Assembly: GCA_918026815.1 (NCBI GenBank)
Contig: CAKJVC010000061.1
Span: 806,001 to 870,000, forward strand
Reading direction: 5' to 3'
Length of the DNA stretch: 64,000 nucleotides
Source of the DNA: Chalara sp. BL73
Taxonomy: Eukaryota > Ascomycota > Leotiomycetes > Helotiales
Both the position numbers and the translations under genes were made by a program. Below, piece after piece: positions 1-64,000 of the stretch; the stretch's first letter is position 1; the number at the start of each line of letters is the position of its first letter. The notes under the pieces were generated by a model. That model was not told the origin of the DNA. It made no database searches and saw nothing but the letters and a program-made list of their open reading frames with translations.

Positions 1-803
1 GCTAAAGCCACAAAAGGTTGATTCTTTAGTTAATTTCGGCCATCACGTCAAATTCTAGTAGGTAAGTTCAAATGATAGTTTGCAACAGACTAGTCGTCGA
101 AAAGTTGTCTTTAAGTCAAGTTGGGATTTTTGACTAAATGCTTGAAACCCTTGTCCGATGTTCTAAGGGGTGCTCTTAGCCCACCCACCTGATATCTCGG
201 ATGGTTCAATACCGGATTAAAGCTTATTTGAATCCGGTGCGACCGTGTTTCGTCTAAAAGCCTATGATAATGCCCCTATTTTCAGGGGCAGGGTAAATTC
301 GCTAAGTGGTGGGGTATGCTGGAATTCCGCATCTGTCCTCTAACGTTTTGTGCTTCCCTTTTGAATTCGAGTTGAACATGAAATATTCATATTTGATACT
401 TTATGGGAATACTGTTTATTAATGCTCAACTGCTTGCAGACTTTCTTTCCTGGGGTAGATGAACTCTAATATCACTTAATCAGCGGGACCAAACTCAGGC
501 TAATCATCCACTTAAGAGTAGGTCGGCAATATCTAAGGTGTCTACCACAATGCGAATATGTTTGGATCTAGGGTTGCAGCGGTAGAGGAACTAGATTGAA
601 TATGTTACTTGTGTACTCGGATTTGATGAGTCTTTCTTTGGTAGAGATCGTTTTGTTATGGATATCGTCTAGACAACCTCTGTCAAACGAGGAATACCTT
701 CAACCGCCTCTCTTTCTCGTTGATTGGTATTACAGCAAATCACATGTCGGGAGGTAGATATTGAGAGGGGTTTCAGATTTCTTAACTGAGAAACTCAATT
801 ATA
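1..803. other. No gene seen
   Basis: AT-rich sequence with frequent stops in all frames. I see no coding region, splice-linked exons or obvious repeat here. Confidence 0.5.
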
Positions 804-1109
804 TCACAACTCCCAACTTTTCATGACGTCTTTACTTGTCAAAGCGGGGTCATTCTCCTTCTCTGCCCAATAGGTCTCGAACTGATCCTTCTTCCGTCTC
901 AGGAATTTCTCCTTCACAGAAAGTGTCGCCGTGTTCAACACCGCCTCGCCTAAGCCCTCTTTATAGAGAACCTCCCAGTAGATTTGGTCGACGTCGAAGC
1001 TGCTCCTCGACGCAAGGTCAAACCAGAAACGCTCGCTACCTACGACTCCCGCATTCGAGTCGAGAGGGGCGGTTCCCCAGCTGGCTGAGCCGGCAATAAC
1101 GCCCTGCAT
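804..1109 (-). CDS. Hypothetical 101-codon ORF, possibly a terminal exon
   Basis: An open frame of 101 residues on the minus strand, in a locally GC-richer patch. The product is hydrophilic with no signal peptide or membrane segment. The second half is rich in Lys, Glu and Asp (VKEKFLRRKKDQFETYW) and could form a helix. I do not recognise the family. It may be the last exon of a longer gene, because the first residues read more like an interior segment than a start, but no upstream exon with compatible splice sites could be fixed. An opposing frame is also open over much of the same DNA, so coding status is uncertain. Confidence 0.3.
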   Translation of the reverse strand: MQGVIAGSASWGTAPLDSNAGVVGSERFWFDLASRSSFDVDQIYWEVLYKEGLGEAVLNTATLSVKEKFLRRKKDQFETYWAEKENDPALTSKDVMKSWEL

Positions 1110-2886
1110 GATCTAGATCTGGAGCGAGCCTAAATTAGACGCCGCTTATTTTATGGTATATCGGTGGGGTTTCCCTACTAAATGGAGCCATAATCGGTTG
1201 CTCCTAAAACAGGTGAGTCTGGACGTGAACTTGGATCGCCCACGGCGCCTTTTTAGGATGTACGTGAGGGCCTAAACCGGACAGGTGGCCAAGGAGGAGT
1301 CTTGATGATCACTGCCAGCGGCCGTTCTATTCAAAGGATTGATACAGGTCAGGCGATCGCTGTTTAGAATTGGCTATAGGAGATGGGGAGACTTGCAGGA
1401 CATACAGGTCTCCCACCGTGCTTTATCACAAGCCTTGGCAAAGTTCTATCATGACACCAAATCTATAGCGAAAGCGGTCGCGCGTCATTACAGCTTTACA
1501 AATACCCGTAGTGCAGCAACCACATACCGGACTACCAAGCTTCTATCAATTCAACAATTTTGTACGACCGACACCCCTCCTAGCCACACCTGTGATAATC
1601 ATCAGGCTCCAGATAGAGGGTGAGGGACACTTTAGCCCACCACACTGCGCATTTTGTTTTGACTATAGAGTCACAGAAGTTCAGCTTTGAGTGGTTTGAA
1701 AGTCTAACCGGCTGGGGAAGTTATCGCCGCCAATCCGAATTACGAGTCTTCCTCCTACTGGCAGTACCGAAACCTAAAGCAGTGAGCATAATAAGACATA
1801 ACGAGTGCGATTTGAATATGTTAAGCATTTAATCGGCAGGCAATTTGCGAGGGCAAGAGAATCGGATAGAAACATGAAAGAGCTCATCATATTCATCACG
1901 GATCCGACATGGCAGTCACAAGCTGGTATTCAAGGTATACCTATATCCTTCCCATTGCTTTGATTGCTTAAAAAACGTACACATGTTTAACCCCCGTAGA
2001 CAATTTAGTATTGGTATACTCCTTTGAGGCCCAAGGGTCGAGGCGGCCAGCATTTATAGCTCCAAGCATTAATATCGTTCAATAAAAGTGCGCGTGGCTT
2101 CAAGCTGGGATGTTTGAGCATAAATTTGATATTTGAATGTCGAAGACAATCATTATATTCTATTGGTACACATTCTCTATGATTTACGCTCACTACCGTC
2201 CTCACTGTCCAACACCTTCTTCAGGTCGGCATAAATATCCGCTCTCCATAATCGCTTCAGCCGAGCTAACTGTGCGTCCTGCATCTTGTCACGGTTACTA
2301 CGTCATTATCTCGGATAGGTTTTCCTATTCAGGACTAGTGGCACGGGTTCCCTATGCTTAACATAGTTGACGATTCTCTCAAGCTCTACAGGATTTAGAT
2401 TCGTGACAGACAAGGTAATACTAAAACAGGGAACTCAAAATATGTATTAAATACCGGACTTATATTTTACAACATTATTTTATAAGCAGCTGCTGAGATA
2501 TTATCTTGTATATTTCGTGATTTTTGGCGAGAAATGAGGTGGCTACTCGCCTGTGAATCTACGTTAGGCGTTCATTCTCATTACTTCGTGGCGCTTCGCA
2601 GGCTCAACAAGGCTTTCTCCGCTAGTGAGCGTGACGTGGCAACTATTGAGCCTCGCCATAACGATATATTTGATTCGGTCTTGTCAGTGGCGATGCATTC
2701 TTCTATATAAGATCAATTCGCTGTATCGCAAATATAAGAGAATAGGCGCGCCTTCAATACTTCGCCGATCTCTGGTGGATCATCACTTCCTGCGTTCTTT
2801 GCTCTCTTTGCACTAAATGCAAGCCTTATCTTCTCCATCTTTTGGCCAAGACAAGCTCTTCAATTATTCCTTTTCCTGGCTTTCCA
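1110..2886. other. No supported gene
   Basis: Several short open frames occur (1339-1623, 1620-1832, 2137-2361 plus; 2005-2205 minus), but they have low-complexity or random-looking composition and no recognisable motif. The 3' end is the upstream region of the membrane-protein gene that begins at 2887. Confidence 0.45.
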
Positions 2887-4874
2887 ATGTCTTCGAAATA
2901 CGTTTACCAATATGTGTGGCGGGATTATAGCCTCCCAGCGCACCGGAGCTTAGTATTAACACTCAAAGACCATGAGGCCATAGCCTTTCTAGCTCTGGTG
3001 ACCACCCTCGTTGCATATACCCAAAGCAGAGTTTGGCATATTTTATCCCCCTGGTTTACCCAACTCACAGCGGGCAATATACAACTTCCAGTTCCGGACG
3101 AGCCATCTGTGTCACAAAGTAAGGCTATTGCGATTCTTTATAAAAGTTTGTTTTCACGAAAGAGAAGCGCGACAGACTCAATGAGAAAGACTTCTCCATG
3201 GATTGGAGCACTCGCCATAGCAAATATCACCTGCTTTCTCATCCTTGGTATATTACTTCCGTGGACTTTGTCTGGGGGACTGGAGACTCCGGTGGTTCAA
3301 TCGGGAGGGACGGACTTATGTGACGGGCTCGAAGATAGTTTCCAATCCTTCGCAAATAGTGCTCGTCTAGCAGATCTCTTATATAAGCAACATTGGCAGA
3401 AACTCCCATGGCAACTAACCGAACTGATCCCAATAAAGGAGCAGACGGGATCTTCAAGGATCGGCCGCCTCTCCAAATTTCGCGACAAGAAACATGCCCG
3501 TTTCCAGGAGATGTCTGCGATAATAACACGCAGCCACTTCGTTTGGCACATAGGAATCTTACCCTTCGTCAATTTGGAGTGAATTCGAACTTGAAGATTT
3601 TCATGAGCCGCCAGCTCACATGCTCACCTCTTCAAATGGCTAGCTTTCTAAATTTCTCTTCCGATCATTGTTCGTTGAGCTTTTCTGATGGAGTTGCATC
3701 TGACAGTGCGAACTACAATCATGGTACCACCCTCTTTTCATGCAATGGGCCGAACTGGCTATCGAGTCAATTATCAGGTCGAATCGCCGCATTCGAAAAC
3801 GGACCTTACCAGTTAGATGTATGGCCAAGGGTTAGCTGGTCAAGTACCAATAATGATCGCGTTCGTTTGCAGTGGCAGATCCACCAAGATTTGCAGAGAG
3901 AAGATGGAAATGTTTTTGTAGTAGGGTACAGAGCTGGCAGAAGCTACTACGACTATCCTATCGATGATCCATTTTTCTCAGCACACGATCGCGATGAGAT
4001 GCAAAATCGCCAAGCCTACCTTCCTGATTACGAAGTTACCGGCATTGGCTGTGTAGAGCAATATCAGTTTTGTGGACAATTTCCCAAGATGCTTTGTACT
4101 TCATGGATAGGAAACAGAGGCTGGGCAATGACCTGGCTTGCTCTCGCAGCCGTCGCATTCGACATGGAAAATGGCGGCAACTCTGCCTCGGACGTGTTGC
4201 CTATGTATACCTACTTTGACCACCTGAATTCTGTGCAACTATACATGTCTGGACGTCGAGGGGTCCAGGCGCTGGTGTCTTCTCAATATCGAGCAGGAGA
4301 GCAAATCTCATATGTTGATGCAAAAGAACAATGGATCATGGAAGTAAAAGCCTGGTTCGAAACGTCATTTTTGCAAGCGCGATATGGAATATTTAATTTG
4401 CTCGAACGCGATAGCGCCTCACAGATAATCCCAGACAACCCTGTGTTCGAAAAAGATATAACCAAATATATATGCAACCGCGTTGTATTTTTTGACAGCA
4501 GCTATACCAATATCGACTTTGTACAATTTTGTATTACTTTATTTTGCCTTGCCCTCCTCTGCTTGCTTAGTATTGGAAAGGAGGTTAAAGTGGGAGCCGT
4601 GCAATTTGGGTCTTTCTGCCAGTCTAAGTTAACACAAACAGTTTCGTCTTGCTGGCGCAATACACAATTGTTGGTGTTCCGTTGGCCGGCCGCAAAACGA
4701 TCACACTCAAGGACATATGTCACCAACGCATTTTGGAGTCCGTCGAATAGTCGTCGCTTGGATTTACAGGAAGTAGAGCTGGGTGCCTGTAATCTGGCGG
4801 CATACTCGGTGGCTGAGACTGGCATCCTTGGTAATGTAACGGTACCCCCAAGCGCTGCAGGGCTGTGTCAGTGA
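2887..4874 (+). CDS. Fungal multipass membrane protein with Cys-containing ectodomain, frameshifted
   Basis: Two long overlapping frames make one protein of about 660 residues. The first frame, from the ATG at 2887, carries N-terminal membrane segments (around residues 38-52 and 115-135). The second frame continues to 4874 with an extracellular-type region containing a CPFPGDVC motif and several further Cys, and a C-terminal membrane span (FVQFCITLFCLALLCLL) near 4520-4570. The order matches a large uncharacterised family of filamentous-fungal membrane proteins in which a CPF...C motif and a later TCxPL motif are typical; both are here. The frames do not join by any plausible intron: a one-base loss near 3385-3395 is the simplest explanation. 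Function is unknown. It could be a recent pseudogene or an assembly error. Confidence 0.6.
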
Positions 4875-6510
4875 GGCATACAGAATTGGGGCTAAGGTTG
4901 TAAAACTGTAGTAATGCAGCTATTTAAAATTTCATCGCAATCTGGCTATAAATTAGTATATAAGGGTCCCTCGCACCCGCCATTAGCTTTACATTACACT
5001 ATACATTATAATTAGAATACAGTCAACTACGTATGATTTCCGTTGTAGAGAGTGTAGTGCAAAATTTTCACGACCCTTGCTACTACTTGCTCTCTCAGGG
5101 GGCTACTGCGAGGTGGCCCATAGAAAAGTCGTCGGTACATCCTGCTACAGAGAGAAATAGTGGATGTTCACAGGCTCACTCTTCATCCCTACGCCTGCGA
5201 CAGGCTGTGGCGTACTGAGGCTATCTATGAAATAGGTTCTCTACAAAACCAAGTGCCTGCTCCAAAAATAAATTGCAGTTGCAAAGAAAAGAAAGCAGGT
5301 AGAGATTTTTGAAAATATAATGTCAAAAGATTCGGATCCTCTTCATAATTGTCACGGCGCGTCAGTCCTAGGCCTGAGGCTGGTAGGTTCGCCTACAAAG
5401 AGAGCCTAGAGAGGCACGTGGCCCAAGGACCAAGCGTTGGTGGTTCATGAATCGGCTTATATAAGTAGACTAAGGGGCTAAGTTAGTACTATAGATATTA
5501 GATTATCCGTAACGCTCCTAATAAGCCCATATTCTATCGAAATGATACCCTTGCAGATTCTTCAATTGATTCTCTTGCTAAGAGATTCACTTTCTGGCAG
5601 TCCCCCTAACCGTGTTACCTAATACTTCATTAATGAGTGTAGTGGTTATGACTGTGTCCTAGAACACCTGTGCCAGGACCAATCCCGTCCTAGAACTAAC
5701 AGTCTCTCAGCTTCGTGAGTGCCTCAGCATATGGTTCGTGGCAGTTTGTTGAGTCTTTGCTAAGCGTATTTGCTTCAAATTATATCCATATCTCTAACTT
5801 ATAGTACGTAGTATAGTCTAGGCAAAATATGCTTTAATTCGAATTCGATTCAATCTAGTAGTAGTCCTCGCGTTCCGATTAAAAGTTCGTGAGATAAATA
5901 ATAATAGAAAAGAAGGCTCAGGACTATTAAGAATGCGTTGGAAGTACATTTGCGGTTATGGAATGTCAGTAATCTATTGCAAAAGCTTTGAATACTTTCA
6001 AGCTTAAAAGAGCTCAAACATAAAACCCTAAGAGGAGTTTCTGTCAGCTCTAGCATTTTCTGATGTAAGCAATTGGCAATTTGGCTTGTTTTGCTCCAAT
6101 ATTAGCATTTTGATTGATGTTACTATAGGCTAGAGCCCCCTGGCTGAGAGTTTCTTGGCCATATCCACTTTGACCCAGTTTTTCCTTTTATTCAGGGGGA
6201 TAGCACTATATGGCCAGTGCTCTGCCGGCAGTGTATGGGCAGGAACCAATACAACTCCTCTAAACAAATGGGCCCAAGGGTCCCTAAGACATCACAAGCA
6301 TGATGCAGGTGAGAACCCCGCCCTCATTTCAATTTGAATGTGATTTCAACTACAGCTCGTCCGTGAGATCCGTGTTCCAAAAGATCGAGATGCCAGGGAC
6401 CGGTAAGCAAGGGTAGGTTTTTTTCTGTTTCTTTCCTTGGTTCTCTTCCCCCTCACTCCTTTCCATCAGGTCTCTTTCCCCCGCCTTTGGAGGAATGCCT
6501 AGACAAAACG
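4875..6510. other. No gene seen
   Basis: AT-rich intergenic sequence. Short frames at 5033, 5850 and 6155 have no recognisable features. A pyrimidine-rich tract at about 6418-6480 lies just upstream of the FAD-oxidase start and is a plausible core promoter region. Confidence 0.5.
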
Positions 6511-8328
6511 ATGGAGCTCAAAATCGTCGCCGCCGCCCTGCCTGTGCTGTTAATTGCATCTGCAACTCCCGCTCCGTCGGTCCCATTGAACGACTTGCTG
6601 TCGAACCCAGCCAACTTTGGATTTGGAAGTTTAAGTAGAGATGTAAAGGCGCAGGTTGAGAAGTTGAGTGGGCTGGATAACTGTCAGAACGCTGTGAGTA
6701 CCTCCACCAAAGTAATTGATTGTACGAGGACTTTGGAAATTTATATTTGCTGACTCAATTGTACGGAATAGTGCTCCCTCCTTTCCATCCTGGTTCCCGC
6801 CAAAGTCTCCATCTCTACATCCCCCAACTACCAGGGCATTCCGTACTGGTCAGTCCAGCAATCCGAAGTAACGCCCGCATGCCGAATCGACGTTACATGT
6901 GCGGAAGATATTTCTACCTCTGTGAAGGTCTCCAAGCTCACACAATGTCCATTTGCTGTCAAAAGCGGAGGGCATGCAGCATTCGCAGGCGGCTCAAGTA
7001 TCCAGAACGGTATCTTGATAAACCTGGCGAAGCTTAATGAGGTCACCTTGAGCAATGACCGCAAGACAACGCGTGTTGGTCCGGGCAACAGCTGGTATGA
7101 TGTGTATCAGGTTCTGGACCCCCTTGGTGTCTCAGTTGTAGGTGGCCGTGAAGCAGGTATTGGTACAGGCGGGCTTACCCTTGGTGGTGAGTAATTTTAT
7201 GCCCTTGCGGAAAATTTCCTAACTGGGAAACAGGTGGTATATCGTACTTTGCAGGCCGCTTTGGCTGGGCGTGCGACAACGTCCGAAACTACGAAGTCAT
7301 CCTCGCAGATGGACAGATCGTCAACGCCTCTCCAACCTCATATCCCGATCTATACTGGGCTCTGCGCGGAGGATCGGGTGTGAACTTTGGCCTAGTATCC
7401 AGATTCGACCTCGCCACATTCGAGCAAGGTCTACTCTGGGCCGGAAGTAGATTTTACGACTTTTCTCAGAACGCTTCACTTGCCGAAACATTCTCAAAGT
7501 TCGTTGCAGATGCACCAACGGATGATTTCGCGCATCTTTATATCGCCTTCGGATATGTAGCCCAGTTAGGAGGCTTTGTAGGTGTTTCTGGACCTGCATA
7601 TGGGAAACCAGTTGCGGATGCACCTATCTTTGCGGACTTGAACAAGATTCCCAGCTTGGTTGATGCGACGGGCTTCAATAATATGAGCGGTTTATCGGCA
7701 GCGCTAAACCAGACTACCTTTGCGAGGCAAACGTGAGTGTCATTACCCGGATGCACAACCTCTTGATAGAAATATGCGCCTATTGCTAACTCGTTTCAAC
7801 CAGATTCAAGACTGTGACATTGAAAGACGACCCAGTTCTCCTCAAAGAAATCATCAAGATCTTCACAGAAGAAGCTAGCACCGTACTTGATGTCCCAGGA
7901 CTGGCGCCATTCTTCGCTTTCCAGCCACTCTCAACTAATATCATCGATAAGATGTCTAAGAATGGCGGTAATGCCCTGGGACTATCTGTGGCTGATGGGC
8001 CACTTACGAGTAGGTCACACCCCATTTACTGTCCCGCAATACTATGCTGATTGCTTGTGCAGTAATGAATCTTAATTGGGGATGGACAAATGCTACCGAT
8101 GACACTAGAGTCTTCAATACGATCAACAGATTCATATCTCGAAGCTTTGACTTGGCAAAAAGCATGGGCCGAGACAATGACTTTATTTACATGAACTATG
8201 CCAGCCAGGACCAAGATGTGTATGCAGGTTACGGCAAGGCGAATGTGGACCGGTTGAAGGCTATACAGAACAAATATGATCCCCAGGGCGTGTTTAAGAA
8301 TCTGCAGCTGGGCTACTTCAAGTTGTGA
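6511..8328 (+). CDS. Secreted FAD-linked oxidoreductase (PCMH / berberine-bridge type)
   Basis: Five exons, 6511-6693, 6772-7186, 7234-7732, 7804-8009 and 8063-8328, join in consistent phase to a 522-residue protein. Residues 1-22 are a signal peptide (MELKIVAAALPVLLIASATPAP). The FAD-binding PCMH domain follows, with the PFAVKSGGH motif whose His is the usual covalent flavin attachment site, then the GGISYFAGRFGWACDNV segment. The C-terminus carries the BBE signature (VYAGYGKANVDRL, then YDPQGVF). Enzymes of this family oxidise sugars, alcohols or secondary metabolites outside the cell or in the secretory pathway, releasing hydrogen peroxide; the substrate here cannot be read. No neighbouring biosynthetic gene is seen, so it is probably a stand-alone enzyme. 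The start was chosen for the signal peptide; an upstream in-frame start at 6487 would add eight residues before it. Length is normal for the family. Confidence 0.9.
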
Positions 8329-9767
8329 TTAATAAATTAATGTAAGGAGGCAGATGAGTAGCTAGACTTGTCTTATCCCTTGAAATACTGCTATGTCAGG
8401 ATCATACTGGCTGTTTTGATGTACTTGAAATGCGTTCCTTTTGCTCGGTTTACATGTAGCATCTACCATGAAGAACTTGTGGGATGAAAGTTTAGTATCA
8501 GACAATGATCTTTGGGCACTCATATCAACCCTTTACAAAGGATAACAAAATGTTTAGGGTTGACATTTGGGGTAGAAAATGAGAGGGTAAAATAATGGCG
8601 ATATGCTGTTTTTAATTCCATGTCTTTGAACAAGAAGGGTTTAGAGGCTGAAGAAGGCATGAGGCATACGCGTTGATATCACATATTGTTTGTATCAATA
8701 CTTCTAGTATAGATTAGTTACTGAATGGGGGATGGGTCATGTGACTCTGGGGTGAGGCATATCCTTATCCCTTGATTCAACCCAACAGGCAACTACGTAG
8801 CAACTACGTGGTGCTGCCACGGGTAGAGTGATCCCACACATATTGTTGCTGATAGTTGGGGGTTATGACGAAGTTCTGGCCTGCTGGCTAAAAATTGGTG
8901 GCTGTTATTCCTGGCACTTCACCTAAACCTGGAACAGTTGTGCAACGCCATAACATGTTAATTAGTGTCCAACCCCACGATTTTGAGCCGCAAACATACC
9001 ACCCACAAATATCTCGCCCATACACATGTTTGCCCACAAATGTTTTTGTCATAGACTTGTTATATATATACGTCGGCCAAACACATGTCGTCTATAAAAG
9101 CATGTCCATGGAAGGTACTAGACAACACTAGTTTAATGCCGTCTTTAACTTATATAATACGTCTTTGCATGCGATGTTTGTACTCGAGAACTGCTCTATT
9201 TGTCAATTATTTGTCTGCCTCTCGAGCATCTCCGCATTTTGTGCCCCTTAACTGGTTGTTCTTGTGAGTGGAGGCGGGTATAGTACAACATGCATCAAGT
9301 AGTAAGCAATTACTGAGTTAGCTGCATTGTACCCAAGGCTAAACATCTAATAGTTGAAATCGAGACCATTTGAGACTTGTTTGATTTTCAGGGTCCCATG
9401 AGGATCCTGGTAAGTTCTCTGCGGAATTATGTTGTAACTTGCGCCAATGAAGGGACTTATTACTCTAATTCAAAGTGTCAACCTAATATCCTCACAAATA
9501 TCCATCTTCAGAAAGATGGTACCGAAATGTACGAAACTAATAGTCCTGAAGCTTGCAGGCAAAAAATATAACTTGTGTCTTCCTCTATCTAACCTTCATA
9601 TTTCCATCAGGAGGCACAGCAGCCGTTGGGAGGTCTCAGACACCTCCATTCAGCCCAATGAGACAAATGGCGAAATCGAGCCTTTCTAAAAGTAGCAGTC
9701 TTTAAGGAAACAATTAAGGTACGAGTCCCCCAGGTGTCTTCTCAGCAGGCCGCAAGTTTTTTTTTTT
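8329..9767. other. No gene seen
   Basis: AT-rich 3' flank of the oxidase gene and intergenic DNA. Frames at 8895, 9085, 9377 and 9447 are short and featureless. A run of T occurs at about 9759-9769. Confidence 0.5.
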
Positions 9768-10022
9768 TTAATTTGGGCTCGTTTTTGAAAGATGCAGGAC
9801 CAAATTCCTAACCGCTCCTATCGGTTGGGAAATTTGATACCTCTTCTTCTCCAAACTACCCAGCAGCTCCATGTCCCCCAACCAGTCTCCCACTATCTCA
9901 ACATGCTTGCTCACAAATGCCGTTGCGTGCTTGAAACGGTGGGTATCCCGCAGTGCTACCGACCACTGTATTTTAATTTTCCTCAGACACGTCGATCTTG
10001 CCGTCCCGGCTGCAGTGGTCAT
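9768..10022 (-). CDS. Hypothetical 84-codon ORF, possible gene fragment
   Basis: A short minus-strand frame with balanced, protein-like composition (for example HRFKHATAFVSKHVEIVGDW followed by LGDMELLGSLEKKRY). I do not recognise the family, and no flanking exons could be joined. It may be a relic of a degraded gene. The opposite strand is also partly open. Confidence 0.25.
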   Translation of the reverse strand: MTTAAGTARSTCLRKIKIQWSVALRDTHRFKHATAFVSKHVEIVGDWLGDMELLGSLEKKRYQISQPIGAVRNLVLHLSKTSPN

Positions 10023-12023
10023 CGGTGACGAGCAGGAGACGCGGCTCAGGAATTGTAGCGGTAGTCCTATAGACGCAGTTATGTTAGTGATATATTACCA
10101 GCCTTTTTTCCTGTTGGAGCGGGCTTTGAACTTTGCGGAGCCTTTGTAGATGAGTTCTTTCTCTTTTGGCTGGATGCCGAGATGGGCCTGGGCTTTGTAG
10201 CTTCATCTTGACAGTAGCTTTGGTCTTTTGAGGATGATGATGATCCTAGAAAGGTGTCGGTATTTCAGTTACTCGTCACTTCCGTCGCTATTCCGACGCC
10301 AGCGTTTTCGTTTGTGTTGGCATTGTTTGGCAGGGAGGAATATCGTTGGCGTAAGTTGGTTTAGTGTCTGTAACAGGAGGAGTTGGACTGTGGTGGGCTT
10401 CTCCAAGGCGTAACAGAGTAAGAATCACCTGGCTGTTGGTTGGAGCCCTGCGGAAGATGTTAATGAGGACACATCAGAGGATCGTGTGTATTAAGATAGA
10501 AGAGACCTGCCTTTTTAGCCCGAGTATCTTCATACAGTAAAGAAACTTTATATTCAGCAATTTCAGGCTTCGCGGGATAATATGATTACGAAACAGACCA
10601 AAGCCTGTGCCAGCATTCTAACACTTTCAAGTAGTCACTACTTAGTGACACGCCCCCAATTATCAACAATCTCTCCTACGGCATGCGGAATAGCCTTAAT
10701 AGCAGGTTTGATGACCCCTGACTTTACTTTTTCCCACAGCAACCCCTCCATCGGCTTCTGAGTCATGTCTTTTCCAGCATGATCTGTAGCATGGCCGGTG
10801 CTGATCCAACTTCCTTGACTGACTTAACGCGGTCTCTCATTACACGCTCTCACTTGACAAGAACCACTTAAGAAGTGCATAGCACTCTCTAACAAGGCTA
10901 AGTACCCTTTTTGGATAATCAAAGCCTTCGCTGGCATATAGCGGTCTCTACTGCCTTAGACACAAGCAGAGTTGCCTCAGCCACACTGAGGTAAATGAAA
11001 ATACGGTGGAAACCATAACGGTGCCCTGAGTCACGAAGTCACGTGGTGCCGTGACAAAACCTGATCGCTGGTACAGGCGCTCCAATAATAACCAAGCAGG
11101 CCGAGGTTTCCTACGGCGTAGGAGATCGTAATCAACAAAATAGTTAGGAATTTGGTGCCTGACCGTGAACGTATTTGACTGGTTCTTCCCGCCACAAAAC
11201 CTTTGTGCAGGTAGTTGGAAACACATGCAAGAGGGAAAGCTCAAATTAATGAGATGGCCTTTCCCAGCCTAAGTTGGGATTCAGGACTAAATTCCGCACA
11301 TCGCAGAGGTGGATAAGGTCTACCATTATATCCTTCTATCTTTTCCTTCCCGAAGAGTATTTGTGATAGCGTGATGGAAATTCAACTACGTACTCCGCTG
11401 GCTACGGGACAAGCGCTCAGCCCAATACCTCGAAGATCACCCTGTTATAAAAAGTGACACGGCCAAAGTCGTTTCCCACTCCCGCCCTGACACCTTCCAA
11501 TCCTGCGACGCCTAGCGAGCCTGCCCGAATGATCTGCACGAGAATCCCTCCGGAGAGGCTCACGATTAGAGTCTACTAGCCGTACAACAAGAACTTATGG
11601 ATGGAAGGCAGTCCTACACATCTATCGAACACGCAGACGATTCGGGAAGTGAGCAGGTGATGGGCAGTTCTCGGCATTGGGCAAATCTCGAAGCTCCGCC
11701 TCCAGCTGAGCACGGGTGATGACATCAGTGAAAGGCACAAATCATGTTTCAGGTACTCCCTATAGTACAACTTGAAATCTACGAGATGGAGAGGAATGCC
11801 GTAGTGTCAGGCGCTGGACTTGATTTGTGGAATGCTGAGATCCGAGTAACGGTTGATGCGGGCCTCCCAAGTGCCGGTTCCTGAACTCCCACTACTTGTA
11901 CACGCCAAAGGAGAGTCAGGAGGTGGCAGCCCTTCGCCTATTGCTGTATGCTTGCTTCCCTCTCTAAGTCAACGAATCCGAGCAGAAACCTCAAGATACT
12001 ATTACGTCCTGGTATGACTCTAC
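10023..12023. other. No supported gene
   Basis: Only short frames (10228 plus; 10948-11244 and 11576-11770 minus). The 10948-11244 frame is somewhat protein-like but has no recognisable motif or joinable exon. Confidence 0.4.
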
Positions 12024-13290
12024 TCAGTTATTCCGGATACCTTGGGCAAAACCATTGAAAGTGTAATCGACCAGACAAGGGAAATGTTTACGAAGAAAAG
12101 CCCTTCCAACAGGAAGACAGGCGCAGACAATAGCGATATGCATCTCTATCATCCTAAAATTTGATTAGACAAATCTTCCGTAACTGTGGTACAAAGTCGA
12201 AATATACTAACCACCATATTCCATTGCGCACATATGTCCACGTAATGTCTGGATTGGGATCCATATCCACTGTTGTCTTCAACCTAATGATGCTGATGAC
12301 TATAACACTGTTCTGCAAATCAGCATATTATACCTCCAAACTTATTTGAGTTGGGCTTACAATCCTCCCGTCATCAATACTAAAACCAACCCAATTTTTT
12401 CCCATTTGGGGAGCTCGACCTTTCCTAGCGTGAATATAGGCAGAAGTAGAACAACGATATCTGTAGATATATTCATTACACCAGAAAATATATTAATTTT
12501 TGACCAATCAATGCATGAACCGTGGGTAATACTTAGATCCCAAAATTTTTCAAGTGGCCAGCAAGCAAACAGCCATGCAAACGAACCGATCAGACTATAC
12601 AAAACTACTACTACGATAGTAACATAAATGGACCTTGTGGGCTTCTGCGGCAAAGACCGTAGAAAGAGGACTAAGATTGACACCTTGCTAAACATGATCG
12701 AAAGGCCGTAGAATGTTACGCATATTGCGGCGAACTAACAACTTTTGTTAGCTAATTTGTTTCATATATAAATTATAGAGGACTGTAGGGGATCATTTCT
12801 TACTTTAAGAAAATTGCCATTAAATGTGGAGAAGGGGACATCCCATAAATGGAGTCCCAACCCATAGCGAATGACTATGTATGATTAGCCTAGATGCGCT
12901 TGGCGTACGATGGACATACGTAGAATTTTCACACTAGATGATGCGCAAGCTAAAAGCTACGGCAACAAATACTTAGATAACTACATGTACAAGGTTATAC
13001 AGAACCAACCCATGCGATAACGACCATATCTATTAAAATTAAGATATACTTATAGTATTTGTGCTAAGATCGAAATACTTACAATCGTCAATTCCCACTG
13101 AGCGCAAAATAAAGCCTGTTGTATAAAGCCGCAGAGTCACAAACAGCGTCGAAACAAGGGGTAAGACGATGTTCGTAGTCAAGGGGATATGTTGAAGAGA
13201 CGGTGGGTTAATGGAATTTGGTGAGACTCCCGGTGGCGGAGGGACCACTCCAACGAAATCCTCTCGCAGCAAGAGGCGGGAAGAAGGCAT
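12024..13290 (-). CDS. PTH11-like integral membrane protein (fungal rhodopsin-like family)
   Basis: Six exons on the minus strand (13290-13083, 13029-13006, 12874-12804, 12734-12361, 12307-12212, 12153-12024) join in phase to about 300 residues. Diagnostic segments appear in family order: an early membrane span then GIDDYMVV, RYGLGLHLWDV, a long span with IMFSKVSILVLFLR, then GGFVIVISIIRL, and the last span with IEMHIAIVCACLP followed by GRAFLRK. These match the fungal family of seven-span proteins related to PTH11, proposed to sense surface or chemical cues in the plasma membrane. The protein is shorter than the usual 350-400 residues. The 24-bp second exon has a weak donor (GTTCTG), and the loop between DDY and RYGLG is short, so a small exon may be missed or lost there. 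The other exon junctions are well supported. Confidence 0.75.
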
Positions 13291-15589
13291 TACACCTTGT
13301 TAAGAATGCAAAGATAGTGTCTAAAAAGACCAACGATGATCGCGATCGATATTAGAAGCGCGCACAGGTAAATATTGTTCGAATGTAAGGATTTGCTGTC
13401 TTCGGGTAATAGGAGGTAGGGCATGAGGTGTTAGTAAAGTGAAGTGCAGAATGAACTGCAGGTGGAGCCAGGTTTAGGCGTGAAATACCAAGAGCCTCTA
13501 GGATGCGGCATTTTCTTATAAGATTGTTTGTTGACCGTGTTCTGATACCGGTATAAATGCGATTCCCAATGCGCCACATAACTTCTCTTAGCTGAATCGG
13601 AAGCAAAGCTGTACTGTGGTGGCAGGCAAATGGCATACTAACCGATTCAAGGCAGTGCGTTCTATGCCGATCAGGGGTCGTTCATAGGTCCAAGTTCGTT
13701 GCAGGATTTATGAGGTGCACCTCCCCCGGCGTCCTGTCAGGCAGTGAGGTTTTTCTCTGTGACAACTGCTAGATTTGCTTCGTAAGAATGCGAGCCTCCC
13801 AATTTGGACACTTCATATTTCCAGCACGGACAGCCACTCTCGTGGCTGTAATTTAGTACGAGACATCCCTGCCAGTAATGGTACAGAAGAGCTATCTTTT
13901 GTTTTTCGGGGGAACATTGAGAAACTAAGGGCGGGATTGGTTGCCAGTCATCTCAACTTGAATTAAAACACGCGGCCGCTAGCCATTATTTCCCCGGATG
14001 CCATGGCGCTAGTACTTAATATGAAAAGGTCTTGCTCACCGCTGCCAACATGTCCGAACGTTTTAGGGTAGCAGATGGAATTGTTCCCGGCTGCCAATCG
14101 ACGTTAAAGACGAAGGATAGCACATGAAGCCGCAATCATCTATTGTGTACGCCATGGTGTATCTGTGTACTTTAAGGCGTCCAGTAGAATTTTGTTCCCC
14201 TTGCGCTAGCCACACTGGACTTGGGTAGTCTGCGCTCGGCCCCATGGGATTACACCCAGTCCCGGGATTGGAAGCGAACATCAATTGGGATCGGCGAGCC
14301 GTCCGCGTCTGAGACTGCAGCTTGCCGACGAAACTGGTGGGGCCATGTCCTTCTTTGCGCTTTGCAGGAAGGGGTTCGGCAATCCCCACAACCCGATCAT
14401 TGGTCGGGCGGTAAGGTTAGTTAGCCGGCCCGATAGTTGGCCACAACAACACTGGCTCCTCGCCTAGATTGAGCGTAGCTCTGTACTAGAGCACAAACAG
14501 ATTTTTTTCCAGGGGGAAGGTTGCCATGACGATAGAGGCCGTGTAGCTCCATCCTGCCCCACAATAGACCACCATCACGTCCGCATAACGAGGAGAGGGA
14601 AAGGCAGAAGAGAAATTATCGGTTACAGCAATCCCGAAGAGCCAGGAGATGGCGATAGCTGGTCAAAGCGGCGGAAAGTTTCCGCTCCGCCAGGTGAGGG
14701 ACAGCGCCAAATAGCCTCAGTAACCGATCGTAGCGTTCTCCTTCGCCAATCTTAGAAGAGGCGAGGATGGCAGAACTGCCAGCATTGCCAGAACCAGCCT
14801 TGCATCTGGCTCCGCTTCCCCAGAAAACCCCCAACTCTGCCCACAACTGATCGATGCCGACCAAGATTAGGAGGTCCCCAAGATCATCAGCAAAGAGGAT
14901 GTTGATTGTGCCCTGCATCACTGAGTGGCTTGGTGCGAGACACAGGAACCTGAGCACACGCTAGGTCATGCAAAGGAGTTGGTGGATGAGTTCGAAGCCC
15001 CACTTCTAGTAAAGTGTGAAGTCAAGAACGGGCAGAAGAAACCGAATTTGAAGCGGCTTGAGCACGCGGTGGCAGGAGCCGACGCATCCGCTGAACAGCA
15101 GAAGAGACAGCAAGGACGGCCACACGGAAGCAACCGTAATGGGAAAATGTGGCATTCGGCATATCGCATCATAATTAGTCCCTTTTAAATTGGCCTCTCA
15201 ATCTTCAGCACGAGATATAAAGTAGATTGGCAGTAATAGTAATCTTTTGCCCTAATTAGCCCGTAAGTATAGAGCAAGGCTTAGCGATTCTTCGCACGGC
15301 CGGGACAGTCTAACATTATGCCTTGCACAGTCAAATATGACTATTTATGGCACAAACCAATGAGGCATTGCCAAAAGGCGACGAGACTGAACCACAAACT
15401 GCAAAATACTACAATGAGCCACATCTGTATTGCGGCGACATTGTTCAGTCATTCTGTATTCCTTTATCATTATACCTATGTCTCTGCCCGTTGCCCAGGT
15501 CTATATTTGCTATTTGAACTGGGCTTCGTTGCACTATAGGCATGGCAGAGGCGATTCACCTCATACCCATTCTCATTGATAGACTGCGG
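13291..15589. other. No supported gene
   Basis: Minus-strand frames at 13352-13636, 14063-14389 and 14616-14957, and plus-strand frames at 13775, 14221 and 14925, have no recognisable domain. The 14.1-15.2 kb part is GC-richer and may hold a degraded sequence, but I cannot name it. Confidence 0.4.
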
Positions 15590-15593
15590 AATG

Positions 15594-15690
15594 AGTTGGG
15601 TTGGGTTGGGTTTTTGACCTTTCGACCCAACCCAGTGGGGCCCAGTAGGTTGGCTGGGTGTATAATATATAAAAAACCCAACCCAATGGA
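15594..15690. repeat. Inverted repeat of TTGGG units able to form a hairpin
   Basis: A tract of GTTGGGTTGGGTTTTT near 15597-15613 is matched in inverted orientation by AAAAAACCCAACCCAA near 15670-15686, with a further GACCCAACCCAGTGGG in between. The whole could fold into a nested hairpin. The TTGGG unit is telomere-like only superficially (fungal telomeres are usually TTAGGG). It may be a small inverted-repeat element. Confidence 0.55.
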
Positions 15691-15699
15691 GCTTCATTG

Positions 15700-18190
15700 G
15701 GTTGTTAAGGACTTACTCTAGTTATAAGAAGTAGCTTAAGTGAGCTTGAAAAGTTATTTCCTCCACATATTGAGGCTGTGGCAGTCTTGGCAACCTAGTC
15801 CTGGCTTTAAACCCAATAAGCTGTGTAACCCTTGGGCCGAGTAAGTATCCAGTGGTTTACCGCAGCGTACTCACCGGCATCTTCGTTGTTTTCTTGTCTC
15901 CATTCTTGGGTCCTGTCATTCAAGGATTGCTTTATCCGACCGAAAGAGTGACCCCTTAAAGGCTTATTTACACAGACGCTAACTAGTGTGGACCAAGTGC
16001 CGTCTAGTTTCTCAGTCTTCACCCTGGGTTGTCTCACTCATCCCAGATATTTTCTGATTTTCAACCGGGGCGGGAGAATATGGCGTCTGTCTCCTATCTG
16101 TATCATACTTGAGGATCTCTACGTTATATATCGGTTATGCAATGGTTTGAGACAAGATGGCATAGTCATGAGAACAATAAGAACGCACTCTCATGCATTG
16201 CTGACACTCAAGGATGGGAATATGTGGGAAAAGAAAGGGTATGATAAATTTATTGCTGACAGGAAGAAATAGAGTTACCAAATCGCGAAAAGTAGTGGCC
16301 GGCATGAGGAAACAAATGCTTTACTTGGTACGGGAGGGTGAAATGATGCTGATATAGTAAGTGGCAGGGAAGCCAATGCCATCCCGTTAGATAACATACA
16401 ACCGTCTTCTTCATCTGCTATGTAACAACGAACCACAAGCACCCTAGAAGAAGAGCGTGTCCAACCTTGGGAGATAGACCCGTTTAGTGATCCGGGATCA
16501 CCATCCGCATTGCTAATACCTACCACGAGCGGTTCACTTTCAGACGGAGACTCTGCAAAACGGATGGTAAGACTTGTTCTTAAATTAATGGGATACCGCG
16601 ACGGAGATTCTCATACTATCTTAAAACAAAAACGAAGACTACTGGAAAGGCACCAGCTACCGTCTCTTATTCTGAATCCCGATTGTTCTGCAATCCGGCA
16701 AAGTATTTCTTGTTTCAGGGTCGATAGTCACAATTTGTGCTGGAAGATTGTTTCTGTTATCCTTTCTCCCCAGGAGCTTCTTTTAAACTGAGCAAGAAGG
16801 CTGCTCCGAAGTGATGAACGGGCAACAACGTTACGTCTGGTGACCCACTGGGACACTGCGGAAGCAAAGCTCCCCCACTTCCATTGCTCGAACTGCAAGT
16901 TGCCCAACACTGGTCTCATTATAAGACTTGACTGCGGCAACGATTTGCGGTTCCATGAAATGGATTATTCCATGGCTGACCCTCGGTCTCACATTGATGA
17001 TCAAAATTTTGCCGACCTCTACAATCGTAGATGAAATCAAGAAGCTAGCAACTAGGAAAGGATGTACTGTCGCGCAGATTGCGCTTGCTTGAATTGCCGC
17101 CCAGGGCTTGATTGCAATTCCTAGAACGACAAGCCCTACAAGACTAGAGGAGAATTAGGGATCGACACGAGCTGGCTTGCTCAAAGAACCTGAAGATTCT
17201 GCCATTTACCAAACCTGGTCTCGGCGCAGTAAAAGAAGGCTTAGTCTTGAAAGCCCTCCGACCTGTTTACAAGATAACCGGGCCCAATATCGTTCCCCAC
17301 AGCAGGAGGAAGCCCTTCGTCTCCTCGGCTGAGCTCCCTAGAGTGACGTACTCGCCTTTACAGTGCTATTTGCAGCTGCTTTCTGCTGGAACTCTATACT
17401 ATAGCCCTTCCGACATCATCACTACCTCGGCCTCTTCGTAATTTTTAATCGACCTCGTCGCCTCCTCAATCCAGTCTCGCTAAGTGAGCCACGATTTCCC
17501 GCAACTGACAGCCCTGCTGTAACACCTTCTCGGTCTTGTGTGCACAGGGATGAGTCACTGGCAGCATATGCGCATTTCCGCGTTTCCCATCTGTATTATT
17601 CGAAACTGAAAGTTGGAAAATAAAGACAGAATTGATAATTGCTGAAAACTTTGCGTGTACTATTTGATCGAAGGAGTCTCTTTCGATGGTTTACCCGGCC
17701 AAAAAGGCTACGCAACAGGGCAACTTGTGGTCTCGATTAACCCACCGCCACCCCTCCCTAGAGAAAGGAAGTTAGCATTTCATATCTTACTATACAAATC
17801 AGAAATCCACCGTTTATAGTCTAGATAATCGTAATCGTCTCTTTGTCAAGCCTTTCAAACCACCTCCATGTTGTGTATCTTGAGAGCAGTGTCGAAGGTC
17901 TTTACGGCTTTACTTTTTTACATTCCTTTTGCTCTAGCAAAAGGGGGAAAGGATGCTCAATATTCTTTGTTATTAGGGACCAATACACAGTTGCTTTGCC
18001 GCTCCTGAGGAATAGTACGAATTTTCCCTTCATCCAAAGTCACACTACCCACGGGGAATTCTCCCGCAGATTCTTGAGACTCGGCAATCGGTGTCAGAAT
18101 CCAAGGCGTCAGTAGCATCTGGGAAATCAATGTCCTCCAAAATCTGACCTCTGCTCAGACCCTCCGCCTTGTGAGTATGGATGATGTAGA
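15700..18190. other. No supported gene
   Basis: Frames at 15988-16272, 16510-16791, 16840-17034 and 17843-18115 plus, and several minus frames, are short. The stretch near 16440-16560 reads like real protein (EEERVQPWEIDPFSDPGSPS) in one plus-strand frame and may be the remnant of an old gene, but no family is recognised. Confidence 0.35.
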
Positions 18191-18199
18191 CGCAAATGG

Positions 18200-18660
18200 G
18201 GTAGAGAATGACGAATCAAATTACCACTTCTGGGGAAGAGATTTTATTGAGCTGTATCCTGGCCTCCTAGGGCAGACTTCTGGGTCGCATGAAAATTTGT
18301 TAGTCCAGAAACGCATCTTGGTTCTCAGTGTTTCGCTCTCCTGTCCCAAAGCTTCCTCTTGCTTCTGTAAATGGTGTATGTAGTCAGTTACCTTTTCGAA
18401 AACACCTTCTATCTCTGGGTTCGCCGAACCGCCATCCTGTTGGCTGCTCTTGTCATGCGCCACATAGTGCTTGGCTGCGAATCCGCCCAGAGCACGGTGA
18501 CAACTTTCTCAGCTCGCCTTTGCAGGATCTTGCAAAGGTCTCCGATGCCGCGCATGAATGGTCTTTTATTGTAGAGGGTGGGAAACTGGTTCAAAAGCTT
18601 GTCCAAATACTGAAACAGCGTATCGGATGAAGTAACGGTAAATATACTAGTTGCCGCGCC
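18200..18660 (-). pseudogene. Frameshifted remnant of an unrecognised helical protein
   Basis: On the minus strand one frame gives a protein-like stretch from about 18660 (SSDTLFQYLDKLLNQFPTLY, then RPFMRGIGDLCKILQRRAEK). After about 18475 the sense continues in another frame with KHYVAHDKSSQQ and EGVFEKVTDYIHHLQKQEEA, a clear coiled-coil pattern. A one-base change near 18470-18480 explains the shift. I do not recognise the family. Both ends fade into non-coding sequence, so this looks like an internal gene fragment. Confidence 0.45.
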
Positions 18661-19860
18661 AATACCAACTAAGAGGCTTAGCCCCTAGTTGAGGCTTGTG
18701 TCCCTTCTGATCCTGCTAGACACTCCTGCTAACACCAGCTAAAACCTAGAGCGCATAGATGCTGGCGTCCTCGGCGGCCGTACCATTAAGTTGGACATTT
18801 ATTAGCCATATTCCATTTAACAGAGGGCATGAGACTGAACAAATTCCAGATATGAGGTGGAGAGCTCTCATGGACTAGCCACATGCGTAGATCTTTTACA
18901 GTGCAGCACTGTACAGTATATGTCAAATCAATCATTTCTGGAACGTTCGGAATTGCAATGACCACCAAAACAAACTGAGATGGAAGATATGGGCTTTCAG
19001 ATAGATTCTAACTTGATTGAGTGCAGTTGACGATGTAGCCATGATGATCTTTCAAATTCATTAGTTGGGCAGCTTAGCAAACTGAGAGAAGTCGCCATGT
19101 CTAGACTCATCCGGTGAACGACTACAGATCACCTGGAAGGGGAACAACGAGAAGAGTGGCCTCATTACCATTGTGTCGTCATCTTCCCATCTTGTCAGCT
19201 ACCATCGTATCATATTATCGTATTATCATTCTGCCACGTCGTCACGTTGTAACAGCTACTCTTGTCCGACTTACTAATTGCCCAATTTCTCTATGGCAGT
19301 GATCATCACACTTCTCCCCCATCTTCTCACCATAAAACGAAGGAGGTGTTGAAAAAATCAAGACCTTGCGGTGCTGAAGGTGCCTTGCTTTTCAACTCAT
19401 ATATCTACATCATGGACAAGATGTTTCCGGTCAACATACAAAACCAAGATATACTAGACATTGTGGCCCCTAGGTATTGCGACCTTATTGACTAGACAAC
19501 CTTCACCGCTAACAGTACTGCACTTTCCTGAACCTCACGGGCAACACGTGACTATGAGCAGTTAAGCGAGAAGCGGGGGTTTAAAGCTACATCTGATTCT
19601 CCCCTGGTGTGCCTGACAATCAATCAACTCTATTTGAGCACTGGATACAGGGAGAGTCGCAATCATCTTCAGTCTAAGTAATTGCTTCCAGAATGTTCTT
19701 TGTTTTTCCCCCAAGTACATACGGAATACAGTAACTGTATTGTACACGGCCACACTATTCCCCCACACTGGGCGAGCTTATTTTCCCACATCTCTCGGAG
19801 CGAAATTCCCGGGTTCCCCGCATTCCTCACCCCTACTTGGAGCTGGTAAATGCAGACAGC
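18661..19860. other. No gene seen
   Basis: Short frames only. AT-rich intergenic DNA leading into a dispersed repeat. Confidence 0.45.
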
Positions 19861-19865
19861 GACCC

Positions 19866-20135
19866 TTATTTTCGCTTCTTGGTTTTCGCTAGCAGAGAAA
19901 TGGCTCAACGACTGATGGGGAAGTTGGCGAAGGCGATCCTAGACAGATAACGTCGGCTCGGTCGGACAAAAAAAGAAACGGGACATAAACAGCAAAGCTA
20001 CTCGCATCCCGATCATTAGTCAGTATATGTGTGCTAATTTGTTTGTGGTACTACTAAAGTAAAATTACCTTGTTCCGGGCAACCTAGTCAATTCTGATAA
20101 CTGACCGGCTGAATTATGGCCTTCCCCAGGCCGAC
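19866..20135. repeat. Dispersed repeat A, copy 1
   Basis: This segment is clearly similar to 48066-48335 in the same orientation. Shared landmarks, in order, are CGCTAGC-GAGA-TG-CTCAACGACTG, GGGGAAGTTGGC, GTCGGCTCGGTCGG, GCAAAGCTAC then GCATCCCGAT, and CCTTCCCC then GACCCG. The two copies have diverged by many point changes and small indels. No coding potential is visible. It could be a non-autonomous transposon or a solo LTR fragment. Confidence 0.65.
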
Positions 20136-20436
20136 CCGTCATTATCGATGGTTATTGTCCCAAGCGGGCTTCCGTGTCTGCGCCTTGAAATTTCGGGAGT
20201 TATTTGAAGTGCCGGATTTTGAATCATTAAAATTTATTCCATTGATTTTCGAGAAGAATGGCTGAGAGATCCCTCTCTCCTGTGGCGCAGCATATACTAA
20301 TGCGCATATCCTCGGATATAAAGCCAACCCAAAATCCAATTACTCAGAGTTACTTGCTTTTTAATTTGATCTACTTTCAAACCTGTAATTAGCCTTCCTA
20401 CTACATTCCTTCACTGCGATTCAAGAACATTCGACC

Positions 20437-21789
20437 ATGAATTCCGACACGGCCGGTCAAGATTTGTCCGAAAACACGCAGTCTAATCTGAGATTGACGA
20501 ATATAACCCTCGTTATTCTCGCTGGATTTCTTGTTGGGCTTCGGCTCCTTTCTAGGTGGAAAAAGCGTGCTTACATTGGTATCGATGATTACTTCATTTT
20601 ACTTGCATACGTGAGTAATCAGTCATATTTGAAGAAAAGCTGGGGCTAAGTCAAAAACGCAGGCTGCTTTACTTGCCCTTCTCTCTGCTGGCTTGTTCAG
20701 TAAGAACCAGCTACTTATATCTGAACGTGAAATTTCGATTACTGAAAACTTAACAGTGATTCATTACGGCCTTGGAGTACACGCTGCCGCGCTTGATTTC
20801 GATCAGCTTATCGCCGTTGGTAAAAGCCTTCTAGCTTTCGAGTGTATCTACGTAACTACCGTCGCTCTCACAAAGGTATCCCTGCTCCTCATGTACTACC
20901 GCCTCTTCCCTATCGAGAGTATGCGTATCGGCTGCTGGATTCTCGGCGTTTTATCGATTTGCTGGTGCATCTCTATTATTATGGTTAGCATTTTCCAATG
21001 CACACCAATCGCCAAAGCGTGGAACCCGACTATTCCCGGCCACTGCATCAATCTTAAAGGATCATTCATTGGCAATGCCGTCCCGAACATTTTAACGGAT
21101 ATAGCTATTTTGGCTTTACCTATGCCGCACGTATGGGCTTTGCATACTACTTTAATCCAGAAATATCAACTGAGCGCTCTGTTTCTGCTAGGAAGCTTGT
21201 GAGTATATCACTTCTCCCAAGGTGCCGATAAGCTGTCTCTAATATATCTTTTAGCGTTGTTTTCACAAGTATCTACCGCTTTACCACACTATTCGAATTC
21301 GTCCCCTCGGACCTTACATGTATGTAAAGCTCCTTCTCCAACTCACTCTCATCGACCTCTTACTAAGAATCCCTAGGGACGCTTGCAAAAGCATGTACAT
21401 GGGTTATCGTCGAATCCTCCGCCGGCATAATCTCTGCCTGCCTACCAACTCTCGCGCCTCTTTTACGCTCTATAAATTTCTTGCCTTGGCGCAACAAAAA
21501 ATCATTATCCGCCCCCAGAAGTGCCAATGAAGTAATCACCATTGGGGGCAGCGGCGGTAGTAAAGGAGTCAAAAATTCATGCTTTGAACGCTTGGATGAG
21601 AGTTCGCTTAGATATGAAGACTTGCAACCAAACCGTAGTGCCGAGTCAGCAAGTAGTGTACATTGTAGCGATGGTAGGAAATGGGGGGATGCAGAGAGCC
21701 AAGGGAGCGGCGATGAGATCCCGTTGAAGGGTATTCAAACGGATAGAGGCGGAGCGAAGGGCGCCAACATAGACATCCAGCCGATATAA
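20437..21789 (+). CDS. PTH11-like integral membrane protein (fungal rhodopsin-like family)
   Basis: Five exons (20437-20610, 20663-20699, 20757-21198, 21255-21319, 21377-21789) give a 376-residue protein in consistent phase. Family landmarks occur in order: NITLVILAGFLVGLRLLSRW, GIDDYFILLAY, HYGLGVHAAALDF, a span with TKVSLLLMYYRLFP, then FQCTPIAKAWNP, a span with LTDIAILALPMPHVW, and finally SAGIISACLPTLAPLL. A hydrophilic, Gly/Ser-rich tail of roughly 90 residues follows, probably cytoplasmic. Members are seven-span plasma-membrane proteins, some of which act as GPCR-like sensors; the ligand here is unknown. The third intron-like segment (20700-20756) is 57 bp without a stop, so its retention is possible, but the spliced form fits the family better. 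No frame damage is visible. Confidence 0.85.
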
Positions 21790-22463
21790 GCAAATGCTTC
21801 GGACTAGTGCTGCTCATATATATTGATACCCCAGCTCCTGCGCGTCAATGAAGTGCGAAATACGGCTGCAGTGACAACACAAATGGGCCATTTGTTATTT
21901 GAACCTCCACTCATTGATCTTCCCAACCTTGCTGCGTAAATCTCGCCTCCTTATTCCCCCACATATAACCTATAATTTATCGAGCAGAAGCACAGGGTGC
22001 CCTGGATAGTCCAACCATTTTTTGGCATACCTGGTATAGAATGTGCTGCCATTATGACTGGGGACTTTGCGTTGTGAGGAATCTCCATTGAATTTTAATG
22101 TCTTGAAAGATCTAACACGGGTTTTGGCACTCGTAAGTCAAAGCCGCATTTCAGGCAGCAAGGTTTCCACAAAAAGCGTTGCTGTTGACTGCTAAACAAG
22201 AATAGAATAATGCTTATGGCTGCTTGATAAAGAGACTACCCCTCGGGTGATGAAAGCGATACAAAAATGCGTTGCCGGGCTCACCCGCTCGGAGGATATG
22301 TGTTCGTTGGGTTATGGAAATTCCAGCCCCTAGGATTTTTGAAGATGGCAGATGGGAATATCCAGAGGAATTAATATGACAGATGGAAGCGCGATCTTGC
22401 ACCAACGTAGAGCGTATAAATATCAAAAGACGAAATAATGAGAAATCACCCACTCAATCTTAC
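21790..22463. other. No gene seen
   Basis: 3' flank of the PTH11-like gene and AT-rich intergenic DNA; a minus-strand frame at 22214-22453 has no recognisable feature. Confidence 0.45.
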
Positions 22464-22550
22464 TGTCGGAATACCTACCACGTAGCAAAAGGCGTAGTAG
22501 CTATTGACTACGCTCTTGCTGGTGTGGTTCTGGTATTTGTTGATTGATTC
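22464..22550. repeat. Dispersed repeat B, copy 1 (LTR-end-like, begins TGTCGGA)
   Basis: About 85 bp highly similar to 45562-45645, in the same orientation: TGTCGGAATACCTACCACG followed by AGGCGTAGTAGCTATTGAC and CGCTCTTGC-GGTGTGGTT. The shared start at TG suggests the 5' end of a retrotransposon LTR, but no partner end, primer-binding site or internal coding region is seen here. Confidence 0.6.
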
Positions 22551-23519
22551 TTTCTACCGCTCTAGTTCTACGGAGTTGAGTGAGATCGAGGTCCCACTGT
22601 TTCAGGTGATTAGTGCTAGTCATATTAATTGCCAAGGCCGATCGTGACACTAGGCCCCAATACCAGCGGCCCCGCGGTTATATTGGTCCTTCTTTTCACT
22701 TCCGTTAGGGATATATTCTCGGATCCAACAGAATGCGGATATCTTCTGTTAACACAGGCGTCAGTGGATAGGAACTAGATTTTATTAGCTTCCTTCTCGT
22801 TGGCTATCGCAAATACATGGTAAGACGATGACGGCTTTTCCGTGCTTAACCCACCCGCACTAGGAGAATATGTTCTCTCAACTACCTCAGCTCTGTTGGG
22901 CCACCCTTCCACCCCCATCTTTAACAGAATCAATCATGTCCGATTACCAGCTGACCAACTCGCCCAGAGTGGAATGGGGGCTCCCTGAACTGTTGCTCTC
23001 TTACACTCTCAGGAACTTTCTAGACAAAACTCCCCCATATATGAACCGGTCATCATACACCCGGACAAGAAGCTAGTCTTCGCACGTCAGCCAAGGACAG
23101 CAGTAGAACCTGGACAATTACCTCTTGCAGATACAAAGTAACCGCGCCGGTGCCGATCCTTTTGGCGAAAGACAGCGAGAAGCAACAGTGTTAGCGCTCA
23201 GAAAAAATCGCGCAGCCCATTGTGGGAGATGGAATGGATCTCCCAGTCCAAACCCCAAACAGACCCGTTCCTTGCCATGTGAGTTCTGCTTACGGGGAAA
23301 CGATATGCAGTCAGCGTGTCTCTAAGCTAAACTACCTCAAGATTGCCATAAGGTGGCAGGTATCGATGCATACCTAAAGCGCCGATGGCTTTCCCACATT
23401 ATCTGATTTTAGGTTGATTTTTTTAGTCTAGGGCACACACCTAGTTGTCATGAACACTTGGTAGGCTGCACGCAAAAGTCTGTTAGGCCCACGATCAGTA
23501 ACTGACTCCGACGCGTAAG
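22551..23519. other. No supported gene
   Basis: Short plus-strand frames at 22870-23076 and 23125-23325 are rich in Pro, Ser and Arg and match nothing I recognise. The region precedes the transporter relic. Confidence 0.4.
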
Positions 23520-24090
23520 GGCGCTATTAATTCCTTCGGCATCTCCCAGAGTTACTACGTTGACTTCCTAGACCCAACCGCCATCCGAAATCTCCTAGAT
23601 TGGTTCGATTGAGATATTTCTGCTGTTCTTCGTCGGTATCTTCACGGGCTGTCTTACAGATGCCGGGTTCTTCCACCTCGCTGCCATCTCAGGCGCATAC
23701 TCGTCGTCGCTGGCCCAATATTGGCAGGTTTTCCTATATTACCTAGTTACTTGGCCGATCACTTTGGCATGCTCAACATATTTATACCCACGGCCGCAAC
23801 CGCCACCGTCGCCATGTTCTCATGGATTGCTCTCTCGTCAATAAGCGACCTGTACTCTGGGCGGCGATGTGTGGCATTCCCATCGGCGGGACTCAGTCGT
23901 TATTCCCCTCTGCCATGGCATCTCCAACAACGGACCCGTGTAAGAAAGGCACGCGGATTGGCATGGTGTTTAACCTAGTGGGCTTTGGTGTACTAACGGG
24001 CCCGCCAATCGAAGCGGCCCTCATATCAGCCCTTGGAGGACGGTATGTCGCCACACAGTCGTTTTCGGGGGCCAGCTTTTAATTGGCATG
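23520..24090 (+). pseudogene. Degenerate MFS transporter, monocarboxylate-transporter type
   Basis: Scattered over three frames are segments typical of fungal MFS transporters of the monocarboxylate (MCT/MCH) group: FGISQSYYVDFLDPTA, then IEIFLLFFVGIFTGCLTDAG followed by a tract with SSSLAQYWQVFL, then ILPSYLADHFGMLNIF and PTAATATVAMFSW, and finally GTQSLFPSAMAS plus IGMVFNLVGFGVLTGPPI. At least three frameshifts and loss of roughly half of the usual membrane spans, including much of the centre, show it is non-functional. In a live gene it would import a small organic acid or release a metabolite. It lies beside a tautomerase and a broken regulator, suggesting a former catabolic cluster. Confidence 0.75.
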
Positions 24091-25195
24091 GGCTTCATAG
24101 TAGCTAATAGAGAGATCAGGAGGAGAAAGACTGGAGAGAAGATTTGGGCGAGGGTATGAAGGAGATCGGCTCCACATCAGTGTAACGCTTCCTACTCCTA
24201 ACTTCGGGATAGCTCCCCTGCCGGCCGGTACTGTATATTGAAGTGTGCTAGATATCGAAGTTCTTTACGTAAAGGTGAGGACAGTACGAAGTATAACAAA
24301 AGGATACCAATTGCTAGACTACTAAAGGAATTTGAGTATGAAGCTTCTACTTTGAAACCCTATTCTCCTATATATACGTCTAGGGGTTAAGGATGTTTTC
24401 AGGTCTTAGAACTTGTTAAGTATTTATATGTATCACGTAATTACTTCTATCACAAGCGCACAGGTGACTATCTTAGTGCAGATAGTCCATTCGTGCTTTT
24501 CTTTCGTTAGCACTACCGCTACCTCAGTGACATAGGTCATATATTATCAGGATCCTTTCGTTATTAGCCTTGGGCAGGTGCGATTAAGATCCTGATGCCA
24601 ACGACAACCTAGTAATGGCACGTGGTTGTGATAGTCAGCCCAGGTGAGGAACGGGCACCCAGGTTAAGGTATAGAGTAGAACTAGTTATCAATTAACCTC
24701 GTGACGTCCATTCCAATACCCCCTTAGCCATCACTGGTGTCACCCTTCTCCTCGGTATCAATGGAATAATACATCTTTCGTGGCTCTTCGCCGTCCACTT
24801 GGCATTACGTTCGCCGATCAGGATATTATTTGTTGTTACCATGGATGAGGGGTCATCAAGATGGGCTTTAGGGTGGACACCGCCAATATTGAAGCTGGCT
24901 AAGCCTAGATCATACACATGCTTGCGCTGGAAATGCGATGGCTTTGTTGTACGCGATGCGCACGGCACCGTTTTAGTTGCTGGATGATCTATTGATTTCA
25001 TCGTTGCAACATTCCCTATTACTTATAGTCTTAAATGCTAGGCATGCTAAGGGAGAACGATATAGCAATGCTCCGTATATAGTCACTCCAGGAGGATATG
25101 AATAGGTGACATCAGTGTCTGAATTCTCAAGGAGATGTCGATACTTGAAGTACAAAAGATAGTTCTCCTTCTCCTATAAAGCCCAACCAATGTAT
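24091..25195. other. No supported gene; possible relic at 24.7-25.0 kb
   Basis: Mostly AT-rich DNA. A minus-strand frame at 24693-25001 (102 residues) contains a protein-like stretch (SFNIGGVHPKAHLDD, then MVTTNNILIGERNAKW), but the family is not recognised and no other exon is visible. Confidence 0.35.
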
Positions 25196-25729
25196 TCATT
25201 CCATTGCGAGAACACCCGAAAAATCCTCTCGCGTTGCCAGTTCTGTCATCAGGTACTGCATATCCTCGTCTCCTTGGTTCGCCAACCTTTCAAACTCAGC
25301 CTTGTTCTCCTGCAACCACTCGATTTCGCGTCCTGCTGCTGGCCGTTGAATACCCATTTCGACCGCTGTGGTCAAGGCACCCATTACCCATACAGTACGA
25401 AGTCCGCGGGCTCCGGGTTCAATTTGCTCGCCTTCCATGTTCGCATCAATCACGACGTCGTCCCAGGCTTTGATCAAGTCTCGGCAATGCTGGCCATACA
25501 TTTCGGGTGAGCGATTCTCGCTAGTCCTGGTTCGCAGAATAGCGCGGTTATAAAGCCGGAGGAAGCCGCCCCTATACACTCTCTGCGAAGAAACATCTGT
25601 AAAACGCATGTTGATGAAGAATGAAGGGGTTTGGAAACGTTTGCAGTGTATGGAGGTGAATGCTTTAGCTAGCCTCTCCTGCTGCGCCTCTGTTAAGGGT
25701 GTAACGTGCTCGATGTCGTAGAGGGGCAT
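25196..25729 (-). CDS. Tautomerase-superfamily enzyme, cis-CaaD-like
   Basis: A single exon of 177 residues beginning MPLYDIEHVTPLT. Tautomerases use the amino-terminal Pro, exposed after Met removal, as the catalytic base, and the start was chosen to give Pro at position 2; an upstream in-frame ATG at 25768 would bury it. Further family features are a His in SIHCKRFQTP (about position 27 after Met removal), the strand FFINMRFTDV, and two Arg in LRTRTSENR that fit the substrate-binding Arg pair of cis-3-chloroacrylic acid dehalogenase relatives. The region after residue 105 is a less conserved helical extension. The likely role is tautomerisation or hydration of a small unsaturated acid in the cytosol; the physiological substrate is unknown. 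It is divergently arranged from a broken C6 regulator and near a broken MFS transporter, and appears to be the only intact member of that group. Confidence 0.85.
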   Translation of the reverse strand: MPLYDIEHVTPLTEAQQERLAKAFTSIHCKRFQTPSFFINMRFTDVSSQRVYRGGFLRLYNRAILRTRTSENRSPEMYGQHCRDLIKAWDDVVIDANMEGEQIEPGARGLRTVWVMGALTTAVEMGIQRPAAGREIEWLQENKAEFERLANQGDEDMQYLMTELATREDFSGVLAME

Positions 25730-26481
25730 GGTCAATTTCCGTGTTCCCTTTTTGGATCTTGCTACCAAAATAGCCTCCCGAAAAGTAGAGCAGAGCAGAG
25801 CACGAAGGTGCCGATATTCTGCGTGTAATCAGGAAAGTACTTGGTGGTGGATCATTGACGGACTAGCAGTTTGGAGAACGAACTGCTCAGCTCTGCTGGC
25901 CCTGGGGGGGAGAGCCTATGCCAAAGGTGGCTTGGTCACGTGTGGGGTAACGATGACTGATCAACGGAATAGCCGTCACATTTTTTGGCGGGATTTCCGT
26001 CTGGTCATTATTCCCCCCACCCTCCGCTCGGAGGTGGTTGTAGAGGACAGGACAAAACCTGGCACACGCCCACTTATCTGTCATCCCCATTACCTGGGTT
26101 TTCTCGTTGTCACGCTTCTGAATAAGATCCCGAGCGATATGGATAACACGGGAAAGCGCCCACCGTTGGCCACTCCGAGCCAACACTACCAGCACACGGA
26201 AGACCCGGTCTCGAATCGGCGCCGCCTGCATCCGATGTCAGAAACGGAAGATCCGTGCAAGCTTTTCGCCCCATTTCTCCTCCTCTGATTGGGAAGTCAC
26301 TGACCATTCTAGCCCGAAGGGATGTTGACGAGGCCCAAGTGCGGTGCTATGTTGCTGGCCTGCAGTTCCTGTCAAATGGCGGCGTGGAATGTGTAGGTGG
26401 AGGCACATCGCGTGAAACCCCACGAAGGTAGAAAAAAATCTCGAATGCTTTGGCTAAAGAGCGGACACTGACTCCTCTTTA
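25730..26481. promoter_or_regulatory. Divergent intergenic region, decayed N-terminal part of the C6 factor
   Basis: Separates the tautomerase start from the transcription-factor relic. A live Zn2Cys6 gene would have its zinc cluster at roughly 26.3-26.45 kb. A weak ACSSCQMAAW-like tract is the only hint of one, and it is followed by stops. No operator can be identified with confidence. Confidence 0.3.
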
Positions 26482-28088
26482 AGTTACGTGAACGACTTGG
26501 AGGCCCGGATAGAATGGCTGGAGTCCATTATTCGGGAGAAAGTCCCGGCCATTGACCTTAGCATTGGGCCGCCACATAATGGCCCCAACAGCTCACGCGC
26601 CTGTCCCCCAAGACTCCACTGCGCCACTCTCCTTGTTGGAGAGTGAGCCTGTCCAGGACAACGGGTCACTTCGCCAAATTTCTGATCAGATTGGGCTCGT
26701 CTCAGTCGCGGCAGGGGCAGATCTTCGTTATTTAGGTCCGTCCAGTGGCTTATTCTTCACCAGATTCGTTCTGTCAGGGCTTGGAAGGAGGATTCAAATT
26801 GAAAAGGCGTCTACACTGGATTCCACAGATCATAGCCTCTCGGTCCCTCCCGATGTACTTATCGTCCAGCCAAAAGAGCAACCTTCGGATCAGAGACAGG
26901 CACGATGGCTGTCACAGGCATATTTCGAGAACGTTCATATGCAGTTTCCGCTCATACATGAACCGACACATCTGGAAATCATCCGAAAACTGTATGATGG
27001 CGTCGAAGTTGGACCGGTACATGAGTTCCAGGTTGACATGGTGTTGGCAATAGGAGCTACAATCCAGTCGCGTCGAGCAAAAGTCATACTGTCCGGAAAG
27101 GGGTACTATGCTTCCGCGATGAGTTATCTTGACAGCGTAGTCCAGACCACATCACTAGGTGGGGCCCAGTGCATATTGCTTCTTCAGATGTATACCCTCA
27201 ACAATCCGTCGTCTGGATTAAGCCTCTGGCGGCTTCACTACCATTGACTGGGACAGACAATAGAGCTCGGCTTACAGCGGAATGTCCCAGGAAAGGTCTT
27301 CACCGTTTTAGAGGGTAGGCTGCTTATATTCCCCTGAGATCCTCACTATGGCTAACTTGTTCAGTTGCCACTAGATGTTAATGACGACGATCTCACGTCA
27401 GATCAACAAAAGCCTCGCCAGGACGGTGATCCTTTCACAACCATGACTAGGGCAATCCATCCCTTTAAGCTCGCGAGGTTCAACTCCGAAATAAAATGCG
27501 TCTTATACTGCGTTGGTCGGCAGTATCCACCCTACACGCAACCGGCTGTTAGCGACGCAGGAAGATGGAAAGCAGATATCTTGAACCGGCTTCGACAATG
27601 GAAGGAGCTAATCCCACGACATCCCGAAGGGAGACCACAACATTACATGAACCTGCTTTGCGAGATCAAGTATCACGAGCTCGTTATGCTAGTTCTCTGA
27701 CCGAGTCCGCGTTTCCAGTATCCCGACAGGGCTTCACTTCGTAAATGCCTTTCAAGTGCGATGGACTGCAGCAAACTATATTACAAGCTATACACTACCA
27801 GCTATGGATCTCGCATCAAATTTGAGCCCAGAACAATCAGCAAATTGGGTTAACGTGGATCCGGCCTCAAATAACTTCCCGTCGCTTCATTTTGAGAGTG
27901 GAGATACAGGGAGTGGTCCTTTCTCCTCTGGCTATGGGGCACAGGACGAGTCGTTCATGTCTACTGATATGCTCTCGTTCTTCCTGGGATCCGGGGCAGA
28001 TGTGGCGATGGACGGCGATGGGATCGCTGGCGACTATTATCCCGGTTCGGATGGGGTAACGTGGAGCCGTTTCGGTTATGGTCTGTAG
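26482..28088 (+). pseudogene. Degenerate Zn2Cys6 fungal transcription factor
   Basis: The remains of a C6 regulator lie in several frames. SYVNDLEARIEWLESIIREK (26482 on) is the linker/dimerisation coil that normally follows the zinc cluster. The middle part (26552-27247) holds the fungal-specific transcription factor domain, with DQIGLVSV, DLRYLGPSSGLFFTRF, HMQFPLIHEPTH and MYTLNNPSSGLSLWRLHYH, and then stops at a TGA where the domain should continue into LGQTIELGLQRN. Another part begins at 27365 (LPLDVNDDDLTS), so about 60 residues of the domain core are missing, and it stops at 27700. The C-terminal acidic tail is in the frame ending at 28088. Frameshifts, premature stops and the absent zinc cluster make function unlikely. 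It would have regulated the adjacent tautomerase and transporter. Confidence 0.8.
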
Positions 28089-30172
28089 GGTTTTGAGAGT
28101 AGTAAATGAATTGTGGTACCGAGTAAGGGAATACACCCTCTAGGTTCGAAAAGTTTCACTCCACCTAGCTAAAGTTTGTTGTTCCATCCCAAAAACCCGG
28201 GTTTCATTTCATTTCGAATGTAATTTCGACTACGAATAAGAAAGGCATAGATTGGATTCGGCATTTCGAAAGCACCCTCAGTCTCGAACTGTTAGTAGTT
28301 ATCGCTAGTTGGTTCTCGATAGGCATAATAGCTACTACTCGGTCAATTGTGAAAAGTGTTGCAAGAAATACAACATTATTACTTATTGCATGCTTGCTTA
28401 TTTATCTCACATTTTTCAGCTACCTGATATTGGTTGTTTTAGCTCGCCGAAAACACCTTACGGTCGGTAAATCGAAAATATAATGCGGGCATGTATTAAT
28501 CATATTACCAAACACGACTTTCTTTCTGCTCTCCGCGCTGCTTTTCAGGAATCAATAACCAATATTTGACCCTGAGAAATTTGTGTCTATTTTTGATTGA
28601 AGTTAAAGACACTTACGCCTCTAAATTCTAGCCTAGGGACTACTTACACTTGGGTTTCTCAGGCTTCAATAAATTTACCGAAATTTCTTTACAAAATACT
28701 TTCATTAAGAATCGAATTGCCCGCCATTAAAACAGCTCTCCGACATTAACACTTGCAGTTGTTGACTAAACTACAAAAGGGCTTTTGAAAGCAACGAATA
28801 ATGACGCGTTGTAGCAAGCCGAGAACAAACTCTTCGAGAAGCAAATAAATAGTTTAGCAAATGCCGGGAGGGCTACTTGGTCAACAAGAGGCACAGGAGT
28901 AATAAGACGAAAGAGACGGTGTGTCAGTCACGTGGACCTTTGGAGCATGTAACTTGTAGCTTTGGACCTAGAATAGAATAAGAACAAGTCACCACCTACA
29001 ACGAGCATACTAGCACTGCGCATACCGCGGCTACGTACCCAGTAGGTACCGACTTGAGCAATCACAAGTTATCAAAAACAAGAAGTATCGCTCAACGAGA
29101 GTGATACAAACAAGTTGTGAACCCAATAAAGCAAGAAACGCAAGCGCGGAGCAGTCGGAAACTAAAAGAGGAACACTTGCGCGACTGTCACGGAGCAGCT
29201 CGCATGTCCCGCGAGGGCTTGTTTCTAGTTCATGAGCGCTAGAGCAACGTATGCGGCGCCTGCGTGTTTTCTTACTTGTAGAGCTAAAAGTCAAGCCATA
29301 GGAGAGTGGGCCGCACGCTCGTGAGCACGTGCGGACCCACTTCTCCTTGATAGCGACGCGGTAGCAACTGCAACGAAACCGGGCATAATGCGCGTACTTG
29401 TTCCAGTAATGGATGCTTCCGGGGATGAAGATTCCGACGGTTTTTGTTATCAGGTTGCAGCGGGGTGTGACTTTCCACGGTCCTAGCCTTAGGAACGCCA
29501 CCGCACAGCGAACGGTTCGGCTAACTGGACCCCAACACGATGCCCTAAAGCATATGCGTTGTCTCTGGAATTGGCGGGAAAGAAACGTGCGCAGACGGCC
29601 AAAGCAATATCGCCTTTGTGAAGATCAACGAAAATGCATTTTGCGTAGCTCAGTCTTGTCCTTGCGCACAATCGGCTGGGTATGAATCCCACGACGATCC
29701 GTTCAGCGCATCAGCAAATCCAGCACGGCCTGTTACTTGACTCAACCCCGCATTCGCGCTTTTAGCGACGCACTACGCGAACCTGAGCAGACGAACTAAC
29801 CCTGAATCAGGGGCCAGCACTGGCTACGTCCACGGCAATAAGCGCACGGCAATATGAGAATGGCACGCTATCCTACCTTATAAAGGACAAGGCTGCCTCA
29901 CTAATATCGCCACAGACGGGCGACGAACATTTCCCCCAGACTATGATATACTCCAAACCAGACAAACACTGTTTGGCGTGCCGCTAATAGCTTGGCGCAA
30001 AAAGAACTTTTGTAGGAAACTTCCGTGGCACTCTGCACCTGAGAAGTGACATCGGGTTAACGCCCCGGTCACATATATATAACAGGAGTATTAAATTGTC
30101 TTGGATTCTGTCTCTTTCGTCTTCGAACAATCCTCTCCGCTAACTTCTTCTGAAACACAACATATATCCCCA
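28089..30172. other. No supported gene
   Basis: AT-rich to about 28.9 kb, then GC-richer to 29.9 kb. Overlapping frames on both strands at 29031-29692 are rich in Arg, Cys and Ser and look like chance open frames in GC-rich DNA. A TATATATA box at about 30073-30080 is suitably placed for the hydrolase gene that follows. Confidence 0.4.
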
Positions 30173-31015
30173 ATGGAGGCCGGAACCGCTTCGTCGGAAA
30201 ACCCCACTATCCTCTTTGTGCCGGGCGCCTGGCATCTTCCCGCAGGGTTCGACACCGTCCGGGAGCAGCTCAAGGCCCTAGGATACCCAACCGAAGCAGT
30301 TGCTCACCCTTCCATCGGGGCCGAGCCGCCCACGAAGAGCCTATCCGATGACACCGCCAATTTGCGAGCGGCTCTAGAGACACTGGCTGATCAAGGCAAG
30401 AGAATCGTCGTTGTTACGCACTCATATGGTGGCGTTGTTGGATCTTGCGCCGTCGAGGACGCCGGGTTCGCCCAAAGGGCGAGTGCTGGGAAGAAGGGAG
30501 GGGTGATAATGTTGGTCTATATGACCGCCTTTGTGATCCCGAAAGATACGAGCCTGTTGGACGCGCTTGGAGGGAACTGGCTTCCTTGGATGAAAGTTAA
30601 CGTATGGTGACCATCAAAGCGAGGTCCTTAACTCTGGATCCGTTGTCTAATTTGGTGATCTTATTTGTAGGGCGATTACTGCCACGCCGCGGATGGGGCG
30701 GACATCTTCTACCACGACCTTTCGACAGCCGACCAGCAGGAATGGATTGCGCAGCTCAAGCATACACCGACTGCTGTGTTCTCGGGGAAGTCCACCTACG
30801 AGCCCTGGCATTATATGCCATGCATGTATATCTTTTGCGACAGCGATCGAGCTATTCCTCCTGCGATACAAGAAGGCATGGCGAGCTTGATGGGAAGCGA
30901 TATCACGACTTTCCGTATAGCTTCGTCTCACTCGCCATTCCTGAGCATGCCGCGCGAGCTGGTCGAGGGCATCGAGCTCGCTGTAAGAGTTGGACAGGCA
31001 AAGATCCAAGCGTAG
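30173..31015 (+). CDS. Alpha/beta hydrolase (AB_hydrolase_6 type esterase)
   Basis: Two exons (30173-30601, 30671-31015) give 257 residues. The fold begins with PTILFVPGAWH, whose Gly and Ala-Trp turn corresponds to the oxyanion region. The nucleophile elbow is VVVTHSYGGVVG (Ser near residue 87), the acid is the Asp of CDSDRAIPP, and the catalytic His is in ASSHSPFLSMP. This matches small cytosolic hydrolases of the plant methylesterase / fungal salicylate-esterase-like group. Substrate and pathway are not evident. The intron has a GTATGG donor and phase 0 on both sides. It stands alone between decayed regions and shows no damage. Confidence 0.88.
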
Positions 31016-31719
31016 AGGTAACGGGAGTATCAGAAAGTCACGTAGACTTCTCGACGTGTAGAATATAGCAAGTAAATAACGAAATTGGAATTAAGTGTCA
31101 GGTTGCCAGCTCTTTGAGGTTGAAATGACATGCCAGTATTTACAAATTCTTTGGACCTAAGAGTAGCAGATACGGGCTGAGATTTGGTCAAGGGTAAACC
31201 ACGCCTTTAAGGTTTACCTGTATTTAGCTTTTTGCTTTGGGGGGAACCTTCATGCAATGTAACCACAAAAATCTCCCCCCCCCCTTCGATTCTCCAAAAT
31301 ACCCTTTTCTCTGGAGGGATCTTCTGTGGTCCTTACCATTTCTGCTATCAGCTCGATCCGCCTCAACTTAGACATGGCGCAGACTGCTGGGGAAAATTGA
31401 GTAAGTGCGCCGGTGGAGCGGCACTGGACTTTACCGACACGCTGGGAACCTCCGAGTCAGTTGAGGAGCGTCGCCCCGGACTTGGCATGCACCCCAGACC
31501 ATCCTAAAGCAATCCTTGTAGGGGTGATCGGAATGTGGGTGGTTCCCTGTGTGCATCGAACTTTGTCAAATATCCGCTGGCAGACTTTAATTAGGCAATC
31601 AGGCACACTTTAATCAGGCACGGACTTTGGTGTGAGAGCTGGATCCGTACAAGTATATTACTCGCAGATGACGATCTTTATGATATATTTCGATGTTGGC
31701 TGTCTGCTCCCGTCGAATA
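31016..31719. other. No gene seen
   Basis: 3' flank of the hydrolase and AT-rich intergenic DNA, including a C homopolymer of about 10 bp near 31275. Confidence 0.5.
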
Positions 31720-31960
31720 TAAACCCGCAAGTCTCTCGGTAGGGGGCTGCGAAACCACTGACCCGTTTAATTCACATGCAAAAGAGGAACTAAAAGCAAT
31801 TTGCTCAAGGCTCATTTATATTAGCTAGTTGCATGCGCGAATAGTTCTCGTGCGGCATTTTGACCCGTTCGGGACAGGGGTTCTTCCTCGCACAAGGCGT
31901 TTTCTGATATTTGAGAGTGTTAATGGCGCCGGGCTTCACTGATCGGTTCAGGGTGAGCTC
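31720..31960. repeat. Degenerate repeat C, copy 1
   Basis: Similar in the same orientation to 33120-33345. Shared pieces are GCAAGTCTCTCGGTAGGG, AACCACTG-CCG, GGCATTTT, and ACAAGGCG-TTTCTG. On the minus strand both copies keep traces of one protein sequence (here around LANINEP, in the other copy MANGQHMSLANSCF), so they are probably decayed duplicates of a gene rather than of a transposon. Confidence 0.5.
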
Positions 31961-33119
31961 TACCTGACATCGTGTCTTTGTAGTCCCTGAATTTTTGAAA
32001 GATGCCGCAGTTAGCGAATCAGCCCCCTGCTGTGAAATCAAAATTGGCAGCCCCTGCAGCTGCGGAAAGGCTTCTCATAGGCGTCTTCGATAATGCTTCG
32101 ATGTGGGGAGTTCAATGCGGAAGACCTGCCGATCTCGTTAGTGCGAACGGTATTTTCCCAGAAAGGCCAAGGTTGACGGGACGATCATTATCCCGTTTGC
32201 GCAACCAGGTCGTGAACTCCAACGAATCACCGGTCGCTTCTTGAGTATTGGGAGATTCTTCACCGCGATTTTCCGGATTGCTTGACCTGAACTTAGCGAA
32301 GGAGCTGGACCGTGTGTCAGGTCATGCCAGCTATTGGACTAGTACCTTGCAATCCACAGCAATCGAGGGTCAAGATATATCTGATGCCTCCAGGATCTTA
32401 GGACACGGAATCAAAAGCCATTAATAGCTTGGAAGAGCCGCCAATACCTATCAAAAAGCAGCCAAAGCAGCCACAAAAAGCCAAGTAGGTGAAAATTTTG
32501 ACAATCTGAACTGAAAGTCAAGAAGAATAAGTTACTCCCATTTAAAAATAAAGGCAGCCGTCGAGGACCAATAGAGCCGTAGGTTTCAGCATTGGTTGGA
32601 TTTGCAAAGTAAAGCGAGTAATAGGCCAGACTAGCTAAGAATTTTGACGTTGTCTTACAGATTTTGCTATAGTGTTAGGCTGTTCTGGGGGGCTTCTAGC
32701 TTGGAAGCAAACGCCCGTGAATCGAAACTTAAAAGCCACCAACATTCACGAAAAGCCATTAGTAATCTGCGAAGCCATATATCAAATCGGTCAGATATCA
32801 GGAAGGCCATTAAACGAATAGCCGAGAATCCACTTGTTCTGAATGCGACAAAGGCAGCAGAAATAATTGCATGCGCATGAAAGGATTCAGCAGCCTGGCT
32901 ATTTATGTTACTTTATAATCCTCGTTTGGTCGTGCCTGCTTCGTCGTGGCGCAAAGCATCTCACATCGTACGCCTCTCATCGCAAATTAACATGGGATCA
33001 TCGCAGTGCAGTCACGATATTGAGCCCCAGTAATATGTGACTAAGACTCCAGGTCTTAACTGCACAGGACCACCAGCCGATATCGTTGGGCGCCTGTGTT
33101 CTGCTCAAGAGAAAAATAC
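31961..33119. other. No supported gene
   Basis: Short frames at 32002-32244 and 32644-32880 plus have no recognisable features. DNA between the two copies of repeat C. Confidence 0.4.
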
Positions 33120-33410
33120 TGCAAGCATGCAAGTCTCTCGGTAGGGTCCTCAGAACCACTGGCCGACCAACGCCCACGCAAGAAAGACGATAAAACAAGA
33201 ATTGGCAAGACTCATATGCTGTCCATTGGCCATTTTAATGCGTAAACAGTTGTTGTGGCATTTTATCTCGATCAGGGCATGTTTCTCTAGTTGTTTACAC
33301 AAGGCGCTTTCTGTATCCGACAGATGAGGTGAAGTTGTGAAGGAATAAACACCTGGAGCTCCGCTAAAGTTCTCGGCTGGCTCAGTCGATCGATTGCTTA
33401 CTTCACACAA
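33120..33410 (-). pseudogene. Degenerate repeat C, copy 2, with a protein-like minus frame
   Basis: The better preserved copy of repeat C. Its minus-strand frame (33410 to 33150) contains ALCKQLEKHALIEIK and MANGQHMSLANSCFIVFLAW, then a stop where related sense continues (GPYREACML). The hydrophobic stretch may be a membrane span. I do not recognise the family; the stop and the short length indicate a relic. Confidence 0.4.
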
Positions 33411-34088
33411 ACATTGGCACTGCAGGGAAAGACGCTGGTTAAGACGGAGATGCGCCTCTCCAGTTCGGCTTCAGTTCGGAACATTTAATGATTTGACTGT
33501 TCGTCAAGCATTTCTCATTGCACTAGTACTATTATGGCTGATGACCTGCATTAGCTTCCTTCGCAGGCTCTGAGGTGTAGACATATAGGTTACTGCTTGA
33601 AGGATCAGGGGACATTTGGTAGACATCGGCGAAGCCCTTGCCGACTAGGTTATTTGGGTCACGTGACAAAAGATCTGGTGGATTCTGGCTCCATAGTAAT
33701 TTGTGTCGTCTACTTTGCTGCTTCTCCGACTCTTTCTGCCCCCTCTAGATACTTAGAACGAAGATATATCGTCATCGGCGACATGTCAGGGCTCGATCAC
33801 GCATGAATCCAACAGCCTAGACAGACAGAGCCTCTTGCGGTGACTTCCTAGCGGTTGGCTGAGTTTGTGCGCTCGCAGCGATGTGAGCGTCGGTGTTAGG
33901 GAACAAGATCATGCAAAAAGGGTTGTTTTAGTTGTATTGCAATTGAATTGTAAGCTGAAGAGAGAAAGAATGACGTGTTAAATACAGGGATGTGGTCCCG
34001 TGACAGTCAGCCTGAGCCCACCATCCTCTCCTAATTCAACATTCGATTTCGAACCATCCACCTTCAATACTTCGAACCTGGTCAAATA
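33411..34088. other. Upstream region of the HET/NB-ARC gene
   Basis: No coding region is supported. The last 150 bp are the probable 5' untranslated and promoter region of the receptor gene starting at 34089. Confidence 0.45.
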
Positions 34089-37000
34089 ATGCGACTTCTA
34101 GAGCGAAAAGATGATGGTGACTTCAGCCTAACTACGCTTTTCGGCAATAATATTCCTCTAGAGTATGCTATACTTTCGCATACATGGGAAGCCGATGAGG
34201 TCACCTTTCAAGATCTGATAGGTGGTAACGGCAAGGAAAGAGCTGGCTACGAGAAGATACGATTCTGCGGAGAACAGGCAAGGCGTGACGGCTTACAGTA
34301 CTTCTGGGTGGACACTTGTTGCATTGACAAGTCGAACAACACCGAGCTTGCAGAAGCCATTAACTCTATGTTTCGTTGGTACCGTGATGCGACTAAATGC
34401 TACGTCTACTTATCAGATGTGTCGGTGCCTCGCTTTCACGCGGACGAGCGATCTGACCAGTTGTATGGGGAAGCAGCATTTCGAAAAAGCAGATGGTTTG
34501 CTCGAGGCTGGACCCTTCAAGAGCTTATTGCCCCGGCGCAAGTTGAGTTCTTCTCGAAAGAAAAAGAGCTATTGGGCAATAAATTATTACTGGAACGACA
34601 TATCTGCGAGATAACAGGGATTCCAGCTAAGGCGCTTCGAGGAAGCCCTTTGTTTGATTTTGGCGTTACAGAGCGAATGCAATGGGCAGAAACCCGTGAA
34701 ACTACCGTTGAAGAAGACAAAGCATATTCGCTGCTAGGCATTTTCGACGTTAATATGCCGCTTATCTATGGCGAAGGGAAGGGAAAGGCATTGAAACGGC
34801 TTCGAGAGGAGATCGACAAAGCTACAAAAGGTGGGTCCCTCTCTTCCGTTACTAGCAAGTTTCGAGCATAATGGTGCATTTCGGCATTAGAAATACTAAT
34901 GAGAGTATGGATCAAGCGTAACGACTTCTCGGTTGCGTTTAGTCTCTCCAACATTTCTGATATTGAACACTTCGTAGCAAGAGAGCAAGAGCTAGCAGAA
35001 ATACACAGAGTATTGAGCAGCGACGGCTCTCGCCGTATTGCTGTTCTCCACGGCCTAGGCGGAATTGGCAAGACCCAACTTACTATCGCATATACAAAGC
35101 GGCAAAAAGACAACTACTCGGCAATATTCTGGCTAAACATCAAGGATAAGGATTCTTTAAAGCAAAGCTTTGCCAAAGCAGCAAAGCAAATATTACGAGA
35201 ACATTCTTCGGCTAGCCTGTTAAAAAGCGTGAATGCAACAAATCTCGACGAGGTAGTAGATGCTGTTAAAGCATGGCTGAGTCTGCCTTGCAATACGAGA
35301 TGGTTAATAATATACGACAATTATGACAACCCACAATTACCGGGAAATACAGATTCCGCAGCAGTAAATATCTGTCAATATTTCCCCGAGTCATATCAAG
35401 GTTCAATTATAATCACAAGTAGGTCGTCACAAGTTAGAATCGGTCATCCTATCCATATCAGAAAGCTAGGAAATGTAGATGATAGTCTCCAGATTTTGTC
35501 AAACACATCAGGGCGTAAAGGGCTGATAAATGGTGAGTTTGGTCTAAATTTAATATTATGACCCTAACTTCAATGCTAGATCCCGATGCTATAAAGCTTG
35601 CCAAAGAGTTAGATGGACTTCCTCTTGCACTTGCTACCGCTGGGGCATATCTCTTTCAAACCTCAATAACTTTCTCAGATTATTTACATTTATACAAAGA
35701 ATCGTGGGCGAAACTTCAACAGACAAGTCCTGAACTGAGCTCGTATGAAGACCGAACTCTTTACTCTACATGGCAGGTTTCGTTTAACCACGTCGAACAA
35801 CAAAGCCATCTTTCTGCTAAGCTCCTTCGGTTGTGGGCATACTTTGATAACCAGGATCTTTGGTTCGAGCTTCTTCAGCACAGCGATGCCGAGGACCCAG
35901 ACTGGATAAAAGAGCTTGTTGAAGATAAGTTAAGCTTTCACGGCGCGATGCGGATTCTGAGCAACCACGGGCTGGTGGAGGTAGACATGGCTTCACAGGA
36001 GTGCACTGAGTCAAGAGGGTACAGCATTCATGGATGCGTTCACTCGTGGACAATTCACGTTTTAAATCAAGAGTGGGATCATGACCTAGCTAGAGTAGCT
36101 GTGAAGTTTGTTGGGTCACATGTCCCAGACGAGCATGCTGTTCAGCCGTGGTTAACACAACGACGGCTGCTCCAACATGCAGTCAGATGTTCCAATATAT
36201 TAAGCTCTTTGGCCACAAATGATGGTTCGGCATTGGCTTATCAACAGCTGGGCCTTCTCTACGCAGGTCAGGGCAAGCCAGTCGAGGCAGAGCAGATGTA
36301 TCAGCGAGCGCTGCAAGGTTACGAGAAGGTATGGGGTCCTGAGCACACCTTAGCGCTCGATACAGTTAATAACCTAGGGATCCTTTGCGTTGATCAAGGC
36401 AGGCTGGCCGAGGCGGAAGAATTACACCAGCGGGCCCTGCAAGGCTACGAAAAAGCATGCGGTCCAGAGCACACATCGACGCTCGATACGGTTAATAAGC
36501 TAGGGATCCTTTACGTTGACCAGGGCAAGCTGGCCGAGGCGGAGCAATTATATCAACGAGCACTGCAAGGCTACGAAAAGGCATGCGGTCCAGAGCACAC
36601 ATCGACGCTCGGTACGCTCAACAACCTTGGGATCCTTTACGCTGACCAGGGTAGGCCGGTCGAGGCGGAGCAGATGTATCAGCGGGCACTGCAAGGTTAC
36701 GAGAAGGTATGGGGTCCTGAGCACACATCGACGCTCGATATGGTTAATAACATTGGGCTCCTTTACAAAAAACAAGGCATGCTGGCCGAGGCAGAACAAT
36801 TATATCAGCGGGCACTGCAAGGCTACGAAAAGGCATGCGGTCCAGAGCACACATCGACGCTCGATACGCTCAACAATTTTGGGATCCTTTACGCTCACCA
36901 GGGCAGGCCGGTCGAGGCGGAGCAGATGTACCAGCGGGCACTGCAGGGGAAAGAAAAGGCGTGCGGTCCTGAGCACACGTCAACGCTTAACACGGTCAAC

Positions 37001-37612
37001 AACCTTGGGCTCTTCTACGCCGGCCAGGGCAGGCTGGTTGAGGCAGAGCAGATGCTCCAGCGGGCACTACAAGGCTTCGAGAAGGTGCGGGGTCCTGAGC
37101 ACACGTCGACGCTTAACACGGTCAACAAACTGGGCCTTGTCTTCAAGAAACGGTGCTATGCGGCCACCAAGCTCTCAGCCCGTAAAACTGTGCTTGTGAA
37201 TAGCAAGCAGCTGTCCAGTCTTTGCACCAAATATTCGCGCTCGAGACTGACACTTTTTGACTATATTGGGCGAATATTTGCCTGGGTAGGAGACGAAGAA
37301 AAGTCTATAGCTGCCTTTGCATATCGGCTGGCTCTGAATTCATCCGAACCTATTGCTATTTGTGATGGGTGCGATATCAAGTTAGGTGTCAACATGGATC
37401 GATTCGTTTGCACAGTATGTGAAGACGAGCATCTATGCAGAAGGTGTTATGTGAAATTGAAGAGTAATAAGCTTGGGGAGAGTACTTCTTTTTGTCATGA
37501 CCACAAATTCCTTAAAATTTATGGCACTACTGTGGCGAGATCCTCAGTAACTAATACTGCGAATACTAGCGTACTAATCGATCAGTGGCTAAACGAAATA
37601 GTAGATCTATAG
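34089..37612 (+). CDS. HET / NB-ARC / TPR / ZZ-finger NLR-type receptor
   Basis: Three exons (34089-34830, 34891-35532, 35580-37612) give 1,138 residues; an alternative acceptor before 34906 would shorten exon 2 by five codons. The second intron has a CCTAAC branch site. Residues 1-200 are a HET domain with all three hallmark blocks (YAILSHTWEADEVTF, WVDTCCIDKSN, WFARGWTLQELIAP), the death-inducing module of fungal heterokaryon incompatibility. An NB-ARC NTPase follows, with P-loop GLGGIGKTQL near 302-310, Walker B in RWLIIYDNYDN and the GLPLALATAGAYL motif. Seven full 42-residue kinesin-light-chain-type TPR repeats and a partial eighth occupy about 679-986. The C-terminus (about 1056-1109) is a ZZ-type zinc finger, CDGC...CTVC...CRRC with CHDH. 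This is a complete plant-NLR-like layout: effector, switch, ligand-sensing repeats. The extra ZZ finger could bind a partner. No frame damage is seen. The ligand is unknown. Confidence 0.9.
36230..37150 (+). repeat. Tandem 126-bp TPR-coding repeats
   Basis: Seven consecutive in-frame units of exactly 126 bp start at 36230, 36356, 36482, 36608, 36734, 36860 and 36986, with a partial eighth from 37112. Most units share the block QRALQGYEK...GPEHTSTL. Two unit types alternate: EQLYQ...KACGPEH (units 3, 5) and EQMYQ...KVWGPEH or its variant (units 4, 6). High identity points to recent duplication and exchange between units. Confidence 0.85.
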
Positions 37613-37844
37613 GTAACAATAGTCTAAGCAATCTATACATTGTCAACATGTCAGCGATGAGCAACCATATAAGCACGTACAATGAACCTTGGGACAGCTG
37701 GGCGAGGCAGTTGGAATGGGTCTAGAAAAAGAGGTCTTTGCGGCTCTGTTGAATATGCGATCGGACCCGAGGCACATACCACCTGTCCTTTTAACAAGTA
37801 CAGCATCAACGAGAGTGTCTTTGCTCGAAGGTAAATCATCGTCC

Positions 37845-38755
37845 ATAATAGCGCCTAATCTTGCAGAGTCGCAGCATGCGCAGATCCGTGACATAATCCC
37901 TGATAGCCGTCCTCCTGCTGAAATAGCTGACGATGTAGGTTGCAGTGAGCGTTCGGTCTATACGATAAAGTCAAACTTGCGTCTTTATGGCGCTAACAAA
38001 GCCTTTTCGAATGGTGTCGGGTGGCCCGGAACCATTACACGTCCGATGTCAGACACTCTGTGTGATAAATATTTGCTAGATAACCTCGAAGTATATTATA
38101 CTAATTGGTAGAATATCTGTGGGACAAGTTTTAGACGCATATAACGCGTTCAAGCATTGGAAAGCACAGGTTTCCAAGAGCTGGACCAAGAAAAACTATT
38201 CGCCGTATAGCTGAAGCACAGAGTGCCGATCTGCAAGACTTGTACCTGCATAACACATCGGATTTCTGTTTATATCACTATGTTTTCGTAGAGTCTAGGC
38301 TGTGACAAATGGATTGGATTTAGGCGGACGGGATGGGCTCTTTTCGGCGTGACTTCAGTCCAAGTTTCCTAGTTCCAGCGTGAGCAGTGATATTAGATAT
38401 TGCCAGCATATATACAGAAGAGCGTTATTTTGGCTCGGGTTTTCTAGGGATCTACAGACAGCGCCATCTTTCAGAATCATATATAACAGCTCCTTCCTTT
38501 AATAAGCACATATTCAGAACCAGAGCCGGTGGCTGTTATAAACAATGCATCTATTTACCACACAAAGCGTATCGAACAGATGGGTCGTGATGCTAGTGTA
38601 AAACTAGAATTTTTGCCACCGTACTTGTCGGATTTCAACCTTTTCGAAAAAAATTCGCCAAGTTAAAAGTTTTCATTAAGTAGAGCCGGTATATATATTA
38701 AGAACTTCGCAGCAAGACTTTAATAACTTTTTGGAATGGTGCATTGACTAAATTA
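37845..38755 (+). mobile_element. Dead Tc1/mariner-superfamily transposon (DDE_3-type transposase relic)
   Basis: The first part has the helix-turn-helix region of a fungal Tc1-like transposase (NLAESQHAQIRDII, then IADDVGCSERSVYTIKSNLR) open to 38111. Later fragments in shifting frames match the expected order: KTIRRIAEAQSADLQDLYLHN, YVFVESR where VFVDES would carry the first catalytic Asp, then LEFLPPYLSDFNLFEK where the last catalytic Glu block lies, and a C-terminal FNNFLEWCID. Many stops and the altered catalytic blocks make it inactive. I could not define terminal inverted repeats. It begins about 230 bp past the receptor stop codon. Confidence 0.75.
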
Positions 38756-40101
38756 TAGCAATGTACAAGTACATATATTTCTTTTCAATCTAATTATTGC
38801 TTAATCCTAGCTCGCTTCTATTGAACCCATTCGCCAATGTTACCTACGATATCCAAGTCAGGTCCTTCTCAGTACTTTTCTCTTAATCAAAAACTTAGGA
38901 TGTCGATCCTGGTAGATTAGCTCTAGGTCTATACCCACCTCTATCATTCCATTACATGCCTTTTAATACTTTCACTTTAAGTATTGGCTTTCTAACTTTT
39001 GATTGCTGCCAAGCACAGTACTTTTTTTTTTTTTACCGCGTCATCTCGAAAGCCAGAAGCATTGAAACGACTTGGTGGAGTAAATGTGTAAAGCAGGTTT
39101 AGAGCTGGATCTCCAGCTGAAAACGCCAGGTAAAGTTGCTGATCGGATGGTGAACACTCTGGCTTACACAAAGCTTTCTAAATTAGTATAGAGCAAAGGG
39201 CAAAAGGGCATAGAATTTAATTAAACTATATAGCAAGCAGTATAATGCTAGGATATACATTTTCTTTTTGTAGTAGGACTGACACTAAGACTAGAAATAG
39301 AAGGGATAACGGCCTCTGTAGATGTATCAAACCACTGACACGTCACCACAGCACACTGCCTTTCCGTCCCATCCACCCTGCCATTCTAAGCGCTTGGCAC
39401 CAGCCAGTTGCCTCTCCCCACCATTATCATCTGCCCAACACTTTTGCATGCGACTGCCAATCGCACCATATTTCCCTTTATGACCCCACCCTTCGCGGCA
39501 GCTGCACTGTAATCAACCAGTTCTTATATGCCGACATTAAATTGCACTATATTATGCAGTATAACAACCTCGTAGCAGCGCATACAGCAAAGCAAAGCAG
39601 GACCAAGGCTGCCTCTTCTATACGGCTAATTAACATAATAATGTTTAAATTTGACTTGAAAGCACAGCTGTGCAAAAATAAAATGTAATAAATAGCAGAT
39701 TGCAATTTTTGGGGTTGCAGTTATACAGCGAAATAAGTAGATTTGAAAGCGTCGATGTGGCATTGATGCCCGATTTTGCATTGTTGCTGTTAGCAGTTAT
39801 ATAGAGCTTGGAAAGTTAGATACGTTCGCAGGCTGTCAGGTGCTGGGATGGTACGTGCTAAGAGGTAATAGTGCGATTCGACAAAGGCTCTAGGTCCCAG
39901 CATGTAAGGGTCGCCAGGGGCACGGATATCCAGTAAGACTGCCCCTGCTCCGGCTGCGATGACTCTGATAACCACAAAGCACTGCTCGGAGCCCGCCTAT
40001 CCCTATCAATAAATAATTCCTATCGCAGGTGGTCCTTCGCACACGAACCATCCCTCCGAAGCCCACCAGCTCGGCTTCGGGTGGGTATGTAGTCATTCTA
40101 G
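38756..40101. other. No supported gene
   Basis: AT-rich DNA with a T homopolymer at about 39023-39035. A 147-codon frame at 39245-39688 has random-looking composition and no motif. Frames near 39790-40096 on the minus strand are likewise unsupported. Confidence 0.4.
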
Positions 40102-41472
40102 TTACTGGTTCTGAACGAAAACTACCAATACGGCCGAGAAGCTATGTACATGTCAGCAGTTATTAGTAAATTCATATTCTTGGTGGTTTAGTGACACTCA
40201 CGCAGCAGTAGCAGTAAATATCTCTACTCTCGTAGTATCAGGAGGGGTGAGGATCATCAAACCAATTGAGAATAGTGCAGTGAAGCCACCAATGTAAAGA
40301 AGGGTGTGTAAAGTTGAGTGGGCGGTAGTTAGGATGCCAATGGCCAATGTTGGTAAGATGCAGGCGAAAACTGTTGCTACTCGAGAAGTGAATCTCACTA
40401 TCGCTGCTCCCGAGTATTCGCGCAAGTCCTTCTGAAGTTAACAAAAGTTTCGCGTTATGTATTTGAGGTGATATATATAGAGACCTACAGGGTGCTCATT
40501 CTTTTCTTTCTCTTGAGGACTTTGGCTAAGCTTCTCTGGGTCATCAGGGTTGGTTGGGGGTGGAGGATCGTCCCACGCATGATAGACGGGGATCCACTCT
40601 TTGTGTACCCAGCGAGTGAATCCATCCATATTTCGATGAGGAAGCGTTGAGACGAGATCTAAGCCGCTTTTTGGAACCCTTTCTGGCCAGAAGATACTGC
40701 GAAGCATCTGCACAACCTGTGGCAAGAAGCGCTTCCGAGGTTTCACTGGGTCTTCAAGTTTTCCCCAAGCATCACTGCCTAACCCTGCGATGCAGAAGTT
40801 TCCAAGATCCGCTCTTCTGATCCATTTTCGTAGTTCTTCAACGTTGCTACTGTCAGGGTCTGGCAAGGCTGACATCTGTACGTGTTGAAGCACGGCGGCA
40901 TCTATAAGTTGGGGGATATAGTCAGTTCTCTTTGAATCTTCACCATACACTATAAATAACTTACTGTACTGTTTCAACAAGCGTCGGACTTCAAGAGCCT
41001 TTTCCCACTGCTGTTTATCTTTTTGCATCGTACACATTTTAGGCGAAGCTACCATATTAACCGCAAGTTTTGCAAAATCTGATGAATCATGTCCTCTTCT
41101 GTCCCTATCTCTTTTTTCGAGTTTAGTAAGCTCTTCCTGTAACATACTGAGCTCAACTTGGTAGTACAGAAGGTTTTTCACATTCAACTCTCGAAAACGA
41201 GCATATGATTCGAATGAAGGTGTATCGGTCATTAGCTTCGCGATGCGCGGCCATCCGGAAGCTTCCTCTTGATTGTTTAGAGGGGGTGGTGATTCCTGTT
41301 GTTGTTGTTGATGTTGATGATGGTACTGATAAGGATGATTCTGGAGCAAAGGCGAATTTGTCACCGATGTTTGCGTGCTCCCATGAGAAGCGGAAAGAGG
41401 ACTTGACGAGGATGAGTTCGTAAGTGTTGTTGACATGTTGTCTGTCTCTGTGATCACAGAAGGTGGAGCCAT
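40102..41472 (-). CDS. DUF6594-family membrane protein
   Basis: Three exons on the minus strand (41472-40489, 40431-40202, 40141-40102) join to 417 residues in consistent phase. The N-terminus is low-complexity, rich in Ser, Gln, His and Pro. The family core begins with GWPRIAKLMTDTPSFESYAR and NLLYYQVELSMLQEELTKLE, a predicted coiled coil. The end holds the membrane part: VFACILPTLAIGILTTAH, LLYIGGFTALFSIGLMIL, and the last exon completes FSAVLVVFVQ. This pattern matches fungal proteins with a DUF6594 domain, of unknown function and common in accessory regions near HET genes. No damage is visible. Confidence 0.85.
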
Positions 41473-44195
41473 GACGACGGCTCAGCTTCGAAGTTCAACT
41501 GTATGAGTTCGCGTATATGTTAAGACGATGTGCTCTTCTTGGAAAAGTCTTCGAGTTCTCCTCTGCCTTATCAATCAATAATTCTTTTCTCCTCACAGAG
41601 GGGCAAGATTATCTGTGGGGGAAAACTATTGGAGGCATGCTATCACGCTGACGCTGTGTGATGTGAGCTTTGACATTCGAAAGTGGGAGTGAGAACTCAT
41701 GGCATACTAAGATATTCTACAGAGGCTCCAATGGAGCGGCGGACAAGTTCAAAGGTAGAGGCTGCACAAGTGACGCACAACACGCTGGCAGTGCAGGAGA
41801 GACAAGCATTGTAATGAAATCAAATGGGGATGGGCGCATCAACATAACCGCCTAACTCCAATTCGCCCTCGAGTGCAGAGTTCTACCAACCATCATTTTT
41901 GGACGGGAAAGTATCTCAGCATTGTTCCCTAAAGCTTCGGCCGGGATATGAAATATATTCTCTCTCTGAACTTGTTTTTACCTGATATAGGCCGCTGATA
42001 CACATAGCACGGTGCATGGAGTATTGGATTTCACAATCTTTAGAACCGTGTTATTAGTGATCTGAAATCTTTTTAAGCTTTTATACCTGGTGTACATATC
42101 TATGCCAAGTATGAAACATGAACTTCTATAATTTATACAAATTATTTCAGAATCGACGTTGGCAAATAGAGATATAGGAACTGTTACGAGTACCATATTG
42201 CTAAGATGCATTAGCTTTGAGCAACAGTTGCGCACTCGCCTCCAAACGCCTATTCAATTTTCGGTGGATAGTGGCCCGAGGCTTTGGGGTAGCGTGTGTG
42301 TCACTGTACTACTTTGCATACATTAGCCAAACGGACTAAAGGGCATGCCTGGGAATCTTCAACGGCGTGTGGAGTAGGAGGAGAAACATTTTACTTGTTG
42401 TTCACGGCTATGGTGCATGCCGATTATACTAATACTTCCTGATTTAAATAAATTGAATAGACATGCAAAGTTATATGGCGATGCTGGGCTCGCTTATGGC
42501 CAATACGAAGACAAGCGAGAATCTATCGGGCTTGGTGTTCTTCTCATGATCACGATGCTGTGCGACACCAACTTATGAAACAAGTCAGGCCTTATTCTTC
42601 ACGCGATTCCACTTCCATCGGAAGAGAATGTTCTTGAAGTAATCCTTGGTAGACTGTATCATTCAAAGTTCTTATGCTTATAATCCAAAGCCTTAGTTGG
42701 CCTCAGTCGTGAAAAAAAAAACCCCAACAGTGACTTTTTATTTCCAAGACTCATATATATTACCCTATGATACGAGACTTTAAGGTGGAGGGATTGGCGT
42801 TGGGGGAAACAATGACCCCAGAAGCGCATTAAATTGGCACCCTGCTGATCTTCAAGCCTCAAAGCTGACATGCAGTAGGCTTACTCATTCGACGCCCAGC
42901 TTTGCTTATAGCTGAGCCCCTCTTCCCTATTCGGATTCAATGTGCTCCGGATAATTCCTAAAGGTGATACATGCTGTCGCGGCGCATGCCATTATCTCCG
43001 CGTGTCATTGGGTGCCTTGCAGATTTCTATCACGCCATATCATCAAGCTTATCATCGAATCACATTTCAATAAAGATATAGCTGAAAAAGCTGCGTTATG
43101 CAGATTGGGGGCTAAAATGCATTAGGGTCGATGCTGTCTGCTATGTCTGGCTATATCTGTTCAACTATAGCGTGTGCGAGGCTCAAAAGTATGCAGCCTC
43201 AAGTTTTTACAGCCGCAAACTTATTAGAATATGCTTGCCTATTATGTAGGCAAGAGAATCATATTTTATCAAGCTGTCATAGTATACTTTGTAGCTTTTT
43301 CGGATTTCTCTTTATGAAATCTGTTCATCTCTTCTTCACCGTGCGATTTCGAGACCTTGATAAAAAGAAAGCATGCACGAAGTTTTGCATAGTGACTCTG
43401 TTGTGTGTACTGCACAGCAAAAGCCTCAAATCCATGTCAAAGTAGCCCCGAATGGTGGACAAAACAGTTTAATAAACGAGGAGATCCCTAATCAGCTGGG
43501 GTAACCCTTGACTTGAAAAAACCGAGTAAATGTCAAGGTAGCCTGGTTTGCAACTTCCCTCGATAGGATATCGAATATTCGAAACTAATATCGAAACACA
43601 TCGATTGAAATGCTGGTCGTATGAACCTACAAGATTCAACTTCAGAAATCGACACCGTGGTTGAGAATTCAGCAGGCGCAAGGCAGAGCCTGCGACTCAG
43701 TGTGCCATAGTCAGAAATCTTCTCGATCTCGTTGTCTTTTGGTTGGTCATGTTTCAATAACAGACGTTTTTATGGCCAAACTTTAAGACTAAAGGTTACA
43801 TTTATCCCGTGTCTACGAGTCTGTCTATAGTGGCTGCCATTGTGCGACAGCAAAGAGAGGCACAATTGGCTTCTCTAATCTGGTGGCGGCTGATGGAGCA
43901 GCTCGTTTTCGAAGGATGACTTCCGAAATAGTTACGAGTAGCGAGGCCGTCCCTTCACAACCGGGGCTCAAAATTTGAGAACTAGCTGAAGAGCCTCTCC
44001 TGAACCGGTCCGCGGAGGACGGGAGAGCATTTTGATGCCTTGTATATAAGATAATGATTCATCTACAAATTTCGAGCATATCCTGTCAAAGTTGGGAAAT
44101 AATGGTTTGATGCCCACTCTACCGCTGCAACAAACTCCAATAACACCATATCCTTACCCTAGGCCTCCAAAACAAAACGCACCGTGAAAGCTACT
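41473..44195. other. No gene seen
   Basis: A 2.7-kb AT-rich gap. Short frames (41670, 43131 plus; 41978, 42659, 43469-43757 minus) have no recognisable features. The last 150 bp are likely the promoter and leader of the small gene at 44196. Confidence 0.45.
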
Positions 44196-44609
44196 ATGGA
44201 AGACCACACCTTCATCAAGGAGCTAAAAGACAAACAAGGTATGACGAATACAATGTTTACATGCCCAAACTACTATTCCAAAAGGCTAATATTATGCTAA
44301 GACCCTATACTTGAGGAGCGCCGAACCCACTATAACAAGTTGTGGGGGGATTACAAGAATCTACACCGCGAAATACGGGTAGCAGAAGCCAAACCAGCAG
44401 CCAATATGGATGACGAAGATCGCCAAGAAATAAAAGATATGAAAGAGAAGAGGGAGAGCCTGGGCCTAAAGCGTGACCTTGCGCACGCGGAATTCCTTTT
44501 ACATGATGCAAAAACGGAATCCAACCCCGATCCAGTACGCATCAAGAAGCACGAAGAAGAAGTCGAGAATGCGAAAAAGGGCATCGAGGCTTTTGACAAA
44601 CAACAGTAA
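44196..44609 (+). CDS. Small charged coiled-coil protein, unknown function
   Basis: Two exons (44196-44238, 44302-44609) give 116 residues. The sequence is strongly charged and helical (MDDEDRQEIKDMKEKRESLG, AHAEFLLHDAK, then RIKKHEEEVENAKKGIEAF), typical of a small soluble coiled coil. The donor GTATGA and the acceptor CTAAG are good and the phase matches. I do not recognise a family. The stop TAA lies within a GTAAGA donor-like sequence at 44608, so splicing into downstream DNA (the open frame 44628-44864) is conceivable. Confidence 0.55.
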
Positions 44610-45561
44610 GATACCAAAAATCCAGAGTTGGGCACGCTCCCCCGCAAGATGGACGAAACTGACTTGGAAGTAGCCCAGGACAGACCACTTGATTGCATAA
44701 GCATCATCGATGTCGGCCTTAAAGAGGAAGAAGAATGCGTGCTGTCTGGAATCTCAAACCTTAAGCCGTGCAAAACGTCAACTTTCCAAAACGATAATGT
44801 CGACATCTGTTGTCTTGATATCTTGTTGTCCTGGCGGCTTTATATTGTAGTCTATTTGTTATAGCGTATTATGGGCATCTACAACAATCTTTCGCCCTTT
44901 TCTCTCCTACCTTTGGTATTTGTCCATTATTGACACAAAGTTTCTTACTATGTTGGACTCATAAGCTCGATCGTTTTCTGATGGTGTGCCTTCTGTTGTT
45001 ATCTCGCGATCTCTGACAGAAGATCATATTGGGCGATAGGCTTGGGGATTATCCTTCTTATACTTCTGGTCTCACGACCTGGGGTTTGCGCAGTTGGCGG
45101 TAGCGCTGGCGGCACCTTTACTATATTTCTGGTTTCACAACCTTGGCGGTGGATTGAAATCTTGTTTTCTTTGACTTTATAACAACAATAACAGGACAAT
45201 CGTTTTCTAAGAATTTGGTATTTGAAACTTGGTGATATTTAATAACGAATAGGAGCTCCTACCTCTAAAGCTTGGAAACCAATACGAATGTTTAACAAAA
45301 CTGTCCCGGATTACCCCATGTATTAATCCTAGGGATTGGAATTGTAGGAAGTAGGGGTTTACGGATCCACATACGACCCACCAGGTCACGTGGTCCGCAC
45401 AACCCCCATTTTGTAGAATCTAGAGTAGAACCTAATACAATAACAATCATTACCATATCCATCAAGAGCAAGAGCGTGGCCTACAAAGTAGAGCTACGCC
45501 TTTTGCCCCGTGGAAGGTAAGACACACTTGAACCAACAGGAATACTCTACATCTTAATTAT
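44610..45561. other. No supported gene
   Basis: A frame at 44628-44864 follows the small gene and could be a further exon, but no strong acceptor was found. The rest is AT-rich intergenic DNA. Confidence 0.35.
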
Positions 45562-45645
45562 TGTCGGATACCTATCACGCAGCACAAGGCGTAGTAGCTA
45601 TTGACCACGCTCTTGCCGGTGTGGTTATGGTTTCTTGATATTAGG
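45562..45645. repeat. Dispersed repeat B, copy 2 (LTR-end-like, begins TGTCGGA)
   Basis: Matches 22464-22550 in the same orientation with few differences over about 80 bp, then the similarity fades. Compatible with the 5' end of an LTR shared by two remnants. Confidence 0.6.
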
Positions 45646-46017
45646 TTCTAAGTTACGGCCTATTGCTAGGTAAGTGTAGGTGATAGAAAACCCACAATTC
45701 CTGCGATGCGGTGGATCACGTGAAACTATCTTATTTTACGGTTAAATACTCGAATACACCACATTTTATTCAGACTTATAGTATTATTTTATGTATAATA
45801 ATACAACAAATAGTTTCCCAACGGGGTCCACCGGTTTGTAACCTCACAGCATAGCCAAATTAAAAATTCTCAAGATATAGTTTTGTTCGCCACAATTAAT
45901 TCTATACTTTAGTATACTCTTTTTACATTTCAAAAGCATGGTCTGGGTAAAGGGGACATCCTAGAGGCCGGAAGGAGGCTTGGATAATGTATAGTGGTCT
46001 GGTATGGCCAACCCAAC

Positions 46018-46662
46018 TTCTAAAAATTCCTCGACAAACCAGTTGAGTGGTTGTCCAAACAAGGAGTCGATGTCAGCCAGCGGGACCCAGCAGGCCGTGC
46101 CGCCATCTATGCTATTGCGCTAGGCGGGGTAGTGCCTATGTTATCGTTCATTTCTTGCCGGGAAGGCTATTGCATTAATGCAAAAGACAACTCGGGAAAG
46201 ACTGTTCTAATGCTCGCGATTGAATCAGACCACCTCAAGTTTGTTCGTGAGCTATGTAGGATTGAGAACGGAGCAGACGTGAGTTTGGCTGACCACAAAG
46301 GCAACACTGCATTGCACTATGTTGCCTCCAAGGGCCTCGGAATTGTTAAGCTGTTTCTTGGCTGAGGTTCTAATGCATGGGTAACCATCAATCAAAATAG
46401 TACGCCATCGCATCTTGCATCTTGGCTTGGTTCTCAAGAAGTTACGATAGTTTTGTACAACAAGCTAGACAATGGACATTCAGAATCGCTCAACTTGCGG
46501 GACGATAATGGGCAAACAATACTTTACACTGCAGCTAGATTTGGTATATACGAAGCGCCATATTCAGTTACCTATTGGAATAAGGATTGGCCGATTTTAC
46601 ATTGGTCATTGACTAGTATACTCTACCCAAGTGAACGTTACTTCCATTCTTTTTATCTATAG
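46018..46662 (+). pseudogene. Ankyrin-repeat protein fragment with an in-frame stop
   Basis: One plus-strand frame reads through ankyrin-type repeats: QGVDVSQRDPAGRAAIYAIA, INAKDNSGKTVLMLAIESDH, ADVSLADHKGNTALHYVASK, then a TGA at 46363-46365, after which the same frame continues with GSNAWVTINQNSTPSHLASW and LNLRDDNGQTILYTAARFG. Sense on both sides of a single stop shows recent loss of function; CGA to TGA is the simplest change. The 5' end is also closed by a stop just upstream, so only the repeat region of a larger, possibly NLR-type, protein survives. Confidence 0.7.
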
Positions 46663-46987
46663 TGGCCGCCTTTCCCTTCAGCCGCACATAACCCGATTGG
46701 CCTTTATCTGCTCCTTTACGCAATTTATGTCTTTCGCGAAGCCGATACTAACGCTTTTTTGCAAGCTAACAGTAAGGTCCAATTATGAGAATACTAAACT
46801 AAGGAAATAAAGTAGAGCCTTAGATAGACTGGTATAAACTCTCCATTGAACTACACTCTAACTGGCCCACATCCATTATCGGGATCTTGAGCCGATTTCT
46901 GAAAGGCAAGTGATTGCGAGAGTCAAGAAGCAAAAGCTGAGATGACGAAAAAGGATAGAAAGGCCCTGATTTCAAGTTCATTTATTA
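46663..46987. other. No gene seen
   Basis: Short gap between the ankyrin relic and the 3' end of the minus-strand membrane-protein gene. Confidence 0.4.
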
Positions 46988-47757
46988 TTACGGAGGCGGC
47001 AGTGCTGAGCCAACAAAGACCACCAAAACGGCAGCATAGGCAGCGACTGCTCCAACTGCCACTTCAGGTGACGCGGTGCGAGCTGCAATTGCAATTACGA
47101 TCGCGAAAAGGACCACTGCAACCGATGTTGTTGCAAGCGCAGTGGTTTGGTCCCGATGCAAGACCATCAGCAGCATAGGCCCGACCAGGGCAATTCCCGC
47201 AAAACCTGACATCCAAAATCGTCTAAATCGTGCTTCTAATGACTGCTCCTTACGCATTTCCTCCTTGGCTTCATTTTCCTTGTCGATGGCATCTTGTTTC
47301 TTTGCATTTTCTTCCTCGAGCGCCTGTCGCTTCTCCGCGTTCACATGTCTTCGCTGCCACCCAGGCAATGTCCATTCGTTTGATTGGGGTTGATAGTCAT
47401 CTTCCGGCCCATTTTCTATCACTCCCTTGCCATAAATTAATGTGTAGCCTAGCGACTTCGCCGAACTGGCAACAAATAAGTCTCTTGAAATATCACCATT
47501 CGTCTTCTCGGCATGTTCGACCATGAACTCCCAATCCCGGACTGCAGCGGCTGGAGCTTCATCTCAGCTGACCTGTCTAAATGGTTCTGCAAGAACTATT
47601 TCTACTCACTGTATTTAACCATTAAAGGACCAAGGTCTGCAAAGATCTCGCTGGTTATTTGGTGGTCATTTTCACGGATCCGACGAACAATTTCAATGAG
47701 TTCTTCTTGAGTTTCCAAAGAATTGTTCGATGAAGGCCTGCGAAATTCACATGCCAT
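46988..47757 (-). CDS. Two-to-three-span membrane protein with coiled coil, DUF6594-like C-terminus
   Basis: Two exons on the minus strand (47757-47610, 47562-46988) give 240 residues. The start MACEFRRPSSNN precedes a helical region (ETQEELIEIVRRIRENDHQI). The middle has the conserved-looking block YGKGVIENGPEDDYQP and a charged coiled coil. Three hydrophobic segments end the protein: FAGIALVGPMLLMVL, VAVVLFAIVIAIAA and AVAAYAAVLVVFVG. The last block strongly resembles the end of the protein at 40102-41472 (FSAVLVVFVQ), so the two are probably distant relatives sharing a membrane module. Function is unknown. The intron is short (47 bp); its acceptor CTGAG was chosen by phase. Confidence 0.75.
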
Positions 47758-48065
47758 TCGGCTCCTGCAGTTCCATCGTGATGGTAACTTATTTCACGAT
47801 AGACACCTCGAACCCGGATTTGCTTTGGGATTCCCAAGAAACTAATATTTGGGGATGATGCTGGGTAGTCGCTTGCCAATGATTGACTTATCGCCATTCT
47901 TAACGCGGCTTGACTGAGCAAAGATATACTAAATTAAACAATTACGTACTGATAAAGAAAGGTCGATATATATGGAAAATGTGTCTAAAATATATGGCTT
48001 TGAAAGCGAAGTTCAGCTTAGGTTATTGCCCGGAATATTTAGCAATGCATCTCCCCTCGCCACTT

Positions 48066-48335
48066 GGGACCGAGCTCGCTTCTCAGTTTCCGCTAGCGGA
48101 GAGGTGCCTCAACGACTGGTGGGGAAGTTGGCAAAGCTGATCTGAAACAAATAAGGTCGGCTCGGTCGGGACAAAAAGAAATGGGATAAAAAGCAAAGCT
48201 ACCCACATCCCGATGAGAAGCCAGTCCAGGCGTGGTAATTTGTTTTGCGGCAAAAATAAAATTGTTTTTGTTTCGAGCACCCTCGTCATTTCTGATATCT
48301 GACTGGCTGAAGCCAGCCTTCCCCGGACTGACCCG
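48066..48335. repeat. Dispersed repeat A, copy 2
   Basis: Counterpart of 19866-20135 in the same orientation, recognisable by CGCTAGCGGAGAGGTGCCTC, GGGGAAGTTGGC, GTCGGCTCGGTCGGGAC and GCAAAGCTACCCACATCCC. Short frames on the minus strand over this copy are not coding in the other one. Confidence 0.65.
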
Positions 48336-48884
48336 CTTGATTAAGGTTAACATTTTGTGGCCATACGCGTGAATCATACGATCCATACAGTTGGGTGCAA
48401 AAAGTTTGCACCCATGTCACCGCCAAGACCTTTTCCCCAGGTATTGTAAATGCGCAGCTTGAGTTACAACTTTCTGTAGCTACGTACAATATGTCACGCT
48501 AAGGTGATATGGTTGCAAACTTTTTGCACCCTCACTGTACGCTTGCTTGTAAATATGCTTGGGACGGCATAGATACACTAGTATGGATTATCCTTAGAAC
48601 AGGGTGGCTCGTAATTTAGTTGCGATTCCTTTTCAACAGTGCACAGCTTATTAAAAACTTTTATGTGGGATCGAGATCGAGAAACAGTGAGCAATGGTGG
48701 AATCCGAGGTTTGTTGTAGTGCCGTGCCGTGTTGACGGCGCATTTGGTGGCTGATGGTAGCTTCAGATGGTATTAGAGAAGCACTTCTTATTTCTACAAA
48801 ATAATCGGAGGTCAGTTTCACAATACAAGTCGAATCCAGCATCTTCACTTGTTCCTCTAAGGTTCCATGAAACTGATGTGACGG
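48336..48884. other. Upstream region of the HET gene
   Basis: No gene seen. An inverted pair, TGGGTGCAAAAAGTTTGCACCCA near 48390-48415 and GCAAACTTTTTGCACCC near 48514-48530, repeats one motif in both orientations and may be the ends of a short element. Confidence 0.45.
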
Positions 48885-50561
48885 ATGATCGGCATGTCGT
48901 CACAGCTATTGAAGCCAACATTTCCACCCGCTCCAGTTTACCAGCAATGCCCAATCAATTATGAGACTCGAACAGTGCGGCTGATTGAGCTGCTGCCAGG
49001 AGTCATGCCAGAGCCTCTTTCATGCCGCTTATTTACACAGTCTCTAGGCTCTAACCCTCGATATACAGCATTGTCATATGTCTGGGGGGATTCCACTTTT
49101 CTCCAGCCTATTGCTGTGAATGGAAGACTCCTTGGAGTTACCTGCGGCCTGCATGCCGCACTGGTATACCTCCGTGATTCGAAGGTTTCTAGGACTCTAT
49201 GGGTAGACGCCATCTGCATCGACCAAAGCGATATTCAAGAGAGGAACCATCAGGTCGCTCAGATGAAAAGCATCTACCGGGCTGCAGACAAAGTTGTAGC
49301 CTGGCTGGGGGAGGAAGCAGATGGCAGTGACCAGGCTATGGCGTACTTATCTAGCATGTGCTGGATCGACGCCAACCCGCGGGACAAATCTGACAATATC
49401 ATGAAAGCCCTCGAGAAACTGTGGGCACGCCCATATTGGACACGTGTGTGGGTTGTCCAAGAACTGGCTGTAGCTCGCCGAGTATCATTTCACTGCGGTC
49501 TGAAGTCAGTGTCTGTCACGGCAGTTCGAGAATTCCTGTCCTGGAAGCGTCTATCTGCTTTTGCACCGCCAGAGTCATCTGCCTGGATCCCACGAAAAAT
49601 GCTGCTTCTCACTACCAGCGTCGATAGTGACGTTCTGCTGATCCTACGGGACTCATGGCACCTTCAGGCGACTCAGAGCCTGGATAAGGTCTATGGACTT
49701 CTAGGCCTTTTCCCGGAACAATTTCGTCAGCATCTGGAACTGGACTACAAGAAATCTTTCCCGGATTTGATGTATGATGTAGTGAGGTCTTATCTGCATA
49801 CCTATCGCAATTTCAACATTCTATGTGGCTTTTCGCAGCTGCGCTGGGATAATAGGTGGAATGGTAGTCCGTCATGGATCCCAAATATCACACGTCCATT
49901 AGTTGGGATGGCCGAGGAATACAACACATCGGGGGACCGCCGTGACTCAAAAGCAATCATCGCTGGCACGATTCTTAAGTCCCGGGGTTCCGTCATTAGC
50001 AAGGTAGCTCTTGTACAGGGCCCATTCGAGTTCATGGCTTCCGGCAAGTCATATGAACATTTTATGGCATTCAGAGCCTCATTGGAAGAGATGAAAAGAA
50101 CTTCTCTGCGACATCTCGGGCGGCAATATCCGGCACTGTCACAAGCTGAGAAGGAATTACAATTCTTCACGATGCTTGCCGGCGATCGAATGCATAGCCA
50201 GTCATCCAAGATTTGTCCATTTTCTTGCCAGCAATTATGGGACGGTATTACTTCCATAGACGGTGAATTGCAGTTAGCACAGTTTTCGGATGTCGTAGAG
50301 TATTTTGAGTTCCTATTTTTGCGGTTAAGAAATCGCTGCTTTTTTTATACCGTTGAGGGACATATCGGACTTGGACCTGCGTATATGCGTCACGGCGACG
50401 TTGCATGTGTTTTGTATGGTTGCAGATTGCCAATTGTGCTTAGGAAGAGGCTAGTTGGGAATGCTGCCCGCGTTTACCAGTTTATTGGGCCGTCATATGT
50501 TGTTGGAGCTATGAGTGGCGAGTATGCTGGTAAGGAAGAAATGCTGTTTAATATCGAATAA
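48885..50561 (+). CDS. HET-domain protein
   Basis: A single exon of 558 codons. The HET domain has the expected blocks: RYTALSYVWGD, then LWVDAICIDQSDIQERNHQV, and YWTRVWVVQELAVARRV. The start is taken at the ATG at 48885; a second ATG lies nine bases later. The C-terminal half has the usual features of stand-alone HET proteins, including GHIGLGPAYMRHGDVACVLYG and the terminal YVVGAMSGEY. HET proteins trigger cell death upon recognition of non-self in fungal heterokaryons. No repeat or NTPase domain is attached, so partner genes would be needed for recognition. The frame is clean. Confidence 0.92.
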   Translation: MIGMSSQLLKPTFPPAPVYQQCPINYETRTVRLIELLPGVMPEPLSCRLFTQSLGSNPRYTALSYVWGDSTFLQPIAVNGRLLGVTCGLHAALVYLRDSKVSRTLWVDAICIDQSDIQERNHQVAQMKSIYRAADKVVAWLGEEADGSDQAMAYLSSMCWIDANPRDKSDNIMKALEKLWARPYWTRVWVVQELAVARRVSFHCGLKSVSVTAVREFLSWKRLSAFAPPESSAWIPRKMLLLTTSVDSDVLLILRDSWHLQATQSLDKVYGLLGLFPEQFRQHLELDYKKSFPDLMYDVVRSYLHTYRNFNILCGFSQLRWDNRWNGSPSWIPNITRPLVGMAEEYNTSGDRRDSKAIIAGTILKSRGSVISKVALVQGPFEFMASGKSYEHFMAFRASLEEMKRTSLRHLGRQYPALSQAEKELQFFTMLAGDRMHSQSSKICPFSCQQLWDGITSIDGELQLAQFSDVVEYFEFLFLRLRNRCFFYTVEGHIGLGPAYMRHGDVACVLYGCRLPIVLRKRLVGNAARVYQFIGPSYVVGAMSGEYAGKEEMLFNIE

Positions 50562-50943
50562 TTCTGAAAAGAGATATTGTTGTCTTCTGTAGCCTTCGTG
50601 TATTCACGGCGTCATTTATCAAATATTTATGGGCACCGCCTGGTTAGATTGTTACCAAGTGGAGGCGGAGAAAGAATAAAGGCACGCGACGTATTCCGCT
50701 GTCCAGCGTTTTACCCAATTCGGATAATGACCAGATGACCAATTACCAAAACAAGCCAACGAACTGACAGACTGACGAGCTTTAGAAAGACCAATCACTT
50801 TGGACGGCTTATTCTAAAGAATTCATGAACGGGTTTAATTAAGGAAAAATGTTTCGTGTCAGATCTATAACTAATCTTTCCAAAATTTACCTCAAACTAA
50901 AGATACAAATTGGAAACTCATCACGTTCCCTCTCCGCCTCCTC

Positions 50944-51483
50944 CTAGGCACCACTATTCATGACGCCATACACATAGCTCTCGCCAGTAAACTCAACCAA
51001 AGGCTTCTTGTCTTTGAGGTTTCCCCCTGAAAACCTGGACCCATCCTCTTCGGAGCCTAAGTTATGAGCTTGAGAGCCGAGCGTAAGTATCTCGAATCCA
51101 GACTCCAGCTCCTGTGCAACGCGTCTCTTGGACTCATTACAATGCTCCATATCAGGTATCGACTCGGGGAGAGGGTCAGGAAGCACATAATACATCCCCA
51201 TCCCATCCGTAATATTAACCACAAGCCTCTTCTCTCCAGTAGTGTCAGCTCCCAGCTCCCGTCCCTTAGCGCCAACCATCAAAATGAACGGAACTTGACC
51301 GCCCGCTTGCGGTGCCACATGATCTCTAACATGGATCCCATTAGGACAGGGCACTATATATCTCTTCTTAGTTGCGAAAAATGTAGGTCCCGTACAAAAC
51401 CGCTCGACTGGGATCCCGAAGCTGGTTTTATCACCGTGGGGGGCAAGAGCCTGGAGGTATGACTTATGCGTTTGTAGGGTCAA
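50944..51483 (-). pseudogene. Isolated C-terminal fragment of a HET-type protein
   Basis: A minus-strand frame of 179 codons. FFATKKRYIVPCPNG and AGGQVPFILMVGAKG correspond to the region of HET proteins that reads like GxxGLGP...GGxVPFVLR, and FTGESYVYGVMNSG matches the typical end YVHGxMxGE (compare YVVGAMSGE in the gene at 48885). The HET domain itself is absent: the DNA upstream on this strand (51484-51940) has only an unrelated short frame. The fragment opposes the intact HET gene tail to tail, and is probably what is left of a neighbouring paralogue. Confidence 0.6.
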
Positions 51484-51949
51484 TTAGAAAAAGGGATCAT
51501 TGCTGTGTGAGCGGGCAGCAAAATCTGCGAGAGCTGAACTCGTATGGCGAGATGACTCGTTATCCTTCGTCGCAGGTGGCTCAACATTCGGTACTAATTC
51601 GTGTTCATCTTCTTGCCCGCTGCATCTGCTGCGCTTCGCCCTTTATAAGCGTCTTAATTTTAGTGCCTTGGGTATCGAGGCGGAAAATTACGCCGGTAAA
51701 CGCAGGCGATGGCATCATGACGCCGAATTTGTGCTTAGCCAATCGCCGGGGACCCATAGTACCTTGTGGGTGCTATTTTGAGATGTTTTCCATTCTTTTT
51801 ATCTATCTGGCAGCCGTACAATTGACCGCCCCAATTGAAGTTATTCCCATCCTCCCTCCAGGTAGCTGACGTGACCGAATCATCTATAAGTGCAAAGGGA
51901 CATTTTTGAGCCTGACCACTGTTGAAGCCAAACCCCACTTTTATCCATT
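51484..51949. other. No supported gene
   Basis: Overlapping frames on both strands without recognisable motifs, where the N-terminal half of the HET fragment would be expected. Confidence 0.35.
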
Positions 51950-52040
51950 AACTGTATATATATGTAGAGGGCAACGCCCTTTACAGTTAGTGAATAAATT
52001 ATGTTCTCTCCCATTTCAACAGGTTATGAACGCGTGTTCC
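51950..52040 (+). repeat. Possible end of a retrotransposon LTR with primer-binding-site-like sequence
   Basis: A sequence ending CCCATTTCAACA is followed at once by GGTTATGAACGCG, which resembles the initiator-tRNA-derived primer site that follows the CA end of copia-type LTRs in fungi. No LTR partner or coding region is present. A small GGGCAACGCCC palindrome lies upstream. Confidence 0.35.
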
Positions 52041-52184
52041 GCGCAGGATCCAACTACCGGCTAAGCCTTGCTCTACTCTTGAGAAACACTGCTACCTCAA
52101 GCATATCTACCTGTCAACTGAATCTATTTTAGCCTGTCTTAGAACAAAAGCCTACTCTGCACGACAGGAGCTCAACTAAGCGGG

Positions 52185-52335
52185 TTACTTACTTTCCCAA
52201 AAATGATATCATTAACGGTTTGGCTTTTCGGCCTTTTTTGAGCATTTTCGACCTTTCCGTTTTTCTTTTTGGCCCTTTTACCCTTTCGGGCTTTTTCGAC
52301 TTGTCTATCTCTCAGCTCAATGGCTTTTCGAGCAC
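52185..52335 (-). other. Lys/Arg-rich helical fragment, possibly from a transposase C-terminus
   Basis: A minus-strand frame too short to stand as a gene reads ARKAIELRDRQVEKARKGKR, continues AKKKNGKVENAQKRPKS and ends near QTVNDIIFGK. A long basic helix before the C-terminus is common in pogo/Fot1-type transposases, but it is not specific. The corresponding plus strand is a striking T-rich, TTTTCG-repeating tract. Confidence 0.35.
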
Positions 52336-53245
52336 TGTGCTGTTGTATAGTACCCTGACGTCCGGCCCTTGAATAACACGTGACTTATATAGCCGAGCTC
52401 CTGAGCCCCCATGTATATAAAACCCGCTCTCCTCGAGTTCCTCTTACTTCTTTAGCTTTAGATTCTCTCGTATTACACCACTGTTTCCCACTGTATCTGT
52501 ATATGCACAACGTCAGATGCCGAGATGTCACGTGCGATTGGGCAACAGCGGGGTTCGGTAACAGCTCTAGGCTTCGGCACGTAAAGGGTCGCCAGGGGTA
52601 TGAAGGTATTATGTAGGAGGTTCATGCCACGCTACTCCGGCACCTTACAGTACAGTTTGAGAAAGTGTAAAACGGCCACGCTTATTGGTTGATTTTTGAT
52701 TAGCCATTCCTTAGCATGGTTACCCTTATTTATCATTCTGTAGATAGATTCTAAGGGTAATGAGTGATTCATTTTGTACAGTGGTTGATTCTGGTGAGGA
52801 AACTCTATCCCGGAGTTCGGGTTAAGCTACCCTGCTGGGTATTCTGACTAGGGGGTTCCGTCCTGGAACAATGCTTGTCGGAGGGTCTCGACAATTACAG
52901 ATTTGCGTTATTATAGCAATAGCTAAGTTTGGCTGTTTATTAAATACTTGAATTGCTACCACAATGTCAGATTTATTCTATTTGCAGTACGAACCATTTT
53001 ATAAAATGAAAAAATTAATGTTTTTAAGGTGCATTTATGCAACGCCAAGAAAAAAGTGTCTGTTCGCTTGTGACCTAATGTGGCTAGTTTCAACGCAGCC
53101 TTTCAGCTCATCACAGAATCGGGCTCAAGCACTCTTTTCATCTGCGCTATTGCCGTTATTTTGCGGCAGATTCGAAGTTATATATCGCAGCCATCGGTAC
53201 GCATCATCCGAAGCACCATTCAATTGCCCGCTTCGCCTTATCGGG
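52336..53245. other. Upstream region of the NLR-kinase gene
   Basis: AT-rich, with an open frame from 52964 that runs into the first exon in another frame and shows no recognisable motif. No other gene seen. Confidence 0.4.
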
Positions 53246-56200
53246 ATGGCAGAACATTCAATATTTGACACTGAGATCACGGTCCTCTATGAGCCCGAGG
53301 ATGCTGATGCGATTGTTGAGTAAGCATATATTTTCTATAGTTATCCTCTGGACAGGCTAGTATACTATCAATTCCATTGATCCGTTTGGCTTCGACATTC
53401 CCCCGCCTATCCCATGCCACCACTAGCCACATGATCTAGATCAGCTTTTTACTCGTATACACTGGTCTCATATTATACTATATGTTGAATCGAATAGCTT
53501 ACATAGACCTTAGTATTGTCTTTGTCCACGGTCTGCAGGGCCATCCATACAAGACCTGGGCTTGCAAGAAGGATGAAAAGGCTCCTGAGCTAAGCCCAAG
53601 ACTTCCCAATGCTCAGCCTAACAAGCAGCGCTCCAAGAAAATCCTTCGACGCCTCATACCAAGGCATCTAAAGGAGTCCGTAGGCACATCGCAAAGTGGA
53701 GCCACTTTAGAGAATGTTTCTCTCGGTAAAGACCAACGACCAGTAGAAAAGGATAACGTGTTTCATGCATCATATAGTTTCTGGCCTGTAGACCTACTTC
53801 CAACCGATTGTCCTAGAGCTCGAATCTTGACCTGGGGGTATGACACCAAGATCACTAAGTATATGACTGCTTCTGTGAACCAGAATGGTATTTTTTCGCA
53901 CAGCAAAGATCTCCTATTTGCCTTGCAGCGAAACAGGGATCTCAATCGTCCACTTGTATTTGTTGCACACTCATTAGGAGGTATTATAGTTAAGGATGTG
54001 AGTTGAGTACATGAAAGGAAATATTGCAAGAGTTCTAAATCTTGTCGATACAGATGCTGGCGCGCTCATACATGTCTGCAGAAAAGGACCTCCTGAATAT
54101 CGTTGAGTCAATCACTGCAGTTGTATTCCTGGGAACGCCGCATCGCGGTAGCAAGGACTTGGCAAGCGTAGGAGAAATGGCTCGTAAGGTAGCTAGCGCT
54201 GTTCTGATGGACACAAACTCTGCCATGCTAGATGCTCTTGGTTTGAAGAACTCTGAGCTGGAGCGCTGCCAGGACTCATTCTCTAGGCTGTGGTTATCAC
54301 ACAAATTTCAAGTGAAAACCTTTCAGGAAGGCTTTCCTGTGACTGGAGTCAAAATCGGCCTGCTAAACGAAAAGGTGCGGATGCTACCAAATAGTTGAGA
54401 CTAGTGATGCTAATTCTCATTTTTGAAGATCGTTCCGGACTTCTCTTCTCTGCTTGGTGACTCACGGGAACGAGCTGAAACTCTTGACGCAAACCACATG
54501 GACATGTGCCGCTTTAGTAACGCCAGCGACCCGAACTACCGCAAAGTTTCAGGAGAACTAAAGATTATTTATCGTTCACTTGAAGGAAACAATCAACAGA
54601 CTATATCAGTTAATTGGAGGAGTGACAAATATAGTATTTCATGCGCTATCTCAATGACTTACTGAGCGATGCTAAACAACCTTATAGGATCTGAAAGTGG
54701 CAAAAGAGAGTCCACATCTATCGAAAAAGGTAATAAATATTTCCACTGTTTTGATTTTTGCTAGGCTAATGTCCACTTTTGACATAAGCTTGCCTCCAGT
54801 CTCTTTTCTTTCAAGGAATAGAAACCCGGCAACAAACCATCGATATGCCTTTGGAAGAGACATGCTTGTGGTTACTACAATCCCCAACATACAGAGCATG
54901 GCGTGCTCGTGAAAACCTGGAAAATCACCACGGCCTTCTATGGATCAAGGGAAAACCGGGATCAGGAAAATCAACCCTAATGAAAGAGGCCTTTCGGTGC
55001 GTTGAACAGCAAAAGTCAGAGGAAAACTTCTTCACGGCATGCTTCTTCTTCAATGCGTATAGAGGGGAGCTAGAACGAAGTCCTCTTGGTCTCTTTCGAT
55101 CTTTGCTGTACCAGCTATTGCCTCAATCCCGGGATGCCTTTCGTAAATTCTTGGCCCTTTATCGGCGTATGGACAAGGATCAAAGTAAATGTGTTATATG
55201 GCACGTCGGAGCGCTAAAGTCCTTTTTTCAGTCAATTTTCACGCAGCCTGGAGTGCGACGAACCATAATTTTCATTGACGCACTCGATGAATGTACGGGA
55301 GAAGGCATGAGAGACCTCGCCTACTTTTTCCGTAACCTAACGACATCTGCTCATAAAGATGGATTGGAACTCGATATTTGCCTATCAAGCAGACAGTACC
55401 CGACCATCACGATCCGCCTCTGCCCTGAAATCATCGTGGAAGACTTCAACGGACCAGATATGATACGCTATGTAGAACAGAGATTCGCTGCTGGTGACAT
55501 CAGCAGTGACAGTCAATGGGCTCCTTTGGTCCACGAAATTCTCGAGAGATCTTCTGGGGTATTTCTCTGGCTTGTACTCGTGGTGAACATTCTACTCAAA
55601 GATCGAGATAAGGGCAAAAACATTAAGCACCTAGAAAATCGCATCCGCCAAGTACCACAGGCGCTTGAAGAATTATTCGCACAAATCCTAGAAGGGACAA
55701 ACTCACAAGAATCGCACACAACGACCCTGTTCTTCCAATGGGCTCTCCTTGCCAGAAGGACCCTGAGGCTTCGTGAGTGGCGTCACGTTCTCGCATTTAT
55801 TAAAGGTAGAGCTCCTAGTTCATTAAGTGAGTGGCGAGGATCTGAAGACTATACCGAGAATGACCAACAGCTCGAGTGGCAGATTCGAAGCATATCAAGG
55901 GGCCTGGTCGAGGTAAAGACTCAACAAGACCAAGGCCTGTCAGTTCACGCCCACGATGAATGGGATTCTATTTGGGCAGGTGCTGGATCTCAAGATGCGG
56001 ATCATGGTGAGAACAGAGTTGTACAGTTCATACACGAGTCCGTTCGTGAATTTTTCCTTCACCATAATGGCTTCTCATTTCTGGATCCAAATATTGGACC
56101 CCATTTTATAGGGGAAGGGCATCTGTCCATCCTGAACACCTGCCTTGATTACATTAGTATTGATGAACTCGATGCATTAGTTCAAGCAAGAATGAATGCA

Positions 56201-59123
56201 GGGTCCAAAGGATCGGCTTCCCCCCCACTCTCATCTTACTTCATGGAATCGCGACCCCAAGCGGAAAAGCATCGTGGAGTACACAAAAGACCTTTGAGTG
56301 TAACAAGTTTTGGTACTTCAGCATCGGATTACGTTCCATCCGTTCATTCAAACCATTCTGTGGGATCGGCACTGCGAGCAGCAGCAATTACAGTAACAAC
56401 ACCCGGAATCTCTACGAAAACCCATGACGGTATTGAGGAGGACACCTTATTTGCATTACGAGAGTTTCTGAATGATCCGGTTATTGCAGCTCCCCCGGAA
56501 GCCCTGGAAGATGCGGTTGCCTTCGCTAGTGTCGCTCAGTCTGTGGCTGGTCAATCACAGGTCCTTGAGGATTTTCCGGCACTTCTGTCATATGCTTCCA
56601 ACATGATCTTTGTCCACGCCTCCCTTGCCGAAAAAGAGAGGGCTGACCCAATAAAGATTATCGAACGACTTCTTAATAGAGGCATTTGGAAGCGCTTACT
56701 CTCCCTCCAAGAGCACATCTCCATAGAGACAACCCTACTATATTTCGCCGCTGAACGCAATCTGAAGACGTGGATTCAATGTCTCTTGGATTTAGGGGAA
56801 GATTGCAACATTCAAGGCGGCGAATACGGGACTCCCCTCATTGCGGCAGCAAACGGGTGCAACAGGGAAGCCATGATCCTCCTTTTAGATCGTGGAGGCG
56901 ATGTAAGTTCTCGTAACCGAAAGAGAAGGACGCCACTTCACCACATAGCTGCGACATCAGATACAGGTTTGCTGCGCGTCTTCTGGGGTTACATAAAATC
57001 TAAGGCGGCCACGCCTTCTTTGCCCTCGTTCGCAGCAAGTGTCATAAATGCTACCGACATATTCGGACAAACCCCCCTCCATCTTGCTGTCTGGCAATCT
57101 GATAAAGATATGGTAGAAGAACTGCTAGATTGCGGCGCGAATGTCAATTCCAGAGACGAATTCGGGGATACTCCTCTACACTTCGCATGCGAACGTAGCC
57201 AGCCGAACCTGGATATTTGCAGAGTTCTTCTCAATGCTGGAGTAAATTCTTTCGCTGAAAACCGTCAGCTCAAAATGCCGATCCAGGTAGCTACGGAAAG
57301 TGGATTTAAGGAAGCAGTCACTTTAATCACCGCTTACCAAAAAGCAGAACTCCCTTCAACTCCCATTCTAGCACCGAAGGGACTCTTGAACGTCAAGATC
57401 GTGGAAGCAAGAGGCTTGCGAAAATGTAGAGAGCCTTATATCGTCGCAGTCTTTCAAAAGAACGAGTTGGTTTCGAAGGTGGGATATGAGGATGGTACAG
57501 GAGAGAGTGGGAGAGAAAGCCCAATTGCTGGCATCCCAATTGGAAGATCTGGAAGTGATAGCGGGAAGTCACCATTTGCGATGACCTTGCGAAGTCGACA
57601 GAGCAGTAATGGCAGTGTGGCCAGCCTGGGTGATTATCGAACCGTCAAGTTGGGGGCTGTGAACAAGTTAATGACTTGCCCTAAATGGGACATAGAGGCA
57701 GTTTTGTGAGTCTTGAGTCAGGAGTTGGCTTCAGCCTTGGGCTAACAATCTATGCAGTGATGTTGTTGGGTCTGACTCGTTGTTGGATATCTCGATTTAC
57801 GATCGTGGTACAACCAACCAAGAATTTATCGGTCGTGTCAAATTAGAACCAGTACTCTTGGAGGTCGGTGACACTCCCGTTCGTGGATGGTACCCATTAA
57901 AAGGATACAGTAACGACGAGAATGCGCTAGGCGAGATCTACGTAGAAACGGCCTTTCAAGGAACAGAAGAGAAGCAATATGGGCCCAATGATTTCCAGAT
58001 TTTAAAGTTGATTGGAAAAGGAGCCTCCGGGCAGGTCTACCAGGTACGAAAGAAAGGCACTAAGCGAATATATGCCATGAAAGTACTTCCGAAGAAGGTT
58101 ATTGTTCAGAAGGAGGTTGCTCACACGGTCGGAGAGCGAAACATTCTTGTCAGAATAGCGATATCGGATTCACCGTTCATTGTTGGACTCAAGTTCTCAT
58201 TCCAAACACCAACAGATCTGTACCTCATAGCTGACTACATGTCTGGAGGAGAGCTTTTTTGGCACCTTCAGAAAGAAGGTAGATTTAACGAGATGCGAGC
58301 AAAGTTTTATATCGCAGAAATTATTCTGGCCCTGCAACACCTGCACAGCCACGATATAATTTACCGAGATTTGAAGCCAGAAAATATTCTCCTAGATGCT
58401 AACGGACATATCGCTTTCTGTGATTTTGGTTTATCGAAAGTTACCTTGATTAAAAACGCAACAACTAATACTTTTTGTGGCGATATCGAGTATTTGGCAC
58501 CAGAGATCTTGTTAGATGAACAAAAGTACACTAAAGTAGCTGACTTTTGGTCGCTGGGAGTTTTAGTATTCGAGATGTGCTGCGGCTGGAGCCCATTTTA
58601 TTCCGAAGATACTCAACAAATGCATAAGAACATCGCTTTTGGCAAAGTTCGATTTCCACGGGACGCACTTAGTACCGAAGGACGAAATTTTGTTAAAGGT
58701 CTACTAAACCGAAATCCGGAACATCGGCTAGGTGTTGCTCGTGACGTGGAGGAACTCAAAGACCATCCATTTTTTAATGACATTGATTGGGCTGCTCTAA
58801 CTAGAAGGCAAATCCCGCCTCCATTCAAACCAAAGCTCACGTCAGAAACCGATGCATTTAACTTTGATCTAGAGTTCACGGATGCTCTTGGTGGCTCCTC
58901 GTCACTTAACGCAAGGGCTGCAGCGCTAGCATCTACACCTCTCTCTCCTACCATGCAAGCAAATTTTAAGGGCTTCACATTTGTAGATGAGAGTTCGATT
59001 GAAGAGCACATGAGAGATAGAATTAAGGAGCAATACGAAGATATGGATGAAGGCATGCACAACAATGATAACTGGGAGGATCCGTCTGATGTAAAGGAAA
59101 GGAGCTGGCGATCGGATGAGTAG
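53246..59123 (+). CDS. Esterase-NACHT-ankyrin receptor fused to a C2 domain and Sch9-like AGC kinase
   Basis: Seven exons (53246-53319, 53514-53997, 54054-54374, 54429-54621, 54688-54729, 54789-57705, 57758-59123) give 1,798 residues in full phase; exons 4-5 are the least certain. Residues 1-340 form a SesB-like serine esterase (VHGLQGHPYKTW; AHSLGG with Ser 178; FLGTPHRGS; His 316 in DANHMDM). A NACHT NTPase follows, with P-loop GKPGSGKST (426-434) and Walker B TIIFIDALDE near 531-540. Ankyrin repeats span about 1016-1223 (TPLHLAVWQSDKDMVEELL). At about 1236 the same exon runs into a C2 domain (LNVKIVEARGL), completed in exon 7 (FDVVGSDSLLDISIYDRG), then an AGC kinase at 1423-1690: GKGASG loop, Lys 1452, YRDLKPEN with Asp 1548, CDFG with Asp 1566, T-loop Thr 1582 in TFCG, turn motif STPLSP and hydrophobic motif FKGFTF. 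C2 plus kinase closely resemble fungal Sch9/SchA, the TOR-linked nutrient kinase. Position 1586 is Asp where AGC kinases have Thr. Confidence 0.9.
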
Positions 59124-59423
59124 CGTGGCATAGGCCAATACGAATGAGGAGAGCCCTATGTTTAACGGCAGGCACTTCGATCCATGATTATTCACGACGT
59201 CATAGCAAATGTTCTTTCCAGCTTTACAATTTCCCTGACATTACTTTTGATTCCTCTTTCTATATTGAAATAATGGACCCTTTTCGTGATTTCTCAAAGA
59301 GCTTCAGCTTGTTATTGACCATAAAGAGCAGCTCCTGATCTGCTGTCGAAGGCGGTGCGGATGGATACGCGCTTGCTGAGAAACACTCGCGGGTCGCTTC
59401 TCATTTACGAGACAATCATCAGG
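59124..59423. other. 3' flank of the NLR-kinase gene
   Basis: No gene seen; short gap up to the HET relic. Confidence 0.45.
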
Positions 59424-60440
59424 TCACCGAATCAGATCGGGGAGGGCTAACTTGTTACTCGACGTCCATATATCTAAATAGATTCCGTAATCCTTCGGGC
59501 GTTTCTCTACGAGATAGCAGTTCAGATCCTCATCCTCACTTCTGTGTACGTAATGGTAATTCTTGTCACAATTAGCGTTTCTGTGCATGTTCGTCGGCTT
59601 TCTAATACTATACGTCCCTACAGGACGAAAGACTTTTTCATTTTCCGACACTAGCACAAGCCCAGCTGAGAGTGTTAGCGCGGATTCCAAGTGCTTCTCT
59701 GAGTAGATTTCTAAGTAATAACAATGGCTCAAGCTAACTATTTCATCTAGCAGCGCTCCTGCAACGAAATGTAACCTAGGTTCATATCGTTCGCTACTTT
59801 CTCTGGGCTCTAGTAGAGCTGCACGGGGTCTCTAGGGATCTGGAAAGTACCATGATTTTGGGAAGTCTAGATCTTCCCATGCTCGTTCTCCAAGACTACG
59901 GCAAGCTCCTCGAGCTAGATTGCTTTTTACTGTAAGCCGACCGCCAGTAACATGTCCATAAAGGCCCAGTGAATCAGCGAGAGTAATTTCTGATCCCAAA
60001 ATTTCAAACGTTATTGGAATATAATGTGAAGGCATTGAACTTTTCCATATGTGACCGTCGACGAAGCTGATGCCATGATAGGAAGTCAATGTCTTGGTCT
60101 CGGCAGGCAACTCCGCTCATGCCTCCGTATATTCCCCAAGGGAGTCTATAGGGTAAGTCAATTTTCCACAATCCTGCTTAATATCGACTACTTGTTGTCT
60201 CGCCCAATCTAGTTGCGATAGCGGAGATGGCGTTTAAGCGGTCGCTCGACTGTGTAAGTGATCTCAATCGATAACTGTCCACAATATTCGGCTATCTTTT
60301 AACTGCGAACTCGTTGGTCCCGTCCTGAGGATATGGCATGATAGCCCTAGCTGAAAGGAGATGTTCTTGCAGAGTCCAACCCCACGTGTGAATTGGCTCG
60401 TCATAAACCGACCAGGGTGCACAGATCAGCGGCAGATCGG
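59424..60440 (-). pseudogene. Degenerate HET-domain gene, C-terminal two thirds
   Basis: Minus-strand sense in shifting frames follows the order of a HET protein: CAPWSVYDEPIHTWGWTLQE with HLLSARA (end of the HET domain, about 60430 to 60320), SSDRLNAISAIATRLG, AGLWKIDLPYRLPW, then an open frame 60110-59832 (DGHIWKSSMPSHYIPITFEI, ARGACRSLGERAWEDL), and a last open frame 59732-59424 (SALTLSAGLVLVSENEKVFR followed by PVGTY). Several stops and frameshifts separate the parts, and the N-terminal WVD block is missing. It lies between the NLR-kinase gene and the SIR2 gene, on the opposite strand to both. Confidence 0.65.
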
Positions 60441-60815
60441 CAGTGCAGAAGCAGCGACAAGGGCCAGCAATTAGGCGAGTTCATTTGATTCTGATTTTAG
60501 TAACACTGAGTGGGACCTAACTGCTCGATCAGTGGTCTGTGCGTTTAGCGCCCGTAGGAAGAGCTGAAGCCCCATCGTTTCTAAAGACTCGTTGTGATGA
60601 TCTCCTCCTACGAAGTACGGAACCAAGCTCGCTCTGTGAGTAATCGACCTAATACCTTAAGGTCTCTGATCTTGAAGTCTCTGATCTTGAAGCTTGGTAG
60701 ACGTCGAACATTTGATTTAGCCCTCTCATAGCCATTATAGCCATCACATTGGCGAGAGCCTTGTCCCCGCTAAACCCGAATTTCAGGCCCATTGCTTCCA
60801 CGATCAAACCTTGCG
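60441..60815. other. Upstream region of the SIR2 gene
   Basis: Contains a tandem pair of GTCTCTGATCTTGAA near 60662-60692. A minus-strand frame at 60837-60649 is protein-like (GLKFGFSGDKALANVMAIMA) but unrecognised and overlaps the first SIR2 exon. Confidence 0.35.
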
Positions 60816-61798
60816 ATGAATCCTCCGGTACGTACAACGTAACTCTCTAGGGGAACCGGGACTAAAAACGGTAGATACAGGATGAAGTTGCCACAGAGGT
60901 TGCTCGACGCCAAGAGCAAATCCTTGCACGACTACGCAACGACCTAAAGAACAATCGACTCGCGATTATCACTGGTGCGGGAGTTACACTTAATGCGACC
61001 GCAGATATATCTGGAAATCCTCTTTCTCACATCACATGGACGGGCTTGATGCGAAACGGTCTGGACTATCTAGTTAGTGAAGGCTACGTGGACACATTTA
61101 ATCGACGGACAAAGAGAGCATATAATGCACTTAAGGATCCAGAAGTTGACGGACTACTTGACGCTGCAAATATCGTAAGCAGTCAAATGAAGCAACATGG
61201 ACAATTCTCTACATGGTTGGAGTCGGTGTTTGGAAGTTTAAGTCAGGAAATCAGACATCCTGCTCTTATCGACGTACTTAAAACGTTGCACGAAAAAGGA
61301 GCAACTCTGCTTACAACAAATTACGACGATATCTTCGAGAAACACTGTGGGTTAAAACGCGTTGGTCGATCGAACCAGGACGATGTTTTAATGTTTCAGC
61401 GTGGAGATCTTAAAGGAGCCTTCCATATACATGGGAGCTATTTTGACGCACACGAAGTCGTCCTAGACACAACAGACTACTACGAAGTAAAACGCTCAGG
61501 CGTAGTACAGCATATGCTCAAAAACTTCTTACAGTATAAAACCATTCTGTTTATTGGTTGCGGCTCAGGGCTAGAAGATCCAAATTTCGACGCTCTCTTG
61601 AGATGGGCTAGCGAGCGACACAAGAATCTCCTACATCGGCACTGTTTACTTATTCGCGATGATGATAGCGTGAACTACCAGCCGTTACTACGGGTGAAGT
61701 ACGGACCGAGATACGAGGATCTTGTTTGCTATCTTAAGAGGTTATTGGATGACCACACTGAGGCACCAAGCCTCGTGTGCCCGCCTTTGAGTAGATAG
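60816..61798 (+). CDS. SIR2-like domain protein (SIR2_2 family), putative NADase
   Basis: Exon 1 (60816-60827, coding MNPP) joins through a 53-bp GTACGT...ACAG intron in phase 0 to exon 2, giving 309 residues if read to the TAG at 61796. The NAD-binding fold begins LAIITGAGVTLNATAD. TTNYDD carries the conserved Asn (about 151), FHIHGS the catalytic-type His (about 188), and TILFIGCGSGLEDPNFDALL the second nucleotide-binding block. These are the hallmarks of SIR2-like proteins that cleave NAD+ in bacterial anti-phage systems and occur in fungal NLR-type genes; that this one is an NADase is inference. No repeat or NTPase domain is attached. The stop may be bypassed: a GTAGAT donor at 61791 could splice to HMG-box exons downstream, making a 383-residue fusion. 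Confidence 0.82.
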
Positions 61799-61845
61799 TC
61801 CCACTTATTCAATTCTACAGTAGCCATCACGCTGACATTGCCTAG

Positions 61846-62205
61846 ATCTTAAGGCGCCCGTGCGTGGTTTGTCAGCCTACATGTTCTTCGCAAATGAGCG
61901 GCGTGAGAATGTTCGTAATGAGAACCCGGGCATCACCTTCGGTATGGCTCCCTACTCCTCGATCCAAGTGAATTGAACCATGCTGACGGCGCGTGATTAC
62001 AGGCGAGGTCGGCAAAGCCCTCGGAGACCGATGGAAGGCTATGAACGAGAAGCAACGTGCTCCATATGAGGCCAAGGCTGCTCAGGATAAGAAGCGTTAT
62101 GAGGATGAAAAGGCTAGCTATAACGTAAGTGTTGATAGGCTGGTGGGAGTTTGTAAGCATACTACTAGAGGTACTGATAAGAACGTCGTACAGGCTAATG
62201 TGTAG
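61846..62205 (+). CDS. Nhp6-like HMG-box exons lacking their own start, likely 3' exons of the SIR2 gene
   Basis: Three exons (61846-61941, 62003-62124, 62194-62205) encode a nearly complete HMG box: [20 protein letters not shown], then [26 protein letters not shown] and [20 protein letters not shown], ending ANV. This is very close to fungal Nhp6, the small HMGB protein that bends DNA and helps FACT at promoters. Both internal introns are GT-AG, the first with CTGAC before the acceptor. The basic N-terminal tail and start codon of Nhp6 are absent, and no 5' exon is visible. Joining 61790 to 61846 removes 55 bp (GTAGAT...GCTGACATTGCCTAG) and keeps the SIR2 frame exactly, so the most economical reading is a SIR2-HMG fusion. 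The alternative is a 5'-truncated Nhp6 duplicate with no promoter. Confidence 0.65.
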
Positions 62206-62789
62206 GAAGAAGCGTCTTCTTAGACCTTGTCTCCCTCACAAAAGTGGGGCCGACTCTTTGTGAGAGTATGGTTTGGCGAAGCTGGTTTCAAAGCTTACTG
62301 TATATGGTTTGCGGGTCTTGTGCACTCCGACAGCTACCTTCTGACCATACCAGGAGTAGTATTTGCTATCGCTTTGTCATTTCCCACTTGTCTAAATAAG
62401 AACAATTCCCTTGAAATTGATATTTTTAGTCGAGGGAAAAGTAACCTTGGTGTCAATGATGTTTACGACTACGAATCTGGTTTATAGAGTAGTTGCAAGA
62501 ATAACAAATAGGCAAATTGTAACAACTCAAGGCGGACAGGAATCTCGATTCGTAGATCTCAGGGAGAAGGACTCAAAGGTATAAACGGCTATCAATTGTT
62601 ATAGCGAAGAGAACAAGCTACAGATAGAAGAAGGGGAAAAAAGCTGCGCTTTATATACAGGAGACTGGCTAGAGGCCGGGACCTAAGGTCTATAAGCGAA
62701 GCTGGGCCAGGGCCGTGACGGAAAAAAGCTTTAATTTGTACACATTTATTTATGATGCAAAACGATTTGCTTTATAGAACCGATTAGTG
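62206..62789. other. No supported gene
   Basis: A frame at 62227-62487 has hydrophobic stretches but no recognisable family. The sequence TGTAACAACTCAAGGCGGAC near 62518 begins a stretch that could be an LTR start, without further support. Confidence 0.35.
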
Positions 62790-63080
62790 ATTGAACAGGC
62801 ACTTTTTCAACTATATTATTCAGCTTTGTTTTTGCTCCGAAGAAGAGCATTATTCCAAAACAGTTCAAGCAATATATCCCATATTGGATATAAGCGAGAC
62901 CGAAATTACAAGCAGCTTGGAATGCAGTACTTCAGACGCTCGAGAGCGACACAGACAATGTTGACTTTGTCGTTTTTTCGCCGGACAGCAAACAGCTGGC
63001 ATCGGCATTTCTCTTAATGATTATGCTGTGGGACGCTACTACGGGAACAGCGCTGCATACATTCGAGGCTTATAAAGAAT
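62790..63080 (+). pseudogene. Remnant of a NACHT-WD40 receptor (junction and first WD repeat)
   Basis: One plus-strand frame reads FVFAPKKSIIPKQFKQYIPY, W-I, a TAA stop, then ARPKLQAAWNAVLQTLESDT and FVVFSPDSKQLASAF...IMLWDATTGTALHTFEAY. This is the characteristic junction of fungal NACHT-WD40 proteins of the HET-E/HET-D type, where FAPE-SIIR-QF leads into the first SPDGKQLAS...LWD repeat. Upstream NACHT and downstream repeats are missing, so only a short relic of a fourth receptor type remains. Confidence 0.65.
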
Positions 63081-63869
63081 ATCAATTTCACGAGATTTCT
63101 GCCGTGGCGGGCTCCGTTTTTGGCTCTAAGTTGGGTCTGTGCAGATGCCAAGTCCAGATTTGGAATCCCCTATAATGGGGTTGTAGAAAAAGGTGGGGGG
63201 GAGGGGGGTGATAGTTCCTTAAGAGGTATAGAGGGAAGGAATCGGATTTGATACCGCAGAACTTGCCATGGTAACTATGTGCATATTTGATCACTAGTTT
63301 TAGCATCGCCAAAATTTTAGTGGCGAGCCAACGATGGGCCCTTGAATTTTAGAATTGTACTGAATGATCTCGATCAACACGTTTTTTCTCTCTCAATCAA
63401 GTCCTACTGGTACGAGCTTTTGCACCTTCCTCGCAAGGCAATGCCATATACCACATGAACTCTAAGTCGGGGATTGACTCAACACTGCGAAGTTGTCGGT
63501 TATGAAGAAGATGGGAAATCTCCAGTCGTACGGTGAAATGCCAGATCGTACCCAGCCTTCGCTCTTGTTGTTTGAGGCGCTCAAGCATGTGGAGGAAAGG
63601 GACGGGCGAGGAAGAATCTGCGATTGGGTACCTCTGGGAGCTTGGCTACAGCTTCTTCGACGGCCCATGGTGCTTTTTTATTGGGGGACTTGAGGACACC
63701 TAGCGGTCACCTGTTGCGCGACACATGACTACGTATGGGATGCATTTCGTAGACCCCGAATACATTTCTACTGTTTGTAGTACTATAATTGCAAACATAT
63801 CTCCCTGAAAGACTGCTCCTCAAAGTAAAAATAGCAATTACGAGACAAGTGGACTGCCGTCCTAAATTA
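63081..63869. other. No supported gene
   Basis: Contains a G-rich run near 63190-63210. Frames at 63397-63693 on both strands have no recognisable motif. Confidence 0.4.
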
Positions 63870-64000
63870 TCAGCATATAACACAATTCTCGAACTCCTCC
63901 ATTATCTCGCGGAAGCCCGTGTATTGTTCGTAATCTTTCCACTTAAGCCTTGCCAATCCCACCCTTTGGAAGACCGACGCCTCTGTGTTGAACATTGCTA
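63870..64000 (-). CDS. C-terminal end of a gene cut by the window edge, HET-like
   Basis: The minus strand enters the window in an open frame that ends at 63870, reading ASVFQRVGLARLKWKDYEQY and then TGFREIMEEFENC. The block FQRVGLARLKW resembles the FRRVGLA-W segment near the end of many HET proteins, so this is probably the 3' end of another HET gene lying to the right. The start and the domain itself are outside the window. Confidence 0.45.
   Translation of the reverse strand, partial: AMFNTEASVFQRVGLARLKWKDYEQYTGFREIMEEFENCVIC

Follow-up and report, generated by a model that had tools for sequence, protein, structure and literature searches.

The consulted part of PMC4986451 places the effector domains of fungal NLRs at the N-terminus; it covers SesB-like/DUF676-NACHT-ankyrin proteins with C-terminal repeats and treats PKinase and C2 as N-terminal effector classes. 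Kinases at the opposite end are also on record: for nine of 12 PKinase NLRs, the sections of PMC12258605 seen describe Sordariales T-NACHT NLRs with a C-terminal PKinase from CHK2/PRD-4, put forward as putative integrated decoys. The statement in the sequence-only reading of our locus that no described example was known was thus too strong. A Sch9/C2-AGC version was not found in our searches of open-licence PMC papers. Plant NLRs with integrated kinase domains (NLR-IDs; excerpts of PMC9528084) also have a duplicated host kinase added to an NLR; being NB-ARC/LRR receptors, they serve as an analogy only.

The gene presented here lies in a 64-kb stretch of DNA (the window). As in the Sordariales proteins, a complete tripartite NACHT NLR carries a duplicated single-copy host kinase at its C-terminus as a putative decoy. 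In contrast to their CHK2 donor, the donor here is SchA/Sch9, an AGC kinase with its own C2 domain and tail; a parental intron and 3' flank point to capture at the DNA level, and an Asp in the P+1 loop predicts a dead kinase, points that we did not find in the consulted part of PMC12258605.

Architecture of the fused gene

The gene model rebuilt from sequence has seven exons (53246-59123, forward strand; Table 1) that encode 1798 aa without an internal stop, the sole stop of the 5397-nt CDS being the terminal one, and its six introns (52-194 bp) are all GT-AG. A DUF676-type esterase, NACHT, ankyrin repeats, C2, an AGC kinase and an AGC tail follow each other in this order, so that the earlier proposal of one gene holding all these domains stands, and the NLR-Sch9/SchA fusion is real at sequence level.

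Table 1 Coordinates of the fused gene and its features within the window
Feature	Position	Strand	Basis and remarks
Exon 1	53246..53319	+	Gene model; Met start
Exon 2	53514..53997	+	Gene model, DUF676 match; esterase
Presumed esterase nucleophile Ser178 (AHSLGG)	53971-53973	+	Sequence motif; exon 2
Exon 3	54054..54374	+	Gene model; remainder of esterase
Exon 4	54429..54621	+	Gene model; end of esterase
Presumed catalytic His316 (NHMDMCRF)	54495-54497	+	Sequence motif; exon 4
Exon 5	54688..54729	+	Gene model; linker
Exon 6	54789..57705	+	NACHT, helical region after it, linker, ankyrin repeats, C2 start
NPHP3_N/NACHT	54857..55489	+	Pfam and motifs; Walker A GKPGSGKST (aa 426), Walker B IIFIDALDE (aa 531)
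Ankyrin repeat region	56693..57334	+	About aa 1007-1220; 5' limit from an Ank_KRIT1 match below cut-off
Join, first SchA-derived base	57377	+	Alignment to SchA; aa 1235, KGLLNVKI
C2 domain	57377..57986	+	SchA alignment and Pfam; aa 1235-1420, interrupted by intron 57706-57757
C2 intron, 52 bp	57706..57757	+	GGGCTAACAATC near 3' end; position and phase as in the 49-bp C2 intron of SchA
Exon 7	57758..59123	+	Gene model and Pfam; C2 end, AGC kinase, AGC tail, stop
Protein kinase domain	57996..58775	+	Pfam Pkinase, E 3.2e-65; aa 1424-1683
Glycine-rich loop GKGASGQV	58014..58037	+	GKGTFGQV in SchA; F1434S
Synonymous-divergence change point	58242	+	aa 1506; older copy 5', younger, probably re-copied tract 3'
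P+1-loop Asp1586 (GAT)	58482..58484	+	Thr (ACT) in SchA
Turn-motif-like STPLSP	58932..58949	+	Same as SchA
Hydrophobic motif FKGFTF	58965..58982	+	Same as SchA
Former SchA 3' end and 3' flank	59124..59247	+	99/124 aligned bases identical; a small frameshift places it beyond the fused stop

The DUF676 match (aa 163-219) lies just above the Pfam cut-off (22.9 and 27.5 bits versus 20.3) and provides a candidate for the N-terminal effector domain typical of fungal NLRs; we take the two motif residues in Table 1 to be catalytic and the esterase to be SesB-type. NPHP3_N (aa 395-573, 103.8 bits) and NACHT (aa 422-605, 32.7 bits) are both above cut-off, and with its Walker A and B motifs the central domain is that of a fungal NLR of the STAND class. 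The superstructure repeats are ankyrins, with the best Ank_2/Ank stretches at aa 1131-1219 (Ank_2 91.6 bits in the whole protein and 128.7 bits on a fragment). Up to this point the protein resembles the esterase-NACHT-ankyrin NLRs of PMC4986451 (as far as described in the part seen), whereas it then continues into C2 and an AGC kinase.

The join of ankyrin region and C2 had been placed inside exon 6, and it does fall within this open 2917-nt exon, with DNA-level similarity to SchA beginning at about 57392. Completion of C2 across a 52-bp intron in phase was likewise confirmed, the intron being GT-AG and matching the C2 intron of SchA. C2 (PF00168) scored 30.6 bits against a cut-off of 22 when the spliced C2 stretch was scanned alone, and had no match at E<=0.001 in the scan of the whole protein. 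The kinase directly follows C2 and ends in a Pkinase_C tail (aa 1704-1752) with a hydrophobic motif, which is the Sch9/SchA layout. An AlphaFold model of exon 7 alone had a mean pLDDT of 35.7, too low for use.

We consider it very improbable that the locus yields two products, an NLR terminated close to the join or within the intron, and a C2-kinase fragment started within exon 6 or 7. Retention of the intron would give an immediate stop (57707-57709), and in-frame Met residues occur at aa 1146, 1201, 1303, 1333 and 1451 (aa 1101-1499 examined), but the last Met ahead of the C2 start lies in the ankyrin region, 34 residues before it, all those further on sit within C2 or the kinase, the phase of the parental intron is preserved, and exon 6 remains open across the join.

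By comparing the lists of kinase and NPHP3_N matches by eye, we rejected the possibility that NACHT genes in this genome often have a kinase next to them: among the matches listed (at least 135 and at least 152, both lower bounds, with 122/343 and 150/308 candidates scored and NB-ARC genes left out), a same-strand kinase no more than 5 kb downstream of NPHP3_N occurs at the window locus alone. On C67, kinase and TPR frames lie upstream of a NACHT, the kinase being 4.8 kb away.

Capture of a SchA copy

The genome also holds a normal SchA, as the sequence-only reading had suggested checking, at a separate locus (G000:C3, L017) that we named SchA for its C2-AGC layout. Both copies have the C2-kinase-AGC tail order, the turn and hydrophobic motifs, and a C2 intron at the same position and in the same phase, so this intron is inherited. 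The exon-7 part of the fused copy is 80% identical to SchA, and the fused copy groups with SchA with a support of 0.999 in a FastTree tree of 11 sequences, all from this genome and several of them non-AGC. Together these observations support the earlier suggestion that a duplicated Sch9/SchA was captured. Unlike the stand-alone protein, the fused copy has no counterpart of SchA residues 1-314, has an Asp in place of the P+1 Thr, and is joined to an NLR; a frameshift has trimmed the last SchA residues after the hydrophobic motif. Partial capture of the SchA N-terminus was rejected, its best match having an E of only 0.44; the captured piece begins at the C2 domain, and because the N-terminal region is missing we regard the fused part as SchA-derived and not as a SchA orthologue.

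The captured piece extends into the SchA 3' flank, which indicates copying at the DNA level, and a retro-copy is rejected because the SchA intron was kept. An assembly artefact or mis-join of the SchA locus is also rejected, given the ~20% protein difference and saturated 5' synonymous sites. What was copied, as DNA, is the 3' two-thirds of SchA with C2, kinase, tail and 3' flank, and this copy now extends the reading frame of an esterase-NACHT-ankyrin NLR at its C-terminal end, a fusion known from one genome.

Selection on the kinase and its P+1 loop

Of the codons whose residue is unchanged between the fused copy and SchA, 57% differ synonymously up to about aa 1506 and 22% beyond it, a drop matched by 0/1000 permutations; the 3' part thus probably goes back to a second round of copying between SchA and the fusion. 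This likely gene-conversion tract makes dN/dS harder to read. A single ratio for the whole kinase core (pairwise dN/dS 0.093, bootstrap 0.058-0.141) is misleading across this change point, so the 3' tract is reported separately (0.147, 0.087-0.219), and no ratio is given for the 5' tract since its synonymous sites are saturated. Purifying selection on the fused kinase is evident; as the ratios are pairwise, we infer the share of the fused branch. The kinase part could also be a passenger of a tolerated chance fusion in slow decay, as the 3'-end frameshift and the substitutions at conserved kinase sites would suggest. This has a very slim chance, given the absence of internal stops and a dN/dS of 0.09-0.15, far below the roughly 0.5 that we reasoned should be expected with one neutral copy. 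In simulations of neutral drift over 440 SchA codons, at least one stop arose in 500/500 runs at each of three rates.

The fused kinase retains the catalytic Lys, the YRD, DFG and APE motifs, the AGC tail and the TNTFCG activation-loop context (PDK1-type Thr). Its P+1 loop does not have the Thr or Ser of active Ser/Thr kinases but Asp1586, and since GAT differs from ACT by two nucleotides, this is not a single read error. In the sample of readable kinases taken from this genome, the fused one aside, the P+1 residue is Thr or Ser in 37/38 and Cys in the remaining one (39/42 kinase loci were readable, with the fused locus counted among the 39). The fused copy departs at three columns on which SchA and at least 3/4 outgroup kinases agree (F1434S, T1586D, V1605A), with no such departure in the reverse direction, and where fused copy and SchA differ, the four outgroups side modestly more with SchA (12:4, 10:7, 4:2, 7:6). 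According to the consulted part of PMC12141571, human AGC kinases all have Thr or Ser at the P+1 site, and function was lost in all but one of 46 kinases reported as mutated there. Some changes at the site are tolerated: a p38 Gly mutant remains active, Cys or Asn occurs in certain active kinases, and activity has been reported for Erk2 carrying Ser or Cys, none of these residues being Asp. As published mutations of the P+1 threonine nearly always abolish activity, the fused kinase is probably catalytically dead, although activity is conceivable given the retained Lys, YRD and DFG motifs.

An active Sch9-like kinase, delivered by the activated receptor as an output to growth or stress signalling alongside the esterase, would fit these retained motifs and the purifying selection. 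We consider this improbable: the P+1 Asp and the glycine-loop Phe to Ser change stand against it, the literature on the P+1 site predicts loss of function, and fungal NLR effectors are described as N-terminal (PMC4986451, part seen). The sequence-only reading had offered two guesses, a C-terminal effector or a bait; the P+1 Asp and the esterase, already a candidate N-terminal effector, lead us to favour the bait and to disfavour the effector.

Interpretation as a putative integrated decoy

The extra domain is duplicated from a host protein still present in the genome, as expected of integrated decoys, and the original function is covered by the stand-alone SchA. We therefore lean, with modest confidence, towards an integrated-decoy NLR of the STAND class with a kinase-dead Sch9 bait. 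After capture without the N-terminus and a very probable loss of catalysis through the P+1 Asp, the retained kinase fold, activation-loop Thr context and turn and hydrophobic motifs would be the faces seen by an outside protein that acts on Sch9. The fused copy would also be struck by a foreign or non-self factor whose target for binding or modification is Sch9, and this would free the NACHT from an ankyrin/C2/kinase clamp; the freed NACHT would oligomerise, with the N-terminal esterase as the death effector. One transcript, catalytic death, decoy function and esterase output are all properties that we infer for this locus. More tentatively, and on balance doubtful, gene conversion from SchA may have kept the dead bait target-like, with C-lobe, tail and 3' flank re-copied after divergence of C2 and N-lobe, and with the P+1 Asp keeping the bait inert. 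The C2 part diverges fast from SchA (pN 0.29), which fits a faithful decoy less well.

The fused Sch9 part could instead sense the cell's own TOR state, with TORC1- and PDK1-type kinases phosphorylating the retained sites; this seems unlikely to us. On this reading, an invader or incompatibility that poisons TORC1 would abolish the phosphorylation and so set the NLR free, the upstream kinase then being guarded and the fused copy its substrate. Such a role needs no catalysis, and the STPLSP, FKGFTF and TNTFCG contexts are all retained; in yeast Sch9, phosphorylation at Thr737 in the hydrophobic motif activates, and Ser726, phosphorylated by Pho85, primes for TORC1 (PMC10455444, part seen). However, yeast Sch9 requires its N-terminus to reach vacuolar TORC1 (same part of PMC10455444), a region that the fused copy lacks, and the C-terminal end past the hydrophobic motif is trimmed by the frameshift.

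In the 8 papers listed of 424 from a literature search, judged by title and start of abstract, no pathogen factor targeting fungal Sch9 was described, and one scan of viral contigs found no relative of the kinase. Should the decoy reading hold, the TORC1-Sch9 nutrient axis would be under the guard of a fungal NLR, implying attackers of this axis, whether non-self alleles or factors from mycoviruses, bacteria or mycoparasites. Sch9 would then be a second kinase recruited to a fungal NLR C-terminus, with a dead P+1 loop and a conserved fold as the hallmark, and the locus would offer a direct route for testing integrated decoys in fungi. HET and HET/NB-ARC/TPR genes are among the neighbours of the fused gene in the window.

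Structure of the fused gene and its donor

When its exons were rebuilt from the window sequence, the predicted NLR-Sch9 fusion gave a coding sequence of 5397 nt with 7 exons, 6 GT-AG introns and a sole, terminal stop, encoding a predicted protein of 1798 residues in which a DUF676-type esterase, NPHP3_N/NACHT, ankyrin repeats, C2, a protein kinase domain (3.2e-65) and Pkinase_C (AGC tail) follow one another. AKT, SGK1 and S6K chains were the top PDB matches of the kinase part among the best 60 of 2679 (best 1.6e-88). The ankyrin-to-C2 join falls within exon 6 and the reading frame is open across it, so that the single gene and the exon-6 join claimed by the sequence-only reading are both borne out at the sequence level.

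The source genome (58.66 Mb, 199 contigs) also carries a normal SchA, which that reading had suggested looking for: a stand-alone, 906-aa kinase on contig C3 (L017), named here by its C2-AGC layout. In a small tree of this genome's kinases (11 sequences, including several outside AGC), SchA and the fused copy pair with support of 0.999 and have branch lengths of 0.058 and 0.123, respectively. Their identity is 80% over the part encoded by exon 7 and 57% over the first part of C2. The 52-bp C2 intron, earlier described as having exact phase, is matched in position and phase by a 49-bp intron in SchA. Because DNA similarity continues for ~124 bases past the fused stop, across SchA's own stop site, the sequences indicate capture by DNA copying, spanning C2 into the 3' flank. 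The fused copy is without the first 314 residues of SchA, and its last residues after the hydrophobic motif are gone through a small frameshift. Vacuole targeting by the N-terminal region is described for yeast Sch9 in the portion consulted of PMC10455444.

Selection and copying history

Pairwise dN/dS between SchA and the fused kinase core was 0.093 (bootstrap 0.058–0.141), by our own reasoning far off the value expected with one copy drifting freely; the C2 part is far less conserved (pN 0.29). Among codons with unchanged residues, 97/170 differ synonymously before aa 1506 and 51/234 from there on, a break equalled in strength in 0/1000 permutations. The intron interior is identical at 20/41 positions, a level that shuffled sequences also reach (highest five of 30: 0.51 to 0.66), and the 3' flank at 99/124. 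The region of the drop (Table) is likely a gene-conversion tract between the two genes, and the plain reading of the alignment would be an old capture with later re-copying of the C-lobe, tail and 3' flank, in either direction. The younger tract alone has a dN/dS of 0.147 (0.087–0.219); synonymous sites of the older tract are saturated.

State and proposed role of the fused kinase

In the proposed working, the N-terminal esterase would be the likely effector, NACHT the switch and the ankyrin/C2/kinase part the sensor. The fused kinase retains what we take to be the Lys, YRD, DFG and APE motifs, the turn motif STPLSP and the hydrophobic motif FKGFTF. In the main rival, a TORC1-substrate variant of the sensor idea, such retained regulatory sites would report TOR activity.

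The P+1 loop has aspartate (Asp1586) in place of threonine, by two nucleotide changes (GAT for ACT). Among 42 loci (SchA, the fused gene and 40 further kinase loci of the source genome, drawn mostly from the upper part of 135 matches), 39 were readable by pattern, with T in 28, S in 9, C in 1 and D in the fused gene; L019, L044 and L056 were unreadable, and L030 and L032 gave an identical readout. According to the sections seen of PMC12141571 (2025), all human AGC kinases have T or S here, mutation of the site in 46 kinases on record caused loss of function in all but one, and an active Erk1 mutant lost all transforming power on receiving Asp or Glu; Cys or Asn occurs in some active kinases and Erk2 is active with Ser or Cys, Asp being among neither. 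Against a small set of four outgroup kinases, the conserved residue is lost at 3 columns in the fused copy and at 0 in SchA; wherever the two copies differ, the outgroup residue matches SchA rather than the fused copy in ratios of 12:4, 10:7, 4:2 and 7:6. An active kinase as the receptor's output, corresponding to the C-terminal effector of the sequence-only reading, is less likely because of Asp1586. Its other suggestion, bait, agrees with the reading we favour as most likely: a predicted-inert yet well-preserved duplicate of a central growth kinase, placed at the sensor end, would fit expectation for an integrated decoy.

The sequence-only reading knew of no described example. The kind is already known, since nine Sordariales T-NACHT NLRs with a C-terminal PKinase from CHK2/PRD-4 have been published (PMC12258605) and interpreted there as putative integrated decoys, and no Sch9 case was found in open-licence PMC literature by title and abstract start; what is new lies in the kinase donor, the accompanying C2 domain, the P+1 loop predicted to be dead and the probable re-copying of one tract. 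In the parts seen, an earlier survey classed PKinase and C2 as N-terminal (PMC4986451), and PMC9815663, PMC5485727 and PMC12881547 contain no account of a fungal NLR with a kinase at its C-terminus.

Neighbouring genes and other NLR loci

Incompatibility-type genes are abundant in the window (Table). The successive frames upstream are probably one HET/NB-ARC/TPR NLR, read from separate frames, and the SIR2_2 ORF is possibly a further immunity-type gene.

Table. Features of the window and two other loci of the genome
Feature	Position	Strand	Observation
HET, NB-ARC, TPR-array frames	34035-37609	+	successive
DUF6594 frame	40441-41481	-	
DUF6594 frame	46991-47563	-	
HET-domain gene	48882-50558	+	109 bits; ~2.7 kb upstream of fused gene
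Fused gene	53246-59123	+	
Ankyrin-to-C2 join	57377	+	
Likely gene-conversion tract with SchA	58242-59247		steep drop in synonymous divergence
SIR2_2 ORF	60875-61795	+	61.8 bits; just downstream of fused gene; ITGAG stretch near start
L058	C67:235500-245400	-	weak kinase frames, then long TPR array
L059	C7:2068500-2078000		NACHT, then similar ankyrin repeats in a very long array

Because there are at least 152 NPHP3_N matches, the NLR repertoire of the genome is very large. L059 scored best of the fused gene's NACHT relatives, at 34% identity. At L058 an NLR has a kinase-TPR neighbour, with ~4.8 kb between the kinase and the NACHT frame downstream of it.
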